64,000 nucleotides of DNA from Cryobacterium frigoriphilum (lineage in GTDB: Bacteria > Actinomycetota > Actinomycetes > Actinomycetales > Microbacteriaceae): contig NZ_SOHE01000006.1 of the NCBI RefSeq assembly GCF_004403305.1, positions 1 to 64,000 on the forward strand, read 5' to 3'. Below the pieces are notes generated by a model that was not told the origin of the DNA, did no database searches, and was given only the letters and a program-made list of their open reading frames with translations. Positions 1 to 64,000 of the stretch are shown piece by piece. Numbering within the stretch: the stretch's first letter is position 1; each line of letters starts with the position of its first letter. The translations under genes and the position numbers were made by a program.

Positions 1-41
1 ACTGCAGGGGGGACCCTGTGGGAGAGTAGGACACCGCCGGA
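1..41 (+). rRNA. rrf: 5S ribosomal RNA, 3' end only
   Basis: The first 41 bases read as the conserved 3' part of an actinobacterial 5S rRNA (CCCTGTGGGAGAGTAGG core, then the closing-stem strand near CCGCCGGA). The rest of the gene, and presumably the 16S-23S part of the operon, lies before the window. A rho-independent terminator follows within 25 nt, as expected for the end of an rRNA operon. Confidence 0.85.
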
Positions 42-62
42 CTTAACTTGAGAAACAACATG

Positions 63-95
63 AAAGGCCACCCCACGGGGTGGCCTTTTTTGGTT
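63..95 (+). terminator. rRNA operon terminator
   Basis: A GGCCACCCC / GGGGTGGCC stem with a two-base loop is followed by a run of six T residues, a classic intrinsic terminator directly after the 5S rRNA. Confidence 0.9.
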
Positions 96-142
96 TAACA
101 ACTGACCGGCGAGGGCGCTCGGGGAGGCGATAGACTTTTGCA

Positions 143-778
143 GTGAACGCCCAACGCCCCTCTTCTGCCACACTGCGTGGACGCTTCGTGCAACTGCAAC
201 GGCTGGGCAGCGCCGCCATGCCCGAACTGTACCGGGCCATCGCCAAGCCCGCCGTCTTCGCCCACGGCTACGGTGGCGGCCCCTCGGCGCTGCGCACCGA
301 TGTCGACCGTTTTACCACCTGGGCAGACACCTACTTTCAGTGGGAAGGCATGCCCTATGCGGTGCGGCTGCTGGGCGGCCCCAACGACGGTGACCTCGTG
401 GGCACCACCACTCTCGGCGACATCGATCTCGCCAACGAGTCGGCCCACCTGGGCTGGACCGCGTACGACCCGCGTGTCTGGGGCACCGCCGTCAACGCCG
501 AAACCAAGCTGCTGCTGCTCGGTGCGGCCTTCGACAACGGCTTTGGTCGAGTGAAGATTCAGGCGGATGCCATCAACGACCGTTCCCGCGCTGCGATCCT
601 CGGCATTGGGGCCACCTTCGAGGGGGTTCACCGCCGTGACCGCCCGCGCGCCGACGGTAGTTGGCGGGACACCGCCGTCTACTCGATCCTGCGCGAGGAG
701 TGGCCGACCGTGCGCGACGGCCTACAGGCGCGCCTTGACGCGTTCCAGGGGCGTTCGGTGTCGTATCGCTCCCGCTAA
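143..778 (+). CDS. GNAT family N-acetyltransferase
   Basis: A 211-residue protein resembling RimJ/RimL-type GNAT acetyltransferases, which move an acetyl group from acetyl-CoA to an amine, often a protein N-terminus or a small molecule. The N-terminal LRGRFVQLQRL strand, the central GTTTLGDIDLANESAHLGW strands and the KLLLLGAAFDNGFGRVKIQAD helix-strand with a later N-DRSRAAILGIGA segment match the acetyl-CoA-binding fold. The GTG start at 143 gives the usual family length, but no strong ribosome binding site is visible close to it. The stop overlaps possible upstream starts of the next gene. Substrate unknown. Confidence 0.8.
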   Translation: MNAQRPSSATLRGRFVQLQRLGSAAMPELYRAIAKPAVFAHGYGGGPSALRTDVDRFTTWADTYFQWEGMPYAVRLLGGPNDGDLVGTTTLGDIDLANESAHLGWTAYDPRVWGTAVNAETKLLLLGAAFDNGFGRVKIQADAINDRSRAAILGIGATFEGVHRRDRPRADGSWRDTAVYSILREEWPTVRDGLQARLDAFQGRSVSYRSR

Positions 779-836
779 CTCGGCGACCGGTACGCAGCGC
801 GGCCCGCAACCCCTGATAGCCCTGCAGTTTCTCGGC

Positions 837-1784
837 ATGGGACTCGTCTGGGGCGCCAGCTTTCTGTTCATGAAGATCGCCCTCGACGGCGTGAGCTTCG
901 GCCAGGTGGCCTGGTCCAGGCTCGTGCTCGGCGGCCTGACCCTCGGACTCATTGTGGCGGTCTCGCGGCCGCGCGTGGCCGGAGGGCCCGTGTTGCCGCG
1001 CGAAGCATCCGTCTGGCTGCATTTTCTGGTCATTGCGGTGACCGGATGCGTGCTGCCGCACCTGCTCTTCGCCTGGGCCGAACAGTACGTGTCGTCGGGG
1101 CTGGCCAGCATCTACAACGCGGTGACGCCGATCATGACCGCGCTCATGGCAACGCTCGCTTTTCGCGTGGAGCGCCTCGCGCGGGTGCAGGTGTTCGGCG
1201 TGCTTGTGGGCATCGTCGGAGTCATAGTCATCATCGCGCCGTGGCAGTACTCGGAGCTGTCCGGCGACCTGTGGGGCCAGCTGGCGTGCCTCGGTGCCGC
1301 GCTCAGCTACGGCTTTACGTTCGGCTACACCCGCCGCTATCTGAGCGGACGGCCGATCGCCGGGGCCACCTTTGCCTTCATGAATATCGGAATTGGCGGG
1401 GCGATCATGCTCGCGCTGACCCCGGTGCTCGCCTGGCAGCCGGTTGAACTGACGGTTCCGATCGTGCTCTGCCTGGTCACCCTCGGGGCTCTCGGTACCG
1501 GGCTCGCCTACATCTGGCACATCAACGTGTTGCGGGCCTGGGGGCCCACCACCACGTCGACGGTCACCTACGTGACGCCCGTCGTCGGCGTCAGCCTCGG
1601 AGTGCTGGTGCTCGCCGAAACGTTCTCCTGGCACGAACCGGCCGGCGCGGCACTCGTGCTCGGCGGCATCCTGCTGACCCAGCGCCGTTCCCGACGCCGG
1701 CTGCGCACAGGCCCGACCGGCACGGCGCCCGGCGGCGATGCATTATCGTCGAAGCATGGCCGTACAGGAAGAGTTGCCCGCTGA
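837..1784 (+). CDS. EamA/DMT family transporter
   Basis: An integral membrane protein of the drug/metabolite transporter superfamily, built of two EamA repeats and about ten membrane segments. The first repeat begins with GLVWGASFLFMKIAL and ends near residue 140; the second begins around LWGQLACLGAALSYG. Substrate cannot be told; family members export amino acids and other metabolites. The start is uncertain: ATG at 837 keeps most of the first membrane helix, but the reading frame upstream (IALQFLG) also looks family-like, so a non-ATG start 25 to 100 nt upstream is possible. The end overlaps the chorismate mutase start, suggesting co-transcription. Confidence 0.8.
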   Translation: MGLVWGASFLFMKIALDGVSFGQVAWSRLVLGGLTLGLIVAVSRPRVAGGPVLPREASVWLHFLVIAVTGCVLPHLLFAWAEQYVSSGLASIYNAVTPIMTALMATLAFRVERLARVQVFGVLVGIVGVIVIIAPWQYSELSGDLWGQLACLGAALSYGFTFGYTRRYLSGRPIAGATFAFMNIGIGGAIMLALTPVLAWQPVELTVPIVLCLVTLGALGTGLAYIWHINVLRAWGPTTTSTVTYVTPVVGVSLGVLVLAETFSWHEPAGAALVLGGILLTQRRSRRRLRTGPTGTAPGGDALSSKHGRTGRVAR

Positions 1785-2094
1785 CGCGGGGCAGGACGCG
1801 ATTGACCAGCTGCACAGCATCCGCGAAAGCATCGACAATATCGATGCCGCGCTGATCCACCTGCTCGCGGAGCGGTTCAAGTTCACCCAGGGTGTCGGCC
1901 GGCTGAAGGCGGCACACGGGCTGCCTCCCGCCGATCCGGCCAGGGAACTGATGCAAATCGAACGGCTGCGCGGCCTGGCCGTCGAGGCCCACCTCGACCC
2001 CGCCTTCGCCGAGAAGTTCTTGAACTTCGTCATCGCCGAGGTCATCCACCACCACGTGCAGATCGCCGGCGGCCAGGCCGCATCCGGCGCCTAA
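1756..2094 (+). CDS. Chorismate mutase, AroQ class
   Basis: A 112-residue all-helical AroQ-type chorismate mutase, converting chorismate to prephenate for phenylalanine and tyrosine synthesis. The first helix IRESIDNIDAALIHLLAERF with its essential Arg, the following K-FTQGVGRLKAAHGLP segment and the C-terminal FLNFVIAEVIHHHV helix match the monofunctional family of about 90 residues; the first 12 to 15 residues are an extra tail. An in-frame ATG at 1738 is possible, but 1756 fits better. It overlaps the transporter gene by 29 nt and is followed after 21 nt by the SDR gene, so the three probably share a transcript. Confidence 0.85.
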   Translation: MAVQEELPADAGQDAIDQLHSIRESIDNIDAALIHLLAERFKFTQGVGRLKAAHGLPPADPARELMQIERLRGLAVEAHLDPAFAEKFLNFVIAEVIHHHVQIAGGQAASGA

Positions 2095-2115
2095 GCGCGG
2101 TAACGAGGGCCGATC

Positions 2116-3024
2116 ATGGGCTGGAATCCGCGGCGGCTGCCCGCGCAGCACGGCAGAACCTTCGTGGTCACCGGTGCCAACGCGGGCCTGGGCTACTTCA
2201 CCAGTGAGCAACTGGCCTCCGCCGGCGCAGACCTCATCCTCGCCTGCCGCAACGAAGCGCGGGCACAGAACGCGGCGACCCGCATTCGGGAACGGGTGCC
2301 AGGGGCATCCGTCTCGACGCTCACGATCGATGTCGCCGACCTGAGGTCGGTTGCCGCAGCAGCAGAGCGGATGCTGGCCCTCCCTCGCCTGGACGGCCTC
2401 ATTCTGAATGCCGGGATCGTGCACCCGCCGACGGACCGCAGCGTGAGCCTCGACGGCAACGAACTCGTCTTCGCCACGAACTACCTCGGCCATGCGGCTC
2501 TGGTTGACGCGGTGCTGCCGGTGCTCGACCGCACGCCGGGCAGCCGGATCGTGTCGCTCGGCTCGTTGATCTCTCGGATGATGGACTCGTCCCTCGATGA
2601 CTTGCAGCTCGAGACGACGTACAGCGGCTGGAAGGCGTACGCGCAGTCCAAGATCGCGTCTCAGGTGCTGGGTTTCGATCTGGATCGCCGGCTGCGGTCG
2701 CGCGGCTCACAGGTGCGTTCGCTCGTCGCGCATCCCGGATACTCCATTTCGGGGCTGACCCCGCGCATTCGTGGCGTGAACGACGTGACCGGGGGCAAAC
2801 GAGTGATCGACGGGCTGCAGCGGGTGCTCGGCGCGCAGGGCAAGCATCAGGGGGCGTACTCGGTTGTGCGGGCCGCGCTCGATGAATCCCTGCCCGGCGG
2901 GGCCTATGTGGGACCTCGTTTTCTGGTGCGGGGCGCTCCGATACGGCAGCCCGCCACCCGTACCTCGCGCGACCCCGGCATTGCCGCGCTTTTGAGGGAA
3001 CGCACCGAGACGCTGCTCGCCTAG
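2116..3024 (+). CDS. SDR family NAD(P)-dependent oxidoreductase
   Basis: A 302-residue short-chain dehydrogenase with an N-terminal Rossmann fold. The cofactor loop TGANAGLG lies at about residues 18-25, the NAG motif near residue 98 (LILNAGIVHPP) and the YAQSK active-site Tyr/Lys near residue 178. It resembles the retinol dehydrogenase/WW-domain-oxidoreductase-like group common in actinobacteria (NYLGHAALV, a long insertion before the YxxxK). Substrate unknown. It closes the run of plus-strand genes that begins with the acetyltransferase and is convergent with the next gene across an inverted repeat. Confidence 0.8.
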   Translation: MGWNPRRLPAQHGRTFVVTGANAGLGYFTSEQLASAGADLILACRNEARAQNAATRIRERVPGASVSTLTIDVADLRSVAAAAERMLALPRLDGLILNAGIVHPPTDRSVSLDGNELVFATNYLGHAALVDAVLPVLDRTPGSRIVSLGSLISRMMDSSLDDLQLETTYSGWKAYAQSKIASQVLGFDLDRRLRSRGSQVRSLVAHPGYSISGLTPRIRGVNDVTGGKRVIDGLQRVLGAQGKHQGAYSVVRAALDESLPGGAYVGPRFLVRGAPIRQPATRTSRDPGIAALLRERTETLLA

Positions 3025-3048
3025 CCCCGTGTCGCCCCGCCCCGTGTT

Positions 3049-3109
3049 CGCGAAAGCGGGTGAGCCGTCGGTATGGCTGTCTCAGACCGCCAACTCACCC
3101 GCTCTCGCG
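3049..3109. repeat. Inverted-repeat family 1, copy 1
   Basis: Arms of about 22 bp: CGCGAAAGCGGGTGAG then CCGTCG on the left (3049-3070), mirrored by CGCCAACTCACCCGCTCTCGCG on the right (3088-3109), with an 17-nt centre. It lies between convergent genes and its right arm supplies the last codons and the stop of the minus-strand gene. Related copies lie at 4096-4158, 11326-11388 and 45316-45377. It could act as a bidirectional terminator. Confidence 0.75.
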
Positions 3110-4075
3110 GGGTGGGGCGCACTGGTCGGGACGCCAGCCGGCGGCTCGGAGAGCGGTTTCGACCCGGCGCACGATGACGGGCGAGGAGTAGGACTTGTTG
3201 ATGCGCAGCACCCGCCAGCGCTCCTCGATGATGGCGTCGAGACCGTTTACGTCGCTGTTGTACTGGCTCTCGTTGGTACGATGCTGGCCGTCGTCATACT
3301 CCACGAGCACTCGAAAATCACGATAGACGAGGTCGCCGTGGGCGATGCAGACCCCCCAGCCGTCGGTGATCTCGCCGTTCACCTCGGGTTCCGGCAACCC
3401 CGCCCGCACGAGCAGGAGGCGCACGTCGGTCTCTGTGGGCGAATCGACGCCCGGGCGAATCCACAGCAGGGCCTGCCGCAGTGCCTTGGCGCCGCGCTTG
3501 CCCGCGTACCGAACGGCGCCCGCCCTGAGGCCGGCGAGGGTCGCGAATGGATTCTTGCGGCGCACGAGCGCATCGCCGACCCGAATGAGATCGTCGAGGC
3601 TCAGCACGGTGGCGAGCTGACACCAGGTATCGACCGGGCTGCTCACCCGCAGGCCATAGGCATCGACCACCCGCACCGTTCCTCGCTTCACGTGGTGGCC
3701 GATGACTCCCGTGCTGCCGTGGCGCACCGCGGGAGTCTCGGTCGACACGTGCAGGGTCATGGACCGCTGTAGATGGGCCGGCAGGGGAAGGCCGTAGATC
3801 AGCGCCGCCGTGACGTGGCTGTAGAAGTGGTCGGGCGACATCCGCAGCGCGTAGGCCAGAACGAGCGATTCGGCAGAGACCAGGGTGCGCGGCGCGGCAT
3901 AGATGCCGCGGAACGGGCTGTCGAGGTCGGAGCGGCGCAGCCGTCCGGGGCGTAGACCGGCCGCGGCGGCCTCGGCGGAGGTGAAGGCTCGCCCGGCGAT
4001 CCCCGGTGGTAGCTGCGCGGCCCGTTTCATGCACTGATGATGCAGCGATTCGGGCAGCCCCGCAGACTTCTGCAC
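3095..4075 (-). CDS. DUF559-like protein, PD-(D/E)XK nuclease fold
   Basis: A 326-residue protein of a type abundant in Microbacteriaceae. The N-terminal ~130 residues include a winged-helix-like AFTSAEAAAAGLRPGRLRRSDL segment reminiscent of AbiEi-type antitoxin regulators. The C-terminal ~100 residues carry a Vsr/DUF559-like nuclease core: an E in SPTETDVRLLLVRAGLP, the strand DLVYRDFRVLVEYDDGQHR with Glu and Asp, and the trailing ERWRVLRINKSY. These give the acidic residues expected of a PD-(D/E)XK site; activity is not proven. No toxin or methylase partner is adjacent. Start is GTG at 4075; an ATG at 4030 is a good alternative. The last residues (RESG) come from a repeat arm. Confidence 0.65.
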   Translation of the reverse strand: MQKSAGLPESLHHQCMKRAAQLPPGIAGRAFTSAEAAAAGLRPGRLRRSDLDSPFRGIYAAPRTLVSAESLVLAYALRMSPDHFYSHVTAALIYGLPLPAHLQRSMTLHVSTETPAVRHGSTGVIGHHVKRGTVRVVDAYGLRVSSPVDTWCQLATVLSLDDLIRVGDALVRRKNPFATLAGLRAGAVRYAGKRGAKALRQALLWIRPGVDSPTETDVRLLLVRAGLPEPEVNGEITDGWGVCIAHGDLVYRDFRVLVEYDDGQHRTNESQYNSDVNGLDAIIEERWRVLRINKSYSSPVIVRRVETALRAAGWRPDQCAPPRESG

Positions 4076-4095
4076 AGGTTTAGCACCGCATCGCG

Positions 4096-4158
4096 CCGCG
4101 AGAGCGGGTGAAACGTCGGTTAGACGGTGTCTAAGCGACGAATCGCCCGCTCTCGTGG
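4096..4158. repeat. Inverted-repeat family 1, copy 2
   Basis: Left arm CCGCGAGAGCGGGTGAAACG then TCGG (4096-4119) and right arm CGACGAATCGCCCGCTCTCG then TGG (4136-4158). It sits between two minus-strand genes, upstream of the nuclease-like gene and downstream of purL, so it may end purL transcription. Confidence 0.75.
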
Positions 4159-4182
4159 GAGGGGGAGCGTGAGCTGCGCGGG

Positions 4183-6489
4183 CTAGGCGAAGGCGGCCGG
4201 CAGGGTCGAGCGGTGTCGCGACTGCAGGTCGGCCAGAGTGACCGAGAACACGTCCTGAATCTCGAGGGCGTGCAGGGTGGCATCCGTCACGCCGATGCGC
4301 AGCACCGGGTACTCGCGACCCTTGCAGAGGCCGAGGAACTTCACGTCGTCTTCGCGCGGCACGCTCACGATGACGCGGCCGGCCGATTCGCTGAACAGGG
4401 CGACGGATGCGTCCACGCCGTCACGCTCGCAGATCTCGCTCAGCCAGACCCGCGCGCCGACACCGAAGCGCATGACGGCTTCGGCGAGGGCCTGGGCGAG
4501 CCCGCCCTCGCTGAGGTCGTGGGCGCTGTCGACGAGGGCTTCCTTCGACGCGGCGTGCAGCAGACCGCCGAGGGCGACCTCACGCTTGAGGTCGACGGCC
4601 GGCGGGCGGCCGCCGAGGTGGTCGTGCACGACGCCGGCCCAGGCCGAACCGTCGAGCTCTTCGGCGGTGGTGCCGAGCAGGTAGATGTTGTGTCCGTCGT
4701 CCTGCCAGCCGCTCGGGGTGCGGCGGCCGACGTCGTCGATCACGCCGAGCACGGCCACGACCGGGGTCGGGTGAATAGGCTGGGTGCCGGTCTGGTTGTA
4801 GAACGACACGTTGCCGCCGGTGACCGGGATTTCCATTTCGAGGCATCCGTCGGCGAGGGCGGTGACGGCCTCACGGAACTGCCACATGACCTCGGGGTTC
4901 TCGGGGGAGCCGAAGTTGAGGCAGTCGCTGATGCCGACCGGCACCGCGCCGGTCGCGGCCACGTTGCGGTAGGCCTCGGCGAGGGCGAGCTGGGCGCCGA
5001 CGTAGGGGTCGAGCTGGCAGTAACGGCCGTTGGCGTCGGTCGCGATCGCGAAGCCGAGGCCGGACTCTTCGTCGACACGGATCATGCCGCCGTCGTCGGG
5101 AAAGGCGAGGGCCGTGTTGCCGCCGACGTAGTGGTCGTACTGGTCGGTGATCCAGCTCGGGTCGGCGAGGTTCGGCGAGCCGAGCAGGTCGAGGAACTGG
5201 GCGCGCAGGGTGTCGCCGTCGAGCGCGCGGGGGAGTACGGAGGCGGTGTCGGCCTGCAGGGCGTCGATCCAGGTCGGGTAGGCGACCGGGCGCTCGTAGA
5301 CCGGGCCGTCGATCGCGACGGTGCGCGGGTCGACGTTGACGATCTCTTCGCCGTTCCAGTCGATGATGAGGCGACCGGAGTCGGTGACCTCGCCGAGTAC
5401 GCTCGTCTCCACGTCCCACTTGTCGGTGACCGCGAGGAAGCCCGCGAGCTTCTCGGGGGTGACGACCGCCATCATCCGCTCCTGGCTTTCGCTCATCAGG
5501 ATTTCTTCGGCCGTAAGGGTCGGGTCGCGCAGCAGCACGTTTTCGAGCTGGATGTACATGCCGCCGTCGCCGTTCGACGCCAGTTCGCTCGTCGCGCAGC
5601 TGATGCCGGCCGCGCCGAGGTCCTGGATGCCCTCGACGAGCTTGCCCTGGAACAGTTCGAGGCAGCACTCGATGAGCACCTTCTCGGCGAAGGGGTCGCC
5701 GACCTGCACGGCGGGACGCTTGGTGGGGCCGCCGGCGCTGAAGGTGTCGGAGGCGAGAATCGAGGCGCCGCCGATGCCGTCGCCGCCGGTGCGGGCGCCG
5801 AACAGCACGACCTTGTTGCCCACGCCGCGGGCGTTGGCCAGGTGCAGGTCTTCGTGGCGCATGACGCCTACCGAGAGAGCGTTGACGAGGGGGTTGCCCT
5901 GGTACACGGCGTCGAAGTAGGTCTCGCCGCCGATGTTGGGCAGGCCGAGGCAGTTGCCGTAGAAGCTGATGCCGCTGACGGCGCCGTGCACGACGCGGGC
6001 GGTGTCGGGGTCGTTGATGTCGCCGAAGCGCAGGGCGTCCATGACGGCGACCGGGCGGGCGCCCATCGAGATGATGTCGCGCACGATGCCGCCGACGCCG
6101 GTCGCGGCACCCTGGAACGGTTCGATGTAGGAGGGGTGGTTGTGCGATTCGATCTTGAAGGTGACGGCCCAGCCCTCACCGACGTCGAGCACGCCGGCGT
6201 TCTCGCCCATGCCGACCATGAGGTTCTTCTTCATGGCGGGGGTGATCTTGTCGCCGAACTGGCGCAGGTACATCTTCGAGCTCTTGTAGGAGCAGTGCTC
6301 GCTCCACATGACGGAGTACATGGCGAGCTCGCCGCTGGTGGGGCGGCGGCCCAGAATCTCGCGGATCTGCGCGTACTCATCGGCCTTGAGCCCGAGAGCG
6401 CCGTAGGGCTGCTCTTTCTCGGGCGTCGCGGCGGCATTCGAGACGGTGTCCGCGATGCCGCGGGAGGGTGTGGTGGAAACAGCGGTCAC
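4183..6489 (-). CDS. purL: Phosphoribosylformylglycinamidine synthase subunit PurL
   Basis: Small-type PurL, 768 residues, the ATP-dependent synthase subunit that converts FGAR to FGAM with ammonia passed from PurQ, in a complex with PurS. Signature blocks are present: [33 protein letters not shown]-, [28 protein letters not shown], and in the C-terminal half a second PurM-like domain ([38 protein letters not shown]). The GTG start at 6489 is chosen because GGGAG lies 8 nt upstream and the length equals the family norm. purQ and purS are 22 kb away, so the complex is encoded at split loci. Cytoplasmic. Confidence 0.96.
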
Positions 6490-6589
6490 GTGGCGTTCTC
6501 CCGAGGTATAGCGGATGCTTGACCCGCCCAGTCTACCTGTCACCCCTCCCTCGTCCGGTGGTCTGCCCCGGCTCCGGCTGGTGCCGGGG

Positions 6590-6680
6590 GCGAATTCAGG
6601 AAATCGGAGGGGGCCGCCCCGGAACTGCCGCACTGGTTCGTGGCCGCGGCGCGCGGCGGTCGAGGATTTCCTGAATTCGC
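6590..6680. repeat. Long-spaced perfect inverted repeat
   Basis: GCGAATTCAGGAAATC (6590-6605) is mirrored exactly by GATTTCCTGAATTCGC (6665-6680) across 59 GC-rich bases. It lies between purL (start) and the acyl-CoA ligase (stop), both minus strand. Directly after it are tandem GGCCATCCGGCCACCC units (about 6687-6712). No coding frame is credible between 6490 and 6766. Function unknown. Confidence 0.7.
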
Positions 6681-6766
6681 CACCCGGCCATCCGGCCACC
6701 CGGCCATCCGGCGGCCCGGGGACCCGGCTGGGCGGCCAGGAGGGGAGCCGACTCTGCGCGCGCGGG

Positions 6767-8371
6767 TCAGGAACTGAGCGTATCCCGGGCGCGCAGGTCC
6801 TTGCGCAGGATCTTGCCCGAGGCCGACTTGGGGATGGCGTCGATGAACTCGACGACGCGCACCTTCTTGTGCGGTGCGACCCGTTCGGCGACCCAGGCGA
6901 TGACGACCTCGGCGGTGATGCCGGCATCCGTCACCGCCACGATGTAGGCCTTCGGAATCTCCTGGCCGTCGTCGTCGTTGACTCCGATGACGGCGGCATC
7001 GTTGACGTGCGGATGGGTGAGCAGCAGCGCTTCGAGTTCGGCCGGCGCGATCTGGTAGCCCTTGTACTTGATGAGCTCCTTGCTGCGGTCGACGATCTTC
7101 ACCACGCCCGCGGCGCTGACCGTCGCCACGTCGCCGGTGTGCAGAAAGCCGTCGGAATCGATGGTCTCGCGGGTGGCCTCGTCGTTGTTCAGATAGCCGA
7201 GCATCACGTTCGGGCCGCGCACCAGCAGCTCGCCCGGGTCGCTGACACCCGTTTTCGGCAGGGGGATCTCTGCCCCGGTGTCGAGGGACACGAGCTTACA
7301 TTCCATATTCGGAATGGTCACTCCCACGGAATCTCGGGAGATTTCGGGGGCATCGCGGGGAATCAGGTGCGAGACCGGGCTCGCCTCGGTCATGCCATAG
7401 CCCTGCAGCATGCGACAGCCGAGGCGTTCGGCGACGGCCGCGGCGAGGGCTCCATCGAGGGGAGCCGCGCCCGAGAGGATGGTGTGCACGCTCGAGAGGT
7501 CATAGTCGGCCACGAGCGGATGCTTCGCGAGGGCCACAGCGACCGGTGGCGCGATGAAGACGTAGGAGCAGCGTTCGTCCTGAATGATGCGCAGAAACTC
7601 GGTCAGGTCGAACTTCGCCATGGTCACGAGGCTCGCGCGCTGCTTGAAGGCGAGGTTGAGCAACACGGTCATGCCGTAGATATGAAAAAACGGCAGCAGG
7701 GCGAGCACACGGTCGTCGGGCACGACGTTGATCAGGCCGCGGGCCTGCTGCACGTTGGCGACGAGGTTGCGGTGGCTGAGCATGACGCCCTTGGGTCGCC
7801 CGGTAGTGCCCGAGGAATACGGCAGCACCGCGACATGCGTCGCCGGGTCGATCGAGGGCGCGTCGACGAGCGGCTCCGCGAGCAACAGGTCGGCGAGCGA
7901 CGGATGCCCGACGGCCCCGTCGAGCACGATCAGGTGGGTGTCGTCGAAACCCACCGTCTGGGCGGCCTCGCGGGCTCCGGCCAGCAGCGGCGACACGGTC
8001 ACCAGCCAGGTGGCGCCGGCATCGGCGAGCTGGCGCTGGATTTCACCGGCCGTGTAGAGGGAGTTGATGGTCGTGACGGTGATACCGGCGCGCAGCAGGC
8101 CGTGGAAGACGCTCGTGAAGGCCGGAATGTTCGGGCACAGCAGGGCCACGACGGTACCGGGGCCGGCTCCGTGGGCGGCGAAGGCGCCCGCGACGCGGTT
8201 GATCTGGTCGACCAGGGTTCCGTAGGTCATGGCCGCGCCGGTGGCGCCGTCGACGACCGCGACCCGGTCGAGGTCCGACGGGCCGGTGTCTGATGTGAGC
8301 AGGTCGCCGAAGAGGTAGTCGTAAATGCTGACGTCGGGAATGTCGACGGGGGGATACGGGCTGGTGAACAC
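6767..8371 (-). CDS. AMP-dependent acyl-CoA synthetase (4-coumarate-CoA ligase-like)
   Basis: A 534-residue member of the ANL adenylating enzymes, activating a carboxylic acid to an acyl-AMP and then an acyl-CoA. The P-loop-like motif [18 protein letters not shown] (around residue 175), YGMTEASP, the HTGDVATV aspartate and the C-terminal [14 protein letters not shown] with the catalytic Lys are all intact. The overall pattern ([21 protein letters not shown] start, [14 protein letters not shown]) is closest to plant-type 4-coumarate-CoA ligases; the real substrate may be an aryl or medium-chain acid. GTG at 8371 follows a strong AAAGGAG five nt upstream. Divergent from the FAD oxidoreductase unit. 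Confidence 0.88.
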
Positions 8372-8394
8372 GCAAAATCTCCTTTGATTTCGGT

Positions 8395-8410
8395 CACGCT
8401 TCGGGGCGTG
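8395..8410. promoter_or_regulatory. Small hairpin in ligase leader
   Basis: CACGC-TTCGGG-GCGTG forms a five-bp stem about 24 nt before the ligase start, inside the probable leader of that gene. It could merely stabilise the leader. Confidence 0.3.
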
Positions 8411-8424
8411 AGCACACACTACCC

Positions 8425-8440
8425 GACGGTCCTGACCGTC
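8425..8440. promoter_or_regulatory. Palindromic operator candidate in divergent promoter region
   Basis: GACGGTC-CT-GACCGTC is a perfect 7-2-7 palindrome. On the minus strand it lies just before a TAGTGT that could be the ligase -10, placing it between -35 and -10, where a repressor would block transcription. No regulator gene is adjacent, so the cognate protein is unknown. Confidence 0.4.
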
Positions 8441-8602
8441 ACAGCAGCTTCGGTGTTTACCCGCAGTACACCCGAAGGGGGGCTCTCGTTCCCGCCGGGC
8501 CCCTACCCTGATAGGCGTCCGCGTCCACGACCGGGCACAACGAAAGGTCGTTACCGTGCAGGTCATTGACACCCGTGGCCCGTGCAGGCGCCGGGCGCTC
8601 CG

Positions 8603-9859
8603 ATGAGTGCGACCGGCAGTGCGACCGGCGGTGCGACCGGCGGTGCGACCGGCGGTGCGACCGCGTTCGACGTCGTGGTCGTCGGCTCCGGCATCGTCGG
8701 CCTCGGGCACGCGCTCGCCGCCATCGACCGCGGGCTCAGCGTCGTGGTCGTCGACCGGGCGGCGACGCTCGCCGGGGCATCCGTTCGCAATTTCGGACAC
8801 CTCTGCTTCACCCCGCAGGCCGGACTCGCACGCGAGTTCGCGGCGCGGTCGCGGCCGCTCTGGCTGCGCCTGGCGACGGATGCCGACATCTGGCTGCGCG
8901 AATGCGGCACCGTGGTCGTCGCCCGGCACGCCGACGAGTTGCGAGTGCTCGCCGAAATCGCCGCGGAACGCGGTGGGGCCGCGGTCTTCGGCGGGGACCT
9001 CGCTGGTGGTCGTGCGCCGGGCCCCGAAATCGAGATGCTCGACGCCGCCGAGCTCGAGGCACGCACCCCGGTGGCCCGCGGCATTGCGGTCGGCGGCGCC
9101 TTTCTGCCCGCCGACCTGCAGGTCAACCCGCGGCAGGCCGGCGCGGCCCTCGCCGGCTACCTCGCGGGCCGCGGCGTGGAGTTTCGCTACCGCACCGCGG
9201 TCACCTCGGTGCGGGGCGGCGCGGTCGAGACGACCCGTGGCCGCATCGATGCCGGCACGGTCATCGTGGCGGTCAACCACGACATCGACCAGCTCTTTCC
9301 CGAGGTGGCCGAGCGGGTCGGCATTCGCCGCTGCGGACTCGACATGCTGCGCGTCGATGCGGGCCTCGCGGCGCCGCTGGGTGCCCCGCTGCTGACCGGC
9401 TGGTCGCTGCTGCGCTACGCCGCCTTTGCCGCGGCGCCCTCGGCGGCGGCGCTGCGCGACCGACTGCACCGGGAGCATCCCTCGCTCGCCGCGCTGGATC
9501 TGAATCAGATGTACACGCAACTGCCCGACGGCAGCCTGATCGTGGGCGACACCCACTATCGCGGCGATGCCGTGGCGCCCTTTCAGGCCGAGGGGGCGTT
9601 CGACGCGCTGCTCGACCTGACCGCCGAGCTGTTTGCGGTGCCGCGGCCGCGCGTCATCGAACGCTGGCAGGGCGTCTATGCGTCCGGGCCGGATGACTTT
9701 CTCATCGACCAGCCGGAACCGGGCGTGCACCTCGTCGCCGCGACGACCGGCATCGGCATGACGACCGGTCTCGGACTCGCCGAGAGTGTCATTGCCGGAT
9801 TGTACGAATCTGCCAGTTCCGAACCTCTCCTCACACCTCCCACGAAAGGCACACCATGA
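8603..9859 (+). CDS. FAD-dependent oxidoreductase, TIGR03364-like (phosphonate-linked)
   Basis: A 418-residue DAO-superfamily flavoenzyme. The FAD dinucleotide motif FDVVVVGSGIVGLGHALAA starts near residue 21 and ends in a VVVDRA acidic strand; the C-terminal VAATTGIGMTTGLGLAES closes the FAD site. RNFGHLCFTPQ and the location just before a phosphonatase-like HAD gene fit the clade known (from recall, TIGR03364) to neighbour phosphonatase-like proteins. A plausible role is oxidising an aminoethylphosphonate-type amine to phosphonoacetaldehyde. The first ~20 residues are a GATG repeat from 12-bp tandem units. ATG at 8603 is preferred; an in-frame GTG at 8582 is possible. Its stop overlaps the next start (ATGA). 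Confidence 0.72.
   Translation: MSATGSATGGATGGATGGATAFDVVVVGSGIVGLGHALAAIDRGLSVVVVDRAATLAGASVRNFGHLCFTPQAGLAREFAARSRPLWLRLATDADIWLRECGTVVVARHADELRVLAEIAAERGGAAVFGGDLAGGRAPGPEIEMLDAAELEARTPVARGIAVGGAFLPADLQVNPRQAGAALAGYLAGRGVEFRYRTAVTSVRGGAVETTRGRIDAGTVIVAVNHDIDQLFPEVAERVGIRRCGLDMLRVDAGLAAPLGAPLLTGWSLLRYAAFAAAPSAAALRDRLHREHPSLAALDLNQMYTQLPDGSLIVGDTHYRGDAVAPFQAEGAFDALLDLTAELFAVPRPRVIERWQGVYASGPDDFLIDQPEPGVHLVAATTGIGMTTGLGLAESVIAGLYESASSEPLLTPPTKGTP
8606..8665 (+). repeat. 12-bp tandem repeat, five units
   Basis: GGTGCGACCGGC (first units AGTGCGACCGGC) is repeated about five times in frame, coding an Ala-Thr-Gly-Gly stretch before the FAD motif. Copy number could change by slippage without breaking the frame. 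Confidence 0.85.
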
Positions 9860-10683
9860 CCATCAGTGACGGAACCTTTATCGCCGACGCCACCGACATC
9901 GACGCCGAGCAGCACGACGCCGGGCAGCACGACGCCGGGCAGCACGAGACCGAGCAGTACGAGTCCGAAGAATACGACGACGACTTCGAGGAGCTCGACG
10001 TCGAACTTGTCGTGCTCGACATGGCGGGCACGACCGTGCGCGACGACGGGCTCGTCGAGCGGGCCTTTGTTGTTGCCGCGCGCGCCGTGGGTCTCGCCAC
10101 GACAGATGACGCCCTCGAGGCCGCGCTCGACTACGTGCGCGAGACCATGGGGCAGTCCAAGATTCAGGTCTTCCGCGCCCTGACCGAGAGCGAAGACGAC
10201 GCCGCCGCCGCGAATTTGGCCTTCGAGGCGGCCTATCTCGACCTCGTCGTCGAGGCAGGAGTGACGGGAATCGAGGGCGCCGAAGAGCTCTTTCGCGAGC
10301 TGCGCGACTACGGCGTGAAGATTGCGCTGACCACGGGGTTCTCGCGCGCCACCCAGGACGCCCTGCTCGACGCGCTCGGCTGGGCCGACCTGATCGACCT
10401 CACCCTCTGCCCCGGCGAGGCCGGCCGCGGCCGGCCCTTTCCCGACCTCAACCTCACGGCCCTCCTGCGCACCGGGGCCACGAGCGTCGCCGGCATGGTC
10501 GTCGTCGGTGACACCGCGAGCGACATGCTCGCCGGCGTCAACGCGGGCGCCGGCCTGGTCGTCGGGGTGCTGAGCGGCACCCACGACGAAGAGACCCTCG
10601 AAGACGCGGGTGCCGACGTGATCATCGACAGCATCGCCGACCTCGCCGAGATGCTCGGCCTGCGCGACGGCGACGAGGACTAA
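9856..10683 (+). CDS. Phosphonatase-like HAD hydrolase with acidic N-terminal repeat
   Basis: A 275-residue HAD-superfamily hydrolase. The nucleophile motif is LDMAGTTV (Asp55), matching the DxAGT of phosphonoacetaldehyde hydrolase rather than the usual HAD DxDGT. In the cap, MGQSKIQVFRAL (Lys102) lines up with the Schiff-base lysine segment MGLLKIDHVRAL of Bacillus PhnX, and VVVGDTASDMLAG gives the magnesium-binding acidic motif. Likely reaction: C-P bond hydrolysis of phosphonoacetaldehyde or a similar phosphonate. The first ~48 residues are an added acidic tail made of 15-bp repeats (DAEQH, DAGQH). Translationally coupled to the flavoenzyme. No phosphonate ABC transporter is in view. Confidence 0.72.
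   Translation: MTISDGTFIADATDIDAEQHDAGQHDAGQHETEQYESEEYDDDFEELDVELVVLDMAGTTVRDDGLVERAFVVAARAVGLATTDDALEAALDYVRETMGQSKIQVFRALTESEDDAAAANLAFEAAYLDLVVEAGVTGIEGAEELFRELRDYGVKIALTTGFSRATQDALLDALGWADLIDLTLCPGEAGRGRPFPDLNLTALLRTGATSVAGMVVVGDTASDMLAGVNAGAGLVVGVLSGTHDEETLEDAGADVIIDSIADLAEMLGLRDGDED
9901..9960 (+). repeat. 15-bp degenerate tandem repeat
   Basis: Four units of GACGCCGGGCAGCAC and variants code DAEQH-DAGQH-DAGQH-ETEQY, all in frame, ahead of the HAD catalytic core. Confidence 0.8.
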
Positions 10684-10704
10684 CCTCACTCGGCGACGCG
10701 GTTC

Positions 10705-10779
10705 GCGTCGCGGCACTCGTTAGGCGTCGCGGCACTCGTTGTAACGAGTGCCACGAGCGCGGATGAGTGCCGTGAGCGC
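10705..10779. repeat. Double-armed inverted repeat between convergent genes
   Basis: GCGTCGCGGCACTCGTT occurs twice in direct orientation (10705-10721 and 10724-10740), then AACGAGTGCCACGAGCGC and GGATGAGTGCCGTGAGCGC run in the opposite sense. The whole could fold into one strong hairpin and end transcription from both sides. Confidence 0.65.
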
Positions 10780-10822
10780 GCGCGATCGAGGCGAGCAGTG
10801 CCGCGAGAAGCGACGGATGCGC

Positions 10823-11284
10823 TCAGCTGGCGCCGCCGGGCGGCCCGGCGGTCATCAGCACGGTCATCACGGAGATCAGTCCGAGCACCAGTACTGTCGT
10901 GAACAGCACGGGGCGCGCGAGCATCCAGCGCAGCAGGCCACTGACCCGGGTGTGATCGCGGGGATCGTCGGTGCGTGCACGGCGCCAGGCGCCGTCGAGC
11001 AGGCCGTTCTTTTCGAGCCCGCGGTCGAGGGGGATCGTGCCGAACGGAACGATCGCGGTGACCATGGCAATCGCGGTGAGCTTCGGGCCCCAGTGCTGGT
11101 TGACGCCCACCAGCAGGGCCGTCATGCCGAAGGCGATGAAGACGAGGCCGTGCAGAAACCCGCCGACCTGCACTCCCAGCTCGCCGACCTGCAGCACGTA
11201 TTTGCCGAGCATTCCGGCGATCAACAGCGCCCAGGTGACGGCTTCGGCAATGGCGACGGAACGAAACAGCAGGCGTGGGGTCAT
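10823..11284 (-). CDS. DUF3817 domain membrane protein
   Basis: A 153-residue protein with the DUF3817 pattern: an opening LLFRSVAIAEAVTWALLIAGMLGKY helix, GGFLHGLVFIAFGMTALLV, and a WGPKLTAIAMVTAIVPFGTIPLD segment, followed by a polar RRARTDDPRDH stretch and a last helix (LFTTVLVLGLISVMTVLM). About four membrane segments. The family is widespread in actinobacteria as an uncharacterised integral membrane protein; nothing here tells its function. It is convergent with the HAD gene and divergent from the TetR gene. Confidence 0.8.
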   Translation of the reverse strand: MTPRLLFRSVAIAEAVTWALLIAGMLGKYVLQVGELGVQVGGFLHGLVFIAFGMTALLVGVNQHWGPKLTAIAMVTAIVPFGTIPLDRGLEKNGLLDGAWRRARTDDPRDHTRVSGLLRWMLARPVLFTTVLVLGLISVMTVLMTAGPPGGAS

Positions 11285-11325
11285 GATGACTCATCGTCGC
11301 AGCCTCACCTGAGCAAGTCCCCGTC

Positions 11326-11388
11326 CCGCGAGAGCGGGTGAATCGTCGTTCTGGCCGCGGCTGACCGACGATTCAGCCGCTCTCGCGG
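11326..11388. repeat. Inverted-repeat family 1, copy 3
   Basis: Left arm CCGCGAGAGCGGGTGAATCG then TCG (11326-11348), right arm CGACGATTCAGCCGCTCTCG then CGG (11366-11388). Here it lies between divergent genes, where a terminator role is not obvious. Confidence 0.75.
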
Positions 11389-11440
11389 CGCGGGCGGCTT
11401 CGGGTTTGCCGAGAAACTTGCGGCAACGCAAAGTTGCAGT

Positions 11441-11454
11441 TGCGCAATTACGCA
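11441..11454. promoter_or_regulatory. TetR operator candidate
   Basis: TGCGCAATTACGCA is a 14-bp near-palindrome (12 of 14 positions) 20 nt before the tetR start. It is flanked by further TTGC/GCAA half-sites (CTTGCGGCAACGCAAAG, TGATTGCAAG). The spot fits autorepression by the TetR protein of the efflux operon. Confidence 0.5.
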
Positions 11455-11474
11455 GTGATTGCAAGAATTACAGC

Positions 11475-12134
11475 ATGATCACCGATCCCAGTCTCGGCCT
11501 GCGCGACCGCAAGCGCCTCGAAACGCGCGCCCGGCTCGAAGAGGCCGCCGTCACGCTCGTGCTGCGCGACGGCCTCGAGCAGACCACCGTTGACGCCATC
11601 AGCGACCTCGCCGACGTGTCGCCGCGCACCTTCTTCAACTATTTCGACAGCAAAGACAGCGCCATCCTCGGCCTGCGCGAGATCGACATCACCGCGGGCC
11701 TGCTCGCCGACACCATCGACCGCGCCGCCGCCGACGGTCTCGTCGACGCGGTGGTGCACCTGATCCTCGACGTAATGGGTGCCCCGCTCACCCGCTCCAC
11801 CATCAAAGAAGACCGGATGGAAATAGTGCGGCGCCACCCGCACCTGCTCGCCGGCCAGCTCGCCCAGTTCACCCAGCTCGCGGCGCAGCTGACCGAGGCC
11901 GTGCAGGTTCTGCTCGCCCGGGACCCGCGGTACGCCGGCCAGAACGAGGCCGACCGGGCGGCATCCGCCGACGTCGTGCTCTCGCTCTGCGGCGGCGCCG
12001 TGCGCGCCGCCGTGAAGGAATGGGCCGCGGATGCCGCCGCCGTCAGCGCGCGCTTCGACACCGCGAGCACCAGCCACCGACTTGAATTCCGAGCAATCTC
12101 GCTCGCCAGAGAGGTACTAGACAAACTTTCATGA
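11475..12134 (+). CDS. TetR/AcrR family regulator of the adjacent exporter
   Basis: A 219-residue TetR-family repressor. The helix-turn-helix is at about residues 30-55 (TTVDAISDLADVSPRTFFNYFDSKD), with the ligand-binding domain after it. ATG at 11475 is chosen because it places the HTH at the usual distance from the N-terminus. Its stop overlaps the start of the MFS gene (ATGA), so regulator and pump are one translationally coupled unit, probably repressed at the 11441 palindrome and released by a pump substrate. Confidence 0.88.
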   Translation: MITDPSLGLRDRKRLETRARLEEAAVTLVLRDGLEQTTVDAISDLADVSPRTFFNYFDSKDSAILGLREIDITAGLLADTIDRAAADGLVDAVVHLILDVMGAPLTRSTIKEDRMEIVRRHPHLLAGQLAQFTQLAAQLTEAVQVLLARDPRYAGQNEADRAASADVVLSLCGGAVRAAVKEWAADAAAVSARFDTASTSHRLEFRAISLAREVLDKLS

Positions 12135-13792
12135 CCACCACACTCAACCGGGATGCGGCCCCTGCTGCCGCGGCCGTCGACCCGGGAGCCAAGCGCGGCA
12201 TCCTGCTCGTATTCGCCGGCCTCATGGTCACCATGCTGCTCGCCTCGCTCGACCAGACCATCTTCAGCACCGCCCTGCCCACGATCGTGGGCGAGCTCAA
12301 CGGCGTCGACCACATGCTCTGGGTGACGACCGCGTACATTCTCGCGTCGACGATCATGCTGCCCGTCTACGGCAAGCTCGGTGACCTCATCGGCCGTAAA
12401 GGCCTGTTCATCGGCGCGATCAGCATCTTCATTCTCGGCTCGATCATCGGCGGCCTCGCCCCCGACATGACCTGGCTGATCGTCGGGCGTGCGGTGCAGG
12501 GCCTCGGCGGCGGCGGCCTGATGATTCTCTCGCAGGCGATCATCGCCGACGTCGTTCCCGCCCGGGAACGCGGCAAGTACATGGGCATCATGGGCGGCGT
12601 GTTCGCGCTGTCGTCGGTGGCCGGCCCGCTGCTCGGCGGCTGGTTCACCGAGGGCATCGGCTGGCGCTGGGCGTTCTGGATGAACATCCCCCTCGGTGCC
12701 CTCGCCATCGTCACCGCGGTCTTCGTTCTGCGCCTGCCGAAGGTCGACCACGCCAAGCCCCGACTCGACGTCGCCGGCATGGGCCTGCTCGCCCTCGCCT
12801 CGACCGGTCTGGTGCTCACCACGACCTGGGGCGGCACCACCTACGCCTGGGATTCGCTGCTGATCATCGCCCTGATCGTCGTCACCATCGTCGCCGCCGC
12901 GGCCTTCGTCATGGTCGAGCGTCGGGCGCCCGAACCGATCATGCCCCTGCATCTGTTTCGCGACCGCAACTTCAACCTCACGACCATCGCCGGCCTCATC
13001 ACCGGCATCGCGATGTTCGGGGCCCTCGCCTACCTGCCGACCTATCTGCAGATGGTGACCGGCGCGAACGCCACCGAGGCCGGGTTTCTGATGATTCCGA
13101 TGATGGCCGCGCTGCTGATCAGCTCGATCGGCTCCGGCTGGCTGGTGTCGAAATTCGGCCGTTACAAGTGGATGCCGATTGCCGGCACGGTCATTGTCGG
13201 TGTCGCTCTCGTGCTGCTCTCGACCATGACGCCGACCCTGGCCGTCTGGATCCTCTGCAGCTACCTCGCCCTCATGGGCCTCGGGCTCGGCCTCAGCATG
13301 CAGATTCTCATTTTGATCGTGCAGAACAGCTTTCCGAACTCCGAGGTCGGCACCGCCACCGCGTCGAACAACTACTTCCGCCAGATCGGCGCCTCGATCG
13401 GCTCCGCCGTGGTCGGCAGCCTGTTCGCGGCCCGGCTGACCGAGCTGCTCACCGAACGTATGCCCGCCGGAGCATCCGGTGCCGGCGAGGCCAACTCGTT
13501 CACCCCCGCGATGGTGCGCGACCTGCCGGAGGCCGCCCGCCAGATCATCATCAGCGGTTACAACGATGCCCTCACCCCGGTGTTCCTCTATATGGTTCCG
13601 CTGGTCGTCGTCGCCGTCATCCTGCTGTGCTTCGTCACCGAGAAGCCGCTCGCCACCACGATCGAGCGGGACATCCTTCCCGAGAGCCTCGAGATCGACG
13701 GCGGCAACACGGTGCACCTCACGAGCGCGCGCCTCGCCGCCACCAATCAGACGAGCACCGATCAGGCGACGGATGCCCCCGTGGCCCGGTAG
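12131..13792 (+). CDS. MFS multidrug transporter, DHA2 (EmrB/QacA) type
   Basis: A 553-residue proton-antiport drug exporter with about 14 membrane helices. The DHA2 hallmark LDQTIFSTALPTIVGEL is in helix 1, the motif A loop GKLGDLIGRKG follows helix 2, and GWRWAFWMNIPLGAL marks helix 6. Helix 1 carries Asp in LASLDQT, the usual proton-coupling site. The C-terminal ~55 residues are cytoplasmic and Thr/Asp-rich. Substrates cannot be deduced. Coupled to the TetR gene upstream and convergent, after only 11 nt, with the maoC-like gene. Confidence 0.9.
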   Translation: MTTTLNRDAAPAAAAVDPGAKRGILLVFAGLMVTMLLASLDQTIFSTALPTIVGELNGVDHMLWVTTAYILASTIMLPVYGKLGDLIGRKGLFIGAISIFILGSIIGGLAPDMTWLIVGRAVQGLGGGGLMILSQAIIADVVPARERGKYMGIMGGVFALSSVAGPLLGGWFTEGIGWRWAFWMNIPLGALAIVTAVFVLRLPKVDHAKPRLDVAGMGLLALASTGLVLTTTWGGTTYAWDSLLIIALIVVTIVAAAAFVMVERRAPEPIMPLHLFRDRNFNLTTIAGLITGIAMFGALAYLPTYLQMVTGANATEAGFLMIPMMAALLISSIGSGWLVSKFGRYKWMPIAGTVIVGVALVLLSTMTPTLAVWILCSYLALMGLGLGLSMQILILIVQNSFPNSEVGTATASNNYFRQIGASIGSAVVGSLFAARLTELLTERMPAGASGAGEANSFTPAMVRDLPEAARQIIISGYNDALTPVFLYMVPLVVVAVILLCFVTEKPLATTIERDILPESLEIDGGNTVHLTSARLAATNQTSTDQATDAPVAR

Positions 13793-13803
13793 CTCGGCCA
13801 ACG

Positions 13804-14256
13804 CTATTCGACCAGTAGTGAGACCGTTTCGGCCACGCACGCGGGCCGCTTCGCTCCATCGAGCTCGATGTCGTGGCGGACGACGGCCTGGTGACCGCGC
13901 TCCGATTCCGTCACCGACAGCAGCGTCAGATGGTCGCGCACTCGCGAGCCAACCGGCACGGGGCTCGGAAACCTGACCCTGTTCAATCCGTAGTTCACGA
14001 CCATCCGCAGCCCATTGACGCGGTAGACCTGCTTGGTCAGGAACGGGATCATCGACAGGGTGAGGTACCCGTGGGCCACCGTGCGGCCAAAGGGCCCGGC
14101 GGCGGCGGCGACGGGGTCGACGTGGATCCACTGCTGGTCGCCCGTCGAATCGGCAAAGGCCTGCACCTGGTCCTGCGTGACGGTGTGCCACTCGCTCACG
14201 CCGAGCTCCTCACCCACGAGTGCCGACAGCTCGGTGACGCCCTGGATTTCGCGCAC
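13804..14256 (-). CDS. MaoC-like (R)-specific enoyl-CoA hydratase
   Basis: A 150-residue hot-dog protein. The FADSTGDQQWIHVDP segment contains the Asp and His of the R-hydratase active site, followed by GPFGRTVAHGYLTLSMIP, typical of PhaJ/MaoC hydratases that add water to crotonyl-CoA to give (R)-3-hydroxyacyl-CoA. It is the last gene of the dehydrogenase-tctC-maoC unit, 3 nt after tctC. No crotonase-type hydratase is present in the neighbourhood, so this is the probable hydration step of the pathway, feeding the R-specific SDR at 20478. Confidence 0.85.
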   Translation of the reverse strand: MREIQGVTELSALVGEELGVSEWHTVTQDQVQAFADSTGDQQWIHVDPVAAAAGPFGRTVAHGYLTLSMIPFLTKQVYRVNGLRMVVNYGLNRVRFPSPVPVGSRVRDHLTLLSVTESERGHQAVVRHDIELDGAKRPACVAETVSLLVE

Positions 14257-14259
14257 GCC

Positions 14260-15237
14260 TCAGCCCTCCAGGATCGGCCGGTACAGGGCCTGTATCTCGG
14301 CGAGGCTCTCACCGAGGGCCGTGCCGCCCTGAAACTCGGCGGGTACGAGGTTCTCCCCGAGCTGCTCGAGCACCGTGGGGTCGGTCAGACACGTCTCGAG
14401 GGCGCCTTCGAGCGCGTTCGCCAGGGGTGTCGGCAGATCGTGCGGGCCGAAAAGTCCAAAGACCGATGTCGCGTCCACGAGATCGGTGAAGCCGAGTTCC
14501 GCCAGCGTCGGCAACTCCGGCAGCCACGGCAGCCGTTCGGGCGTCGTCGCGGCCAGCGCCCGAAACGAGCCCTCATCGATGCGGGAGATGACGTCGGGGT
14601 GATCGTTGATGAAGAGCGCATCGACGTGACCACCGAGCAGGTTCGTGGTCATCTCGGCATTTCCCGCTGCGGGCACCGCCACGACCTCGACGTCGTACTG
14701 GTCCTTGAGGCGCCTGAGTTCGATCGCGGCCGGGCTCGTTGCTCCGGGAACACCCATCGTGAGGGTACCGGGGCGTTTCTCGGCCGCCGCGAAGAACGCT
14801 TCCGCGTTCTCGTAGGGGGAATCGTCACCGACGACGATGAGGGTGGGGTTCTCGGCCATCACTCCGATCGGGGTGAAGTCGTCAAGAGAATAGGCCAGGG
14901 AGTTCACCATCGGGGTCATGACGAGCGTTCCCGCGGTGCCCAGGCCGAGGGTGTAGCCGTCGGGCTTCGCGCTCGCGAGTTCCTGCATGGCCACCGCCCC
15001 GCTGCCTCCCGCCTTGTTCTGCACCACGAAGGTCTGGCCGAGACGCTCGCCGAGGCAGGACGAGATCGACCGGGCGGTGAGATCGGACGGACCACCGGCC
15101 GCGTACGGCATGAGCACCGTGACGGGCTTGGACGGGTAGGTCTCGTCGCCGCCGGTCGGGCCGGACTGGCACCCGGCCAGAGCGACGGAGAGAGCGATGA
15201 CGGCAGGCGGCAGAAGGTATCTGTGGGACTTGTTCAT
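14260..15237 (-). CDS. tctC: Tripartite tricarboxylate transporter binding lipoprotein, copy 1
   Basis: A 325-residue Bug/TctC-type extracytoplasmic binding protein. A signal peptide ends in the lipobox LAGC (Cys near residue 22), so it should be lipid-anchored. Mature blocks YPSKPVTVLMPYAAGGPSD, QNKAGGSGAVAMQELASAKPDGYTLGLG and GGHVDALFINDHPDV are family signatures. It probably binds a dicarboxylate and delivers it to TctAB, encoded 8 kb away. It is clearly paralogous to the copy at 22571 (shared VGNAEMTT or AGNAEMTT, PAEF, GGHVDALFI stretches). It lies 9 nt after the glutaryl-CoA dehydrogenase gene. Confidence 0.9.
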   Translation of the reverse strand: MNKSHRYLLPPAVIALSVALAGCQSGPTGGDETYPSKPVTVLMPYAAGGPSDLTARSISSCLGERLGQTFVVQNKAGGSGAVAMQELASAKPDGYTLGLGTAGTLVMTPMVNSLAYSLDDFTPIGVMAENPTLIVVGDDSPYENAEAFFAAAEKRPGTLTMGVPGATSPAAIELRRLKDQYDVEVVAVPAAGNAEMTTNLLGGHVDALFINDHPDVISRIDEGSFRALAATTPERLPWLPELPTLAELGFTDLVDATSVFGLFGPHDLPTPLANALEGALETCLTDPTVLEQLGENLVPAEFQGGTALGESLAEIQALYRPILEG

Positions 15238-15246
15238 GATGACCGC

Positions 15247-16413
15247 CTACCGGAATGCCGGAATGCCGGTGATGTGGCTGCCGAGGATGAGGGTGTGCAC
15301 CTCGTCGGTGCCCTCGTAGGTGCGCACGGACTCCAGGTTGTTCGCGTGCCGCAGCGGTGAATAGTCCAGGGTGATGCCGTTGCCGCCGAGAATGGATCGG
15401 GCCTCCCGGCAAATCTCGAGGGCCTCCCGCACGTTGTTGAGCTTGCCGAGCGAAATCTGCACGGGCTCGAGCACCCCGGCGTCTTTCAGGCGACCGGTGT
15501 GGATGGCGAGCAGCGTACCCTTCTGGATCTCGAGAAGCATGTTCACGAGCTTGAGCTGCGTGATCTGGTACGCCGCGAGGGGCTTATCGAACTGCATGCG
15601 GTCGAGAGAATATGCCAGAGCGACCTCGTAGCTGTCCCGGGCGGCTCCCATCGCGCCCCAGATGATGCCATAGCGGGCCTCGTTCAGACACGCGAACGGA
15701 CCCCGCAGCCCCCGCGCGCCGGGCAGCAGCGCGGTCTCAGGCAGTCGAACGTTTTCCAGCAGGATGTCGCACTGGATGGAGGCACGCATCGAGAGTTTCG
15801 CTTCGATCGGTGTCGCCGTGAACCCGCGGGTGTCGGTGGGTACGATGAAACCGCGCACGCCCTCGTCGGTCATGGCCCAGATGATCGCGATTTGGGCAAC
15901 GGATGCGAGGCCGATCCACCGCTTCGATCCGTCAAGAATCCAGCCCCCGTTTTCATCACGGCGGGCGGTCGTCGCCATGCTCGACGGATCGGAGCCCGCG
16001 GTCGGTTCGGTGAGTCCGAAGCATCCGATCAGCCGGCCGGCCGCCATCTCGGGCAGGTACCGATTCTTCTGCTCTTCGGAACCCCACTTGTGGATGCTGC
16101 TCATGGCGAGCGAGCCCTGCACGCTCACGAAGGTGCGCAGACCGGAGTCTCCGGCTTCGAGTTCCATCGCGGCGAGACCGTATTCCACGCTCGATCGGCC
16201 GGGGCACCCGTAGCCCGTGAGATGCATGCCGAGAAGTCCGAGGGCGCCCATCTGCTGCACGATCTCGAGCGGAAAATGCGCCGCTTCGTACCAATCCTTG
16301 ATGTACGGCCTGATGCTGTCCCGCACGAAGGCGCGAACCCGGTCGCGCAGTTCGATTTCTGCTGTGCTCAACAGCCCGTCAAGGTGGAGGATATCCGAAG
16401 TGGTCGCGGGCAT
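15247..16413 (-). CDS. gcdH: Glutaryl-CoA dehydrogenase
   Basis: A 388-residue acyl-CoA dehydrogenase with very strong likeness to glutaryl-CoA dehydrogenase, which oxidises and decarboxylates glutaryl-CoA to crotonyl-CoA. GYGCPG, CFGLTEPTAGSDPSSM, KLSMRAS, CLNEARYGIIWG and ARSILGGNGI are GCDH blocks; the catalytic base is Glu367 in TYEGTDEVH. Arg93 and Ser97 in GLRTFVSVQGSL align with Arg94 and Ser98 of the human enzyme, which hold the substrate's free carboxylate. It starts the dehydrogenase-tctC-maoC unit; an operator element lies 81-110 nt upstream. Electron acceptor ETF is not encoded here. Confidence 0.9.
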   Translation of the reverse strand: MPATTSDILHLDGLLSTAEIELRDRVRAFVRDSIRPYIKDWYEAAHFPLEIVQQMGALGLLGMHLTGYGCPGRSSVEYGLAAMELEAGDSGLRTFVSVQGSLAMSSIHKWGSEEQKNRYLPEMAAGRLIGCFGLTEPTAGSDPSSMATTARRDENGGWILDGSKRWIGLASVAQIAIIWAMTDEGVRGFIVPTDTRGFTATPIEAKLSMRASIQCDILLENVRLPETALLPGARGLRGPFACLNEARYGIIWGAMGAARDSYEVALAYSLDRMQFDKPLAAYQITQLKLVNMLLEIQKGTLLAIHTGRLKDAGVLEPVQISLGKLNNVREALEICREARSILGGNGITLDYSPLRHANNLESVRTYEGTDEVHTLILGSHITGIPAFR

Positions 16414-16493
16414 ATGAGTGGCTCCTTTGCCGAGTTGGCGCGCTGGGTGGCCAGCTGCACGCTCTCGACTGTGCCAGCAAATCTATTTTCGAT

Positions 16494-16523
16494 CCAATAC
16501 CAAATCACGTGTCTATTGATACC
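16494..16523 (-). promoter_or_regulatory. Shared 30-bp operator, site A (gcdH promoter)
   Basis: Read on the minus strand: GGTATCAAT-N14-GTATTGG. It overlaps the last codons of the lysR gene and precedes the gcdH-tctC-maoC unit. Both half-sites begin GGTAT about two helical turns apart. The same element with the same 14-nt gap recurs at 17510 and 22459. Confidence 0.8.
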
Positions 16524-17449
16524 TGTTCGTCATGAACGGCGCTATCGTGCGCGACCGGCGGGGTGGGGAGCACCAGCTGCGAGAGTCTGAGGACTTCACG
16601 CAGCGCCGGGCTGTCATTGTCGGCGCGCCACACAAGCTGCAACAGGATCGGTTGCATTTCGTCTTCGAGCGGCAGAAAGATCACGCCGGGGTAATAGACG
16701 TTCTCGGCCACGGTGGACACGGTCAGGGCGATGCCGATCTCGGCCGCGACGAGCGAGACGAGGGTCCACGTGTCGGGGGCCACCTGCACGATGGAGGGCA
16801 CGAAACCGGCCCTGCTCGCCAGCCGCATCAGGTGGTCGCGCAGGATCGCCCCGGGATCCTGCGGCAGGGTCACGAAGGGCTGGCCGACCAAATCCTTCAT
16901 GGAAACCGACTGCCGATCGGCGAGCGGATGGCTGGTGTGGATCGCGATGACGAGGTTTTCGTAGGCGATCACGCGGCGTTCGATGCCGGCCGGGATGAAG
17001 TTCCACCTCCCGAGCCCGATCTCCATCTCCCTGTTGATCACCTTGTCGAGCGCGGGGATCGCGAAATTGGAGCTGTAGAGCTCGAAGTCGATTCCAGGAT
17101 GGGTCTCACGCACGAGTTTGGCGAGTTTGCCCACCATGACATGGGACGACGCCCCCGCGAAGGCCACCCGCACGCGGCCGGTCTCGCCCTTTCCCGCCGA
17201 CACCACCGCGACCGCCGCTCGGCGGACACCATCGAGGATGTCCGTGGCCGGTTGCACGAGGGCCTCACCGGCCGGCGTGAGGCGCACCGAACGGGTACTG
17301 CGAGCGAAAAGCAGGGTTCCGAGCTCGCGCTCGAGGTTCTGGATGGCCCGGCTCAGCGGGGGCTGCGCCATGAAAAGCTTCTCGGCCGCGCGGCCAAAGT
17401 GCAGCTCCTCGGCCACGGCGAGGAACGCTCGAATCTGCTGAATTTCCAT
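16505..17449 (-). CDS. LysR-type regulator of the dicarboxylate cluster
   Basis: A 314-residue LysR regulator. The N-terminal winged helix begins MEIQQIRAFLAVAEELHFG and carries the recognition helix region AAEKLFMAQPPLSRAIQNLE; the effector domain covers about residues 90-300. The start at 17449 gives the canonical LysR N-terminus. It lies between, and is likely to control, the minus-strand gcdH unit and the divergent CoA-transferase unit. Its place beside a GCDH and a class III CoA-transferase resembles the GcdR-controlled glutarate genes of Pseudomonas, so glutarate or a CoA ester is the natural effector guess. Confidence 0.88.
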   Translation of the reverse strand: MEIQQIRAFLAVAEELHFGRAAEKLFMAQPPLSRAIQNLERELGTLLFARSTRSVRLTPAGEALVQPATDILDGVRRAAVAVVSAGKGETGRVRVAFAGASSHVMVGKLAKLVRETHPGIDFELYSSNFAIPALDKVINREMEIGLGRWNFIPAGIERRVIAYENLVIAIHTSHPLADRQSVSMKDLVGQPFVTLPQDPGAILRDHLMRLASRAGFVPSIVQVAPDTWTLVSLVAAEIGIALTVSTVAENVYYPGVIFLPLEDEMQPILLQLVWRADNDSPALREVLRLSQLVLPTPPVAHDSAVHDEQVSIDT

Positions 17450-17509
17450 GGCTCCACTATTGCGATAGGTGCATGAAACTGTCAAGGATTCATACGCTAT
17501 TGCTGTTCA

Positions 17510-17539
17510 GGTATCAATCGGCGGCGAAATTGATATTGG
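17510..17539 (+). promoter_or_regulatory. Shared 30-bp operator, site B (CoA-transferase promoter)
   Basis: GGTATCAAT-N14-ATATTGG, in the 149-bp gap between the divergent lysR and CoA-transferase genes. A TGCGACAGTG string follows about 20 nt later and recurs at the same place after site C, which may mark the transcription start region. The site could also serve lysR autoregulation. Confidence 0.8.
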
Positions 17540-17598
17540 ACGCGACGTAATCAAATTTGCGACAGTGGAGGCACGACAGACGAACAGGGAGTCATTCA

Positions 17599-18807
17599 AT
17601 GGATGAATCTGGCGCAGCAAAGAAGCTGCACCGCATTTTCGATCGGCCGGGAACCGGGCCGCTGAGCGGAATCATCGTGGCAGACTTCAGCCGCGTTCTC
17701 GCCGGCCCGTATTGCACCATGCTGCTCGCTGATATGGGCGCAACGGTGATCAAGGTGGAGAGTCTGCAAGGCGACGACACCAGGGGCTGGATCCCGCCGG
17801 TGCGAGATGACGAGGCGACCTTCTACCTCTCGGTCAACCGCAACAAGCACTCGATCGCCCTCGACCTCAATGATCCGGCCGATCTCGAGGTGGCACACGA
17901 ACTCGCCGCGCGGGCCGACGTGCTCGTGGAGAACTTTAAGCCGGGCGGCCTCGACCGCTTCTTTCTCGACTACGACTCGGTCGTCACCCGCAATCCCGAG
18001 GTGATCTACGCCTCCATCACCGGTTTCGGAACCGGGGCAGGGGCCGGGCTGCCCGGATACGACCTGCTCGTGCAGGCGGTCTCCGGCATGATGAGCCTCA
18101 CCGGCGGCCAGGACACCGAGCCGTACCGGGCGGGCCTCGCGATGTTCGATGTGATCACCGGGCTGCACGCGGGAATGGGCGTGCTGGGGGCACTGCACCA
18201 CAAAGACCTCACCGGAAGCGGGCAGCGTGTGGAACTCAACCTGCTCTCATCCGCTCTCTCGGGCATGGTCAACCAGTCCGCCGCCTATGTCACGGGCGGT
18301 GTCATACCCACCCGCATGGGTAATGAGCACCCGAGCCTCTACCCCTACGAGCCGATGCCGACGGGCGACGGCATGCTCATCATCGCGGCGGGCAATAACC
18401 CCCAATTCGCGAGGCTGTGCACGGCACTCGACATTCCGGAGACCGCAACGGACGCCAGGTTCAACTCGCCGCAGCAGCGCAACTCGAACCGTGGCCCGCT
18501 CCGGGAGATCCTCCAACTCCAGCTCGTGCGGCGCTCGGCCGCCGACTGGTTCGAGTTTCTCTCCGACCTGGGTCTGCCCTGTGCACCGATCCAGGATGTG
18601 AAGGGCGGAATCGAGCTCGCCGAAAGGCTCGGCCTCGAGCCGGTCGTGCTGGCGGGAACCGGGGATCGCCGCATTCCGACCGTGCGGCATCCGGTCACCT
18701 TCTCGCAGACCCCGGTGACCTACGATCTGGCCCCACCTCACCTCAACGAGAGTTCAGACCTCGTGCGCTCATGGCTGGCCAGCCGCGAAGCGCAGCTCGT
18801 TGACTGA
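17599..18807 (+). CDS. CaiB/BaiF class III CoA-transferase
   Basis: A 402-residue class III CoA-transferase, moving CoA from a donor such as succinyl-CoA to a free carboxylate. The FSRVLAGPYCTMLLADMGATVIKVE opening, NKHSIALDLND and the GYDLLVQAVSGMMSLTG block are typical. Asp184 in AMFDVITGLHAG aligns with the catalytic Asp of formyl-CoA transferase and of human SUGCT, the succinyl-CoA:glutarate transferase. It should activate the imported acid for the dehydrogenase. ATG at 17599 has CAGGGA 8 nt upstream. First gene of a five-gene operon and 8-nt overlapping the thioesterase. Confidence 0.88.
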   Translation: MDESGAAKKLHRIFDRPGTGPLSGIIVADFSRVLAGPYCTMLLADMGATVIKVESLQGDDTRGWIPPVRDDEATFYLSVNRNKHSIALDLNDPADLEVAHELAARADVLVENFKPGGLDRFFLDYDSVVTRNPEVIYASITGFGTGAGAGLPGYDLLVQAVSGMMSLTGGQDTEPYRAGLAMFDVITGLHAGMGVLGALHHKDLTGSGQRVELNLLSSALSGMVNQSAAYVTGGVIPTRMGNEHPSLYPYEPMPTGDGMLIIAAGNNPQFARLCTALDIPETATDARFNSPQQRNSNRGPLREILQLQLVRRSAADWFEFLSDLGLPCAPIQDVKGGIELAERLGLEPVVLAGTGDRRIPTVRHPVTFSQTPVTYDLAPPHLNESSDLVRSWLASREAQLVD

Positions 18808-19243
18808 GCCGTTCCGCGCCCGGGTCGCGGTGCGCTGGAGCGACCAGGACCTCAACGGCCACGTGAACAACGCCCGCGTGGCCACCCTGCTCGAAGAAGC
18901 CCGGCTGGCCTGGCGGGCGCAGGCCCTTACCGGCTCCGACCACCTCGGTTCGCCGACGGTCGTGGCGGCCCTGCAGCTGAGCTTTCGGCGCCCGATCGAG
19001 TTCGGCGCCGTCGTCGAGATCGACGTCTGGGTGGGCCGGGTGGGATCCAGGTCGTACACCCTGCAGTACTCCGGGATTCAGGCCGGCCACCCGGTGCTGG
19101 ATGCCTCGACCGTGATGGTGCCGCTGCACCCCGAAAACGGTGAGGCGCGGCGGCTCGACGCCGCGGAGCGCGGTTCCCTCGCCCGATGGGTCATCGCCGA
19201 TGCAGCCCCACAGCAATCGCGCCAACAGAAAGGAACAGCATGA
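18800..19243 (+). CDS. 4HBT-type acyl-CoA thioesterase
   Basis: A 147-residue hot-dog thioesterase of the 4-hydroxybenzoyl-CoA thioesterase group. The VRWSDQDLNGHVNNARVATLLEEAR segment contains the catalytic Asp and the HVNN motif. It probably releases CoA from stalled intermediates or a surplus acyl-CoA. The TTG start at 18800 overlaps the CoA-transferase end, and the stop overlaps the next start (ATGA), so the gene is embedded in the operon. Confidence 0.83.
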   Translation: MTEPFRARVAVRWSDQDLNGHVNNARVATLLEEARLAWRAQALTGSDHLGSPTVVAALQLSFRRPIEFGAVVEIDVWVGRVGSRSYTLQYSGIQAGHPVLDASTVMVPLHPENGEARRLDAAERGSLARWVIADAAPQQSRQQKGTA

Positions 19244-20430
19244 CCGACTCCGAGATCAACAGTGATTACTACCTCGTCGACGACTTCCTCAACGATGAGG
19301 AGCGCGCCATTCGCCTCAAGGTGCGGGCCTTCGCAGACGCCGAGGTGCTTCCCATCATCAACGACTACTGGGACCGCGCCGCCTTCCCCTTCGAGCTGAT
19401 CCCGAAGATCGCCGGGCTCGGTATTGTGGGCGGCACAATTGAAGGCTACGGATGCCCGGGGCTGAGCCGTCTGGGCGCCGGGATGGTGTCCCTGGAAATG
19501 TCCCGCGCCGACGGTTCGATCAACACCTTCATCGGCGTGCAATCCGGCCTCACCATGGGCACGATCAACATGCTCGGCAGCGAAGAGCAGAAACAGCGCT
19601 GGCTGCCCGGCCTCGCGGCGCTCGACCTGGTGGGCGCGTTCGGGCTCACCGAGCCCAACCACGGATCCGACTCGGTCGCGCTCGAAACGAGCGCCCGACT
19701 CGACGGCGCCCACTACGTTCTCAACGGCGCCAAACGGTGGATTGGCAACGCGAGCTTCGCCGACGTCGTCGTGATCTGGGCCCGCGACGAAGCCGACGCC
19801 AGGGTGAAGGCCTTCGTCATGGAAAAGAACCCCGATGGTTCGTTCCCCGAGGGCTACGACGCCACCGTCATCACCGGCAAGGTCGGCAAGCGAGCCATCC
19901 TGCAGCCGGACATCGTGATCACCAACCTGCGCATCCCCGCCGAGAACAGGCTCGTCAACGGCCACTCCTTTAAAGACGCCGTGCGCGTGCTGAATTCCAC
20001 CCGCGGCGGGGCTTCCTGGGAAGCCCTCGGGCACGGCATCGCCGCCTACGAGGCCGCTGTCGCCTATGCCCGCGACCGCGTGCAGTTCGGCAAGCCCATT
20101 GGAAGCTATCAACTCGTACAGAACAAACTCGCCAATATGCTCGCCGAACTCACCGCGATGCAGCTGCTCTGCTTTCGGCTGGCCACGCTCGCCGACCAGG
20201 GCAAGATGACGGGGGCCATGGCCTCCCTCGCCAAGATGCACACGGCCCAGAAGGCGCGCTGGATCTGCCAGGAGGCCCGCGACATGCTCGGCGGCAACGG
20301 CCTGCTGCTCGAAAATCACGTGGCTCGGCACCTCACCGACATGGAGGTCGTGCACACCTACGAGGGCACGGATTCCATTCAGTCGCTGCTGATCGGCCGC
20401 GACATCACCGGAATTTCGGCATTCGCATGA
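19240..20430 (+). CDS. Acyl-CoA dehydrogenase, GCDH-like but lacking the carboxylate clamp
   Basis: A 396-residue flavoenzyme of the same subfamily as the gene at 15247 (GYGCPG, AFGLTEPNHGSDS, ARDMLGGNGL, TYEGTDSIQ with the catalytic Glu). However, the position of GCDH Arg94 is Asn95 and that of Ser98 is Gly99 (SINTFIGVQSGL). The substrate is therefore probably a monocarboxylic acyl-CoA and the reaction a plain alpha,beta-dehydrogenation, as in the ACX4/short-chain group. A KNPDGSFPEGYDATVITGKVGKRAILQPD stretch also departs from GCDH. AGGAACAGC precedes the ATG. Confidence 0.85.
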   Translation: MTDSEINSDYYLVDDFLNDEERAIRLKVRAFADAEVLPIINDYWDRAAFPFELIPKIAGLGIVGGTIEGYGCPGLSRLGAGMVSLEMSRADGSINTFIGVQSGLTMGTINMLGSEEQKQRWLPGLAALDLVGAFGLTEPNHGSDSVALETSARLDGAHYVLNGAKRWIGNASFADVVVIWARDEADARVKAFVMEKNPDGSFPEGYDATVITGKVGKRAILQPDIVITNLRIPAENRLVNGHSFKDAVRVLNSTRGGASWEALGHGIAAYEAAVAYARDRVQFGKPIGSYQLVQNKLANMLAELTAMQLLCFRLATLADQGKMTGAMASLAKMHTAQKARWICQEARDMLGGNGLLLENHVARHLTDMEVVHTYEGTDSIQSLLIGRDITGISAFA

Positions 20431-20477
20431 GCCTCCGGCCCACGAGCGCCCCACAACAGACCAAGCAGGGAGATTTC

Positions 20478-21254
20478 ATGAACAGGCTCACCGACAGGGT
20501 CGCGGTCATTACCGGCGGCGCGCAGGGTATCGGCGCGGCGACGGCGCTGCGGTTCGCCACCGAAGGCGCGCACGTGGCCATCCTCGATCTGAATGCAGAG
20601 CGCGCAGCCGAAACGGCCCAGCAGATTTGCCAGACCGAGGCCGTTATCGCGGCGGGCGGGTCGGCGAGTGGTCTCGTGTGCGACGTCACCGACGAAGACC
20701 GGGTGGCGGAAGCCTTCAGCCAGGTCTTCGCTCGCGCCGGCCGACTCGACATTCTCGTCAACAATGCCGGCATAACGCGCGACAACCTGCTGTTCAAGAT
20801 GGGGCGTGCCGACTGGGACTCGGTTCTCGTCACCAACCTCACGAGTGCCTTCCTCTGCGCTCAGGCCGCCCAGAAATTCATGGTCCCCGCCCGCTATGGC
20901 CGGATCGTGAGTCTCAGCAGCCGCTCGGCGCTCGGAAACCGGGGACAGGCGAACTACGCGGCGGCCAAAGCAGGGATTCAGGGGCTGACGGCCACGCTCG
21001 CGCTCGAACTGGGGCCGTTCAACATCACCGTCAACGCGGTCGCACCGGGCTACATCGCCACGGCCATGACCGCGGCGACCGCCGAGCGGGTCGGCAGCAC
21101 CGCGGAGGAACACCAGAAAGCGGTCGCCGAGCGCACGCCGCTCGGCCGGGTCGGGTCGCCGCACGAGGTCGCCGCCGCTATCGCATTCTTTGCGAGCGAC
21201 GACTCCTCCTATGTCTCCGGCCAGACGCTCTACATCAACGGCGGAGCACGCTGA
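20478..21254 (+). CDS. SDR 3-oxoacyl reductase / (R)-3-hydroxyacyl-CoA dehydrogenase
   Basis: A 258-residue FabG/PhaB-like short-chain dehydrogenase. TGGAQGIGAATALRFA binds the cofactor; Asp in AILDLNAER suggests NAD(H) rather than NADPH. ILVNNAGITRD, SLSSRSALGNRGQANYAAAKAG supply the Asn, Ser, Tyr and Lys of the active site, and a full C-terminal YVSGQTLYINGGAR follows. In context it should oxidise the (R)-3-hydroxyacyl-CoA made by the MaoC hydratase to a 3-oxoacyl-CoA. AGGGAG lies 8 nt before the ATG. The stop overlaps the thiolase start by one base. Confidence 0.88.
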   Translation: MNRLTDRVAVITGGAQGIGAATALRFATEGAHVAILDLNAERAAETAQQICQTEAVIAAGGSASGLVCDVTDEDRVAEAFSQVFARAGRLDILVNNAGITRDNLLFKMGRADWDSVLVTNLTSAFLCAQAAQKFMVPARYGRIVSLSSRSALGNRGQANYAAAKAGIQGLTATLALELGPFNITVNAVAPGYIATAMTAATAERVGSTAEEHQKAVAERTPLGRVGSPHEVAAAIAFFASDDSSYVSGQTLYINGGAR

Positions 21255-22432
21255 TGGTCGAGGCCTTTCTCGTGGGAGGGGTGCGCACTCCCGTCGGCCG
21301 CTACGGCGGAGCCTTGTCGAGCATCCGCTCGGACGATCTTGCGGCTCTTGTGCTCGGCGAGCTGGTGCAGCGCACCGGCGTCGACCCCGCCGCGATCGAT
21401 GAGGTAATTCTCGGCAACACCAATCAGGCCGGCGAAGACAGCCGTAACGTGGCGCGCCTGGCGAGCCTGCTCGCCGGTTTTCCCGACGAGATCCCCGGGC
21501 TCACGGTCAACCGCCTGTGCGCCTCGGGCCTGAGCGCCATCATCCTCGCCTCGCAGATGATCAAGAGCGGAGCCGCCGACCTCGTCGTGGCTGGCGGGGT
21601 GGAATCGATGTCGCGGGCGCCATGGGTGCTCGCCAAGCCGGACAAGGCATTCGGGCGACCGGGCGAGATCGCTGACACGAGCATCGGTGCCCGTTTCGTG
21701 AACCCGAGATTTGCCTCGACGACCACGCTCTCGATGCCGGAAACGGCCGAGGAACTCGCCCGCGTCGATGGCATCACCCGCGAAGAAGCGGATGTTTTCG
21801 CCCTCGGCTCCCACGAGCGGGCCGCGGCGGCCATCGATGGCGGCCGTTTTGCGGCGGAGATCGTTGCGGTGGCGACGAAGAAGGGTCTCGTGGAGCACGA
21901 CGAGGGGCCGCGGCGGGACACGACTCTCGAGACCCTTGCGGGCCTGCGCTCGGTCGTGCGGCCGGGCGGGATTGTGACGGCGGGCAATTCGAGTTCGCTC
22001 AATGACGGGGCTTCTGCCGTGATCGTGGCGAGTGAGAGTGCCATTGAACGACTCGGCCTCAGGCCACGGGCTCGAATCGTGCACGGAGCCTCAGCAGGGG
22101 TGCCGCCGCAGATCATGGGCATCGGGCCCGTGCCGGCCACCCGAAAGGCGCTCGAACGCGCGGGGTGGTCGGTCGATGAACTGGGCGCGATCGAGCTCAA
22201 CGAGGCCTTTGCGGTGCAGGCGCTGGCCTGTATTCGGCGCCTCGGACTCGACCCGCAGGTCGTGAACCGTGACGGTGGAGCGATCGCCCTCGGGCATCCG
22301 CTCGGCTCATCGGGCTCGCGGATCGCCATCACGCTGATGGGCCGGATGGAGCGCGAGGGCGCCAACCGGGGCCTGGCCACGATGTGCGTGGGGCTCGGCC
22401 AGGGAACGGCGATGTTGCTCGAACGGGTCTAA
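21254..22432 (+). CDS. Thiolase (acetyl-CoA C-acyltransferase)
   Basis: A 392-residue type II thiolase that cleaves a 3-oxoacyl-CoA with CoA. The acylated cysteine is in NRLCASGLSA (residue ~90), the general-base motifs are LNEAFAVQALA, GHPLGSSGSR and MCVGLGQGTAM with the second Cys. AtoB/PcaF-like. If the pathway substrate is acetoacetyl-CoA, the product is two acetyl-CoA. It ends the CoA-transferase operon; site C of the shared operator starts 27 nt after its stop. Confidence 0.92.
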   Translation: MVEAFLVGGVRTPVGRYGGALSSIRSDDLAALVLGELVQRTGVDPAAIDEVILGNTNQAGEDSRNVARLASLLAGFPDEIPGLTVNRLCASGLSAIILASQMIKSGAADLVVAGGVESMSRAPWVLAKPDKAFGRPGEIADTSIGARFVNPRFASTTTLSMPETAEELARVDGITREEADVFALGSHERAAAAIDGGRFAAEIVAVATKKGLVEHDEGPRRDTTLETLAGLRSVVRPGGIVTAGNSSSLNDGASAVIVASESAIERLGLRPRARIVHGASAGVPPQIMGIGPVPATRKALERAGWSVDELGAIELNEAFAVQALACIRRLGLDPQVVNRDGGAIALGHPLGSSGSRIAITLMGRMEREGANRGLATMCVGLGQGTAMLLERV

Positions 22433-22458
22433 ACCCCGACACGGTTTTATGTGCCACG

Positions 22459-22488
22459 GGTATCAATGCGCCCCCAAAATAGTATTGG
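22459..22488 (+). promoter_or_regulatory. Shared 30-bp operator, site C (tct promoter)
   Basis: GGTATCAAT-N14-GTATTGG, followed by TATGAT (22499-22504), a good -10, and the TGCGACAGTG string shared with site B. It precedes tctC-tctB-tctA. A 12-nt-period direct repeat GCGAATCACT (22528, 22540) lies in the leader. Confidence 0.8.
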
Positions 22489-22570
22489 AAATGGATTTAT
22501 GATTCTGCGACAGTGAAATGGGCTGACGCGAATCACTGCGCGAATCACTCCGCCATGAGGCACCAAACAG

Positions 22571-23581
22571 ATGACAATGAGGTCAGCTTTGAAGAAGAAC
22601 ACTGTTGTATTCCTGCCCGCGCTCGCCGGACTGGCCATGATGGGCCTCGTGGGCTGCAGCGCCTCCGGCTCTGTCGGGGCGCAGGAGGCGGAAGCCGGAT
22701 ACCCGTCGAAACCCGTTACCTTCGTGGTGCCGTTTGCGGCGGGCGGACCCTCCACCGTGACGGCCCTTGCCTTCGCCTCCTGCCTTGAGGCGGGGCTCGG
22801 ACAGACATTCGTCATCGAGAACCAGCCGGGCGGCAGCGGCGGGCTGGCCATGCAGGACGTGTCGAGCGCCAAACCTGACGGGTACACGCTCACGCTCGGT
22901 ACGAACGGTCCGCTCGTGATGAATCCCATGATCAACCAACTCAACTACGGCATCGAAGACTTCACCTCGGTCGGAGTAATGGCCCAGATGCCGACCGTGC
23001 TCGTGGTCGGTGAGGACTCCCCTTACGAGAGCGCCGATGAATTCTTCGCGGCGGCCGAAAAGAACCCCGGTAAGCTCAGCGTCGCCATTCCGGGGGCGAC
23101 CACCTCTGCGGCGATCGAGCTGCAGCGGCTTCATGAGGAATACGACATCGAGGTCACCGCCGTTCCGGCCGTGGGCAACGCGGAGATGACCACGAGCCTG
23201 CTCGGCGGCCACGTCGACGCTCTCTTCATCACCGACCACCAGGACGTGCAGTCGCGCATCGAGGACGGGTCGTTTGTGCCGCTCGCGGTGAGCAGCCCCG
23301 AACGTGCGGACTGGTACGCGGACGTGCCGACCCTGGCGGAGCAGGGATACCCTGAGCTGGTCAACGCGGTGTCGGTCTTCGGAGTCGTGGGGCCGAAGGG
23401 CATGCCCGACTCCATCGTGTCGACCCTCGAGTCACAACTCAAGACCTGCTCGGAAGACTCGACCGTCATCGACCAGATCGGTGAGATGTTCGTTCCGGCG
23501 GAGTTCAGCGGAGCCGCAGCCCTCGACGGGGTCTTTGCTGACATGCAGAAACTCTACGAACCCATCCTCGGACAAGAATGA
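22571..23581 (+). CDS. tctC: Tripartite tricarboxylate transporter binding lipoprotein, copy 2
   Basis: A 336-residue paralogue of the binding protein at 14260, with the same architecture: signal peptide ending in lipobox LVGC (Cys near residue 29), YPSKPVTFVVPFAAGGPS, NQPGGSGGLAMQDVSSAKPDGYTLTLG and GGHVDALFITDHQDV. It is directly coupled to tctB (ATGA), so it is the cognate receptor of this transporter; the other copy may feed the same membrane unit. ATG at 22571 is preferred over 22577. Confidence 0.92.
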   Translation: MTMRSALKKNTVVFLPALAGLAMMGLVGCSASGSVGAQEAEAGYPSKPVTFVVPFAAGGPSTVTALAFASCLEAGLGQTFVIENQPGGSGGLAMQDVSSAKPDGYTLTLGTNGPLVMNPMINQLNYGIEDFTSVGVMAQMPTVLVVGEDSPYESADEFFAAAEKNPGKLSVAIPGATTSAAIELQRLHEEYDIEVTAVPAVGNAEMTTSLLGGHVDALFITDHQDVQSRIEDGSFVPLAVSSPERADWYADVPTLAEQGYPELVNAVSVFGVVGPKGMPDSIVSTLESQLKTCSEDSTVIDQIGEMFVPAEFSGAAALDGVFADMQKLYEPILGQE

Positions 23582-24105
23582 GCGACGATACGCTCGAGGC
23601 CACCCAGGTCGCCGAGCCTGGTCCGGTCAGAGCCACGGGCCCGCACACGGGCAGATACCGGCTCGTTCCCGTCGTACTGCTGGTCACCGGCATCGCAGCG
23701 GTGATCGGATCCTGGCGCCTCGGTCTGGGCGAACTCACGAACCCCGGGCCCGGTCTCTGGCCGTTGGTGGTCTCGATCGCGGTGACGATCACGGCGGCCA
23801 TCCTCACCGTCATTCCCGATACCGAGGCTTACGAGAAGTGGACGCGACGCACGACGCTGCTCGCCGGCGGCGTGCTGAGCCTCGTGGTCTTCATCCTCCT
23901 CTTCACGGCCATCGGCTTCGTCGTGCCGGCCTTCCTGCTTCTGCTTCTCTGGCTGCGGGTGTTTGGCGAGGAATCCTGGCGGCTCGCCCTCACGCTCGCC
24001 GTCGGCGGTACCGCGGTCTTCTACGTGGGCTTCGCGGTTCTGCTCGGTGTTCCCTTTCCCGACGACATCGTCGTGGGCACCATTACCCGACTGATCGGAA
24101 TGTGA
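23578..24105 (+). CDS. tctB: Tripartite tricarboxylate transporter small membrane subunit TctB
   Basis: A 175-residue TctB subunit. After a ~35-residue polar N-terminus come four hydrophobic segments (VPVVLLVTGIAAVIGSWRL; WPLVVSIAVTITAAILTV; LLAGGVLSLVVFILLFTAIGF to a fourth near GTAVFYVGFAVLL) and the family PGPGLWPLV motif. It forms the permease with TctA, driven by a cation gradient. One base separates its stop from tctA. Confidence 0.88.
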   Translation: MSDDTLEATQVAEPGPVRATGPHTGRYRLVPVVLLVTGIAAVIGSWRLGLGELTNPGPGLWPLVVSIAVTITAAILTVIPDTEAYEKWTRRTTLLAGGVLSLVVFILLFTAIGFVVPAFLLLLLWLRVFGEESWRLALTLAVGGTAVFYVGFAVLLGVPFPDDIVVGTITRLIGM

Positions 24106-24106
24106 C

Positions 24107-25627
24107 ATGGACGCCTTCAACAACCTGGGTCTCGGATTCTCCGTTGCCTTCGAGCCCATGAACCTGCTGTTCGTCTTCGTGGGTGTGGTCATCGGCACCG
24201 CCATCGGCGTGCTGCCGGGCCTCGGCCCGACGGCCACGATCGCGCTGTTGCTGCCGATCACCTACACGATGGACGCCACGAGTGCCGTCATCATGCTCGC
24301 GGGCATCTACTACGGTTCGATGTATGGCGGAACGATCACGTCGGTGCTGCTGCGCATTCCGGGCGAGGCGGCATCCGTGGTGACCACCTTCGACGGCTAT
24401 CAGATGACCAAGCAGGGCCGCGCGGGACCCGCGCTCGGAATCAGTGCGATCGGCAGCTTCATCGGCGGCACCGTCGCCATCATCGGGCTGACATTTCTCG
24501 CGCCCCTGCTGGCGCAGGTCGCCGTCGCAGTGGGCCCCGCCTCCTATGTCGCGATCATGGTGCTCGGGCTCTTTCTCGTGACGTCCCTCGGCACGGGATC
24601 CACGATGAAGAGCCTCTGCATGGCCGCGATCGGCCTGCTGCTCTCGACCGTCGGCCAGGACCCGATCACGGGCACGGCCCGCTTCACCTTCGGCATTCCC
24701 TCCCTGCTCGGCGGCTTCGACTTCGTCGCCATCGCGATGGGCCTGTTCGGTGTCGGCCAGCTCCTGCACAGCCTCGAACGCACCGAAAAGGCGCAGGCGA
24801 TCACGACGAAGATCAAGAACATCTGGCCCTCACGCAAGGATTTCCGGGACTCCTCCGGTGCCATCGCACGCGGTTCGCTGCTCGGCTTCGTGATCGGCGT
24901 TCTGCCCGGTGGGGGTGGGGTCATTTCTTCCCTCGCTTCCTACGCGCTCGAGAAGCGCCGAGCGAAAGACCCGTCACGGTTCGGTAAGGGTGCCATCGAG
25001 GGGGTTGCGGGACCAGAGACAGCGAACAACGCGTCGTCGACATCCGCTTTCATCCCGCTGCTGATTCTCGGTATCCCGTCCAACGTGGTGCTCGCGATGC
25101 TTTATGGGGCCTTGCTGCTGCAGGGGATCACACCCGGCCCGTCGCTGATCGAGGATCGGCCGGACATTTTCTGGGGCGTCATAGCGTCGATGTACATCGG
25201 CAACGTCATGCTCGTGATTCTCAATATTCCGCTGATCGGCATCTTCATTCAAATGCTGCGGGTCAGAACCGGCATTCTGGCGACCTTCGCGCTCATGGTC
25301 GTCATGGTGGGCGTGTACTCGATCAACAACAATCCCTTCGACATGTGGGTGGTGCTGATCTTCGGTGTCTTCGGTTGGATCATGATCAAGACCGGCTTCG
25401 ACCCCGGGCCGCTCGTGCTGGCCTTCATTCTCGGGCCGATCCTGGAACGGTCATTTCGCCAGTCGATGCTCATCTCCGACGGCAGCTTCGGCATCTTCGT
25501 CACCGATCCGATCTCGGCGACGATCTTCGGGGTGCTCGCGGTCTTCCTGACCTACTCGTTCATCAGTCGCCGACGTCGCGCGAAGGCTGCTGCGGCTCCC
25601 GCGCGCGCGGGGGCGGACGCGCAGTAG
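24107..25627 (+). CDS. tctA: Tripartite tricarboxylate transporter large permease TctA
   Basis: A 506-residue TctA permease with about ten to twelve membrane helices. Hallmark loops are present in both halves: GVLPGLGPTATIALLLPITY with YYGSMYGGTITSVLLRIPGEA, and the second-half counterpart GVLPGGGGVISSLASYALEKR and ETANNASSTSAFIPLLILGIPSN. It moves the carboxylate delivered by TctC. Ends the transporter operon. Confidence 0.94.
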   Translation: MDAFNNLGLGFSVAFEPMNLLFVFVGVVIGTAIGVLPGLGPTATIALLLPITYTMDATSAVIMLAGIYYGSMYGGTITSVLLRIPGEAASVVTTFDGYQMTKQGRAGPALGISAIGSFIGGTVAIIGLTFLAPLLAQVAVAVGPASYVAIMVLGLFLVTSLGTGSTMKSLCMAAIGLLLSTVGQDPITGTARFTFGIPSLLGGFDFVAIAMGLFGVGQLLHSLERTEKAQAITTKIKNIWPSRKDFRDSSGAIARGSLLGFVIGVLPGGGGVISSLASYALEKRRAKDPSRFGKGAIEGVAGPETANNASSTSAFIPLLILGIPSNVVLAMLYGALLLQGITPGPSLIEDRPDIFWGVIASMYIGNVMLVILNIPLIGIFIQMLRVRTGILATFALMVVMVGVYSINNNPFDMWVVLIFGVFGWIMIKTGFDPGPLVLAFILGPILERSFRQSMLISDGSFGIFVTDPISATIFGVLAVFLTYSFISRRRRAKAAAAPARAGADAQ

Positions 25628-25691
25628 CGGGGTGCGGGCGCTGCTAGCGTGAAACCATGCGCGCACCCCGACCTCGACCCGGCCGTACCCG

Positions 25692-26585
25692 GTGATCGGC
25701 GTCATCCTCGCGCTCACCTCTGCCGCGGCCTACGGAGTCAGCGACTTCCTGGGCGGCCTCGCCTCTCGGCGGGTGGCCGCCCTGCGGGTGATCCTGGTCT
25801 CGTATCCGCTGTCGGCGATCATCGTGACCGTGCTCGCGGTGTTCGTCGGCGGAACGCCGTCGTGGCACGCCATGCTGTTTGGGGCGGCGTCGGGGGTGGC
25901 CCTGGCCCTGGCGATGTGGTGGTTCTACATCGCACTCGCCGAGGGCCCGATGAGCGTCGTCTCGCCCATGACCGCGGTACTCGTCGCCGGCATCCCGGTC
26001 ATCGTCGGTGTCGCCCTGGGCGAGCGGCCGTCGGTCGTCTCGTTCGTCGGGGTCGGCCTCGCGATCATCGCAGTGCTGCTGGTCAGCCGCGAACCGACGG
26101 ATGCCCCGGCCGGCCCAACGGTTGCCGGCACCCTCACGCCCGGCCACATGGCCCGGTCCGCCCCACGCTTCACTCGCCGCGTGGCCTGGTTCACGATCGG
26201 CTCCGGCACCTTCTTCGCGCTCGCGTTCATCTTCGTGCACCAGATCGAGGCCGGCACCGGGCTGTGGCCGCTGGTCGCGTCGCGGGGCGTGGCATCCGTC
26301 ATCGTGATCGCGGTGGCCGTGGCCACCCGGCAGCACGGCCTGCTGCCACGCGGCATCGTGGGTATCGCCGTGATCATCGCGCTGCTCGATGTGGCCGCGA
26401 ACGTGACCATGCTCTACGCCTTCCAGGGCGGACTGTTATCGCTGGTCAGCGTGCTGATCGCGCTCTACCCGGCGGTCACCGTGCTGCTGGCCGTGCTCGT
26501 GCTCAAGGAACGCGTCGGCCGGCTGCAAGTGGTTGGCATGGGGCTCGCGCTCGCGGCCATCGCGGCAATCGCCATCAACGGCTGA
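25692..26585 (+). CDS. EamA/DMT family transporter
   Basis: A 297-residue ten-helix DMT transporter with two EamA repeats (ALTSAAAYGVSDFLGGLASRR opening the first; WFTIGSGTFFALAFIFVHQ the second, ending VLVLKERVGRLQVVGMGLALAAIAAIAING). Start is GTG at 25692. It stands alone between the tct operon and the sigma-factor pair; substrate unknown. It shares family but little sequence with the transporter at 837. Confidence 0.85.
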   Translation: MIGVILALTSAAAYGVSDFLGGLASRRVAALRVILVSYPLSAIIVTVLAVFVGGTPSWHAMLFGAASGVALALAMWWFYIALAEGPMSVVSPMTAVLVAGIPVIVGVALGERPSVVSFVGVGLAIIAVLLVSREPTDAPAGPTVAGTLTPGHMARSAPRFTRRVAWFTIGSGTFFALAFIFVHQIEAGTGLWPLVASRGVASVIVIAVAVATRQHGLLPRGIVGIAVIIALLDVAANVTMLYAFQGGLLSLVSVLIALYPAVTVLLAVLVLKERVGRLQVVGMGLALAAIAAIAING

Positions 26586-26607
26586 GCCAAAACTTTTTTC
26601 TCGCGGC

Positions 26608-26636
26608 TGTCCTATCGGGCGGGGGCTGTTCGTTCC
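26608..26636 (+). promoter_or_regulatory. Candidate ECF42-type promoter
   Basis: TGTCCT (26608-26613), a 17-nt gap and CGTTCC (26631-26636) resemble the TGTCGA / CGTC boxes I recall for ECF42 promoters. It lies 55 nt before the DGPF gene, consistent with the sigma factor driving its own partner. Confidence 0.4.
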
Positions 26637-26643
26637 TAAGGTA

Positions 26644-26663
26644 GATCCATCATCCGATGGATC
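26644..26663. promoter_or_regulatory. Perfect palindrome in DGPF leader
   Basis: GATCCATC-ATCC-GATGGATC is a perfect 8-4-8 palindrome, 28 nt before the DGPF start and just after the proposed promoter. It could be a repressor site or an RNA hairpin. Confidence 0.5.
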
Positions 26664-26690
26664 CCCACGAAGAACCGTGAAGGAGCAATC

Positions 26691-27101
26691 ATGCCCAGCT
26701 ATGTCGCACTCATCTACACGCCCGACGTCGATTGGAGCGCCCCCGAATACGCCGGTGAGATGGCCGAATACGGCGCCTTCGGCGAAGCGGCCGCGAGCGT
26801 CATTCGCGGCGGTGCCGCGCTGTACCACACGCCCACCGCGACGACCGTGCGGGTCACCGGCGGCAAGGGCGGCGACGTCGTGCTCAGCGACGGCCCATAC
26901 GCCGAGACCAAGGAGGCCCTCACCGGCTTCTACCTGCTCGAGTGCACCGACCTCGACGAGGCCATCAGGGTCGCGTCGATGATCCCCGGCGCTTGGAACG
27001 GCGCCGTCGAGGTGCGTCCGGCGCTGCCGATGACGGCGCCGACGGATGCCGACGCGTCGGCCCCGGGTGCGGAAGCGCGCCCGACATCGGTCACCACCTG
27101 A
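26691..27101 (+). CDS. YCII/DGPF domain protein, ECF42 partner
   Basis: A 136-residue DGPF protein of the YCII superfamily. MPSYVALIYTPDVDW opens the domain, VLSDGPYAETKEALTGFYLLEC carries the DGPF/Y-type signature, and a disordered Ala/Thr-rich tail of ~30 residues follows. Such proteins are the standard partners of ECF42 sigma factors; their chemical role is unknown. GAAGGAG precedes the ATG. The sigma gene starts one base after the stop. Confidence 0.88.
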   Translation: MPSYVALIYTPDVDWSAPEYAGEMAEYGAFGEAAASVIRGGAALYHTPTATTVRVTGGKGGDVVLSDGPYAETKEALTGFYLLECTDLDEAIRVASMIPGAWNGAVEVRPALPMTAPTDADASAPGAEARPTSVTT

Positions 27102-27102
27102 C

Positions 27103-28359
27103 GTGAGTGCTGCCGGGGCCGACCCCGCCCGCGCCCCGCACCTCGACGAGCCGACCGGGCTCGCCGAGGTGCTGCGGCGTGAACGGCGGCAGGTGCTTGC
27201 CTCGCTGACCCGGCTCACCGGCAACCTCGACGTCGCCGAAGACGCCGTGCAGGAGGCCTCGATCATCGCCCTCGCGACCTGGCCGCGCACCGGGCTGCCG
27301 CCCAATCCGCGGGCCTGGCTGATCGTGGCCGCGAAACGACGGGCCATCGATGAGCTGCGCCGGGAAGCCACCCGGCCAGGCAAAGAGAGGGAGGCGATCA
27401 CCCTGGCCCTGCAATGCGCCCCCGATGACTTTTCCGTCGGGGTGCTGCGCGACGATCAGTTGCGCCTCATCTTCACCTGCTGTCACCCCGCACTCGCGCC
27501 CGAGGCGCAGGTCGCCCTGAGCCTGCGCGTGCTCTGCGGCCTCAGCGTCGCCGAGGTCGCCCGGCTGCTGCTGGTGCCGGAGGCGACCATGGCCAAACGC
27601 CTCACGCGAGCGCGGGGCAAGATCGCGGCCGCGGGCATCCGCTACCGGGTACCCGACGCGGCTGACCTGCCCGAACGGATGCGCCTGGTCGCCACGAGCG
27701 TGTTTCTGCTGTTCACCGAGGGCTACGCCTCGCGCTCGGCCGGGCTGCATGAGCGGCGCCAGCTCGCCGAGGAGGCCGTGCGGCTCGGCCGGCTGCTCGT
27801 GGCGCTGCTGCCGGGGGAGGCCGTGCTCGAGGGGCTGCTCGCGACGATGCTGCTGCAGCACTCACGCCGCGATGCCCGCTTCGACGAGGCCGGGGACATC
27901 GTGCTGCTCGCCGATCAGGACCGCGCCCGGTGGGACCGCGCGCTCGCCGCGGAGGGCGTGACGCGGGCGGCCGAGGCCATCCGCCTGAGCAGCGTCGTGC
28001 CGGAGCGCTTCGCGGTCGTCGCGGCGATCGCGGCCTGTCATGCCCTCGCAGCGGATGCCTCAGCCACCGACTGGAGCGCGATCGTCGCCTGGTACGACGT
28101 GCTCGTCGTGCTCGACGCGAGCCCGGTGGTGCTGCTCAACCGGGCCGCGGCCGTCGCCGAAACCGGCCAGACCGTGCTCGCCCTCGAGCAGGTCGAGGCG
28201 CTCACCGGGCTGGAGGGCTACTTCTGGTGGCATGCGAGCCGCGCGGAACTGTTGCGGCGCCTCGGCCGGCCGCGGGAGGCATCCGCCGCCGCCGCCGTGG
28301 CCGCCGGCCTCACGGAAAGCGCCGCCCAGCGCCGCCTGTTGGCCCGCCGCTACCCCTGA
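27103..28359 (+). CDS. RNA polymerase sigma factor, ECF42 type with TPR-like extension
   Basis: A 418-residue ECF sigma factor. Region 2 covers about residues 25-95 (LTGNLDVAEDAVQEASIIAL ... PNPRAWLIVAAKRRAIDELRR) and region 4 about 135-185 (LSLRVLCGLSVAEVARLLLVPEATMAKRLTRARGKI). The remaining ~220 residues are the helical C-terminal extension typical of ECF42, which controls activity; no separate anti-sigma gene is present. GTG at 27103 is right after the DGPF stop, so the two are coupled. Confidence 0.9.
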   Translation: MSAAGADPARAPHLDEPTGLAEVLRRERRQVLASLTRLTGNLDVAEDAVQEASIIALATWPRTGLPPNPRAWLIVAAKRRAIDELRREATRPGKEREAITLALQCAPDDFSVGVLRDDQLRLIFTCCHPALAPEAQVALSLRVLCGLSVAEVARLLLVPEATMAKRLTRARGKIAAAGIRYRVPDAADLPERMRLVATSVFLLFTEGYASRSAGLHERRQLAEEAVRLGRLLVALLPGEAVLEGLLATMLLQHSRRDARFDEAGDIVLLADQDRARWDRALAAEGVTRAAEAIRLSSVVPERFAVVAAIAACHALAADASATDWSAIVAWYDVLVVLDASPVVLLNRAAAVAETGQTVLALEQVEALTGLEGYFWWHASRAELLRRLGRPREASAAAAVAAGLTESAAQRRLLARRYP

Positions 28360-28363
28360 GCTT

Positions 28364-28467
28364 GCCGCCGCGTGGCGAATGCAGGACGGATTGCGTGTTC
28401 GTCGGCACAAGCAGGATGAATTGGCCTGTTTTCGCGGTCAGGTCCTGCTTTCGCCACACGTCGGCGG
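28364..28467. repeat. Long inverted repeat between convergent genes
   Basis: Left arm GCCGCCGCGTGGCGAATGCA then GGAC (28364-28386), right arm GTCCTGCTTTCGCCACACG then TCGGCGG (28442-28467). The 55-nt middle contains smaller complementary words (GCAGGATGAA, GGTCCTGC). It fills almost all of the gap between the sigma gene and purQ. Confidence 0.7.
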
Positions 28468-28479
28468 CGGGGAGAGGTG

Positions 28480-29178
28480 TTAGGCGTTGACGAGGGCGCG
28501 GGCGATGACCGAGGTGAAGAAGGTGAGACCGTCGACGCCGCTCGACATCGCCTGAGCGGTGTCGGGGCCGAAGCCGGCCTCGACCGCGTGCTCGGGATGC
28601 GGCATCAGGCCCACGACGTTGCCGCGGGCGTTCGTGACGCCGGCGATGTCGCCCAGCGACCCGTTCGGGTTGACGCCGATGTAGCGGGCCACGATGCGGC
28701 CCTCACCCTCGAGCCGTTCCAGCGTCTCACTGGAGGCCATGAAGGAGCCTTCGCCGTTTTTGAGCGGGATGGTGATTTCCTGGTTGGCCGTGAAACCGGT
28801 CGTCCAGTCGCTCGTCGAGTTCTCGATGCGCAGTTGCTGGTCGCGGCAGATGAAGCGGCCGGCTTCGTTGCGGATCAGACCGCCCTCCAGCAGGTGCGCC
28901 TCGGTCAGCATCTGGAAGCCGTTGCAGATTCCGAGCACGGGCATGCCGCCGTTGGCCGCGTCGATGACCTCGGCCATGATCGGCGAGAGGCTCGCGATGG
29001 CTCCGGCACGCAGGTAGTCGCCGTAGCTGAACCCACCCGGCAGCACGAGCGCGTCGACACCGTGCAGGTCGTGCTCGCCGTGCCAGAGGGCGACCGGCTC
29101 GGCGCCGGCGAGGCGGATGGCGCGCTGGGCGTCCCGGTCGTCGAGCGAGCCGGGAAAGGTGACGACGCCGATGCGCAC
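28480..29178 (-). CDS. purQ: Phosphoribosylformylglycinamidine synthase glutaminase subunit PurQ
   Basis: A 232-residue class I glutamine amidotransferase that supplies ammonia to Pur[16 protein letters not shown] holds the oxyanion region, the nucleophile is Cys in [12 protein letters not shown], and the His-Glu pair is in MPHPEHAVE near the C-terminus. GTG at 29178 overlaps the purS stop by one base. Confidence 0.96.
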
Positions 29179-29453
29179 TAGTTGACCGCCGCAGCCGCCG
29201 CGACGGACTCGACGACGTGGATGCCCACGACGTCTTCGATCACGGAGTTGGAGAGCACGGAGTCGGCGAGTTCGGTGACGGCGGCGAGGGCCGCGGCATC
29301 CGCCGGTCCGTCAACGGTGATTTCGAAACGCTTGCCGACGCGCACGGCGCTGAACTGCGTCTGGCCGAGGCGGCCGAGGGCCCGGGCGACGGCCTTGCCC
29401 TGCGGGTCCAGCAGCTCGGCCTTGGGCATAACTTCAACGACGATTACAGACAC
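29178..29453 (-). CDS. purS: Phosphoribosylformylglycinamidine synthase subunit PurS
   Basis: A 91-residue PurS, the small structural bridge between PurQ and Pur[29 protein letters not shown] and RVGKRFEI are the family pattern. About ten residues longer than usual at the C-terminus ([11 protein letters not shown]). First gene of purS-purQ. Confidence 0.92.
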
Positions 29454-29534
29454 GGTGCACTCCAGAAAGGCTCGAGGTGGCCAGAAAGGCTCGAGGTGAT
29501 TAGTTCGATTGTACAGGCCTGCGCTCCCGCCCGA

Positions 29535-29599
29535 TCAGACCGCCCGCTCAGACCGCCCCGCCGCTCTGCCCGCTCAGACCGCCCCGCCGCTCTGCCCGA
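29535..29599. repeat. Tandem duplication of the kynU 3' end
   Basis: The 26-bp unit TCAGACCGCCCCGCCGCTCT plus GCCCGA at the kynU stop (29574-29599) is repeated almost exactly downstream of the gene at 29548-29573, with a 13-bp partial third unit at 29535. The copies repeat the coding end and stop codon outside the gene. Confidence 0.85.
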
Positions 29600-30875
29600 T
29601 CAGGATGCCGCGCAGCACATCCCGAATCGCGGCGACGCCCTCGTAGGTCTCCACAAAGCTCGTGCTGAGCGGCGCGAGCCCGATGCGCAGGCCATCCGGC
29701 GCGCGAAAGTCGGGGATCACGTCGTTCGCCCAGAGAATCTCGGTCACCTGCCGCATCGACGGGTGGTCGATCGTGACGTGTCCGCCGCGGTGTGTGCTCT
29801 CCCGGGGCGAGGCCACCGTGACGCCCATTGGCGCGAGCCAGTCGTCGACGAGCGTGAGGGCGAACTCGGTCAGCGCGACCGACTTCGCCCGTACCTCCCC
29901 GATCGTGGCCTGCTCGATCATCGCGATGGTGTCCTGCATCGCGAGCATGCCCACGACGGCGGGCGTTCCGCTCATGAAGCGACGGATGCCGGTGGCCGGC
30001 ACATAGCCCGGCCCCATCAGGAAGATGTCCTGGGTGCCCATCCAACCCTGAATGGGCTGGGCGAGCACGTCCTGCAGGTCGCGGCGCACGTAGCCGAAGG
30101 CCGGCGCACCCGGGCCGCCGCTGAGGTATTTGTACGAGCAGCCGACGGCGAGGTCAACGTCGCAGAGGTCGAGTTCGACCGGGACCGAGCCGACGGAGTG
30201 GCTGAGATCCCAGAGCACGAGGGCGTCCTGGGTGTGGGCGACCCGGGTGATGGCGCGCATGTCGGCGAGAAAACCGGAGCGGTAGGCGACATGGCTGAGC
30301 AGCACGAGGGCGGTCTGCGGCCCGACAACGGCACGCACCTGCTCGGGTGTGACGCCCGCGGCAGGATCGCTCGTGATCCACCGCAGGGTGAGGCCGCGTT
30401 CGGCGGCGATCCCCTCGAGCACGTACCGGTCGGTGGGGAAGTTGTCGCTGTCGAGCACGATTTCGGTACGCCCCGGCCGGGCATCGACGGCGGCGCGAGC
30501 CAGCTTGTAGAGCAGCACGGTCGTCGAGTCGCCGACGAAGACCTGCCGTGGTCCGGCGCCGAGGGCCGCGCGGCCGAGGTCGTCGCCGATCTGCAGGGGC
30601 AGTTCCATCCACTCGTCGTCCCAGCCGCGAATGAGGCGGGTGCCCCAGGCGCCGGTGATGAACGCGGCGATGCGTTCGGCGGCCGCCTTCGTCGGGCGCC
30701 CGAGGGAGTTGCCGTCGAGGTAGGCGATCGGATTGGGGAGGGCGGCGGCCGGGTCGGCGCTGCCGTCGGCCACCGTGCCGATGAAGCGTGCCCGGTAGTG
30801 ACCGAGCCCGTCGATGCGGTCCTGCCGACGCGCGAACGCGAGGTGGCTGTCGGTGAGCGGAGCGGTCGGGGTCAT
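29574..30875 (-). CDS. kynU: Kynureninase
   Basis: A 433-residue PLP enzyme that splits kynurenine into anthranilate and alanine. YLDGNSLGRPTK, the IRGWDDEWMELP block, WDLSHSVGSVPVELD and the PLP lysine in GCSYKYLSGGPGAPAF are diagnostic, as is GWMGTQDIFLM. The start at 30875 is chosen because it gives an ATGA overlap with the amidohydrolase and the normal length. Last gene of the kynA operon. No anthranilate-degrading genes are adjacent. Confidence 0.95.
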   Translation of the reverse strand: MTPTAPLTDSHLAFARRQDRIDGLGHYRARFIGTVADGSADPAAALPNPIAYLDGNSLGRPTKAAAERIAAFITGAWGTRLIRGWDDEWMELPLQIGDDLGRAALGAGPRQVFVGDSTTVLLYKLARAAVDARPGRTEIVLDSDNFPTDRYVLEGIAAERGLTLRWITSDPAAGVTPEQVRAVVGPQTALVLLSHVAYRSGFLADMRAITRVAHTQDALVLWDLSHSVGSVPVELDLCDVDLAVGCSYKYLSGGPGAPAFGYVRRDLQDVLAQPIQGWMGTQDIFLMGPGYVPATGIRRFMSGTPAVVGMLAMQDTIAMIEQATIGEVRAKSVALTEFALTLVDDWLAPMGVTVASPRESTHRGGHVTIDHPSMRQVTEILWANDVIPDFRAPDGLRIGLAPLSTSFVETYEGVAAIRDVLRGILIGQSGGAV

Positions 30876-31849
30876 CGGAGGGCCTCTCGAGGGGCGGAAT
30901 CGGGCGCGGAATCGGGTGCGGGGAGGGGGCCGGACACGCTGCGGGCCGTGCACAACCAGTCGGCGAATGCCTGCCGGGAGGCGGGCCGTGGGCCGGCAAT
31001 TCGGGTGTGACGCAGCGCCGGCCCCCAGTCGATGCCGAGCGCAGCGCCGTCGTCATCAGACGTGAGCGTCGCGATCACGGCATCCGTCGACAACCCGGCG
31101 GCGAGCAGCGCGCCGATCTCCCGCCGATTCAGGCCCACCGGCAACGGCCCGTTTCCGAGGTCGGTGCCGTACAGCATCCGTCCGCCGTGGGCGTGAAACC
31201 GGCCCAGATTATCCACGGCGGTGTCGAATTCGCGGCTCGGCCGGCCCCAGCCGTGGATGTCGAGGGTGCTGATCCAGGTCATGCTCCCGGCCATCGCCGC
31301 GATCAGTTCGTCGTCGAGCCGTTCGCTGAACGGGGTGTGGGCGAAGGCGTCGACGCCGGCCGTGAACGCCCGCTGCGCCTGTCCCCGGCCCTGCGCGTGA
31401 ACGACCACGGTGACCCCGCGGTCGTGGGCGCGCCCGACGATCGCCGCGAGCACATCACCCGGGAAGACCGGTCCGGCAGCCGAATTGAGCGTGATTTTCA
31501 CGACGGATGCGCCTCCGGCGAGCTGCCGATCGACCGCGCCCGCCGCATCCGTCGCCCCGTTCCCCGGTGCGCCGCTGACCTCGCAGACGCTGCCGGGCGG
31601 CGCCCAGCCGGCCCGGCTCGGATATCCGCCCGGGGCGGTGAGCAACTGCCCGGCGCCGCGAACGCAGAGCCGGTCGGCGCCGGACGCGCCCGACCCGAGC
31701 CTCCAGCCACCGAGGTCGAGCACCCGGCTGATGCCGCCGGCCAGCAGCGCGGCCGGCGCCGCGGCATCCGCGAGGGCGAGGTGAACGTGGGCGTCGAGAA
31801 AACCCGGCAGCACGGTGTCGGTCGCGGTGCTCGGGCCGGCCGCTGTCAT
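30872..31849 (-). CDS. Metal-dependent amidohydrolase in the kynurenine operon
   Basis: A 325-residue amidohydrolase-superfamily protein with a complete metal site: His21 and His23 (FLDAHVHLA), a candidate carboxylated Lys118 (VVKITLN), His151 (VVVHAQG), His171 (FAHTPFS) and Asp230 (YGTDLGNG). It overlaps kynA and kynU by 4 nt on each side. The cluster needs an N-formylkynurenine formamidase between these two steps and has no KynB or alpha/beta-hydrolase type enzyme, so this protein is a natural candidate for that reaction. That role is inference; it could instead act on another cyclic amide or imidazolone. Confidence 0.8.
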
Positions 31850-32700
31850 GACCCGATTTCGGTGCGTACCGCGAACAGCTCGGGAAAGAAGGTGAGTTCG
31901 AGGGCCTTCTGCAGAAATGCGGCGCCGCTCGAGCCGCCGGTGCCGTGTTTCATGCCGATGATGCGCTGCACGGTCTTGAGGTGGCGAAAACGCCAGAGCT
32001 GAAAGTTATCCTCGAGGTCGACGAGTTCCTCACAGGCCTCGTAGGCGGCCCAGTTGTCGTCGGCGTTCTCGTAGATGCCGCGGAAGGTCTGCACGAGCTC
32101 GGCATGCAGCACCCAGGCCTCGGTCACGTCGCGCTCGAGCACGTCGGTCGGCACCGCGTACCCGGCGCGTGCCAGATAGCGCAGAAACTCGTCGTAGAGG
32201 CTCGGGGCGTCGAGCATCTCGGTCAGCAGGGCGTGCGCGTGCGGGTCGGACTCGAACACGCTCAGCATGCGCCGATTCTTGTTGCCGAGCGCGAATTCCA
32301 CGGCTCGGTACTGGTACGACTGGAATCCGCTCGAATTGCCGAGAAAGCCACGAAATTGGGCGTACTCGGTGGGGGTCAGCGTCGCGAGCACCGACCACTG
32401 CTCGGTCAGGGTGCGCTGAATGTGCTTGACCCTGGCGATGCGCTTCAGCGCGGGGGCGAGCTCGTCGCGGCGCAGCGACGCGGTCGCCGCTCGCAGCTCG
32501 TGCAGCACGAGTTTGAGCCACAGTTCGGTGGTCTGATGCTGAATGATGAAGAGCAGTTCGTCGTGGTGCTCCGGCTCGCTGACCGGTTTCTGGGCGCCGA
32601 GCAGGGTGTCGAGGTCGAGATAGGAGCCGTAGCTCATCCGCTGCCGAAAGTCGGTCACGATCTGCGGATCGAACTCTCGGGTGTTGTTCTCGACCGGCAC
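31846..32700 (-). CDS. kynA: Tryptophan 2,3-dioxygenase
   Basis: A 284-residue haem dioxygenase that opens the indole ring of tryptophan to N-formylkynurenine. His55 in [14 protein letters not shown] is the distal substrate-contact residue; the proximal haem His is in the C-terminal [17 protein letters not shown] region, followed by [11 protein letters not shown]. The GTG start at 32700 has CGGAG 6 nt upstream and gives the family length; an ATG further upstream (32742) is in frame but less likely. First gene of kynA-amidohydrolase-kynU. Confidence 0.95.
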
Positions 32701-32875
32701 GATAGCTCCGTTTCTGCTGCGCTGGCCCGGGCGTCGCGGCACGGGTCCTGCTCTGAATTGTGCGGGCTGACGCGCTCAGACGCAACACGGCGCGCACCAA
32801 TCGATGCCGGTGGCGGCGACACGCGGGCCCGCCGAAAACTATTCCACCAATCTGGGCGCGTGATACCACGACTCA

Positions 32876-32891
32876 CGGAGGTTTCCCTCCG
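32876..32891. promoter_or_regulatory. Operator candidate between kynA and tetR
   Basis: CGGAGG-TTTC-CCTCCG is a 6-4-6 palindrome, extended by ACTC/GAGT with a one-base gap, 34 nt before the tetR start in the 224-bp divergent region. It fits TetR autoregulation and perhaps control of the kyn operon. Confidence 0.45.
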
Positions 32892-32924
32892 AGTAACCCA
32901 GACACGGCACCTAGAATCGAGTCC

Positions 32925-33623
32925 ATGACTTCGTCCGCACGCGCGCCCCAGGACCGGCCGCAACCCCGGCGCCGTGACGCGCGGCAGAACCGGGAACGCC
33001 TGCTCACCGAGGCGAGAGCGCTGATCGCCGTCAACGGCGTCGACGCCTCCCTTGAGGAGATCGCCCGCCGCGCCGAGGTCGGCGTGGCCACGCTCTACCG
33101 CAACTTTCCGACCCGCGACGACCTCGTGCGCGCCCTCTACGATCTGGCCCTGGCCGAGCTCGCCGCCGTGCAGGGCGAAATCGCCGCCGCCGACACGGCG
33201 TGGGACGGTGTGGTCATCTACACCGAACGCGTCGCCGAATGGCTCGTCGCCGATCCGTCACTGCCACCGATTTTAAAGCGGATGTCCACCCTCGACCCCG
33301 GCGCCCGCCCCGGCACGGACTTCGAAGCCGTCATCGCGGCCCTCGTGGCTCAGGCGAAGAAAGACGGTGCCCTGCGCTCCGACGTCGACGCCGTGGACAT
33401 CGCCGTGCTCGTCACGATGGTCGGCTCGCTCGGTGGGCTCGGCGACGGCTACGCCGGCCAGTGGCGCCGGCAACTGGGCATCGTGCTCGACGGCCTGCGC
33501 GCCGCCGACAAGCCGCGTGCGAAGCTGCCCGGCCGCCCGCTCAAGGGCAAGGAATTTCAGGCCACCGTCTACGGGCTGACGCGGCGCGCGAAGCGTGCCG
33601 CCCGCGGTCCCGGCAAGGCCTGA
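32925..33623 (+). CDS. TetR family regulator, divergent from kyn operon
   Basis: A 232-residue TetR protein. After a ~20-residue polar lead (QDRPQPRRRDARQNRERLL) the HTH is SLEEIARRAEVGVATLYRNFPTRDDLV. The C-terminal ~25 residues are basic (RRAKRAARGPGKA), and the DNA for that tail is tandemly duplicated beyond the stop. Position suggests it may repress the kynA operon, but it could be unrelated. ATG at 32925 chosen to give a normal HTH offset. Confidence 0.85.
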   Translation: MTSSARAPQDRPQPRRRDARQNRERLLTEARALIAVNGVDASLEEIARRAEVGVATLYRNFPTRDDLVRALYDLALAELAAVQGEIAAADTAWDGVVIYTERVAEWLVADPSLPPILKRMSTLDPGARPGTDFEAVIAALVAQAKKDGALRSDVDAVDIAVLVTMVGSLGGLGDGYAGQWRRQLGIVLDGLRAADKPRAKLPGRPLKGKEFQATVYGLTRRAKRAARGPGKA

Positions 33624-33709
33624 CCGCAGCGCCAAGCGCGCCGCCCGTGGTCCCGGCAAGGCCTGACCGCAGCGCCAAGCGCGCCGCCCGTGGTCCCGGC
33701 AAGTCCTGA
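33581..33709 (+). repeat. 43-bp tandem repeats duplicating the tetR 3' end
   Basis: Two 43-bp units (33624-33666, 33667-33709) follow the tetR stop and match the gene's last ~40 bp, including the stop codon, with few changes. Each starts CCGCAGCGCCAAGCGCGCCG and ends in TGA. Because 43 is not a multiple of three, the copies change frame and cannot extend the protein. Confidence 0.88.
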
Positions 33710-34229
33710 CCCGCCTTCCGCTCAAATTCCGCCCGCCTCCCGCTCCGCTTCCGCTGGCGCGGCGGAACCCGCGAGGGCTCTCAGGACTGTGCGCCGCAAA
33801 GCTGCTCGTGCGGCGCAAACTGTCACACTGCTGCGCGGCTACGGCCGTTGATGCGCCCAAAAGCGGCGGCTACGACCGTCCTGCGCCCCAAAGCTGCTGA
33901 CGCGCCTCAAACTTGCACGCCGTCGTGCGCCTCAAAGCTGCTGATGCGGGCCAAACTTGCACCTCAGAACGGTCATGCGCCCGAAAACTGCACGTGCGCC
34001 TGGCAGGCCAGGCGCACGTGCAGTTTTTCCGCGCATGAAGAAACCGGGGCGCCGTCTTCGCCCGCACGTGCAGTTTTTCGGCGCACGAGCGCCCCGAGCG
34101 CAGGCGTCCTGGTACTGGCACTGGCACCGACGAACGGAATCCGGCCGCACGGTCACCTTTGACGGGAAATCGCAAGCCGCACCGGTAGTCGAACCGAAAC
34201 GTCGCCGCACCGAAACACCAGCGCGGTGG
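33710..34229. other. 520-bp noncoding stretch rich in GCGCC...AAA repeats
   Basis: No credible gene is present. From about 33787 to 34090 the motif (A/G)TGCGCC-NN-AAA followed by CTGC or CTTGCAC occurs about eight times in both orientations (for example near 33789, 33859, 33888, 33929, 33976 and reverse copies near 34010 and 34065). It lies between convergent tetR and the catE-like gene. It may be a decayed set of hairpin elements. Confidence 0.6.
33984..34027. terminator. Strong hairpin with T-run
   Basis: AAAACTGCACGTGCGCCTGG (33984-34003) is exactly complementary to the arm at 34008-34027 with only CAGG between, and TTTTT follows. Outer bases ATGCGC / GCGCAT extend it. It should stop transcription coming from the tetR side; the A-run makes it usable in reverse as well. 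Confidence 0.75.
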
Positions 34230-35102
34230 TCAGTGCGCGGCACGCACCAGGATGCGGTTCGCCCAGGGGTCGTCGAAGCCGAGGGTCTGCCCGTCGTGAC
34301 GGGTCGGCACGCCGTAGTGCGACATCCGCTCGCTGAGGGAGCCGAGGTCGTCGGCGCCGGGCACGATGATGCTGACCTCGCCGAGTCCGAGCGCGAGACG
34401 GCGGCGGCCGGCGCCCTGGCTCTGCCAGGTGTTCATCGCCATGTGGTGGTGATAGCCGCCGGCCGAGACGAACAGGGCGCTCGGGCCGAAGTTCGCGGTG
34501 GCCTCGAAGCCGAGTCGGTTCACGTAGAACTCGCGGGCGCTGGCCACGTCGCCGACCGAGAGGTGAATGTGCCCGACCGTGGCGGGGCCGTGGCTTGAGC
34601 TCGCGGCCGCTGCTTCGGTGAGGTGCTCGCCGATGAAGGCGTTCGGATCGAGCGCGAGGGTCGCCATTTCGACCTGGCCGTGGGTCCAGCTCCACAGCGT
34701 GCGGTCGCGGTCCCAGTACAGCTCGATACCGTTGCCCTCCGGATCGGTGAAGTAGAAGGCCTGGCTGACCAGGTGATCCGCGCTGCCGGTGAAGGTGCCC
34801 GGATGCTTCGTGCCGACCGAGTAGACGGCCTTCGCGAGCTCCGTCTGCGTCTCAAAGAGAATTGCGGTGTGAAACAGGCCGGCCGAGCGGGGCTCGGCGG
34901 CGGCGAGTTCGGGGGCGTGCTGCAGAATCACGATCGGCGTCGTGCCTCGGCCGAGCACCGCGACGGGGCCGTCGTGGCTGATCAGGTCGAGGGTCACCGC
35001 GTCGCGGTAATAGGCGATGAGGGCATCGAGGTTACCGGCGCGCAGAGTCACGGCGCCCATGCCGGTGTCGGCGGCGAGCAGGTCTGTTCGAGTGGTGTTC
35101 AC
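34230..35102 (-). CDS. Two-domain VOC (glyoxalase/extradiol dioxygenase) protein, CatE-like
   Basis: A 290-residue protein with two vicinal-oxygen-chelate modules, like Bacillus CatE-type ring-cleaving enzymes. Module 1 (about 10-130) includes LFHTAILFETQTELAKAVYSV and DPEGNGIELYWDRD with the metal Glu; module 2 (about 168-285) includes VGHIHLSVGDVASAREFYVNRLGFE and YHHHMAMNTWQ. His-His-Glu metal ligands can be placed. Substrate unknown; a catechol is the family guess. Close to the kyn operon, but anthranilate is not its direct substrate. Confidence 0.75.
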   Translation of the reverse strand: MNTTRTDLLAADTGMGAVTLRAGNLDALIAYYRDAVTLDLISHDGPVAVLGRGTTPIVILQHAPELAAAEPRSAGLFHTAILFETQTELAKAVYSVGTKHPGTFTGSADHLVSQAFYFTDPEGNGIELYWDRDRTLWSWTHGQVEMATLALDPNAFIGEHLTEAAAASSSHGPATVGHIHLSVGDVASAREFYVNRLGFEATANFGPSALFVSAGGYHHHMAMNTWQSQGAGRRRLALGLGEVSIIVPGADDLGSLSERMSHYGVPTRHDGQTLGFDDPWANRILVRAAH

Positions 35103-35228
35103 GGTGATGTCAACGGATGCCGCGCCCCGGCTATTCCGACGCCGCGCCCCGATCTGACCCCCGTTGTGGACGAGCGCCGCGCCGCGCCCGGCCCCGCTCG
35201 ATGCGGCTGCGGGGCCAGCGCTGCCGGC

Positions 35229-35606
35229 CTAGTCCTGGTGGAGCTGAATGTAGTTTCCGCATCCGTCGTCGAAGACGGCCGTGGTGCCCGAGAAATCGGT
35301 GCTCGGAGCGCTCTGGAAGTACACGCCGAGGGCGCGCAGCCGGTCGTACTCGGCCTGCACGTCGGGGGTGCCGAACACGATCGCCGGGATTCCGAGGCGG
35401 TGCAGGCCGCTCTGGTAGGCCTTGGCGACCTTGGTGTCGCTCGGCTCGAGCAGCAGCCCTGGGCCGGTGGGGTCGTCGGGGGCCCGCACGATGTAGAGCG
35501 CGTGCTCCGGCATGCGCATGAGCTCGGTGAAGCCGAGCAGCTCGGTGTAGAACGTGAACGCGGCGGAAGGATCGTCAACGTGAACGCTGCACATCTTGAT
35601 TCTCAT
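35229..35606 (-). CDS. Single-domain VOC family protein
   Basis: A 125-residue glyoxalase/bleomycin-resistance-fold protein: MCSVHVDDPSAAFTFYTELLGF opening strand-helix and FDDGCGNYIQLHQD closing strand. It has His in the first strand (CSVHVDD) and a Gln rather than the usual metal-binding Glu near the end (NYIQLHQ), so metal catalysis is doubtful; it may act as a dimeric binding protein. ATG at 35606; a longer frame upstream has no family likeness. Confidence 0.75.
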   Translation of the reverse strand: MRIKMCSVHVDDPSAAFTFYTELLGFTELMRMPEHALYIVRAPDDPTGPGLLLEPSDTKVAKAYQSGLHRLGIPAIVFGTPDVQAEYDRLRALGVYFQSAPSTDFSGTTAVFDDGCGNYIQLHQD

Positions 35607-35694
35607 GAGGTCGACAGTACCGGGCGCCGCCGACATCCGGGCCCGGGAACCGGCCGGGCCGACATCCGGGGACATGCCGCCGGGGCGCCGGAGG

Positions 35695-36645
35695 CTACGC
35701 GGCGGTGAGGCGCTCGAGCAGCTCGTGGTATCGGGCCGCGGTCTGCTCAACGATCTCGGGTGGCAGCAGCGGCGGGATGCCGGTCTCGTCCCAGTTGGCC
35801 GCGAGCCAGTTGCGCACGATCTGCTTGTCGAAGCTCTCCATGCGCGCCTCGGGCGTCGCCGCGCTCTGCCAGCTGGCGAGGTCCCAGTAGCGACTCGAAT
35901 CACTCGTGAGCACCTCGTCGGCGAGGGTCGTGACGCCGGTCTGCCGGTTCGCGCCGAACTCAAACTTGGTATCGGCGAGAATCACGCCGGCCGCCTCGGC
36001 GATCGTCGACGCCGTGCGGTACAGCTGAAGCGAGAGGTCGCGCAGCTCGGCCGCGACGACCGGGCCGACGAGTTCGACGGTGCGCTCGAAGCTGATGTTC
36101 TCGTCGTGCTGGCCCATCGGGGCCTTCCAGGCGGGGGTGTAGATCGGCTCGGGCAGGCGGTCGCCGTTCTGCAGCCCGGCGGGCAGCGCGATGCCGCACA
36201 CCGATTGCGACACGAGGTATTCCTTGAAGCCGGAGCCGGTGAGATACCCGCGCACGACGCACTCGATCGGAAACATATCGAGGGTGGAGCAGAGCATCGC
36301 ACGCCCGGCGACCTCGGCCGGAATCAGGGCGCGCACGGTGTCGCCGACGAGCTCGTGGTCGGCCACGAGGTGGTTGGGTACGTCGGTGAGGCGGTCGAAC
36401 CACCACAGGCTCAGCGTCGTGAGCAGCTCACCCTTGCCGGGGATTCCCGGTTCGAGCACGTGATCGAACGCGCTGACCCGGTCGCTGGCGACGACGAGCA
36501 CGCGGGCGGCGCTCGCGAGGTCGGCCGGGGCATCCGCTTCTGACGCCGTAGTGGGAACGTACAGGTCGCGCACCTTGCCCGAATAGGCGTGGTGCCATCC
36601 GGCGAGCGGGCGGGTGGGCTGCTGAAGGGAAGTCACGGTCCCCAT
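35695..36645 (-). CDS. purC: Phosphoribosylaminoimidazole-succinocarboxamide synthase
   Basis: A 316-residue SAICAR synthetase, joining CAIR and aspartate with ATP. YSGKVRDLY, SDRVSAFDHVL, CVVRGYLTGSGFKEY, GQHDENISFE and DTKFEFG are conserved signatures. It lies 60 nt downstream of purD on the same strand, so purD-purC is likely one operon. Confidence 0.96.
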   Translation of the reverse strand: MGTVTSLQQPTRPLAGWHHAYSGKVRDLYVPTTASEADAPADLASAARVLVVASDRVSAFDHVLEPGIPGKGELLTTLSLWWFDRLTDVPNHLVADHELVGDTVRALIPAEVAGRAMLCSTLDMFPIECVVRGYLTGSGFKEYLVSQSVCGIALPAGLQNGDRLPEPIYTPAWKAPMGQHDENISFERTVELVGPVVAAELRDLSLQLYRTASTIAEAAGVILADTKFEFGANRQTGVTTLADEVLTSDSSRYWDLASWQSAATPEARMESFDKQIVRNWLAANWDETGIPPLLPPEIVEQTAARYHELLERLTAA

Positions 36646-36705
36646 TCTCCCGCATCCGCTCTCGCTCGCGCGATTCGGCCAGGCGAGGCGGGTAACTCAG
36701 GCAGC

Positions 36706-37971
36706 TCAGGCGACGCGGGCCGCGATGTCGGTGCGAAACTGTGATCCGGCGAGGGTGACGTGGCCGAGGGCCTCGTAGGCGCGGGCGCGGGCCTCGGCGA
36801 AATCGGCTCCGACGGCGACGACGCTCAGCACCCGGCCGCCGGTCGACACGAGCGCGTCGCCCTGCAGCGCGGTCGCCGCGTGCGCAATCGTGACGCCGCC
36901 GACGACGGATGCCTCGGCCAGCCCCGTAATCTCGCGCCCGGTTGCCGGGGTGCCCGGGTAATTCTCACTCGCGAGCACGACGGTCACGGCCACCTCAGAC
37001 GAGAATTCGGGCCACGGCAGGGCGGCCAGGCCGCCGGTCGAAGCCGCGAGCAGCAACTCGGACAGCGGGGTCACGAGGCGCGGCAGCACGACCTGCGTCT
37101 CGGGGTCGCCGAAGCGCGCATTGAACTCGATGACGCGGATGCCGTCTTTCGTGAGGATCAGCCCACAGTAGAGCAGCCCGACGAACGGGGTGCCCTCCCG
37201 CGCGAGCTGCGCGATCGTGGGCAGAGCGACGGTCTCGATGATCTCGCCGATGAACGCCTGCTCGCTGCCAAACTCCGCGTCGAGCCAGGGCAGCGGGGAG
37301 TACGCGCCCATGCCGCCGGTGTTCGGGCCGGCGTCGTTGTTGCCGAGACGCTTGTAGTCCTGCGCGGGGGAGAGCGGCCGCACGGTCACGCCGTCGCTCA
37401 GCAGAAAGAGGGAGATCTCCTGGCCGTCGAGAAACTCTTCGATCAGTACGCTGCCGTGCTCGAGCCAGAACACGGTGTGGTCGATCGCGGCGGCGCGGTC
37501 TTCGGTGACGAGCACGCCCTTGCCGGCGGCGAGGCCGTCGGCCTTCACGACGTAGGGCGCACCGAACTCGTCGAGGGCCGCTTCGGCCTCGGCGAGGGTG
37601 CCGGCCCGCACGGCACGGCCGGTGGGCACGCCGGCCTCGTGCATGATGCGCTTGGCGAACGTCTTGCTGCCCTCGAGGGCGGCGGCGGCCTGGCTCGGCC
37701 CGAATACCGGGATGCCGCGTTCCCGCAGCGCGTCGGCGACTCCGGCGACGAGCGGTGCCTCCGGACCGATCACCACGAGGTCCATCGCGTGCTCGACCGC
37801 GTACGCGGTCACGGCGGCCGGGTCGTTCGCGTCGAGCGGCACCACGGGAACGTCGGCCGCGATGCCGGCGTTGCCGGGGGCGGCCGTGATCGCGTGCCCG
37901 GGGCTCTCGCGCAGCAGGGCGGTAATGATGGCGTGCTCGCGGGCACCGGAGCCGAGTACAAGAATTCTCAC
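36706..37971 (-). CDS. purD: Phosphoribosylamine-glycine ligase
   Basis: A 421-residue GARS, ligating glycine to phosphoribosylamine. N-terminal VLGSGAREHAI, then the ATP-grasp domain (YVVKADGLAAGKGVLV, DAGPNTGGMGAYSP, RVIEFNARFGDPETQ). Divergent from the sterol-carrier-like gene across ~85 bp, an arrangement common in actinobacteria. Confidence 0.96.
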   Translation of the reverse strand: MRILVLGSGAREHAIITALLRESPGHAITAAPGNAGIAADVPVVPLDANDPAAVTAYAVEHAMDLVVIGPEAPLVAGVADALRERGIPVFGPSQAAAALEGSKTFAKRIMHEAGVPTGRAVRAGTLAEAEAALDEFGAPYVVKADGLAAGKGVLVTEDRAAAIDHTVFWLEHGSVLIEEFLDGQEISLFLLSDGVTVRPLSPAQDYKRLGNNDAGPNTGGMGAYSPLPWLDAEFGSEQAFIGEIIETVALPTIAQLAREGTPFVGLLYCGLILTKDGIRVIEFNARFGDPETQVVLPRLVTPLSELLLAASTGGLAALPWPEFSSEVAVTVVLASENYPGTPATGREITGLAEASVVGGVTIAHAATALQGDALVSTGGRVLSVVAVGADFAEARARAYEALGHVTLAGSQFRTDIAARVA

Positions 37972-38056
37972 CGGTTCAGGTTACCGGATGCTTGGCGCTC
38001 GCCCCCTGTCGGGCGCCTCGGCCGGGCCTGCGCCCGCGATCGGGCAGACTGGAGCC

Positions 38057-38422
38057 ATGGCACGAGCACGAATCGATGACGAAGCGGGCACGGTGGCCGT
38101 GCGCGCGGCGCTCGCCGAGGGCGCACAGGCGAGCAGGGACATCCGTGCCCAGGCTGTGCGCTACACCCTGCAGCTGCTCGCCGAACAGGCCGAGGGCAAC
38201 ACCCTCGAGGTGCGGGTGCCGCCGTTCGGCGCGACGCAGTGCATGGCCGGACCCCGCCACACCCGCGGAACCCCGCCGAACGTCGTCGAGACGGATGCCG
38301 CCACCTGGCTCGCTCTCGCGACCGGCGCCCTGACCTGGGCCGACGGGGTCGCGACCGGCGCGATCCATGCCTCGGGCCAGCGCGCCGACCTCACCGGGCT
38401 CGTGCCCGTGCTGCCGCTGTAG
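38057..38422 (+). CDS. Sterol carrier family protein
   Basis: A 121-residue protein of the bacterial sterol-carrier-like family, usually next to purD in actinobacteria. RAALAEGAQASRDIRAQAVRYTLQLLAEQAEGNTLEVRVPPFGATQCMAG is the typical opening, with a GAL/IHASG-RADLTGLVPVL end. The ligand and role are unknown. GGAG precedes the ATG. Confidence 0.85.
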   Translation: MARARIDDEAGTVAVRAALAEGAQASRDIRAQAVRYTLQLLAEQAEGNTLEVRVPPFGATQCMAGPRHTRGTPPNVVETDAATWLALATGALTWADGVATGAIHASGQRADLTGLVPVLPL

Positions 38423-38483
38423 CCCCGGCCTGCACCAAGGCGCTGCGCTCGGCCGCGCCCAATTAGTGGGTTTAACCCCAGCC

Positions 38484-38516
38484 GTTCACCTTGCGGCCAC
38501 CCGGTGACAGCCCGGG
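38484..38516 (+). promoter_or_regulatory. Candidate Pho box before the surface phosphoesterase
   Basis: Three contiguous 11-nt units, GTTCACCTTGC, GGCCACCCGGT and GACAGCCCGGG. The first two fit the G(G/T)TCAYYYRxG direct repeat bound by PhoP in actinobacteria. A TAGCGT -10-like hexamer follows at 38522. Phosphate-starvation control would suit the product. Confidence 0.42.
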
Positions 38517-38563
38517 TTCTCTAGCGTGGGGTCGCCCTGCCCCACGATCGAAGGCCAGTTTCC

Positions 38564-41500
38564 GTGCAGATCTCGCGCCGCCCCATCCGTCATTCCCCGC
38601 TCGCCGGGGCGCTCGTGCTGCTTCTGGGGCTCGGCGCCGCCGCCGCGGCCCCCGGCTCGATCGCGCAGGCCAGCACCGCGCAGGCCAGCACCGCGCAGAC
38701 GGATGCCTTTCCCCTCGTGGTCACGGAGATCACTCCCGACACGCTCGGCTACGACAACTTCGAGTTCTTCGAGGTCACCAACACGACCGACGTCGACATC
38801 GACCTGACCGCCGCGGGTATCGGGCTGAGCTACATCTTCGCCGATTCCGACGACCGCGCCAAGGACGTGCCCTTCACGATTCCGGCGAACACGATCATCG
38901 CCGCCGGCGATTCCACTGTCTTCTGGGTCGACTACACCTCCGGCAACGTGGATACCTCCGTCGTCACTGAGAACGACTTTCGCGCGCACTTCACCGCGGT
39001 GGGAGCCCCCGCCGCGGAGTACCCGCTCGTGCGGGTCACGGGCCAGCCGGGCCTGGCCAACGGCGGCGGGCGTGGCATCCGCGTGACCGATGCGACGAAC
39101 ACCTCGATCGGCTGGGCCCATTACCCGTCGGGTTCGGTCGGTGTCGACGCGAGCGCTCACTTCGCTGCGCCGACGGATGCCGCGGCCCGCTCGCTCACGC
39201 TCGTGCAGTCGAAGGGCGTTCCGACCCCCGGCGCGCCGAGCCCGGTGACCGAGCCGACCTCCAGCCCGACCCCGACGCCGACGGCCACCCCGACCCCGAC
39301 CCCGACGCCCACGGCATCCGCTGCCCCGTCACTGATGGTCACCGAGATCACCCCCGACAACGTCGGCTACGACAACTTCGAGTTCTTCGAGGTCACCAAC
39401 ACCACGACGGCCGACATCGACCTCACCGCAGACGGCGTCGGCCTGAACTACATTTACGCCGATTCCGACGACCGCGCGAGCGACGTTCCCTTCACCGTTC
39501 CGGCGAATACCGTGATCGGTGCCGGCGACTCCACGGTGTTCTGGCTCGACTACTCCACCGCCACGGTCGACACGCAGGCGTTCACCGTCGACGACTTCCG
39601 GGCCCGCTTCGCCACCGGCGAGACCACCACGGCCTACCAGGTTGTGCGCGTCACCGGTCAGCCCGGCATGGCCAACGGCGGCGACCGCGGCGTGCGCATC
39701 GTCGACGCGGCGAACGCGAGCATCAGCTGGTCGTTCTACCCGACCGGATCGGTCGGCACCGACGCGAGCGCCCACTTCGACGCTCCGGCCGGCGGCCTGT
39801 CGGCCGCGCTGATCCGCAGCCAGGGCGTGCCGACCCCCGGCGTCGCCGCCCCGGTCACGACAGACCCGACCCCGACGAGCACGCCGACGCCCGAGCCCAC
39901 CTCCACGCCGATCCCCACAGCGACGGCGACCCCCGACCCCACCACGGTCACGGCGCCGCTGCAGATCACCGAGATCACCCCCGACACCACCAATGTCGGT
40001 ACCGGCGACGGCTTCGAGTTCATCGAGGTCTACAACGCGACCTCCGAGCCCATCGACTTCAACGACTACACCCTGAACTACCTCTACCCGCTCGCCGACC
40101 TCAGCAACAGCTCCACGCTGCGCTGGCCGGCCGTGCCCGCGAACGTCGTGATCCCCGCCGGCGGCACACTGGTGTTCTGGGTCAAGAACGGCCAGAACGA
40201 CGCCCTCACCGCCGCCGACTTCAACGCCCAGTTCGGCTCCGACCTCACCCTCGGCACCGACCTCGTCGAGGTCTTCGTGGGCGGCCTGGCCAACGGCGCC
40301 GCCCGCGGCATCGAGATCATCAGCAACACCGGCTTCAGCGTCAATACCGCCTACTACAACCTCGACGGCGTCAAGGATGTCACCGCCAACCTCGGCATCC
40401 AGTACGGCACCGACCCGGCCAACCCGGCCCGGCAGACCAAGCTCGGCGCGATCGCCGCCAACCCCGGTCTGGTCTTCGCCGAGCAGGTACCCGCCGGGCT
40501 CATGATCGTCGCCGCGGACAGCGAGCAGCCGGTCGTCACCGACCACACCCTCGGGCAGATCGACGCCACGCAGAACTTCGCGCTCGCCGCCACGGTGACC
40601 GATGACGTGCAGGCCCGCACCGTGACGCTGCACCTCAAGAGCAACCTCGACGCCGATTACCTCGAGCTGAACCTGGCGACGGATGGCGCCGACGGCTACC
40701 AACACAGCCTCCAGTCCGTCGACCTCACCGGAAAAAGCTGGTACGAGTACTACTTCACCGCCACCGACGGTCACAACTCGGTCGACACCCCCGTGACCCG
40801 GGTCGGACTCACGGGCCTCGACACCGCCCCGGTTCGCCTGAACGTCGAGGACGGCCAGTACCTCAGCGGCCTCAGCACACTGTCCGCGGCCGGGGACGCG
40901 TACCCGTCCGGCCTCACGCTCAACGTGGACGGCACATCCGTCGCCACCACGCCCCAGCTCGAAGGTGAACCGCAGTTCGTGTTCGAGGCGACCGCCGTCG
41001 ACACCTACTTCAAGAACGGCGTGCTGGTCGGCGACGATATTTTGCGCATCTTCGACGACGGCATCTACGAGGGCTGGGACACCATCGCGACCCCGATACC
41101 GCTCGGCTACGTGCGTGAGGGCCAGGACCTCGTCGCGAGCATCTACGCCGGCACCAAGGTCGCGCCCGAAATCGACCTCGACGAGAACAACGACGACTTT
41201 CAGGTGCGCAACCTGCGCCTCGTGCTGCCCGACGGCCGCACCCTCGCCCCGGCCGGCTATACCGACCCGACCCTCGCTCTCAGCATGGGCGACAGCGCCG
41301 GCAAGCTCGACTTCTTCGACGCGCACTTCACGATTCCGGCGGATGCCTACACGGCCGTCGAACATGCCTGGGACACCACCCTCGCCGCGGACGGCGCGCA
41401 CACGGTCAGCGCCAGCAACGGGTTGGATTCACGCAGCCGCCGCGTCATCGTCGACAACCTCGCACCCGCCATCACGACCGACGTCGAGGCCGGCCGCCTC

Positions 41501-43879
41501 TACCAGGGCGAGTTCATGATCGACGCCGAGGCGACGGATGCCGGCGCCGGCCTCGAATCGCTCACCGCGACCCTCGACGGCCGCGATATCCAGCTGCCGT
41601 ATGCGACCTCATCGATCCGGCTCGCCGACGGCGAGCACACCCTCGTGCTCACGGCACGGGACCTGATCGGCAACGAGGCGAGCGAGACGACGCTGTTCTC
41701 GACCCCGGTCGAAGAACCCGGCAACGAGCTCATCACCCCGCTCGACGGTGCCGAGATCTCGGTCGAGGCCGGCGGTACCGAGCTCACCGCCCGCGCCACC
41801 GACCCGAGCGGCGACCTGCTGACCGTGACCCTCAACGAGGGCGACCGACTCGCGGCCGGCGATGACGGAGTGCGCGAATACTCGGGTGTGACCGGGGTCG
41901 CGAGCGCGGTCGACCGGCCAGAGAAGCAGCTGCTCTCGGCCGAGCAGGTCGCCTCGATGGCCCGCCTCGACGACGTCACCGAGCCGGTCTCGTCTGACGC
42001 GGCGTTCCCCTACCAGCTGTTCGAGGTGGACGTTCCGGCCGACTCCGGCGACGACTTCACCGCCCGGGTGCGCTGGGACGGCACCGCTAACGCCGACGCG
42101 AAGGTGCTGCTCTATGTGCAGAACCACCTCACCGGCGCCTGGGAGGAGTTCGACCGACAGGTGACGATCGGTGAGGAATCAACGACCTTCACCCTCGACG
42201 CGATGGTGCCCGCCGCGGGCCACGTGGCCAACGGGGTCATCACGGTGCTGATCCAGCACTCGGAGGGCTTCGCCGGCGCCGACCTGTCCGACCGCACCAG
42301 CACCCTGCCGGTCAACAACGTCAACGACACCGCCCGCTCGAGCTACGACTTCACGCTCGGCTGGGAGTCCGACACGCAGTACTACAACGACTCCTACTAC
42401 CAGCGTCAGCTCGACATTCACGACTACCTGCTCGAGGAGCGCGAGGCGCTCAACCTGCAGTACCTCTTCCACACCGGTGACATCGTCGACAACCACTACG
42501 AGACCCGCCAGTGGCAGAACGCCGATGCCGCCTACACGATGCTCGACGACGCGAGCCTGCCCTACGGGGTGCTGGCCGGCAACCACGATGTCGGCCACAA
42601 AGAGATCGACTACGCGCCCTACAGCTCGTACTTCGGTGACAACCGCTACGACGCCAACCCCTGGTTCGGCGGCAGCTTCGAAGACAACCGCGGTCACTAC
42701 GATCTGATCACCGCCGGCGGCATCGACTTTCTCATGCTCTACATGGGCTGGGCGCCCACACAGGACGGCATCGACTGGCTCAACGAGGTGCTCGCGCAGT
42801 ACCCGGAGCGCACGGCCGTGCTGAACCTGCACGAGTACATGCTGACCACCGGCGGTCTCGGCGAGATTCCGCAGCAGATCTACGACGAGGTCATCACCCC
42901 GAACGCGAACGTCGCCATGGTCTTCTCCGGCCACTACCACGACGCTTTCACGCGCATCGATGAGTTCGACGACAACGGTGACGGCGTCGCCGACCGTCAG
43001 GTCTACCAGATGCTCTTCGATTATCAGGGCCTGCCGGAGGGTGGCCAGTCGTTCCTGCGGCTGCTGCACTTCGACAACGAGACCGAGCAGATCGCGGTGC
43101 GCACCTACTCGCCCTACCTCGACGTCTACAACTCCGACGACCCGACCCTTGAAGCACAACACCAGGACTTCACCGTTCCCTACGCCGCTTTCGGCATGAC
43201 GCCCACGGTCAAGTCCCTGGCGACGGATGCCTTCACCGTCGACATCCTGACCACCACCGAGATCGCCGCCTTCGAGAACGTGCCGAGCGGCACCGAGGTC
43301 ACCGCGGCCTGGAACCCGGGTGTCGGCAGCCACGGCTGGTTCGCGTTCAGCGAAGACCCGTACGGCGCGACGGCGTACTCCGAGGTGCGCCGGCTGACCA
43401 TCGCGGCGGCCGTGGTGCCCGAGGTGGAGGTGCCCGTCGAGGTGCCCGCAGTTGAGGTGCCGTCCGAGGTGCCGTCCGAGGTTCCGGCCGAGGTTCCGGG
43501 TGCGGGAGCCGCGGCATCCGCTGCCGCCGGCTCGAACCGGCCCGCGACGCCCCGCGGGCCGGCCACGGGGTCCGGTGCCCTGAGCGCTGCCGCGGTCGCG
43601 GCTGCCGAGGCGCTCGCCGACACCGCCGCTGTCGCGGCAGCTGAGGCCGCCGACGAAGCTGAAGCGAACGAGCAAGAGAGTGAGAACACTGACGAGTCCA
43701 CCGACTCGAGCGGCTCAAGCGACTCGAGCGAGTCCGAGGCAACGGATGCCGCCCTCGACTCGGTCGACAGCGTCGGCGGTATCGGCGGCTGGGCAATCGT
43801 GCTCGTCACGCTCGCGGTGCTGGCCGGGCTCGCCCTCGCCGTGGTCGCCGTGCGTGCGGTGCGGGCTCGCCGGGCCTGA
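38564..43879 (+). CDS. Secreted membrane-anchored lamin-tail/metallophosphoesterase protein
   Basis: A 1771-residue surface protein. A signal peptide (about 1-40) is followed by three lamin-tail domains (about 48-190, 258-425, 468-620), the first two nearly identical in places (YDNFEFFEVTNTT) and separated by Pro/Thr-rich linkers. Then come beta-sandwich modules (about 640-1230) and a calcineurin-like phosphoesterase (about 1260-1560) with SDTQYY, GDIVDN (~1304), GNHD (~1338), NLHEY (~1422) and GHYHDA (~1455), a full two-metal set with Gln replacing the first-motif His. The end has Val-Pro-Glu repeats, an acidic Ser-rich stretch and one membrane helix (~1740-1762) with RARRA. No LPXTG. Substrate may be extracellular nucleotides or DNA. 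Confidence 0.85.
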   Translation: MQISRRPIRHSPLAGALVLLLGLGAAAAAPGSIAQASTAQASTAQTDAFPLVVTEITPDTLGYDNFEFFEVTNTTDVDIDLTAAGIGLSYIFADSDDRAKDVPFTIPANTIIAAGDSTVFWVDYTSGNVDTSVVTENDFRAHFTAVGAPAAEYPLVRVTGQPGLANGGGRGIRVTDATNTSIGWAHYPSGSVGVDASAHFAAPTDAAARSLTLVQSKGVPTPGAPSPVTEPTSSPTPTPTATPTPTPTPTASAAPSLMVTEITPDNVGYDNFEFFEVTNTTTADIDLTADGVGLNYIYADSDDRASDVPFTVPANTVIGAGDSTVFWLDYSTATVDTQAFTVDDFRARFATGETTTAYQVVRVTGQPGMANGGDRGVRIVDAANASISWSFYPTGSVGTDASAHFDAPAGGLSAALIRSQGVPTPGVAAPVTTDPTPTSTPTPEPTSTPIPTATATPDPTTVTAPLQITEITPDTTNVGTGDGFEFIEVYNATSEPIDFNDYTLNYLYPLADLSNSSTLRWPAVPANVVIPAGGTLVFWVKNGQNDALTAADFNAQFGSDLTLGTDLVEVFVGGLANGAARGIEIISNTGFSVNTAYYNLDGVKDVTANLGIQYGTDPANPARQTKLGAIAANPGLVFAEQVPAGLMIVAADSEQPVVTDHTLGQIDATQNFALAATVTDDVQARTVTLHLKSNLDADYLELNLATDGADGYQHSLQSVDLTGKSWYEYYFTATDGHNSVDTPVTRVGLTGLDTAPVRLNVEDGQYLSGLSTLSAAGDAYPSGLTLNVDGTSVATTPQLEGEPQFVFEATAVDTYFKNGVLVGDDILRIFDDGIYEGWDTIATPIPLGYVREGQDLVASIYAGTKVAPEIDLDENNDDFQVRNLRLVLPDGRTLAPAGYTDPTLALSMGDSAGKLDFFDAHFTIPADAYTAVEHAWDTTLAADGAHTVSASNGLDSRSRRVIVDNLAPAITTDVEAGRLYQGEFMIDAEATDAGAGLESLTATLDGRDIQLPYATSSIRLADGEHTLVLTARDLIGNEASETTLFSTPVEEPGNELITPLDGAEISVEAGGTELTARATDPSGDLLTVTLNEGDRLAAGDDGVREYSGVTGVASAVDRPEKQLLSAEQVASMARLDDVTEPVSSDAAFPYQLFEVDVPADSGDDFTARVRWDGTANADAKVLLYVQNHLTGAWEEFDRQVTIGEESTTFTLDAMVPAAGHVANGVITVLIQHSEGFAGADLSDRTSTLPVNNVNDTARSSYDFTLGWESDTQYYNDSYYQRQLDIHDYLLEEREALNLQYLFHTGDIVDNHYETRQWQNADAAYTMLDDASLPYGVLAGNHDVGHKEIDYAPYSSYFGDNRYDANPWFGGSFEDNRGHYDLITAGGIDFLMLYMGWAPTQDGIDWLNEVLAQYPERTAVLNLHEYMLTTGGLGEIPQQIYDEVITPNANVAMVFSGHYHDAFTRIDEFDDNGDGVADRQVYQMLFDYQGLPEGGQSFLRLLHFDNETEQIAVRTYSPYLDVYNSDDPTLEAQHQDFTVPYAAFGMTPTVKSLATDAFTVDILTTTEIAAFENVPSGTEVTAAWNPGVGSHGWFAFSEDPYGATAYSEVRRLTIAAAVVPEVEVPVEVPAVEVPSEVPSEVPAEVPGAGAAASAAAGSNRPATPRGPATGSGALSAAAVAAAEALADTAAVAAAEAADEAEANEQESENTDESTDSSGSSDSSESEATDAALDSVDSVGGIGGWAIVLVTLAVLAGLALAVVAVRAVRARRA

Positions 43880-44075
43880 CGCGGGGCTGGTCAGCGTTCC
43901 GGGCCGGGGCCGGGAGAAGGCCCAGGGCGAAGGGCGCCACGGAAGTTGCGTCGTGGCGGTTGGGGCTGCCGGCTCGCCTTCTCCTTGGTCTCGCCTCATG
44001 GAGAGGGCCGGCGGCCCGCACGGTGTCACCGACGCCCCCTCGGGGTCTCGGCGATCGCCCCGAAGGCTCGCTCAT

Positions 44076-44121
44076 GGGGCGTTTGTTGGCTTTTCGTCAG
44101 CGAGAAGCCAACAATGGCCCC
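44076..44121. repeat. Inverted-repeat family 2, copy 1
   Basis: GGGGC-GTTTGTTGGCTTTTCG-TCAG-CGAGAAGCCAACAAT-GGCCCC. The stem is built on GGCTT(C/T)TCG / CGAGAAGCC flanked by T- and A-runs, so it can serve as a terminator in either direction. Confidence 0.8.
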
Positions 44122-44142
44122 TTGGGGGATGTCGGCTGGTCG

Positions 44143-44199
44143 TGAGAAGCCAAAAAGAGCCCCATGGATCGAGTCGAAGGGGCATATTTTGGCTTCTCG
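44143..44199. repeat. Inverted-repeat family 2, copy 2 (arms outward)
   Basis: Here the halves are swapped: GAGAAGCCAAAAAGAGCCCC first (44143-44163), then GGGGCATATTTTGGCTTCTC (44179-44199) with 15 nt between. It looks like the junction between two elements or a rearranged copy. Confidence 0.7.
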
Positions 44200-44220
44200 C
44201 GGTGGTTCAAGTCCTGCCAT

Positions 44221-44266
44221 GGGGCACTTTTTGGCTTCTCGTGAGCGAGAAGCCAAAAACGGCCCC
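44221..44266. repeat. Inverted-repeat family 2, copy 3
   Basis: GGGGCACTTTTTGGCTTCTC, then GTGAG, then CGAGAAGCCAAAAACGGCCCC. Nearly identical to the copy at 58007-58052. Confidence 0.82.
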
Positions 44267-44362
44267 TTGGGCGCGGGGCGCAGTCTCAAGCGAAGGCCCG
44301 CGGGCCGACCCGCCTGGCCTGTACGCCTGCGCGTGCCTGCGCGGCCGCCAGCGCGCAAGAAC

Positions 44363-45283
44363 TCACCCGAGGATCGCGGCGACCTCCGCGAGCATCGGCA
44401 ACGACTCCGTGGCGCCGGGACGGGTGACCGTGAGCGAGGCGGCGACCGTCGCCCAGCGCACGGCATCGACCATGGCCTCGGGGGAGACCGAGCCAGCCAC
44501 CGCGGCATCCGTCGCCGCGAGCCGGGCGACGAGGGCGCCCACGAAGCTGTCCCCGGCGGCGGTCGTGTCGACCGCGGTCGCCGGGCGGGCCGGGGCGAGG
44601 CCGAGCACCTCGCCGTCGAAGGCCACGATCGCTCCCTCGGCGCCGAGGGTGACGATTGCCCAGGTCGTGTCGGCGCTGAGCAGCTCAGCGGCGCGGGCGG
44701 CATCCGCTTCACCGGTCAGCGCGCTCGCCTCGATCTGGTTGGGCACGACCAGGTCGACGGATGCGAGAAAACCGGCCGGCAGCGGCACCACCGGTGCCGG
44801 GGTCAGCACGGTGAACACGCCGGCAGCCCGGGCCACCTCGATGGCCGAGGCGAGCACCGCGATCGGCAGCTCGCACTGCATCACGAGAAATCCGGCGCCG
44901 CTGATCGTCGCCCGCTGCTCCGCCGACAGCGCCGTGACGGTCGCGTTCGCACCCGACACGACGACGATGGAGTTCTCGCCGGCATCCGTCACGCTGATGT
45001 GCGCGGTGCCGGTCGGCTCGACCGACTCGGCCAGCCCCTCAGAGCGGATGCCCTCACTCGCGACGAGCGCCCGCAGCTCGGCCCCGTAGGCATCCGCTCC
45101 GACCGCGCCGAGAAACTCAACGGCGGCGCCCTGACGAGCCGCGGCGACCGCCTGGTTGAGGCCCTTGCCGCCCGGAACGGTCGTGAAGCCGTGGCCGAAG
45201 ATGGTCTCGCCCGGTTCGGGCAGCCGTGGCTGCCGAACGACGAGGTCCATGTTGGCGCTGCCCAGTACGGCGATGATAGTCAT
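44363..45283 (-). CDS. rbsK: Ribokinase / PfkB family sugar kinase
   Basis: A 306-residue PfkB kinase, best matched to ribokinase (ATP plus ribose to ribose 5-phosphate). GSANMDLVVRQPRLPEPGETIFG and PGGKGLNQAVAAARQG are the N-terminal signature, and DTTAAGDSFVGAL near residue 250 carries the catalytic Asp and anion hole. No ribose transporter is adjacent. Start ATG at 45283, in front of a family 1 repeat and divergent from the membrane-protein gene. Confidence 0.86.
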   Translation of the reverse strand: MTIIAVLGSANMDLVVRQPRLPEPGETIFGHGFTTVPGGKGLNQAVAAARQGAAVEFLGAVGADAYGAELRALVASEGIRSEGLAESVEPTGTAHISVTDAGENSIVVVSGANATVTALSAEQRATISGAGFLVMQCELPIAVLASAIEVARAAGVFTVLTPAPVVPLPAGFLASVDLVVPNQIEASALTGEADAARAAELLSADTTWAIVTLGAEGAIVAFDGEVLGLAPARPATAVDTTAAGDSFVGALVARLAATDAAVAGSVSPEAMVDAVRWATVAASLTVTRPGATESLPMLAEVAAILG

Positions 45284-45315
45284 CGCTCCAGTCTGCCAGC
45301 GCCCGCAGCCCCCGT

Positions 45316-45377
45316 CCGCGAGAGCGGGTGAATCGTCGGTTTGCCGCAGCCAGAACGACGATTCACCCGCTTTCGCG
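45316..45377. repeat. Inverted-repeat family 1, copy 4
   Basis: Left arm CCGCGAGAGCGGGTGAATCG then TCGG (45316-45339), right arm CGACGATTCACCCGCTTTCG then CG (45356-45377). Divergent gap, as with copy 3. Its left arm is identical to that of copy 3 for 23 bases. Confidence 0.78.
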
Positions 45378-45434
45378 AAAAGAGGGCAGGGCTTTCGCGG
45401 CAGTAGGAGCAGCTGCTCGTGGAACAATAGACGG

Positions 45435-45848
45435 GTGAGCCTTTCCGAACCGCAGCCCGAACCGCAGGAACAGCAGCCCGAACGCGCTGAGACCGTCATC
45501 GGCACCGTCACCGGCACCCTGCACCGCGCCCCGCGCTACACGAACTTCATGATCCTCGGTGCGATCCTCGGCGTGCTGACCGCCCTGATTCTCACGGTGA
45601 TCTACCCCGAAAACGCCGACTTCAGCCGGGCTCAGGTCTTCGGCTTTCTGCTGCTCGCCGGCGTCGCCGGAGGCGTGGCCCTCGGAAGCGTCATAGCGCT
45701 CATCCTCGACCGGGTGGTAGGTCGGCGATCGAGCACCGTGGTCGCCGATAGACTGAGCCGCAGTGAGTCACGCGCCGATCAGGCGCCGGAGAGCGAATCT
45801 GACACGAACGCATCCGACACCCGCACGATCAACAACAACGAGATATAA
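45435..45848 (+). CDS. Small two-helix membrane protein upstream of purF
   Basis: A 137-residue protein with a Glu/Pro/Gln-rich N-terminus, two membrane helices (FMILGAILGVLTALILTVIY; VFGFLLLAGVAGGVALGSVIALIL) and an acidic, Ser-rich C-terminal tail. The pattern is common just before purF in Microbacteriaceae, but I cannot give it a function. GTG at 45435. Twelve bases separate it from purF, so it may be the first gene of a purF-purM operon. Confidence 0.75.
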   Translation: MSLSEPQPEPQEQQPERAETVIGTVTGTLHRAPRYTNFMILGAILGVLTALILTVIYPENADFSRAQVFGFLLLAGVAGGVALGSVIALILDRVVGRRSSTVVADRLSRSESRADQAPESESDTNASDTRTINNNEI

Positions 45849-45860
45849 AGGGGCTGCGGC

Positions 45861-47489
45861 TTGCCCGGTGGCGACGGACTGTTAAATCACGATCTTCTTC
45901 CCGGCGAGAAGGGGCCACAGGATGCCTGTGGCGTCTTTGGCGTCTGGGCTCCCGGCGAAGAGGTGGCCAAGCTCAGCTACTTCGGCCTCTACGCCCTGCA
46001 ACACCGCGGTCAGGAATCGGCCGGCATCGCCACGAGCGACGGCAGCAAGATCCTCATCTACAAGGACATGGGCCTGGTCTCACAGGTCTTCAACGAGGCC
46101 TCGCTCAGCACCCTGCTCGGGCACATCGCAGTAGGGCACACCCGCTACTCCACGACCGGGTCATCGAGCTGGCAGAATGCCCAGCCGACCCTCGGCCGCA
46201 CCGCGAGCGGCACCGTCGCGCTCGGCCACAACGGTAACCTCACCAACACCGCCGAGCTGCTGCAGCTCGTGCACGAGCGTTACCCGCAGGCCGACGGCGA
46301 GCTGGCCCGCGGCAACACGACCGACACCGCCGTCATCACGGCGCTGCTGATCGGTGACCGTGACCACACCCTCGAAGCCACCGCGATGGAGGTGCTGCCG
46401 CGCCTGCGCGGCGCCTTCTGCCTGGCTTTCATGGACGAAACCACCCTCTACGCTGCCCGTGACCCCCAGGGTGTGCGGCCCCTCGTGCTCGGCCGGCTCG
46501 AACGCGGCTGGGTCGTCGCCTCAGAGACCGCCGCCCTCGACATCGTCGGCGCAAGCTTCGTGCGTGAGGTCGAACCCGGCGAACTCATCACGATCGACGA
46601 AGACGGGCTGCGCAGCCAGCGCTTCGCGCCCGCCGACCCCAAGGGCTGCGTCTTCGAGTACGTCTACCTCGCCCGCCCCGACACCACCATCGCCGGTCGC
46701 GGCGTGCACGAGGCTCGAGTCGAGATGGGTCGTCGGCTTGCCGCCGAGTATCCGGTCGAGGCCGACCTCGTCATTCCCACCCCGGAATCCGGTACCCCGG
46801 CGGCCATCGGCTACGCCCAGGCCTCGGGAATTCCGTTCGGCCAGGGCCTGGTCAAGAACTCCTACGTGGGACGCACCTTCATCGCGCCGTCGCAGACCAT
46901 CCGGCAGCGCGGCATCCGCTTGAAGCTCAACCCGTTGAAAAATGTGATCAAGGGCAAGCGGCTGATCGTCGTCGACGACTCGATCGTGCGCGGCAACACC
47001 CAGCGCGCCCTCGTGAGCATGCTGCGCGAGGCCGGCGCGGCGGAGGTGCACGTGCGCATCTCCAGCCCGCCCATCACCTGGCCGTGTTTCTACGGCATCG
47101 ACTTCGCCAGCCGTGCCGAGCTCATCGCGACCGGCCTCGAAATCGATGAGGTGCGCCAGTCGATCGGTGCCGACAGCCTCGGCTACCTGTCGGAAGACGG
47201 CATGATTGCCGCCACCGAGCAGCCGCGCGAGCGCCTCTGCACCGCCTGCTTCACCGGCGTCTACCCGATCGCGCTGCCCGAATCGCAGCACCTCGGCAAG
47301 AATCTGCTGGAGCGCCAGCCCGCGCAAGCCGCATCAAACGGATGCGACCCCGGCCCCGACGCCGACCTCGAAGGCGTTGTCGAACCGGTGGCGACACGTG
47401 AAGAAGCCCTCGCCCACCTGGGCAAGGCGCCATCAGTACAGACCCCAGTGGTTCAGGCCGCCTTCGGAGATCCGGGAAGACAAGAATGA
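45861..47489 (+). CDS. purF: Amidophosphoribosyltransferase
   Basis: A 542-residue PurF, the first committed enzyme of purine synthesis (PRPP plus glutamine to phosphoribosylamine). Cys23 in QDACGVFGVW is the N-terminal nucleophile after a 22-residue propeptide, as in the Bacillus-type enzyme. The PRPP loop is LIVVDDSIVRGNTQ. Cysteines in WPCFYGIDF and RLCTACFTGVYP fit a [4Fe-4S] cluster. The TTG start at 45861 with AAAGGGG upstream gives a normal propeptide. It overlaps purM by 4 nt. Confidence 0.95.
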   Translation: MPGGDGLLNHDLLPGEKGPQDACGVFGVWAPGEEVAKLSYFGLYALQHRGQESAGIATSDGSKILIYKDMGLVSQVFNEASLSTLLGHIAVGHTRYSTTGSSSWQNAQPTLGRTASGTVALGHNGNLTNTAELLQLVHERYPQADGELARGNTTDTAVITALLIGDRDHTLEATAMEVLPRLRGAFCLAFMDETTLYAARDPQGVRPLVLGRLERGWVVASETAALDIVGASFVREVEPGELITIDEDGLRSQRFAPADPKGCVFEYVYLARPDTTIAGRGVHEARVEMGRRLAAEYPVEADLVIPTPESGTPAAIGYAQASGIPFGQGLVKNSYVGRTFIAPSQTIRQRGIRLKLNPLKNVIKGKRLIVVDDSIVRGNTQRALVSMLREAGAAEVHVRISSPPITWPCFYGIDFASRAELIATGLEIDEVRQSIGADSLGYLSEDGMIAATEQPRERLCTACFTGVYPIALPESQHLGKNLLERQPAQAASNGCDPGPDADLEGVVEPVATREEALAHLGKAPSVQTPVVQAAFGDPGRQE

Positions 47490-48589
47490 GCAACGCCTCC
47501 TACGCCGCCGCCGGTGTCGACACCGCGGCCGGCGACCTCGCCGTGAGCCTCATGAAGGCCGCCGTCTCGAAGACTCACGGCCCCGAGGTTCTCGGCGGCT
47601 TCGGCGGCTTCGCCGGACTCTACGACGTGAGCTTTCTCACCCGGTTTCGCCGACCCCTGCTGGCCACGTCGACGGATGGCGTGGGTACGAAGGTAGCCAT
47701 CGCCCAGGCCATCGACAAGCACGACACCATCGGTCAGGACCTCGTCGGCATGGTCGTGGACGACATCATCGTCGTCGGTGCCCGCCCGCTGTTCATGACC
47801 GACTACATCGCCTGCGGCAAGGTCGTTCCCGAGCGCATCGCGGACATCGTCGCCGGTATCGCGCGGGCCTGCTCCGCTACCGGAACCGCCCTCGTCGGCG
47901 GCGAAACCGCCGAACACCCCGGGCTGCTCGGGCCCGACGACTACGACGTGGCCGGCGCGGCCACCGGCGTCGTCGAGGCCGACCAGGTGCTCGGGGCCGA
48001 ACGGGTCGTCTCCGGTGACGTCGTCATCGCCCTCGCCTCCTCCGGGTTGCACTCCAACGGCTACTCCCTGGTGCGCAGTATTCTGCGCACCACCGGCGTC
48101 GACTTCACCGATCGGTCCGACGACCTCGGCGGAATCGTCGGCGAGGTTCTGCTCGAGCCGACCCGCCTGTACACCGGCCCGCTGCTCGACGTGTTGAACG
48201 ACCCCGACCTGGCCGGGGCCGTGCACTCCCTCAGCCACGTCACCGGCGGCGGCATCGCGGCAAACCTGGCCCGCGTGCTGCCGCTGGGCTCCTGGGTCGA
48301 CGTCGACCGCTCGACCTGGTCGCCCGCCCCCGTCTTTCGCGTGCTCAGCGACATGGCCGGAACCTCCCTCGAGAGCTCAGAGGGAACCTGGAACCTCGGA
48401 ATCGGTATGTTCGCGGTCGTGGATGCCGCATCCGCTTCCTCGGTGATCGCCCGCCTCGATCGCAGCGGAATCAGCGCCTGGGTCACCGGCCGGGTGTCGA
48501 TGGCAGCGCGCGACATCACCGGTTTCGAGCAGGGCGCCAAGGGCGTCAACGGCGGCGCCGTGCGCCTCGTCGGCGGATACGCCGCGTAG
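47486..48589 (+). CDS. purM: Phosphoribosylformylglycinamidine cyclo-ligase
   Basis: A 367-residue AIR synthetase. YAAAGVDTAAGD, TSTDGVGTKVAIAQ, GGETAEHPGLL, ALASSGLHSNGYSLVR and HVTGGGIAANLAR are family signatures. ATG at 47486 overlaps the purF stop, so the two are translationally coupled. A hairpin terminator follows at 48650. Confidence 0.96.
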   Translation: MSNASYAAAGVDTAAGDLAVSLMKAAVSKTHGPEVLGGFGGFAGLYDVSFLTRFRRPLLATSTDGVGTKVAIAQAIDKHDTIGQDLVGMVVDDIIVVGARPLFMTDYIACGKVVPERIADIVAGIARACSATGTALVGGETAEHPGLLGPDDYDVAGAATGVVEADQVLGAERVVSGDVVIALASSGLHSNGYSLVRSILRTTGVDFTDRSDDLGGIVGEVLLEPTRLYTGPLLDVLNDPDLAGAVHSLSHVTGGGIAANLARVLPLGSWVDVDRSTWSPAPVFRVLSDMAGTSLESSEGTWNLGIGMFAVVDAASASSVIARLDRSGISAWVTGRVSMAARDITGFEQGAKGVNGGAVRLVGGYAA

Positions 48590-48649
48590 CGACCGGCCCC
48601 CGGTCAGGCAACAGGCCGTCAGCTAGAACGCACGGAGTCAGGCAACAAA

Positions 48650-48691
48650 AAACCCCGTGAGGCTCCGGTTCTGGTCGGGCCCACGGGGTTT
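48650..48691. terminator. Bidirectional terminator between purM and the DUF3073 gene
   Basis: AAACCCCGTG (48650-48659) pairs with CACGGGGTTT (48682-48691), with a 22-nt loop that can itself pair partly (GGCTCC / GGGCCC-like words). Flanking A- and T-rich bases on both sides suit termination in both directions. Confidence 0.8.
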
Positions 48692-48727
48692 GCTGTCTGC
48701 TGGTGTTGAACCAGAACGGCGCTGCGG

Positions 48728-49018
48728 TTACGCGCGGCGCTGTTCTTCTTCGGTGGCATAGTGTTCGGTGGCGTAGTGATCGACGTATCGCTCGTCTTCG
48801 TCACTCTCATCGTCGGTGGCGTTGTTCTTCGCAGCCTCGGCCTTTTCGGCCTTCTCTTTTTCGTACTCAGGCCACTTCGCCAGGTCTTCGTCGAGACGCG
48901 GGTCAGCCGGATGCCCGGTGAGCTCGCGTTCGAGCGCGTTGTAGTTGGTGTCCGGGCTGAAGTACTTCAGCTCACGAGCCACCTTGGTGTGTTTTGCTTT
49001 TTGACGGCCGCGCCCCAT
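48728..49018 (-). CDS. DUF3073 domain protein
   Basis: A 96-residue actinobacterial DUF3073 protein. The conserved start MGRGRQKAKHTKVARELKYFSPDTNYNALERELT is followed by a charged, probably disordered tail (EKEKAEKAEAAKNN, then DDESDEDERY). Found next to purM in many actinobacteria; function unknown. The basic N-terminus could contact nucleic acid. Confidence 0.9.
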   Translation of the reverse strand: MGRGRQKAKHTKVARELKYFSPDTNYNALERELTGHPADPRLDEDLAKWPEYEKEKAEKAEAAKNNATDDESDEDERYVDHYATEHYATEEEQRRA

Positions 49019-49167
49019 GCGTGACCCCCTTTACGATGCCAGGCCGGGTGAGCCAGAGTCTCCCGGGAGTTGCCGAACGGAATGGAAAAACTAGAGGCCA
49101 GTTTAGCATGGCCGAACGAACGGCTTGCTGACCCACCTCTCAGGCGTACCTGATGAGATGGGCTGTG

Positions 49168-50271
49168 ATGCCGAGCGATGCGAGTGCGCCTGTAGTGATC
49201 GTCGGAGCAGGGCAGGCGGGCCTGTCAGTAGCCTACTATTTGCGCAGCTCCGGTTTGGTCGCCGGGCGGGATTTTGTGATCTTTGACCGTGGTCCGCAGC
49301 CGGGCGGAGCCTGGCAGCATCGCTGGCCGGCCCTGAAGCTCGGTACGGCCCACCGCGTGAATGACCTGCCGGGCCTCACCGACCTCGGCCTGAGCTTCGA
49401 GAACGCCGACCGCGCGCGACCGGCGAGCGAGGTCGTCACCGAGTACTACCGTCGCTACGAGCAGCACTTCGAGCTTGCGGTGGTGCGCCCGGTCGCCGTG
49501 TCCCGGGTCGGCACCCGCGGCCCCGACCTCGTCGTCGACACGACCTCGGCGCTGTACGGAGATCACCGCACCACCACGCAGATCCTCGTGAACGCGACCG
49601 GCACCTGGGGCGCACCCTTTCGCCCGCACTATGCCGGGGCCGAGACCTTTCGCGGTCGTCAACTGCACACGAGTGATTACCGCACGGCCGACGAATTCGC
49701 CGGTCAGAACGTGGTCGTCATCGGCGGCGGAACCAGCGCGATCGGGTTTCTGCTCGAACTCGAACCGGTCGCCTCCCACCTCGCCTGGGCGACGCGCCGG
49801 CCAGTGGAATGGAGCGACAGCGAGTCACTCGATCTTGAGGCGGCCGTCGCCGCGGTCGCCGCACAGGACGCGGCCGCACGGGCCGGGCGCCAGCTGCCGA
49901 GCATCGTCAGCGGAACGAAAGTGCCGATGAACGAGCGTATCCGCAACGGAATCAAGCGGGGTGTGCTCGCGGACCGGCCGATGTTCACGCGCATCGAACC
50001 GACCGGCGTGCGCTGGGCCGACGGCAGCTTCAGCCCGGCCGACGCGCTGCTCTGGGCGACCGGGTTTCGGCCCGAAGTGCGCCACCTGTCTGCGCTGAGG
50101 CTGCGTGAAGCTGCGGGCGGCCTGCGGGTGCAGGAGGGGGCATCCGTCGCCGACCCCCGCATCTTCTTCGCCGGCTACGGCCCGCAGGCGAGCACCATTG
50201 GGGCTGCGCGGGCGGCGCGCCGCACGGCCAGGGCGATTCTCGAACGGCTGCCCGCGCTGCGCACGCGGTAG
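49168..50271 (+). CDS. FAD/NAD(P)-binding monooxygenase-like flavoprotein (CzcO type)
   Basis: A 367-residue flavin monooxygenase-like protein. The FAD motif VVIVGAGQAGLSVAYYLR is at residues ~9-26, the second dinucleotide fold NVVVIGGGTSAIGFLLEL at ~180, and LLWATGFRPEVRHL near 300 is the ATG motif. Related proteins are annotated as FMO/CzcO-type; the substrate is not evident. ATG at 49168 chosen; 49153 is also in frame. Confidence 0.8.
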   Translation: MPSDASAPVVIVGAGQAGLSVAYYLRSSGLVAGRDFVIFDRGPQPGGAWQHRWPALKLGTAHRVNDLPGLTDLGLSFENADRARPASEVVTEYYRRYEQHFELAVVRPVAVSRVGTRGPDLVVDTTSALYGDHRTTTQILVNATGTWGAPFRPHYAGAETFRGRQLHTSDYRTADEFAGQNVVVIGGGTSAIGFLLELEPVASHLAWATRRPVEWSDSESLDLEAAVAAVAAQDAAARAGRQLPSIVSGTKVPMNERIRNGIKRGVLADRPMFTRIEPTGVRWADGSFSPADALLWATGFRPEVRHLSALRLREAAGGLRVQEGASVADPRIFFAGYGPQASTIGAARAARRTARAILERLPALRTR

Positions 50272-50289
50272 GTCGCGGCACATCGACGG

Positions 50290-50658
50290 TCAGCGCGCGA
50301 GCAGGTAGCCGAGCGTTGCCACGCCCACGCCCAGCGCGAGGGTCAGCCCCGCATTGACCACGGCAGAGCGCCAGCGGCCGCGGTTCACGAGCTCGATCGT
50401 CTCGACGCTCCAGGTGCTGAAGGTCGTGAGGCCCCCACACACCCCGGTGAGCAGCACGAGCTGCAGGTCAGCCGAGATCGCGGCGCGCTCGGCGAGGCCC
50501 AGCACGACGCCGCCGAGCGCCGAACCGACCACGTTCACGAGCAGCACTCCGCCCGGCAGCCGCCCAGGGCGCACCGGCCAGGCGCGCGCGACGAGGTAAC
50601 GGATGACGGTGGCCGCGCCGCCGCAGACCACCACGCTCAGCAGGGCCCAGACACTCAT
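50290..50658 (-). CDS. crcB: Fluoride ion channel CrcB/Fluc, subunit 1
   Basis: A 122-residue four-helix Fluc protein exporting fluoride. GGAATVIRYLVAR, LVNVVGSALGGVVLG and GGLTTFSTWSVETIEL with the central Thr/Ser-Phe-Ser motif are typical. Gram-positive Fluc channels are often heterodimers of two antiparallel partners; this gene overlaps its partner by 4 nt (ATGA). Last gene of the kimA-crcB-crcB unit. Confidence 0.92.
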   Translation of the reverse strand: MSVWALLSVVVCGGAATVIRYLVARAWPVRPGRLPGGVLLVNVVGSALGGVVLGLAERAAISADLQLVLLTGVCGGLTTFSTWSVETIELVNRGRWRSAVVNAGLTLALGVGVATLGYLLAR

Positions 50659-51047
50659 GAGCGTTCTCGCGGTCGGGGGAGACGCCCGCCGAACCACAGG
50701 CCGAGCGCCGCAGCACCGAAGCCGAGCACGACCGAGGCGATGAGGTAGCCGGTGGCCAGCGCCCACAGCCCGGTCGACCCCTGGGCGACGACCGAGACCA
50801 TCACCGCCGAGAAGGTGGTGAAGGAGCCGAGCAGGCCAGGGCCGAGGGCGACCTTGAGCCAGGCCGGCACGGACGGACGCGTCCACAGCCCGCCGACCAG
50901 CCAGCCGAGCACGAGGGCACCGAGCACGTTGACGACGAGGGTTCCGGCCGCAAACTGGTCGTTGCTGTGGGGAACGGCGAGATCGGCGGCGAAGCGCAGG
51001 CTGGTGCCCAGACATCCGCCCACGAAGGCGGCCAGGATCAGCCGCAC
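50655..51047 (-). CDS. crcB: Fluoride ion channel CrcB/Fluc, subunit 2
   Basis: A 130-residue Fluc protein, partner of the previous gene: LGTSLRFAADLAV, FAAGTLVVNVLGALVLGWL and LGSFTTFSAVMVSVV. It starts 3 nt after the KimA-like gene ends, so it should be expressed with that gene. I see no fluoride riboswitch before it; there is no room. Confidence 0.92.
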   Translation of the reverse strand: MRLILAAFVGGCLGTSLRFAADLAVPHSNDQFAAGTLVVNVLGALVLGWLVGGLWTRPSVPAWLKVALGPGLLGSFTTFSAVMVSVVAQGSTGLWALATGYLIASVVLGFGAAALGLWFGGRLPRPRERS

Positions 51048-51050
51048 GCG

Positions 51051-53207
51051 TTACCGGCGCTTTCGGCGCCGCGATGCCTTCGGCGTGGAACGGTTCGACG
51101 GGGCACCGACGACGGGACTGCCGTTCTTGACGACCTTGCCAGGCATGGTGATGGCTCCGGTGCCGAGCGGCGCGAGGGACTTGCGCTGCACCGGGCGCGA
51201 ACGCACCGGCTCGCCGCGGCGATCCTGGCCGGGGATCGGGCGGGAGCGACGTCCGTAAATGAGCTCGGAGGAGTCCAGCAGCCAAGGCACGAGGGCGATC
51301 GTCACGCCGTGCACCATCATGAGCTTTTGGCGCAGGCGGCGGGCCTTGTGGTTGTGCAGCAGGCCCTCCCACCAGTGGCCCACGATGTAGATCGGCGTGT
51401 ACACGGTGACGACCTCGGCACCGTGGTCTTCGCGGCGGTCGCGAATGTAGCTGATCAGCGGCCAGCTGATGTCCCGGTACGGGCTCGCGACGATGCGCAG
51501 CGGTACCTGGATGTTCTGTTTCACCCAGGCACGTTTGAGTTCCTTGGTCTCGGCGTCGTCGATGGAGACGTGCACGGCCTCGAGGCTCACATGGCGGGCC
51601 GCGATGGCGTAATCGAGGGCCTTCAGCACGGGCTTCTGCATCTTGCCGACGAGCACGATCGCGTGGTCGCCCTGCGAGCCGAAGGTCGTGATCGGGTCGA
51701 CCTCGATCTCACGGGCCACGTCGCGGTAGTACCGGTTGACGCCCATCATGAGGGCAAACAAGATGGGCATCATCAGAAACACGAGCCAGGCGCCGTGGGT
51801 GAACTTGGTGACGGTGACGACGATGAGCACGATGCCGGTGAGCATCGCGCCGAAGGCGTTGATCGACAGGCTCATGATGATCGAGCCTCGATGGGCCGGC
51901 TTGGTTTTCAGCAGGGTCAGCCAGTGCTTCACCATGCCGGTCTGGCCGAGGGTGAACGAGACGAAGACACCGATGATGTACAGCTGAATCAGCACGGTGA
52001 GGTTGGCCTGGTAGACCACCATGATCACGATCGCCGCGAGGGCCAGCAGAATGACGCCGTTGGAGTAGATCAGGCGGTCGCCGCGGGTGCTGAGCGACTT
52101 CGGCGCGTACTGGTCGCGGGCGAGCACCGAGCCGAGCAGGGGAAATCCGTTGAACGCGGTGTTCGCCGCGAGCAGCAGCACGGCTGCGGTCGCCGCCTGC
52201 AGCACGTAGAACATGATCGAGAAGTTTCCGAAGGTCGCTGCGGCGACCTGGGCGATGAGGCTGCGTTGCGGGTCGGTCGCGCACTCGGCCCAGCCGATCA
52301 GGTCGCACGGTCTCTCGGCGTAGTGCACCTGGGAGGCCAGGGCCAGAGCGGTCAGCCCCACGAACAGCACGATCGCGATGCCGCCCATCAGGGCGAGCGT
52401 GGTCTGGGCGTTCTTCACCTTGGGGTGCTGGAACGCGGGGACCCCGTTGGCGATCGCTTCGACGCCGGTCAGGGCGGAGCATCCGCTCGCAAAGGACCGC
52501 AGCAGCAGCAGAATGAACGCCGACTGCGCGAGGCTGTGGCCCTCCACGTCGAAGCCGGCCGATTCGGCGGTCGGGGTGTCGCCGAGAGCCATGCGCACGA
52601 GGCCGACCACGATCATCAGGGCAACGCTGCCGACGAACAGGTAGGTGGGGAAGGCGAAGGCCTTACTCGACTCGCGTACCCCCCGCAGGTTGGCGGCGGC
52701 GAGCAGAATGATGAAGACGACGGCCAGTTCGACCCGCAACGGGTCGAGCCCGGGAATGGCGGAGATGATGTTGTCCACGCCGCTGGCGACCGAGACGACG
52801 ACGGTCATGACGTAGTCGACCAGCAGGGCGCTCGCGACGATGAGGCCGGCCTTTTCGCCGAGGTTCTTGTGGGCGACCTCGTAGTCACCGCCGCCGGAGG
52901 GGTACGCCTTGATCAGCTGCCGGTACGAGACGACGACCACGACGAGCAGCACCACGACAACCGCGGCGACCCAGGGCGCGAAACTCAGAAAGGCGAGTCC
53001 GCCGAGGGTGAGAATCATCAGCAGCTCTTGCGGGGCGTAGGCCACGCTCGAGAGCGGGTCGCTCGCGAAGATCGGCAGCGCGAGGTGTTTGGGCAGCAGC
53101 TGGCCCTCGAGGTGCTCGCTCGGAAGCGGATCGCCAATGATCCATCGCTTCGGAGAGCGGCTTTCTGGGGTGGGGGTGGGCCCCTCTGGTGTCACGAGGG
53201 ATGACAC
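51051..53207 (-). CDS. kimA: APC-type potassium importer, KimA-like
   Basis: A ~718-residue permease with about 12 membrane helices (residues ~70-530) and a cytoplasmic, universal-stress-like domain (~540-660), then a basic disordered tail ending KASRRRKRR. LPIFASDPLSSVAYAPQELLMIL, YPSGGGDYEVAHKNLG and ALTGVEAIANGVPAF match KimA (YdaO), the proton-coupled potassium importer that c-di-AMP inhibits through its soluble domain. Start is uncertain: GTG 53207 has GGGAGG 10 nt upstream, but a promoter-like TTGACA-N16-TAGTGT overlaps it and would give a near-leaderless message from GTG 53195. Confidence 0.82.
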   Translation of the reverse strand: MSSLVTPEGPTPTPESRSPKRWIIGDPLPSEHLEGQLLPKHLALPIFASDPLSSVAYAPQELLMILTLGGLAFLSFAPWVAAVVVVLLVVVVVSYRQLIKAYPSGGGDYEVAHKNLGEKAGLIVASALLVDYVMTVVVSVASGVDNIISAIPGLDPLRVELAVVFIILLAAANLRGVRESSKAFAFPTYLFVGSVALMIVVGLVRMALGDTPTAESAGFDVEGHSLAQSAFILLLLRSFASGCSALTGVEAIANGVPAFQHPKVKNAQTTLALMGGIAIVLFVGLTALALASQVHYAERPCDLIGWAECATDPQRSLIAQVAAATFGNFSIMFYVLQAATAAVLLLAANTAFNGFPLLGSVLARDQYAPKSLSTRGDRLIYSNGVILLALAAIVIMVVYQANLTVLIQLYIIGVFVSFTLGQTGMVKHWLTLLKTKPAHRGSIIMSLSINAFGAMLTGIVLIVVTVTKFTHGAWLVFLMMPILFALMMGVNRYYRDVAREIEVDPITTFGSQGDHAIVLVGKMQKPVLKALDYAIAARHVSLEAVHVSIDDAETKELKRAWVKQNIQVPLRIVASPYRDISWPLISYIRDRREDHGAEVVTVYTPIYIVGHWWEGLLHNHKARRLRQKLMMVHGVTIALVPWLLDSSELIYGRRSRPIPGQDRRGEPVRSRPVQRKSLAPLGTGAITMPGKVVKNGSPVVGAPSNRSTPKASRRRKRR

Positions 53208-53229
53208 TACACCGTTGCCTCCCGGTGTC
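53202..53229 (-). promoter_or_regulatory. Promoter candidate of kimA-crcB operon
   Basis: On the minus strand, TTGACA, 16 nt, TAGTGT. A start site 8-9 nt after the -10 would fall at the GTG at 53195, so the transcript may lack a leader. The -10 overlaps the alternative GTG at 53207. Confidence 0.55.
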
Positions 53230-53242
53230 AAGTTCACGCGCT

Positions 53243-53343
53243 CCCGCCCCATTGTCGCGAGTGAGCGCTTTGTGCGCTTCCCGGCGCTTCCCGGCGCTTC
53301 CCGGGTGCGGGAAGCGCAGAAAGTGCTCACTCGCGGGGGCGGG
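53243..53343. repeat. Long inverted repeat upstream of kimA
   Basis: Left arm, 53243-53281, starts CCCGCCCCATTGTCGCGAG and ends GCGCTTCCC; right arm, 53309-53343, starts GGGAAGCGCAGAAAG and ends ACTCGCGGGGGCGGG. The loop has a CCGGCGCTTC repeat. A lone right-arm-like copy (AAAGCGCTCACTCGCGGGG) lies at 63573-63591, at the end of the RND gene. Confidence 0.72.
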
Positions 53344-53348
53344 CCGCG

Positions 53349-53957
53349 CTACGGTTGGGTCGCGAGGATGCTCGCCCGCACCGCATCCAGCTGACGGCGC
53401 AGGGCAGACACGGTCTCCTCGGGAAGGCCCGCGCCCGCGGCCTGCGTGCGCAGGTCGGCGCGCAACTGGTGCCGAAACTCGTTGAGCACCAGGTCGGCTT
53501 CGTGCAGGGCACGCGTTGACGCGAGGTGGGCATCGGCGTGGGTCGACGCTGGCGCGGCGGAGGCAGTCGTTTTGGCCTGCCGGGCGGCGCTCGCGAGGTC
53601 GGCCCGCAGGCTCTTCATCGCGGCGCTGACCCCGGAACGCACCTCGTCGGCCAGCCGACGCACCGATTCGGTGACCTCGCTCTCGACGCGGCCGAGTTCC
53701 CCCTCGCGGGCCAGCAGCTCGGAGCGCCCCGCGTCGGTGATTTCGTAGACGGTCTTGCGGCCGTCGGCCGTCTTGGTCACCAGGCCGTCTTCTTCGAGCT
53801 TGGCCAGGCGTGGGTAGATCGTGCCGGCGCTCGGGCTGTAGGTGCCGCCGAAGCGGTCGCTCAGGGCCTGGATCAGCTCGTAGCCGTGTCTCGGCTGCTC
53901 GGCGAGCAGGCTCAGCAGGTAGAGCCGCAGGCTGCCGTGGGAGAAGACGGGGGTCAT
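53349..53957 (-). CDS. PadR family transcriptional regulator
   Basis: A 202-residue PadR repressor. The winged helix is at residues ~8-80 (LRLYLLSLLAEQPRHGYELIQALSDRFGGTYSPSAGTIYPRLAKLEEDGLV); the longer helical C-terminal half probably mediates dimerisation. Its ATG overlaps the end of the DUF4097 gene. It is expected to bind the paired palindromes upstream of that gene. Confidence 0.92.
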   Translation of the reverse strand: MTPVFSHGSLRLYLLSLLAEQPRHGYELIQALSDRFGGTYSPSAGTIYPRLAKLEEDGLVTKTADGRKTVYEITDAGRSELLAREGELGRVESEVTESVRRLADEVRSGVSAAMKSLRADLASAARQAKTTASAAPASTHADAHLASTRALHEADLVLNEFRHQLRADLRTQAAGAGLPEETVSALRRQLDAVRASILATQP

Positions 53958-54832
53958 GACGCGGCCTCGCCGGGTGCGGTGGCGGGCTCGGCGGCATCCG
54001 TCGCCTGGGCCTGCGGCGTTTCAGACGCGGCTGCCCGGCGCACGACCGAGATATTGCCGGAGACCGAGTTGGCGTTGAGTTCGAGAAAGGTGTTGTCGAG
54101 GTTGCCGGTACTGCCCTGATAGCCCTTGCCGAAGGTGGTGCGCAGCGTTTGGTCGTCAAGCTGCAGGGTACCGGCGACCGTGTTGAGACGGTAGCGGGCG
54201 GCCACATCGGCACCGAGACGCACGGTCAGATTGCCCGAGACGGTGTTCGAATTGACCTGATCCGGGGTGCCCGTGAGGTCAAGAAAAACGTCGCTCGAGA
54301 CCCCGTCGATGCTGAAGCGACGGATGTTGCCGCTCGCCGTCACCTCGCCGGTCACGGTGTGCGCCGCGATGGTGCCGACATGGTTGCGCACCGAGATCTC
54401 GCCGTTGACCGCGTTCAGTTCGAGGTCGCCGGTCACGTCGTCGATCACGAGATCGCCGGAGACGGTGCTGAGTTTGGCGTCGTTGCGCAGCCCGGAGACG
54501 AGGGCGTCGGCAGAGACCACGCCGAACTTCAGGGCCACATCGCGGGGCACCATGAGGCTCAGGTCGGCCTGGGCGGTGCCGCGGAACGAGCCGAAGACCT
54601 CGATGAAGTTGTCCCAGCGCAGCTGTGGGTGGTCGATTTCGAGGGCGTCACCGTCCATCGAGATCTTGAGATCCTTGCCCGTCACGCTGTGCACCTCGAT
54701 GCGGGCGCCGGGCTCGTCGTGGCCGATGACGTCGATCTTGCCGCCGATGAGGCCGACCTTGAGCCTGCGGACGAGCTCAATGTCGATGATTTTGCTCTGC
54801 CCGGGAGCGACCAGCCATTTTTCCAGAGACAC
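53954..54832 (-). CDS. DUF4097 family beta-strand-repeat protein
   Basis: A 292-residue protein made of repeated beta-strand turns from residue ~20 to 265, for example LKFGVVSADALVSGLRNDAKLSTVSGDLVIDDVTGDLELNAVNG. This is the DUF4097 (DUF4098-related) beta-helix pattern, commonly co-encoded with PadR. Probably a cytoplasmic or surface-associated scaffold; no signal peptide is visible. GTG at 54832 has GGAAAGGA upstream. Confidence 0.86.
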   Translation of the reverse strand: MSLEKWLVAPGQSKIIDIELVRRLKVGLIGGKIDVIGHDEPGARIEVHSVTGKDLKISMDGDALEIDHPQLRWDNFIEVFGSFRGTAQADLSLMVPRDVALKFGVVSADALVSGLRNDAKLSTVSGDLVIDDVTGDLELNAVNGEISVRNHVGTIAAHTVTGEVTASGNIRRFSIDGVSSDVFLDLTGTPDQVNSNTVSGNLTVRLGADVAARYRLNTVAGTLQLDDQTLRTTFGKGYQGSTGNLDNTFLELNANSVSGNISVVRRAAASETPQAQATDAAEPATAPGEAAS

Positions 54833-54895
54833 CGTGCATCCTTTCCGTAGGTATGGTTCGCGATGCGCGAGGTGAACAGCGCGAGTGCCGCGAAC

Positions 54896-54913
54896 GACGC
54901 GATATATCGCGTC
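54896..54913. promoter_or_regulatory. PadR operator 1
   Basis: GACGCGATATATCGCGTC, a perfect 18-bp palindrome upstream of the DUF4097-padR operon. Its core CGATATATCG is repeated 26 bp away. Confidence 0.7.
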
Positions 54914-54922
54914 TGTTGAGTA

Positions 54923-54938
54923 ACACGATATATCGCGT
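54923..54938. promoter_or_regulatory. PadR operator 2
   Basis: ACACGATATATCGCGT, sharing the 10-bp CGATATATCG core with operator 1. The two centres are 26 bp apart, 2.5 helical turns. Both lie between the operon start and the CPBP-like gene. Confidence 0.65.
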
Positions 54939-54982
54939 TTCGGCGCTCGGCAAGGGCTGGGGCTGAGTGTCTCCCGAGAGCC

Positions 54983-55816
54983 CTAGTACGGAAAAATTGC
55001 GAGCCATTCGGGGTTGTGGGCGTGCACGAGTACGAGAAACACGACGAGGTCGAAGAGCAGGTGCACGCAGACCACGTAGGTCAGCGAGCGGGTGCGGGCG
55101 AAGGTGTAGCCCTGCAGCAGCGCGAAGGGAAACGTCATGAGCGGGCCCCAGCTCTGGTAGCCGAGTTCCCAGAGAAACGAGGTGAAGATGACGGCCTGTA
55201 GCAGGTTCGCCTGCCAGTCCGGAAAATGTCGTCTCAGCAGGGCAAACGCGGTGCAGATGAAGAAGAGTTCGTCCCAGATGCCGACGAAGCCGACCCCCAC
55301 GAACAGGCGCGCGAGCTCGTCGGGCGTGCTGATCGCCGGCCAGTTGAGGTAGGCGCCGCTGCCGATGAAATAGCTCGGCAGAATCAGGTACCCGAGCAGT
55401 ACGACGAGCGGCAGGTACCAGCGTTCCAGGGTCGTCCAGCGCTGCCCGGTGCGAATCGGAAACCGAATTGCGTGGTCCTTATAGGCGTAGCGGGAGAGAA
55501 GATACGGCACGAGTACCGAGAGCGTCAGCACCGTGCCCATCAGGGCGATGTTCGGGTAGTCGATGTTGGCTTCGAGCGAGATGGTGCTGATGATCAGCAG
55601 CCCGAGCGCGAGCAGCAACAGGTCGCGAAACAGGGCCCGGTTCACGAAGAACGCAGCGACGACGGATGCCGCCAGCAGGCCGTATCCGGCAAGAGGCAGT
55701 TGCAGCGCGAAGATGAGAACGGCGGAACCCGAGAGCATGGCGGCCGGGATCAGCCCGGCCGACAAGCGCGGTTTCGCCTCGTTCGGCAGGGGAGTGTGCG
55801 TCGCAGATGCGGCCAT
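54983..55816 (-). CDS. CPBP-like (CAAX protease-related) membrane protein, degenerate
   Basis: A 277-residue protein with about eight membrane helices and the layout of CPBP intramembrane proteases. The first motif, normally EExxxR, reads DELFFI, so it lacks the leading Glu and the Arg. FLWELGYQSWG and HLLFDLVVFL occupy the places of the second and third motifs, with Glu and His present. It may be an inactive or diverged member. Divergent from the M20 gene. Confidence 0.7.
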   Translation of the reverse strand: MAASATHTPLPNEAKPRLSAGLIPAAMLSGSAVLIFALQLPLAGYGLLAASVVAAFFVNRALFRDLLLLALGLLIISTISLEANIDYPNIALMGTVLTLSVLVPYLLSRYAYKDHAIRFPIRTGQRWTTLERWYLPLVVLLGYLILPSYFIGSGAYLNWPAISTPDELARLFVGVGFVGIWDELFFICTAFALLRRHFPDWQANLLQAVIFTSFLWELGYQSWGPLMTFPFALLQGYTFARTRSLTYVVCVHLLFDLVVFLVLVHAHNPEWLAIFPY

Positions 55817-55915
55817 GTTTTACCCTAACAAGTCCGCTCTGGGAGGTGTTCGGGTATCGCGGCCGAGATCTGCGGCCGAAACCTGCCCGAGACATCAGAG
55901 AGGTACATTCGGGTC

Positions 55916-57115
55916 ATGCTCGACGACCTCACGACACCCGACGACCTCACGACCCCCGACCCGATTGAGCTGCTGCGCACTCTCATCGCGATTGACTCGG
56001 TCAACCCCGACCTCGTGCCGGGGGCGGCCGGAGAGGCGCGCATCGCGACCTGGTGCGCCGACTGGCTCGCTGCTCGCGGCTTCGAGGTGCACCGGCTCGA
56101 AGAGCGCCCGGGCCGCCCCTCGATCGTCGGCGTCTGCCGCGGCACCGGCGCGACAACCGGTGCCGGTCGCTCGCTCATGCTCAATGGCCACCTCGACACC
56201 GTCGGCGTCGCCACCTACGCCGGGGATCCATTCACGGCCGAGCTGAGAGACGGCAAAATCTTCGGCCGGGGCTCCTTCGACATGCTCGGCGGGGTCGCGG
56301 CGATTCTCGTGGCGGCGGCGCGGGCATCCGTCGTCGCACCCGGCGGCAACGGCCTGACCGGCGACATCATCGTGACCCTCGTCGCCGATGAGGAGTTCGG
56401 CAGCCTCGGCACCGAGGAGGTGCTGCGCCGATTCACAGCGGATGCCGCGATCATCGCCGAGCCCAGCGGCCTCGAGCTCACCCTCGCCCACCGCGGATTC
56501 GCCTGGTTCGAGCTGGAACTCACGGGGGTCGCCGCGCACGGCTCACAGCCCGAGCGGGGCGTCGACGCCATCGCGCACGCGGCACGGGTCTTCACGGCCC
56601 TGGACGCGCTGCGCGAGCGCCTCGAAGCCACCCCGCCGCACTCGACCCTCGGCCACGGCACCGTGCGGGTCTCGATGATCTCGGGCGGCGATGATGCCGC
56701 CACCGTCGCCGCATCCTGCACGATGACCCTCGAACGACGGATGCTGCCGGGCCAGTCCCCGCCGGCGGTCGAGGCCGAGCTGCGCGCCCTGTTCGACGAC
56801 CTCGCCGCCACGGTGCCCGGCTTCCGGTTCGAGCTGCGCCGCCTCGTGGCCCGCGCCGCCTTCGAAGCGGACGTCGACTGGCCGATCGTGCAGGCCCTGC
56901 AGTCGAGCGCGACCCGGGTGCTGGGCCGCGCCCCCGCGCACCGCGGCGAGCCCTTCTGGACCGATGCCGGCCTTGTTCTGGCGGCGGGCATCCCGTGCCT
57001 GGTCTTCGGGGTCGATGGCGGCGGCGCCCATGCCGACGAGGAGTGGGCCGATGTCGCCTCGGTGCGCGCGCTCGCCGCCACCCTCGAGGGCACCCTGCGC
57101 GACTTCTGCGCCTGA
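55916..57115 (+). CDS. M20 family peptidase / ArgE-DapE-like deacylase
   Basis: A 399-residue zinc-dependent hydrolase. Metal and catalytic residues are in MLNGHLDTVGV, GRGSFDMLGGVAAIL and VADEEFGSLGTEE, with EPSG and HRGFAWFELELTGVAAHGSQPERG for the dimerisation-domain His. FGVDGGGAHADEEW gives the last zinc His. Related enzymes are acetylornithine deacetylases and succinyl-diaminopimelate desuccinylases; the exact amide substrate is open. Confidence 0.85.
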   Translation: MLDDLTTPDDLTTPDPIELLRTLIAIDSVNPDLVPGAAGEARIATWCADWLAARGFEVHRLEERPGRPSIVGVCRGTGATTGAGRSLMLNGHLDTVGVATYAGDPFTAELRDGKIFGRGSFDMLGGVAAILVAAARASVVAPGGNGLTGDIIVTLVADEEFGSLGTEEVLRRFTADAAIIAEPSGLELTLAHRGFAWFELELTGVAAHGSQPERGVDAIAHAARVFTALDALRERLEATPPHSTLGHGTVRVSMISGGDDAATVAASCTMTLERRMLPGQSPPAVEAELRALFDDLAATVPGFRFELRRLVARAAFEADVDWPIVQALQSSATRVLGRAPAHRGEPFWTDAGLVLAAGIPCLVFGVDGGGAHADEEWADVASVRALAATLEGTLRDFCA

Positions 57116-57123
57116 CCTTGACC

Positions 57124-57138
57124 TTGACGCTGGGTCAA
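57124..57138. promoter_or_regulatory. MerR operator candidate
   Basis: TTGAC-GCTGG-GTCAA, a perfect inverted repeat inside the merR promoter, 17 nt before the ATG. A second TTGAC immediately precedes it (57118). The location between promoter boxes is typical of MerR-family activators. Confidence 0.5.
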
Positions 57139-57155
57139 CCTTTAACGTGGGTGTC

Positions 57156-57929
57156 ATGGCACGAGAGAACAGCGACTGGTCGATCCAGGACATTGCGCGG
57201 CTCGCGCACACCACGAGCCGAACGCTGCGCCACTATGACGCCGTCGGACTGTTGCCGCCGAGCCGCGTTGGCGCCAACGGATACCGGCAGTACGACGAGC
57301 GCTCGCTCGTGCGGCTGCAGCGCATTCTGCTGCTGCGCCAGCTGGGCCTCGGCCTGCCCGCGATCGCCGAGGTGCTTGCGAGTGAGACCGACGAGGCGGT
57401 CGCGCTCGCGGCGCACCTCGAGTGGCTCCGCAGCGAGCAGCAACGCCTCGACCGGCAGATCCGCGCGGTCGGAAGCACCCTGATTGACCTCAACGGAGGA
57501 GAACGGCTCATGGCAGAGAAGATGTTTGACGGCTTCGACCACACCCAATACAAGGAGGAGGTCGAGCAGCGTTGGGGGGCGGATGCCTACTCCCGCGGTG
57601 ATTCCTGGTGGCGCGGCATGTCCGCGGCCGAGAAAGCCGACTGGAAGGAGCGGTCCGCCGCTCTCGGGGCCGACTGGCAGCGGGCGGCGGCGGCCGGCCT
57701 CGACCCGCTCGGGGCCGAGGCGCAGGCCCTCGCGCACCGGCAGTTCGAGTGGTTACGCGGCATCCCGGGCACCCCGGGCTCAGGCGAGGCCGGTCCGCCG
57801 AAGGAATACTTCACCGGGCTGGCCGAGATGTACGTCGCCGACGCGAGATTCGCGGCCAACTACGGCGGGGCATCCGGTGCCGCCTTCGTGCGTGACGCGA
57901 TGCTCGCCTATGCCGAGCGCACCCTCTAG
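57156..57929 (+). CDS. MerR family regulator with TipAS drug-binding domain
   Basis: A 257-residue TipA-like activator. The MerR winged helix covers ~1-75 (WSIQDIARLAHTTSRTLRHYDAVGLLPPSRVGANGYRQYD), then a coiled coil to ~115, then the TipAS domain (FDGFDHTQYKEEVEQRWGADAYSRGDSWW ... AANYGGASGAAFVRDAMLAYAE), which binds thiopeptide-like drugs in the known family. An internal ATG after a GGAGG (57510, GGERLMAEKMF) could give a free TipAS form, as in Streptomyces. Confidence 0.88.
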   Translation: MARENSDWSIQDIARLAHTTSRTLRHYDAVGLLPPSRVGANGYRQYDERSLVRLQRILLLRQLGLGLPAIAEVLASETDEAVALAAHLEWLRSEQQRLDRQIRAVGSTLIDLNGGERLMAEKMFDGFDHTQYKEEVEQRWGADAYSRGDSWWRGMSAAEKADWKERSAALGADWQRAAAAGLDPLGAEAQALAHRQFEWLRGIPGTPGSGEAGPPKEYFTGLAEMYVADARFAANYGGASGAAFVRDAMLAYAERTL

Positions 57930-58006
57930 CTAGCGCATGTCCAGGAGGCCCGTCAGGATGGAACTCGCGCCTCTCGACGCGCCTCGCGTCGCCGCCTCAA
58001 CTCGAA

Positions 58007-58052
58007 GGGGCGTTTTTTGGCTTCTCGTGAGCGAGAAGCCAATAATGGCCCC
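58007..58052. repeat. Inverted-repeat family 2, copy 4
   Basis: GGGGCGTTTTTTGGCTTCTC, then GTGAG, then CGAGAAGCCAATAATGGCCCC, closely matching the copy at 44221-44266, 13.8 kb away. It again lies between convergent genes. Confidence 0.82.
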
Positions 58053-58097
58053 TTGGGTCCCCGCCGACGCCGGTCGACGCCGAGGACAGCACCATCA

Positions 58098-58754
58098 TCA
58101 GGCCTGCGTGGCCATCTCTGACGCGTCCCGGGTTGGAAGTGGCTTCTGAGCGGATGCCGGCCGCTTGATCGCGAAGAGCGGCATCGTGATGTTGACCATC
58201 GGCCCGATCAAGACGGCGAAGAGCACCGTGCCCACGCCGACATTGCCGCCGAGAGCCCAGCCGATGAGCAGCACAACGCCTTCGAGTCCCGTGCGCACGA
58301 TCCAGATCTTCCAGCCGGTGCGGCGGTGCAGCCCGGTCATCAGGCCGTCGCGCGGGCCGGGGCCGAAGTGCGCGCCGATGTAGAGACCGGTCGCGACCGC
58401 GAGCACGAGCAGCCCGACCGCGAAGAACGCGATGCGCAGGGGCAGGCCCTGCCCGGTCGGCACGAGCCACAGCCCCACGTCGGCCGCGAGGCCCACCAGA
58501 ATCGCGTTGAGGATGGTGCCGATGCCGGGCTTCTGCCGAATCGGAATCCACAGCAGCAGCACGACCGCGCTCGTGATGATCGTGATGAGACCGAATCCCC
58601 ACCCGGTGTGGTTGTCGATGCCCTGGGTCAGAACGTCCCACGGGGCCACGCCAATTTCGCCGCGCACGATCAGTGCGATGCCGATTCCGTACAGAAAGAG
58701 GCCAATCAGCAGTTGCGCGTAGCGGTAGGGGTAGCTCTGGGTCATAAGTGCCAT
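58098..58754 (-). CDS. YczE-like membrane protein
   Basis: A 218-residue membrane protein with about five helices: RYAQLLIGLFLYGIGIALIVRGEIGVAPWDVLTQGI, then GLITIITSAVVLLLWIPIRQKPGIGTILNAILVGLAAD. This is the YczE/BCR-YitT type. The divergent MocR-family gene is its known partner arrangement (yczR-yczE). Ligand unknown, possibly a vitamin B6 vitamer. Start taken at 58754; ATG 58745 is possible. Confidence 0.8.
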   Translation of the reverse strand: MALMTQSYPYRYAQLLIGLFLYGIGIALIVRGEIGVAPWDVLTQGIDNHTGWGFGLITIITSAVVLLLWIPIRQKPGIGTILNAILVGLAADVGLWLVPTGQGLPLRIAFFAVGLLVLAVATGLYIGAHFGPGPRDGLMTGLHRRTGWKIWIVRTGLEGVVLLIGWALGGNVGVGTVLFAVLIGPMVNITMPLFAIKRPASAQKPLPTRDASEMATQA

Positions 58755-58756
58755 CC

Positions 58757-58773
58757 AATGCCAGATTTGGACT
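58757..58773. promoter_or_regulatory. Operator candidate between yczE and mocR
   Basis: CCAA-TGCCAGA-TTTGG, an inverted repeat in the 53-bp divergent gap, with a second CCAATTTG at about 58788. MocR regulators generally bind repeats in such gaps. Confidence 0.35.
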
Positions 58774-58807
58774 GTTATCAAGTAGCCAATTTGCGTAGGG
58801 TGGTTTT

Positions 58808-60274
58808 ATGTCTCCGACTCCGCTCAGCGCCCGCGCCCTCGAGACGCTGCTGGGTGAGTGGCGCGGCGGCTCGAGCGCGTATGTTGGCCTGTCCGAGCGC
58901 ATCCGCCTGTTACTGCTCGATGGCCGCCTCGCGAGCCACACCCGGCTGCCAGCCGAGCGCGAGCTGGGCGAACGCCTCGGGGTCAGCCGCACGACCGTGA
59001 CCGCCGCCTACCGCGCCCTGCGCGGCGCCGGCTACCTGCAGAGCGTGCGCGGCTCCGGCAGCGTCGTCGCCCTCCCGGGAGCGCTCGCCCCGGCCGCCGA
59101 GCCAATCACCGGCATCCTCGATTTCAGTCAGGCCTCGATGCCGGCGCTGCCCGGGCTGACGGATGCCGCGGTCGCCGCCGCCGGGGACCTCTCCCGTCAC
59201 CTCGGCGGTTCCGGCTTCGACCCGGTCGGCATCCCCGAACTGCGCGAGGCGCTCGCCGAGCGCTACCGGGTGCGCGGCCTGCCCACCAGCGCCGACGAGA
59301 TCATGGTCACCCTCGGGGCCCAGCACGCGATCGCCCTGCTCGCCCGGGTGCTGATCAGCCGCGGCGACCGGGTGCTGATCGAAATGCCCACCTACCCGCA
59401 CGCCTATGAGGCCCTGCGCGCGGCCGGCGGCCGGCTCGTTCCGGTCAGCGTGGCGGCAGCGGATGAAGCGGGGCTGGCATCGGGAACGGCCCCCGGCTGG
59501 GACGAACCCGCCCTCCTGCAGGCCCTGCAGCGCAGCAATCCGGTGCTCGGCTACCTGATGCCCGACTTTCAGAACCCGACCGGGCAGAGCATGCCGATCG
59601 ATCAGCGCGAGCGGGTGATTGCGGCGGCCGCCGCTTCCGGAACCGTGCTGCTCGTCGACGAGACGATCGCCGAATTCGACATCGACCGGGCGGGCGAGTA
59701 TCCGCCGTTCGCCGCTCACGCCGAGGGTGCCCGCGAGGCCGGGGCCGTCGTCTCGATCGGCTCGGTTGGTAAATCGGTGTGGGGCGGCATCCGTATCGGC
59801 TGGATTCGTGCCGATCCCGCGCTGATTCGCCGACTCGTCGGGGCTCGTTCCTCGAACGACCTCGGCACTCCGCTGCTCGAGCAGCTGCTCGTGACCCGGC
59901 TGCTGCCCGAGATGCCCCAGATTCTCGCGCACCGCGCCCAGCAGCTGCGGGCAGGCCGCGACCATCTCGAGCGCCGGCTCGCCGAACGGTTCCCCAGCTG
60001 GAGCGTGCCGCACCCGGACGGCGGCATCACCGCGTGGGTGAACCTCGGGCAGCCGGTCAGTTCCCAGCTCGCGCTCGCGGCCCGCAACCACGGACTGCTC
60101 GTGACCGCCGGGCCGCGCTTCGGCATCGATGGGGCGTTCGAGCGGTTTCTGCGCCTGCCGTTCAGCCCGAACCCAGAGCAGATGGACCGGGCCGTGGATG
60201 CGCTCGGCCTCGCCTGGGAGTCGCTCGCGCGGCATCCGCTGCCCGAGACCGGCTTTCTCGCCGACGTCGTCTGA
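58808..60274 (+). CDS. MocR-type PLP-dependent GntR regulator (YczR-like)
   Basis: A 488-residue fusion of a GntR winged helix (~20-85: GLSERIRLLLLDGRLASHTRLPAERELGERLGVSRTTVTAAYRALRGAGYL) and a fold-type I aminotransferase domain (~110-480). YLMPDFQNPTG and the PLP lysine in SIGSVGKSVWGGIRIGW are intact, so it should bind PLP. It probably controls the divergent yczE gene according to a B6-derived or amino-acid signal. Confidence 0.9.
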   Translation: MSPTPLSARALETLLGEWRGGSSAYVGLSERIRLLLLDGRLASHTRLPAERELGERLGVSRTTVTAAYRALRGAGYLQSVRGSGSVVALPGALAPAAEPITGILDFSQASMPALPGLTDAAVAAAGDLSRHLGGSGFDPVGIPELREALAERYRVRGLPTSADEIMVTLGAQHAIALLARVLISRGDRVLIEMPTYPHAYEALRAAGGRLVPVSVAAADEAGLASGTAPGWDEPALLQALQRSNPVLGYLMPDFQNPTGQSMPIDQRERVIAAAAASGTVLLVDETIAEFDIDRAGEYPPFAAHAEGAREAGAVVSIGSVGKSVWGGIRIGWIRADPALIRRLVGARSSNDLGTPLLEQLLVTRLLPEMPQILAHRAQQLRAGRDHLERRLAERFPSWSVPHPDGGITAWVNLGQPVSSQLALAARNHGLLVTAGPRFGIDGAFERFLRLPFSPNPEQMDRAVDALGLAWESLARHPLPETGFLADVV

Positions 60275-60339
60275 CCCCGCTGAGGGATTCCCAGCCTCCA
60301 GGCCTGACTCCCCGCCGCTCGGACTGACAGACTGAGCGC

Positions 60340-63300
60340 GTGCATTTTCTCGCCGTGTTGAGCATGAAGAACAGGGCGCTCATCGCGCTCATCACCATCG
60401 TGGCCGCGGTCTTCGGCAGCCTTGCGCTGACGAGCCTGAAGCAGGAACTCATTCCCTCGCTGCAGCTGCCGCAGCTGCTCGTGTCGACCAGCTACCCGGG
60501 CGCGAGCCCCGAGGTCGTCAACGACGACGTGTCGACGCCGATCGAGACGGCGATCCAGGGCCTCGAAGGCCTCGAAACGACCACCACGACCAGCAGCACG
60601 AACGCCTCGCTCGTGAGTGCCACGTTCACCTACGGTACCGACCTGGTCAAGGCCGAATCCCGCATCAGCCAGGCCATCAACCGCATCAAGGCGACCCTGC
60701 CCGAGGACCTCGACCCGCAGGTGATCAGCGGCAGCATCGACGACTTCCCGGTGATCTCCCTCGCGGTTGCCGGCGGCGACAACGCGACCCTCGCCGACGA
60801 GTTGCGGCGCAGCGTGCTCGGCGACATCCGCGATGTCGACGGCGTGCGGGAGGCCGCCCTGGTCGGCGATGTCGGCCAGCGCGTCACCATCACCCCGAAC
60901 GTCGACGAACTCACCGCTCGGGGTTTGAGCACGCAGGCCATTCGAGACGCCCTGCAGCAGAACGGCTCACTGATTCCGGCCGGCGCCATCACCGAGGGCG
61001 ACACGACCCTCTCGGTGCAGGCGGGCAGCAAGCTCGGCTCGGTCGACGAGATCGCGGCGCTGCCGGTGATAGGCCCGGCTATCGGCACGACAGCGGCGAC
61101 GGATGGCGCGGCCGCAGCGGGTGCATCCGCTGCTGAAGCAGGCGCGGCCGCGGCCCCCGCTCTGACGACCATCGGCGACGTCGCCGCGGTCGCTCTCGTC
61201 GACAACCCCGTGCAGAGTGTGTCCCGGGTCAACGGCGAACCGGCCCTGACGATTGCCGTGACCAAGGTCCCCGCGGCGAACACGGTCGACGTCTCGACGG
61301 CCGTGCGTGACCTTCTGCCCCGGCTTGAAAGCGCCGTCGCCGGCACCACCTTCACGGTCGTCTTCGATCAGGCTCCCTTCATTCAGGAGTCCATCGACGC
61401 CCTCACTCAGGAGGGCATCCTCGGCCTGGTCTTCGCGGTGCTCGTGATTCTGGTCTTTTTGCTCTCGGTGCGGGCCACGCTGGTCACCGCGATCTCGATT
61501 CCGACCTCGGTGCTGATCACCTTCGTCGGCCTGCAAACCGTGGGTTATTCGCTCAACATCCTCACGCTCGGCGCGCTCACGATCGCCATCGGCCGGGTCG
61601 TCGACGACTCCATCGTCGTGATCGAGAACATCAAACGGCACCTTGTGGCCGGCTCCGACCGCGCCGCGACCATCATCTCGGCGGTGCGCGAGGTTGCCGG
61701 TGCGATCACGGCGTCGACCATCACGACGGTCACGGTGTTTCTGCCGATCTCGTTCGTGGGCGGCTCGACCGGGGAGCTGTTTCGCCCCTTCGCCCTGACC
61801 GTGACGATCGCGCTGCTCGCCTCGCTTCTGGTCGCGCTGACGATCGTGCCGGTGCTCGCGTACTGGTTCCTCCGGGCGCCGAAACCCGCCGCGAACCCGC
61901 AGGGCACCGAGCTCGGGGCATCCGCTACCGCCGAACCGACCCCAGACCGGGCCCCAGACCGGGCCCCCGACCGGGCCCCCGAACTGGCCGAAAACCCGGG
62001 CCGGCTGCAGAAGGGCTACCTGCCGATCATCGGCTGGACCCTGCGGCACTTCGTCGCGACCCTGCTGCTGGCCGTGCTGGTGCTCGGCGGCACCGTCGCC
62101 CTGCTGCCCTTCATGAAGGTCAACTTTCTCGGCTCGACCGGCCAGGACACCTTCCGGGTCAGCCAGGTGCTGCCCGTCGGAACGAGCCTCGCGGCGCAGG
62201 ATGCGGCATCCGTCGCCGTCGACGACACCCTGCGCGGCCTCGACGGGGTCAGCATCGTTCAGGTCTCGATCGGCGGCAGCAACCTGCAGAGCGCGTTCCG
62301 CGGCGGCGCCCCCTCGACGAGCACGGTCAGCTACTCGGTGACCACCGACGACAGCGTCGATGCCGACACCGTGCAGGACCGCGCGCGCACCGAGCTGAAC
62401 GCCCTCGACGGCGCCGGCGAAATCACGATCGCCGCCTCCGACGGGTTCGGATCCAGCTCCGACATCGAAATCAACGTGACCGCGCAAACGGATGCCGACC
62501 TGCAGGTCGCCGCCGACGATATCCTCGCCGCGGTGTCGGGCCTCGACGCCATCGAGCAGAGCACCAGTAATCTCGCGGCCTCGCGGCCGTACCTCGCAGT
62601 GACGGTCGACCGCGCCGCCGCCGCCGAGGCCGGCCTCAGCGAGCTCGCCCTCGGCACCCTCGTCTCGCAGGCCATGCAGCCGAGCGTGATCGGGTCGATC
62701 GTCATCGACGAGCGCTCGCTGTCGGTGTATCTGCAGGCGGATGCCCCGCCCGCCACGACGGCCGAGCTCGCCGCCCTGCCCATCACCACCCGCACGGGCA
62801 CCGTCGCCCTCAGCGCGTTGGCGACCGTGGCCCAGGTCGACGGGCCGTCGAACCTCACGACCACGAAGGGGCTGCGCACCGCGACGGTGTCGGCGACGCC
62901 GTCGAGCGACGACCTCGGCACCGCGAACGCCGAGATCACCGCGGCCCTCGCCGACACCCCGCTGCCGTCCGGCGCTAGTGCTGAGCTCGGCGGCGTCAGT
63001 GCCGACCAGACCGAGGCCTTCGAACAACTCGGCATCGCGATGCTCGTGGCCATTCTCATCGTCTACATCGTGATGGTCGCCACGTTCCGCTCGCTGCTGC
63101 AACCGCTGTTGCTGCTCGTCTCGGTGCCGTTCGCGGCGACCGGCGCGATCGCGCTGCAGGTGATCACCGGCATCCCACTCGGCGTGCCCTCACTGATCGG
63201 CGTGCTGATGCTGATCGGAATCGTCGTGACGAACGCGATCGTGCTCGTCGACCTCGTCAACCAGTACCGGCGGCGCGGCCAGTCCGTGCACGACGCGCTC

Positions 63301-63570
63301 GTGAACGGTGCGAGTCGACGCCTGCGCCCCATTCTGATGACGGCGCTCGCCACGATCTTCGCGCTGCTGCCGATGGCGGTCGGCCTCACCGGGCAGGGCG
63401 GCTTCATCTCGCAGCCGCTCGCGCTCGTGGTGATCGGCGGCCTGGTCTCGTCGACGCTGCTCACCCTCGTGGTACTGCCGGTGCTCTACTTCGTCGTGGA
63501 GTCCCCGCGTGAGCGTCGTGCGCTGGCCCGCGGCCGCACGCACCCCGCATCCGCTACCCGCGCCATGTGA
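60340..63570 (+). CDS. RND family exporter (HAE/SwrC-like)
   Basis: A 1076-residue RND transporter with 12 helices and two large extracellular loops, each repeat beginning with a helix (ALIALITIVAAVFGSLAL; FVATLLLAVLVLGGTVALL). Helix 4 has the proton-relay Asp pair in GRVVDDSIVVIENI, and the second half has IVVTNAIVLVDLVNQYRRRG. Close in type to Bacillus SwrC/YerP. An Ala-rich insert (~255-275) and a PDRA repeat (DRAP units, ~530-545) are in loops. No adaptor or outer channel gene is adjacent, as expected for a Gram-positive. GTG start at 60340. Confidence 0.9.
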   Translation: MHFLAVLSMKNRALIALITIVAAVFGSLALTSLKQELIPSLQLPQLLVSTSYPGASPEVVNDDVSTPIETAIQGLEGLETTTTTSSTNASLVSATFTYGTDLVKAESRISQAINRIKATLPEDLDPQVISGSIDDFPVISLAVAGGDNATLADELRRSVLGDIRDVDGVREAALVGDVGQRVTITPNVDELTARGLSTQAIRDALQQNGSLIPAGAITEGDTTLSVQAGSKLGSVDEIAALPVIGPAIGTTAATDGAAAAGASAAEAGAAAAPALTTIGDVAAVALVDNPVQSVSRVNGEPALTIAVTKVPAANTVDVSTAVRDLLPRLESAVAGTTFTVVFDQAPFIQESIDALTQEGILGLVFAVLVILVFLLSVRATLVTAISIPTSVLITFVGLQTVGYSLNILTLGALTIAIGRVVDDSIVVIENIKRHLVAGSDRAATIISAVREVAGAITASTITTVTVFLPISFVGGSTGELFRPFALTVTIALLASLLVALTIVPVLAYWFLRAPKPAANPQGTELGASATAEPTPDRAPDRAPDRAPELAENPGRLQKGYLPIIGWTLRHFVATLLLAVLVLGGTVALLPFMKVNFLGSTGQDTFRVSQVLPVGTSLAAQDAASVAVDDTLRGLDGVSIVQVSIGGSNLQSAFRGGAPSTSTVSYSVTTDDSVDADTVQDRARTELNALDGAGEITIAASDGFGSSSDIEINVTAQTDADLQVAADDILAAVSGLDAIEQSTSNLAASRPYLAVTVDRAAAAEAGLSELALGTLVSQAMQPSVIGSIVIDERSLSVYLQADAPPATTAELAALPITTRTGTVALSALATVAQVDGPSNLTTTKGLRTATVSATPSSDDLGTANAEITAALADTPLPSGASAELGGVSADQTEAFEQLGIAMLVAILIVYIVMVATFRSLLQPLLLLVSVPFAATGAIALQVITGIPLGVPSLIGVLMLIGIVVTNAIVLVDLVNQYRRRGQSVHDALVNGASRRLRPILMTALATIFALLPMAVGLTGQGGFISQPLALVVIGGLVSSTLLTLVVLPVLYFVVESPRERRALARGRTHPASATRAM

Positions 63571-63579
63571 GGAAAGCGC

Positions 63580-64000
63580 TCACTCGCGGGGAGTGGCGGT
63601 GAGTGGGCCCGCGGTCACGAGTTCGGTGGTGAGGTCGTCGCAGCCGTCGATCTCGTTTGGCGTGGCCACGGCCCGCGACGTGTCCCAGTAAGGCGGGGTC
63701 ACGGCGAGCTCGGCCACGGGCACGATCGGGCAGTCGTAGACGCCGGCCTGGCGCAGGTGCAGCAGGCTATAAGCGGATGCTCCGATCGGCATGTCGACGA
63801 CGGCCTCCGCCTGCCCCGCCCCGGCGTCACGGCCGGCCGAGGCGCCAATTCCCGTCTCGGTGATCGAGCTCACGAGCTGCACCTGCGGGTAGCCCGTCAG
63901 GGTGCAGGCCGTGTCGCTCGTGTTGGTCAGCTGCAGGTTCCAGTAGAACTGGCTCATGCCGCTCTCCATCGGCCGAGATTCGAGGGCGAACTCGAGCTGG
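63580..64000 (-). CDS. DUF4232-like protein, N-terminus beyond the window
   Basis: The last ~140 residues of a protein whose start lies past position 64000; the frame is open to the edge. FYWNLQLTNTSDTACTLTGYPQVQLV and GASAYSLLHLRQAGVYDCPIV match DUF4232, a beta-sandwich usually in secreted or lipid-anchored actinobacterial proteins. The two cysteines (TACTL, DDL-flanking C) could form a disulfide. Function unknown. Confidence 0.75.
   Translation of the reverse strand, partial: QLEFALESRPMESGMSQFYWNLQLTNTSDTACTLTGYPQVQLVSSITETGIGASAGRDAGAGQAEAVVDMPIGASAYSLLHLRQAGVYDCPIVPVAELAVTPPYWDTSRAVATPNEIDGCDDLTTELVTAGPLTATPRE

Follow-up and report, generated by a model that had tools for sequence, protein, structure and literature searches.

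The gene that lies between kynA and kynU in Cryobacterium frigoriphilum, here called amh, very probably encodes the N-formylkynurenine formamidase of a three-gene operon, a predicted metal-dependent member of the amidohydrolase superfamily. This reading of the sequence is based on gene order, conservation of the metal ligands, fold prediction, co-occurrence with the neighbouring genes and the pattern in which amh is replaced in relatives. The operon would turn tryptophan into anthranilate and alanine, with KynA making N-formylkynurenine, Amh stripping off the formyl group and KynU cleaving the kynurenine; in relatives that lack amh, an alpha/beta-hydrolase KFase would fill the same slot. We also consider it likely that amh represents a third, unrelated class of formamidase, a shortened amidohydrolase that forms a single clade in three or more families of its order within the Actinomycetota, has kynU-linked sisters elsewhere in the phylum and alternates from genome to genome with the alpha/beta-hydrolase enzyme. 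Deformylation in Cryobacterium-like bacteria and in many related actinobacteria seems to be carried out by a metal enzyme of a family not known for this step.

The kyn locus

The window, i.e. the whole stretch of 64,000 nucleotides that was analysed, contains the following features.

31846..32742, minus strand: kynA, tryptophan 2,3-dioxygenase (TIGR03036, 404 bits, cut-off 390.7; PF03301, Trp_dioxygenase, 208 bits)
30872..31849, minus strand: amh, compact 325-residue amidohydrolase, candidate N-formylkynurenine formamidase (Amidohydro_1 match, invariant ligands, AlphaFold2 model)
29574..30875, minus strand: kynU, kynureninase (PF22580, KYNU_C, 89.8 bits, cut-off 27; TIGR01814, 218 bits, below its cut-off of 246.4)
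31846..31849, minus strand: ATGA common to the kynA stop and the amh start (sequence)
30872..30875, minus strand: ATGA common to the amh stop and the kynU start (sequence)
32760-33623, plus strand: TetR-type regulator, divergent, upstream of kynA

On the minus strand the order is kynA, amh, kynU, and the three open reading frames, linked by ATGA overlaps, are presumably co-transcribed. The preliminary description of this DNA gave amh a 4-nt overlap with each neighbour, and the overlaps are real, as ATGA is read at both joins. The start of kynU is best taken as the ATG at 30875 in preference to the longer frame from 30953, and the true start of kynA may be internal to the annotated frame. The window neighbours scanned around the operon include purine genes, two glyoxalase-like genes, a sigma factor, a YCII protein and an EamA transporter, and no AMP ligase, NRPS or halogenase is among the nine genes scanned. 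Scans for promoters and terminators near the operon gave no hit, and neither did Rfam at gathering scores in positions 26000-38000. The end of the TetR gene carries tandem 43-nt repeats, and the intergenic stretch that follows contains direct and inverted copies of a GCACGTGCAGTTTT-like motif, with 82-nt arms that are 73% complementary (window 33600-34098).

Amh family, metal site and predicted fold

Amh matches PF01979 (Amidohydro_1) with 30 bits against a curated cut-off of 25, and no NCBIfam model reaches its cut-off on the protein. It had been described as unlike the KynB and alpha/beta-hydrolase formamidases, in agreement with which the Pfam scan gave no match at E<=0.001 to PF04199 or to an alpha/beta-hydrolase family, and the NCBIfam scan none at E<=1 to TIGR03035 (KynB). 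The complete metal site noted earlier is borne out by an alignment of 39 sequences (the window protein included; members 42-75% identical to the window Amh), in which His21, His23, Lys118, His151, His171 and Asp230 are invariant, along with Y76, P77, W82, N214, Y227-G228-T229-D230, G232-N233-G234, N241 and E244. On the strength of this conservation, Tyr76, Trp82, Asn214 and Asn241 are predicted to line or approach the pocket. The six ligands are also kept in six further rows from the order, 11 sister-clade rows and four outgroup rows, and, except for one Asp, in nine more distant rows; beyond the order N241 and H199 vary while the metal ligands stay, one Asp apart. Asn122 was dropped as a conserved pocket residue, as it is Asn in most family rows and His in those of families f9 and f16.

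A set of HxH, Lys, His, His and Asp marks the binuclear amidohydrolase subtype with a carboxylated bridging lysine. We propose a mechanism for Amh in which the chemistry is taken wholly from the amidohydrolase superfamily. Two metal ions would be bridged by carboxylated Lys118 and a hydroxide, the latter acting as the nucleophile on the formyl carbon. The proton would go to Asp230 and from there to the leaving aniline nitrogen, upon which formate and kynurenine would be released.

The AlphaFold2 model of Amh (pLDDT 90.4, pTM 0.89) matches the folds of 3be7, 9kov, 2qs8 and 3mtw with Z 27-28 over 285-296 residues. By Foldseek the closest solved folds are a Thermonema amidohydrolase, arginine carboxypeptidases, an Xaa-Pro dipeptidase and ochratoxin A amidohydrolases (Z 26-28), and a sequence-profile search agrees with the fold search on the nearest solved relatives. 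The Cc2672 L-Lys/L-Arg carboxypeptidase (3mtw), the Zn-dependent arginine carboxypeptidase (3be7) and the Xaa-Pro dipeptidase (2qs8), all with an Amh-like fold at Z 27-28 and 21-23% identity, act by name on peptides. The ochratoxin A amidohydrolases hydrolyse an amide; by sequence profile ADH3 (8ihq, E 8e-18), LlADH (9l2t, 1e-17) and ochratoxinase (4c5y, 9e-7) are among the closest solved relatives of Amh, ADH3 and ochratoxinase being close by fold also (Z 26-27, 18-24% identity), although these enzymes have about 400 residues or more and Amh has 325. Only 20 residues precede the HxH of Amh, and the f16 loci L130 and L131 have just 32 and 24 open codons ahead of it, whereas the relatives in families f25, f31 and f47 have room upstream of HxH for the usual N-terminal stretch. 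Judging from these lengths, the kyn-clade proteins seem to be without the N-terminal half of the usual beta sandwich.

Gene order and phylogeny

The order kynA-amh-kynU, in one direction, was found at 24 of the 30 loci of a first family set, comprising the best 30 family matches with the own locus included, and at 29 of 30 Cryobacterium/Glaciibacter loci. Together this makes 53 of 60 loci, or 52 of 59 distinct ones, as a single locus was entered twice (L002 of genome G078 and L036 of Cryobacterium sp. PH31-O1). The amh proteins of the 60 loci are 43-76% identical to that of the window, and the closest named relatives come from Cryobacterium and Glaciibacter. At each of the six misses in the first set only two of the three genes were found within about 1.5 kb on each side, and the one miss in the second set (L059) is cut by a contig end. 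All six ligands are complete at 59 of the 60 loci, a contig end again accounting for the exception. Within the order, families f9 and f16 also have the three genes grouped (L113, L116, L124, L125 and L132). In a quick tree the 46 order-level amh sequences, most but not all of them from kyn operons, form one clade with an SH-aLRT support of 100, and its sister group comes from families elsewhere in the phylum (f31, f66 and f70).

The sole NCBIfam match of Amh, to an Xaa-Pro dipeptidase model at 51.5 bits against a cut-off of 500, might be taken to mean that it is an ordinary Xaa-Pro dipeptidase-like amidohydrolase that sits in the operon by chance. The gene order in three families of the order and the single well supported clade make this reading extremely improbable; because the order kynA-amh-kynU is conserved, a mere chance neighbour was rejected.

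Across the phylum loci L141-L165 a KynU-like match lies near the amh relative in nine of 25. Three of these nine were scanned with profiles, of which one (L162, the same locus as L180) has a kynureninase over cut-off beside the amh relative (TIGR01814, 273 bits) and the two others give KYNU_C at 40-42 bits. Among the 50 phylum genomes outside the family that carry an amh relative (E<=1e-20), the only ones to which this count applies, Trp_dioxygenase was found in 30. In these distant families the amh relative follows uvrB in two of the three upstream genes scanned (L180 and L181; not L170), with a kynureninase near it in L180 and a KynU-like gene near it in L181.

Co-occurrence of amh with kynA and kynU

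The family sample comprised 150 genomes, the own genome included. In this sample amh (strong at E<=1e-30) is present in 42 genomes, one of which, G141, holds a remnant, kynA is present in 52 and kynU over cut-off in 91. kynA was found in 37 of the 42 genomes with amh compared to 15 of the 108 without (Fisher p 1e-17), and kynU in 42 of 42 compared to 49 of 108 (p 5e-12). In an order sample of 297 genomes, which overlaps the family sample, Trp_dioxygenase occurs in 22 of 24 genomes with amh above 150 bits and in 75 of the 273 others (p 5e-10). These p-values overstate the association because related genomes are treated as independent, and the replacement pattern described below is the stronger argument.

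Five of the 42 family genomes have amh without kynA. In three of them (G004, G035 and G110) amh adjoins kynU, and in the other two (G034 and G109) hundreds of kb separate the two genes; two f16 genomes (G211 and G322) likewise have amh-kynU without kynA. A role that depends on KynA alone does not account for such genomes; N-formylkynurenine taken up from outside or formed from oxidised tryptophan would, as would a substrate linked to kynU. Amh could act on N-formylanthranilate, produced with alanine when KynU splits N-formylkynurenine or salvaged from indole oxidation. That amh tracks kynU more tightly than kynA in the counts above, that it adjoins kynU in the five kynA-less genomes just named as adjoining, and that a distant phylum family has an amh relative beside a kynureninase over cut-off (L180) are all in line with this. 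However, amh lies between kynA and kynU in the 53 syntenic loci (for which the order itself was the criterion), relatives without amh have in the cluster a gene whose product is akin to a kynurenine formamidase of known structure, and kynureninases prefer kynurenine as substrate. We consider N-formylanthranilate a very unlikely substrate on this evidence and favour N-formylkynurenine.

Replacement of amh by an alpha/beta-hydrolase enzyme

Canonical kynA is present in 44 family genomes (including G106, whose kynA is in two pieces), 37 of which have amh, decayed in one, and seven of which do not. A KFase homologue at E<=1.5e-14 was found in none of the 37 and in six of the seven (p 1e-6), the cut-off having been chosen after the hits were seen, so that it just admits the two-piece match of G009, without which the count is five of seven. 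Weaker KFase matches occur in three genomes that have both kynA and amh (G028, G041 and G075). The six carriers are G009, G138 and four genomes in which the KFase gene is inside the kyn cluster, where it comes after kynU (L092 and L095), before kynA (L093) or after kynA (L096). The cluster hydrolases of L092, L093 and L095 belong to the Pfam family BD-FAE, and that of L096 is 54% identical to that of L092. With a profile of the four, the solved kynurenine formamidase 4e11, which we take to be the Drosophila enzyme, is the second-best PDB match (E 2e-14), behind a carboxylesterase. Within the family, genomes differ in which of two unrelated enzymes occupies the slot, as a shared function predicts.

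The window genome has no PF04199 protein, no TIGR03035 match and no KFase homologue at E<=1e-6. A search for a hidden KynB or KFase in this genome found neither, as the KFase profile gives only six alpha/beta-hydrolase matches, all weak and partial and none above 28.5 bits. It had been suggested earlier to check whether genomes with this gene lack kynB, and the outcome is favourable, with exceptions. The KynB cut-off was reached in one of the 150 family genomes (G019, outside the 42 with strong amh), a lower bound because some actinobacterial KynB may score below the cut-off. Of the 37 genomes with kynA and amh, 12 are without any PF04199 protein and 25 hold some, which could in principle be unrecognised KynB. 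Overall, PF04199 is about as common with amh as without it (25 of 42 genomes compared to 71 of 108, p 0.57). A PF04199 protein of about 225 residues in five amh-positive genomes (G028, G076, G103, G139 and G141) is a weak candidate for KynB, scoring about 80-93 bits against the KynB cut-off of 223 and not being among the kyn genes in the loci listed, where its neighbours presumably resemble agmatinase, permease and aminotransferase; it may nevertheless be a formamidase.

Exceptions to the pattern

The rule that amh occurs with kynA and kynU and alternates with KFase has as its exceptions the five kynA-less amh genomes, G141, G084 and eight small genomes. In the Cryobacterium genome G141 an amh remnant lies between kynA and kynU (L107:3177-3611), which is without the first metal histidine and breaks off at about residue 145, so that deformylation there is dispensable or covered otherwise. 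A natural loss of this kind could help to uncover a back-up formamidase. In G084, which has kynA but not amh, there are a generic KFase match (8.9e-7) and a PF04199 protein below the KynB cut-off. The eight small genomes have a divergent kynA and neither amh nor KFase, with a PF04199 protein in two and none in six, which indicates that kynA can persist without any recognised formamidase. In one of these small genomes (G013, L103:3769-4620) a patatin-like gene (PF01734; RssA-like, under cut-off) lies between the divergent kynA and kynU; it was not seen at this position in four other small genomes read (L102, L104, L105 and L110) and is possibly another candidate for a non-canonical enzyme in the slot.

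In other families of the order, 19 amh-negative kynA neighbourhoods were read. Four of them have a KFase homologue close to kynA (L247, L249, L251 and L252), and neither KFase nor KynB was found near kynA in the remaining 15, where the KynB query was one protein (that of G019), so that a divergent KynB beside kynA could escape. A kynA without a linked, recognised formamidase therefore appears to be common.

These exceptions bear on the possibility that Amh is not needed for deformylation, which would be spontaneous or fall to a PF04199 protein or some general hydrolase, and that Amh serves a side reaction of the pathway instead. Such a reaction might concern a dipeptide or an N-acylated form of kynurenine or anthranilate, serve detoxification, or close a ring as condensing amidohydrolases do. 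G141, which keeps kynA and kynU with a decayed amh, the eight small kynA genomes without amh or KFase and the 15 of 19 neighbourhoods without a linked formamidase would all be accommodated by a side role, and the nearest solved relatives of Amh are dipeptidases, arginine carboxypeptidases and ochratoxin amidohydrolases. According to one report, aryl substrates of this type are used by NatAM and other condensing amidohydrolases (PMC12118335). A side role does not, however, predict that KFase is found in 0 of 37 genomes with amh and in six of seven without. Moreover, the window genome is without both known formamidase types, as far as the profiles see, and the nine scanned neighbours include no AMP ligase, NRPS or halogenase. 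We hold a side role to be very unlikely, and deformylation of N-formylkynurenine by Amh is the reading that we retain.

Relation to known enzymes and implications

KynB (PF04199 / TIGR03035) belongs to a different family, and Amh is predicted to share with it both the reaction and the slot in the pathway. KynB too is a metal hydrolase, and it arrives at the products predicted for Amh with a binuclear zinc centre in a fold other than that of Amh (PMC4243253). The alpha/beta-hydrolase KFase, whose reaction Amh is likewise predicted to catalyse, is a serine hydrolase of another fold, whereas Amh is predicted to be metal-dependent. Two non-orthologous enzymes for the deformylation step, an alpha/beta hydrolase and a cyclase, were distinguished in the available portion of an evolutionary analysis of 2014 (PMC4217691).

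There is a precedent from another pathway that contains TDO and kynureninase; the amidohydrolase MymD/MyeD of the mycemycin pathway was proposed in 2018 to deformylate N-formylkynurenine, and, in the available text of that study, the proposal rests on annotation and on a deletion that abolished the product, deformylation itself being unassayed there (PMC5867642). The proposal stays open because condensing amidohydrolases of other clusters close benzoxazole rings, according to the accessible part of PMC12118335. MymD/MyeD has 513 residues compared to the 325 of Amh. In the literature covered, which leaves most subscription journals outside, we found no assayed N-formylkynurenine formamidase of the amidohydrolase superfamily and no work on the amh family.

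If our proposal is true, amh would be the main formamidase of its bacterial family, being present in 37 of the 44 genomes with canonical kynA while KynB over cut-off is found in one of 150. A third class would fill a gap in the tryptophan catabolism of these bacteria, pathway reconstructions could score such genomes as complete, and the deformylation step would be a clear example of convergence, with three unrelated folds for a single small reaction.

A second, higher-scoring type of kynureninase C-terminal domain was observed, at more than 125 bits, in six family genomes (G019, G051, G073, G086, G121 and G142). In G019 the KynB over cut-off, the sole one among the 150 family genomes, adjoins kynU, and this kynureninase is of the second type.
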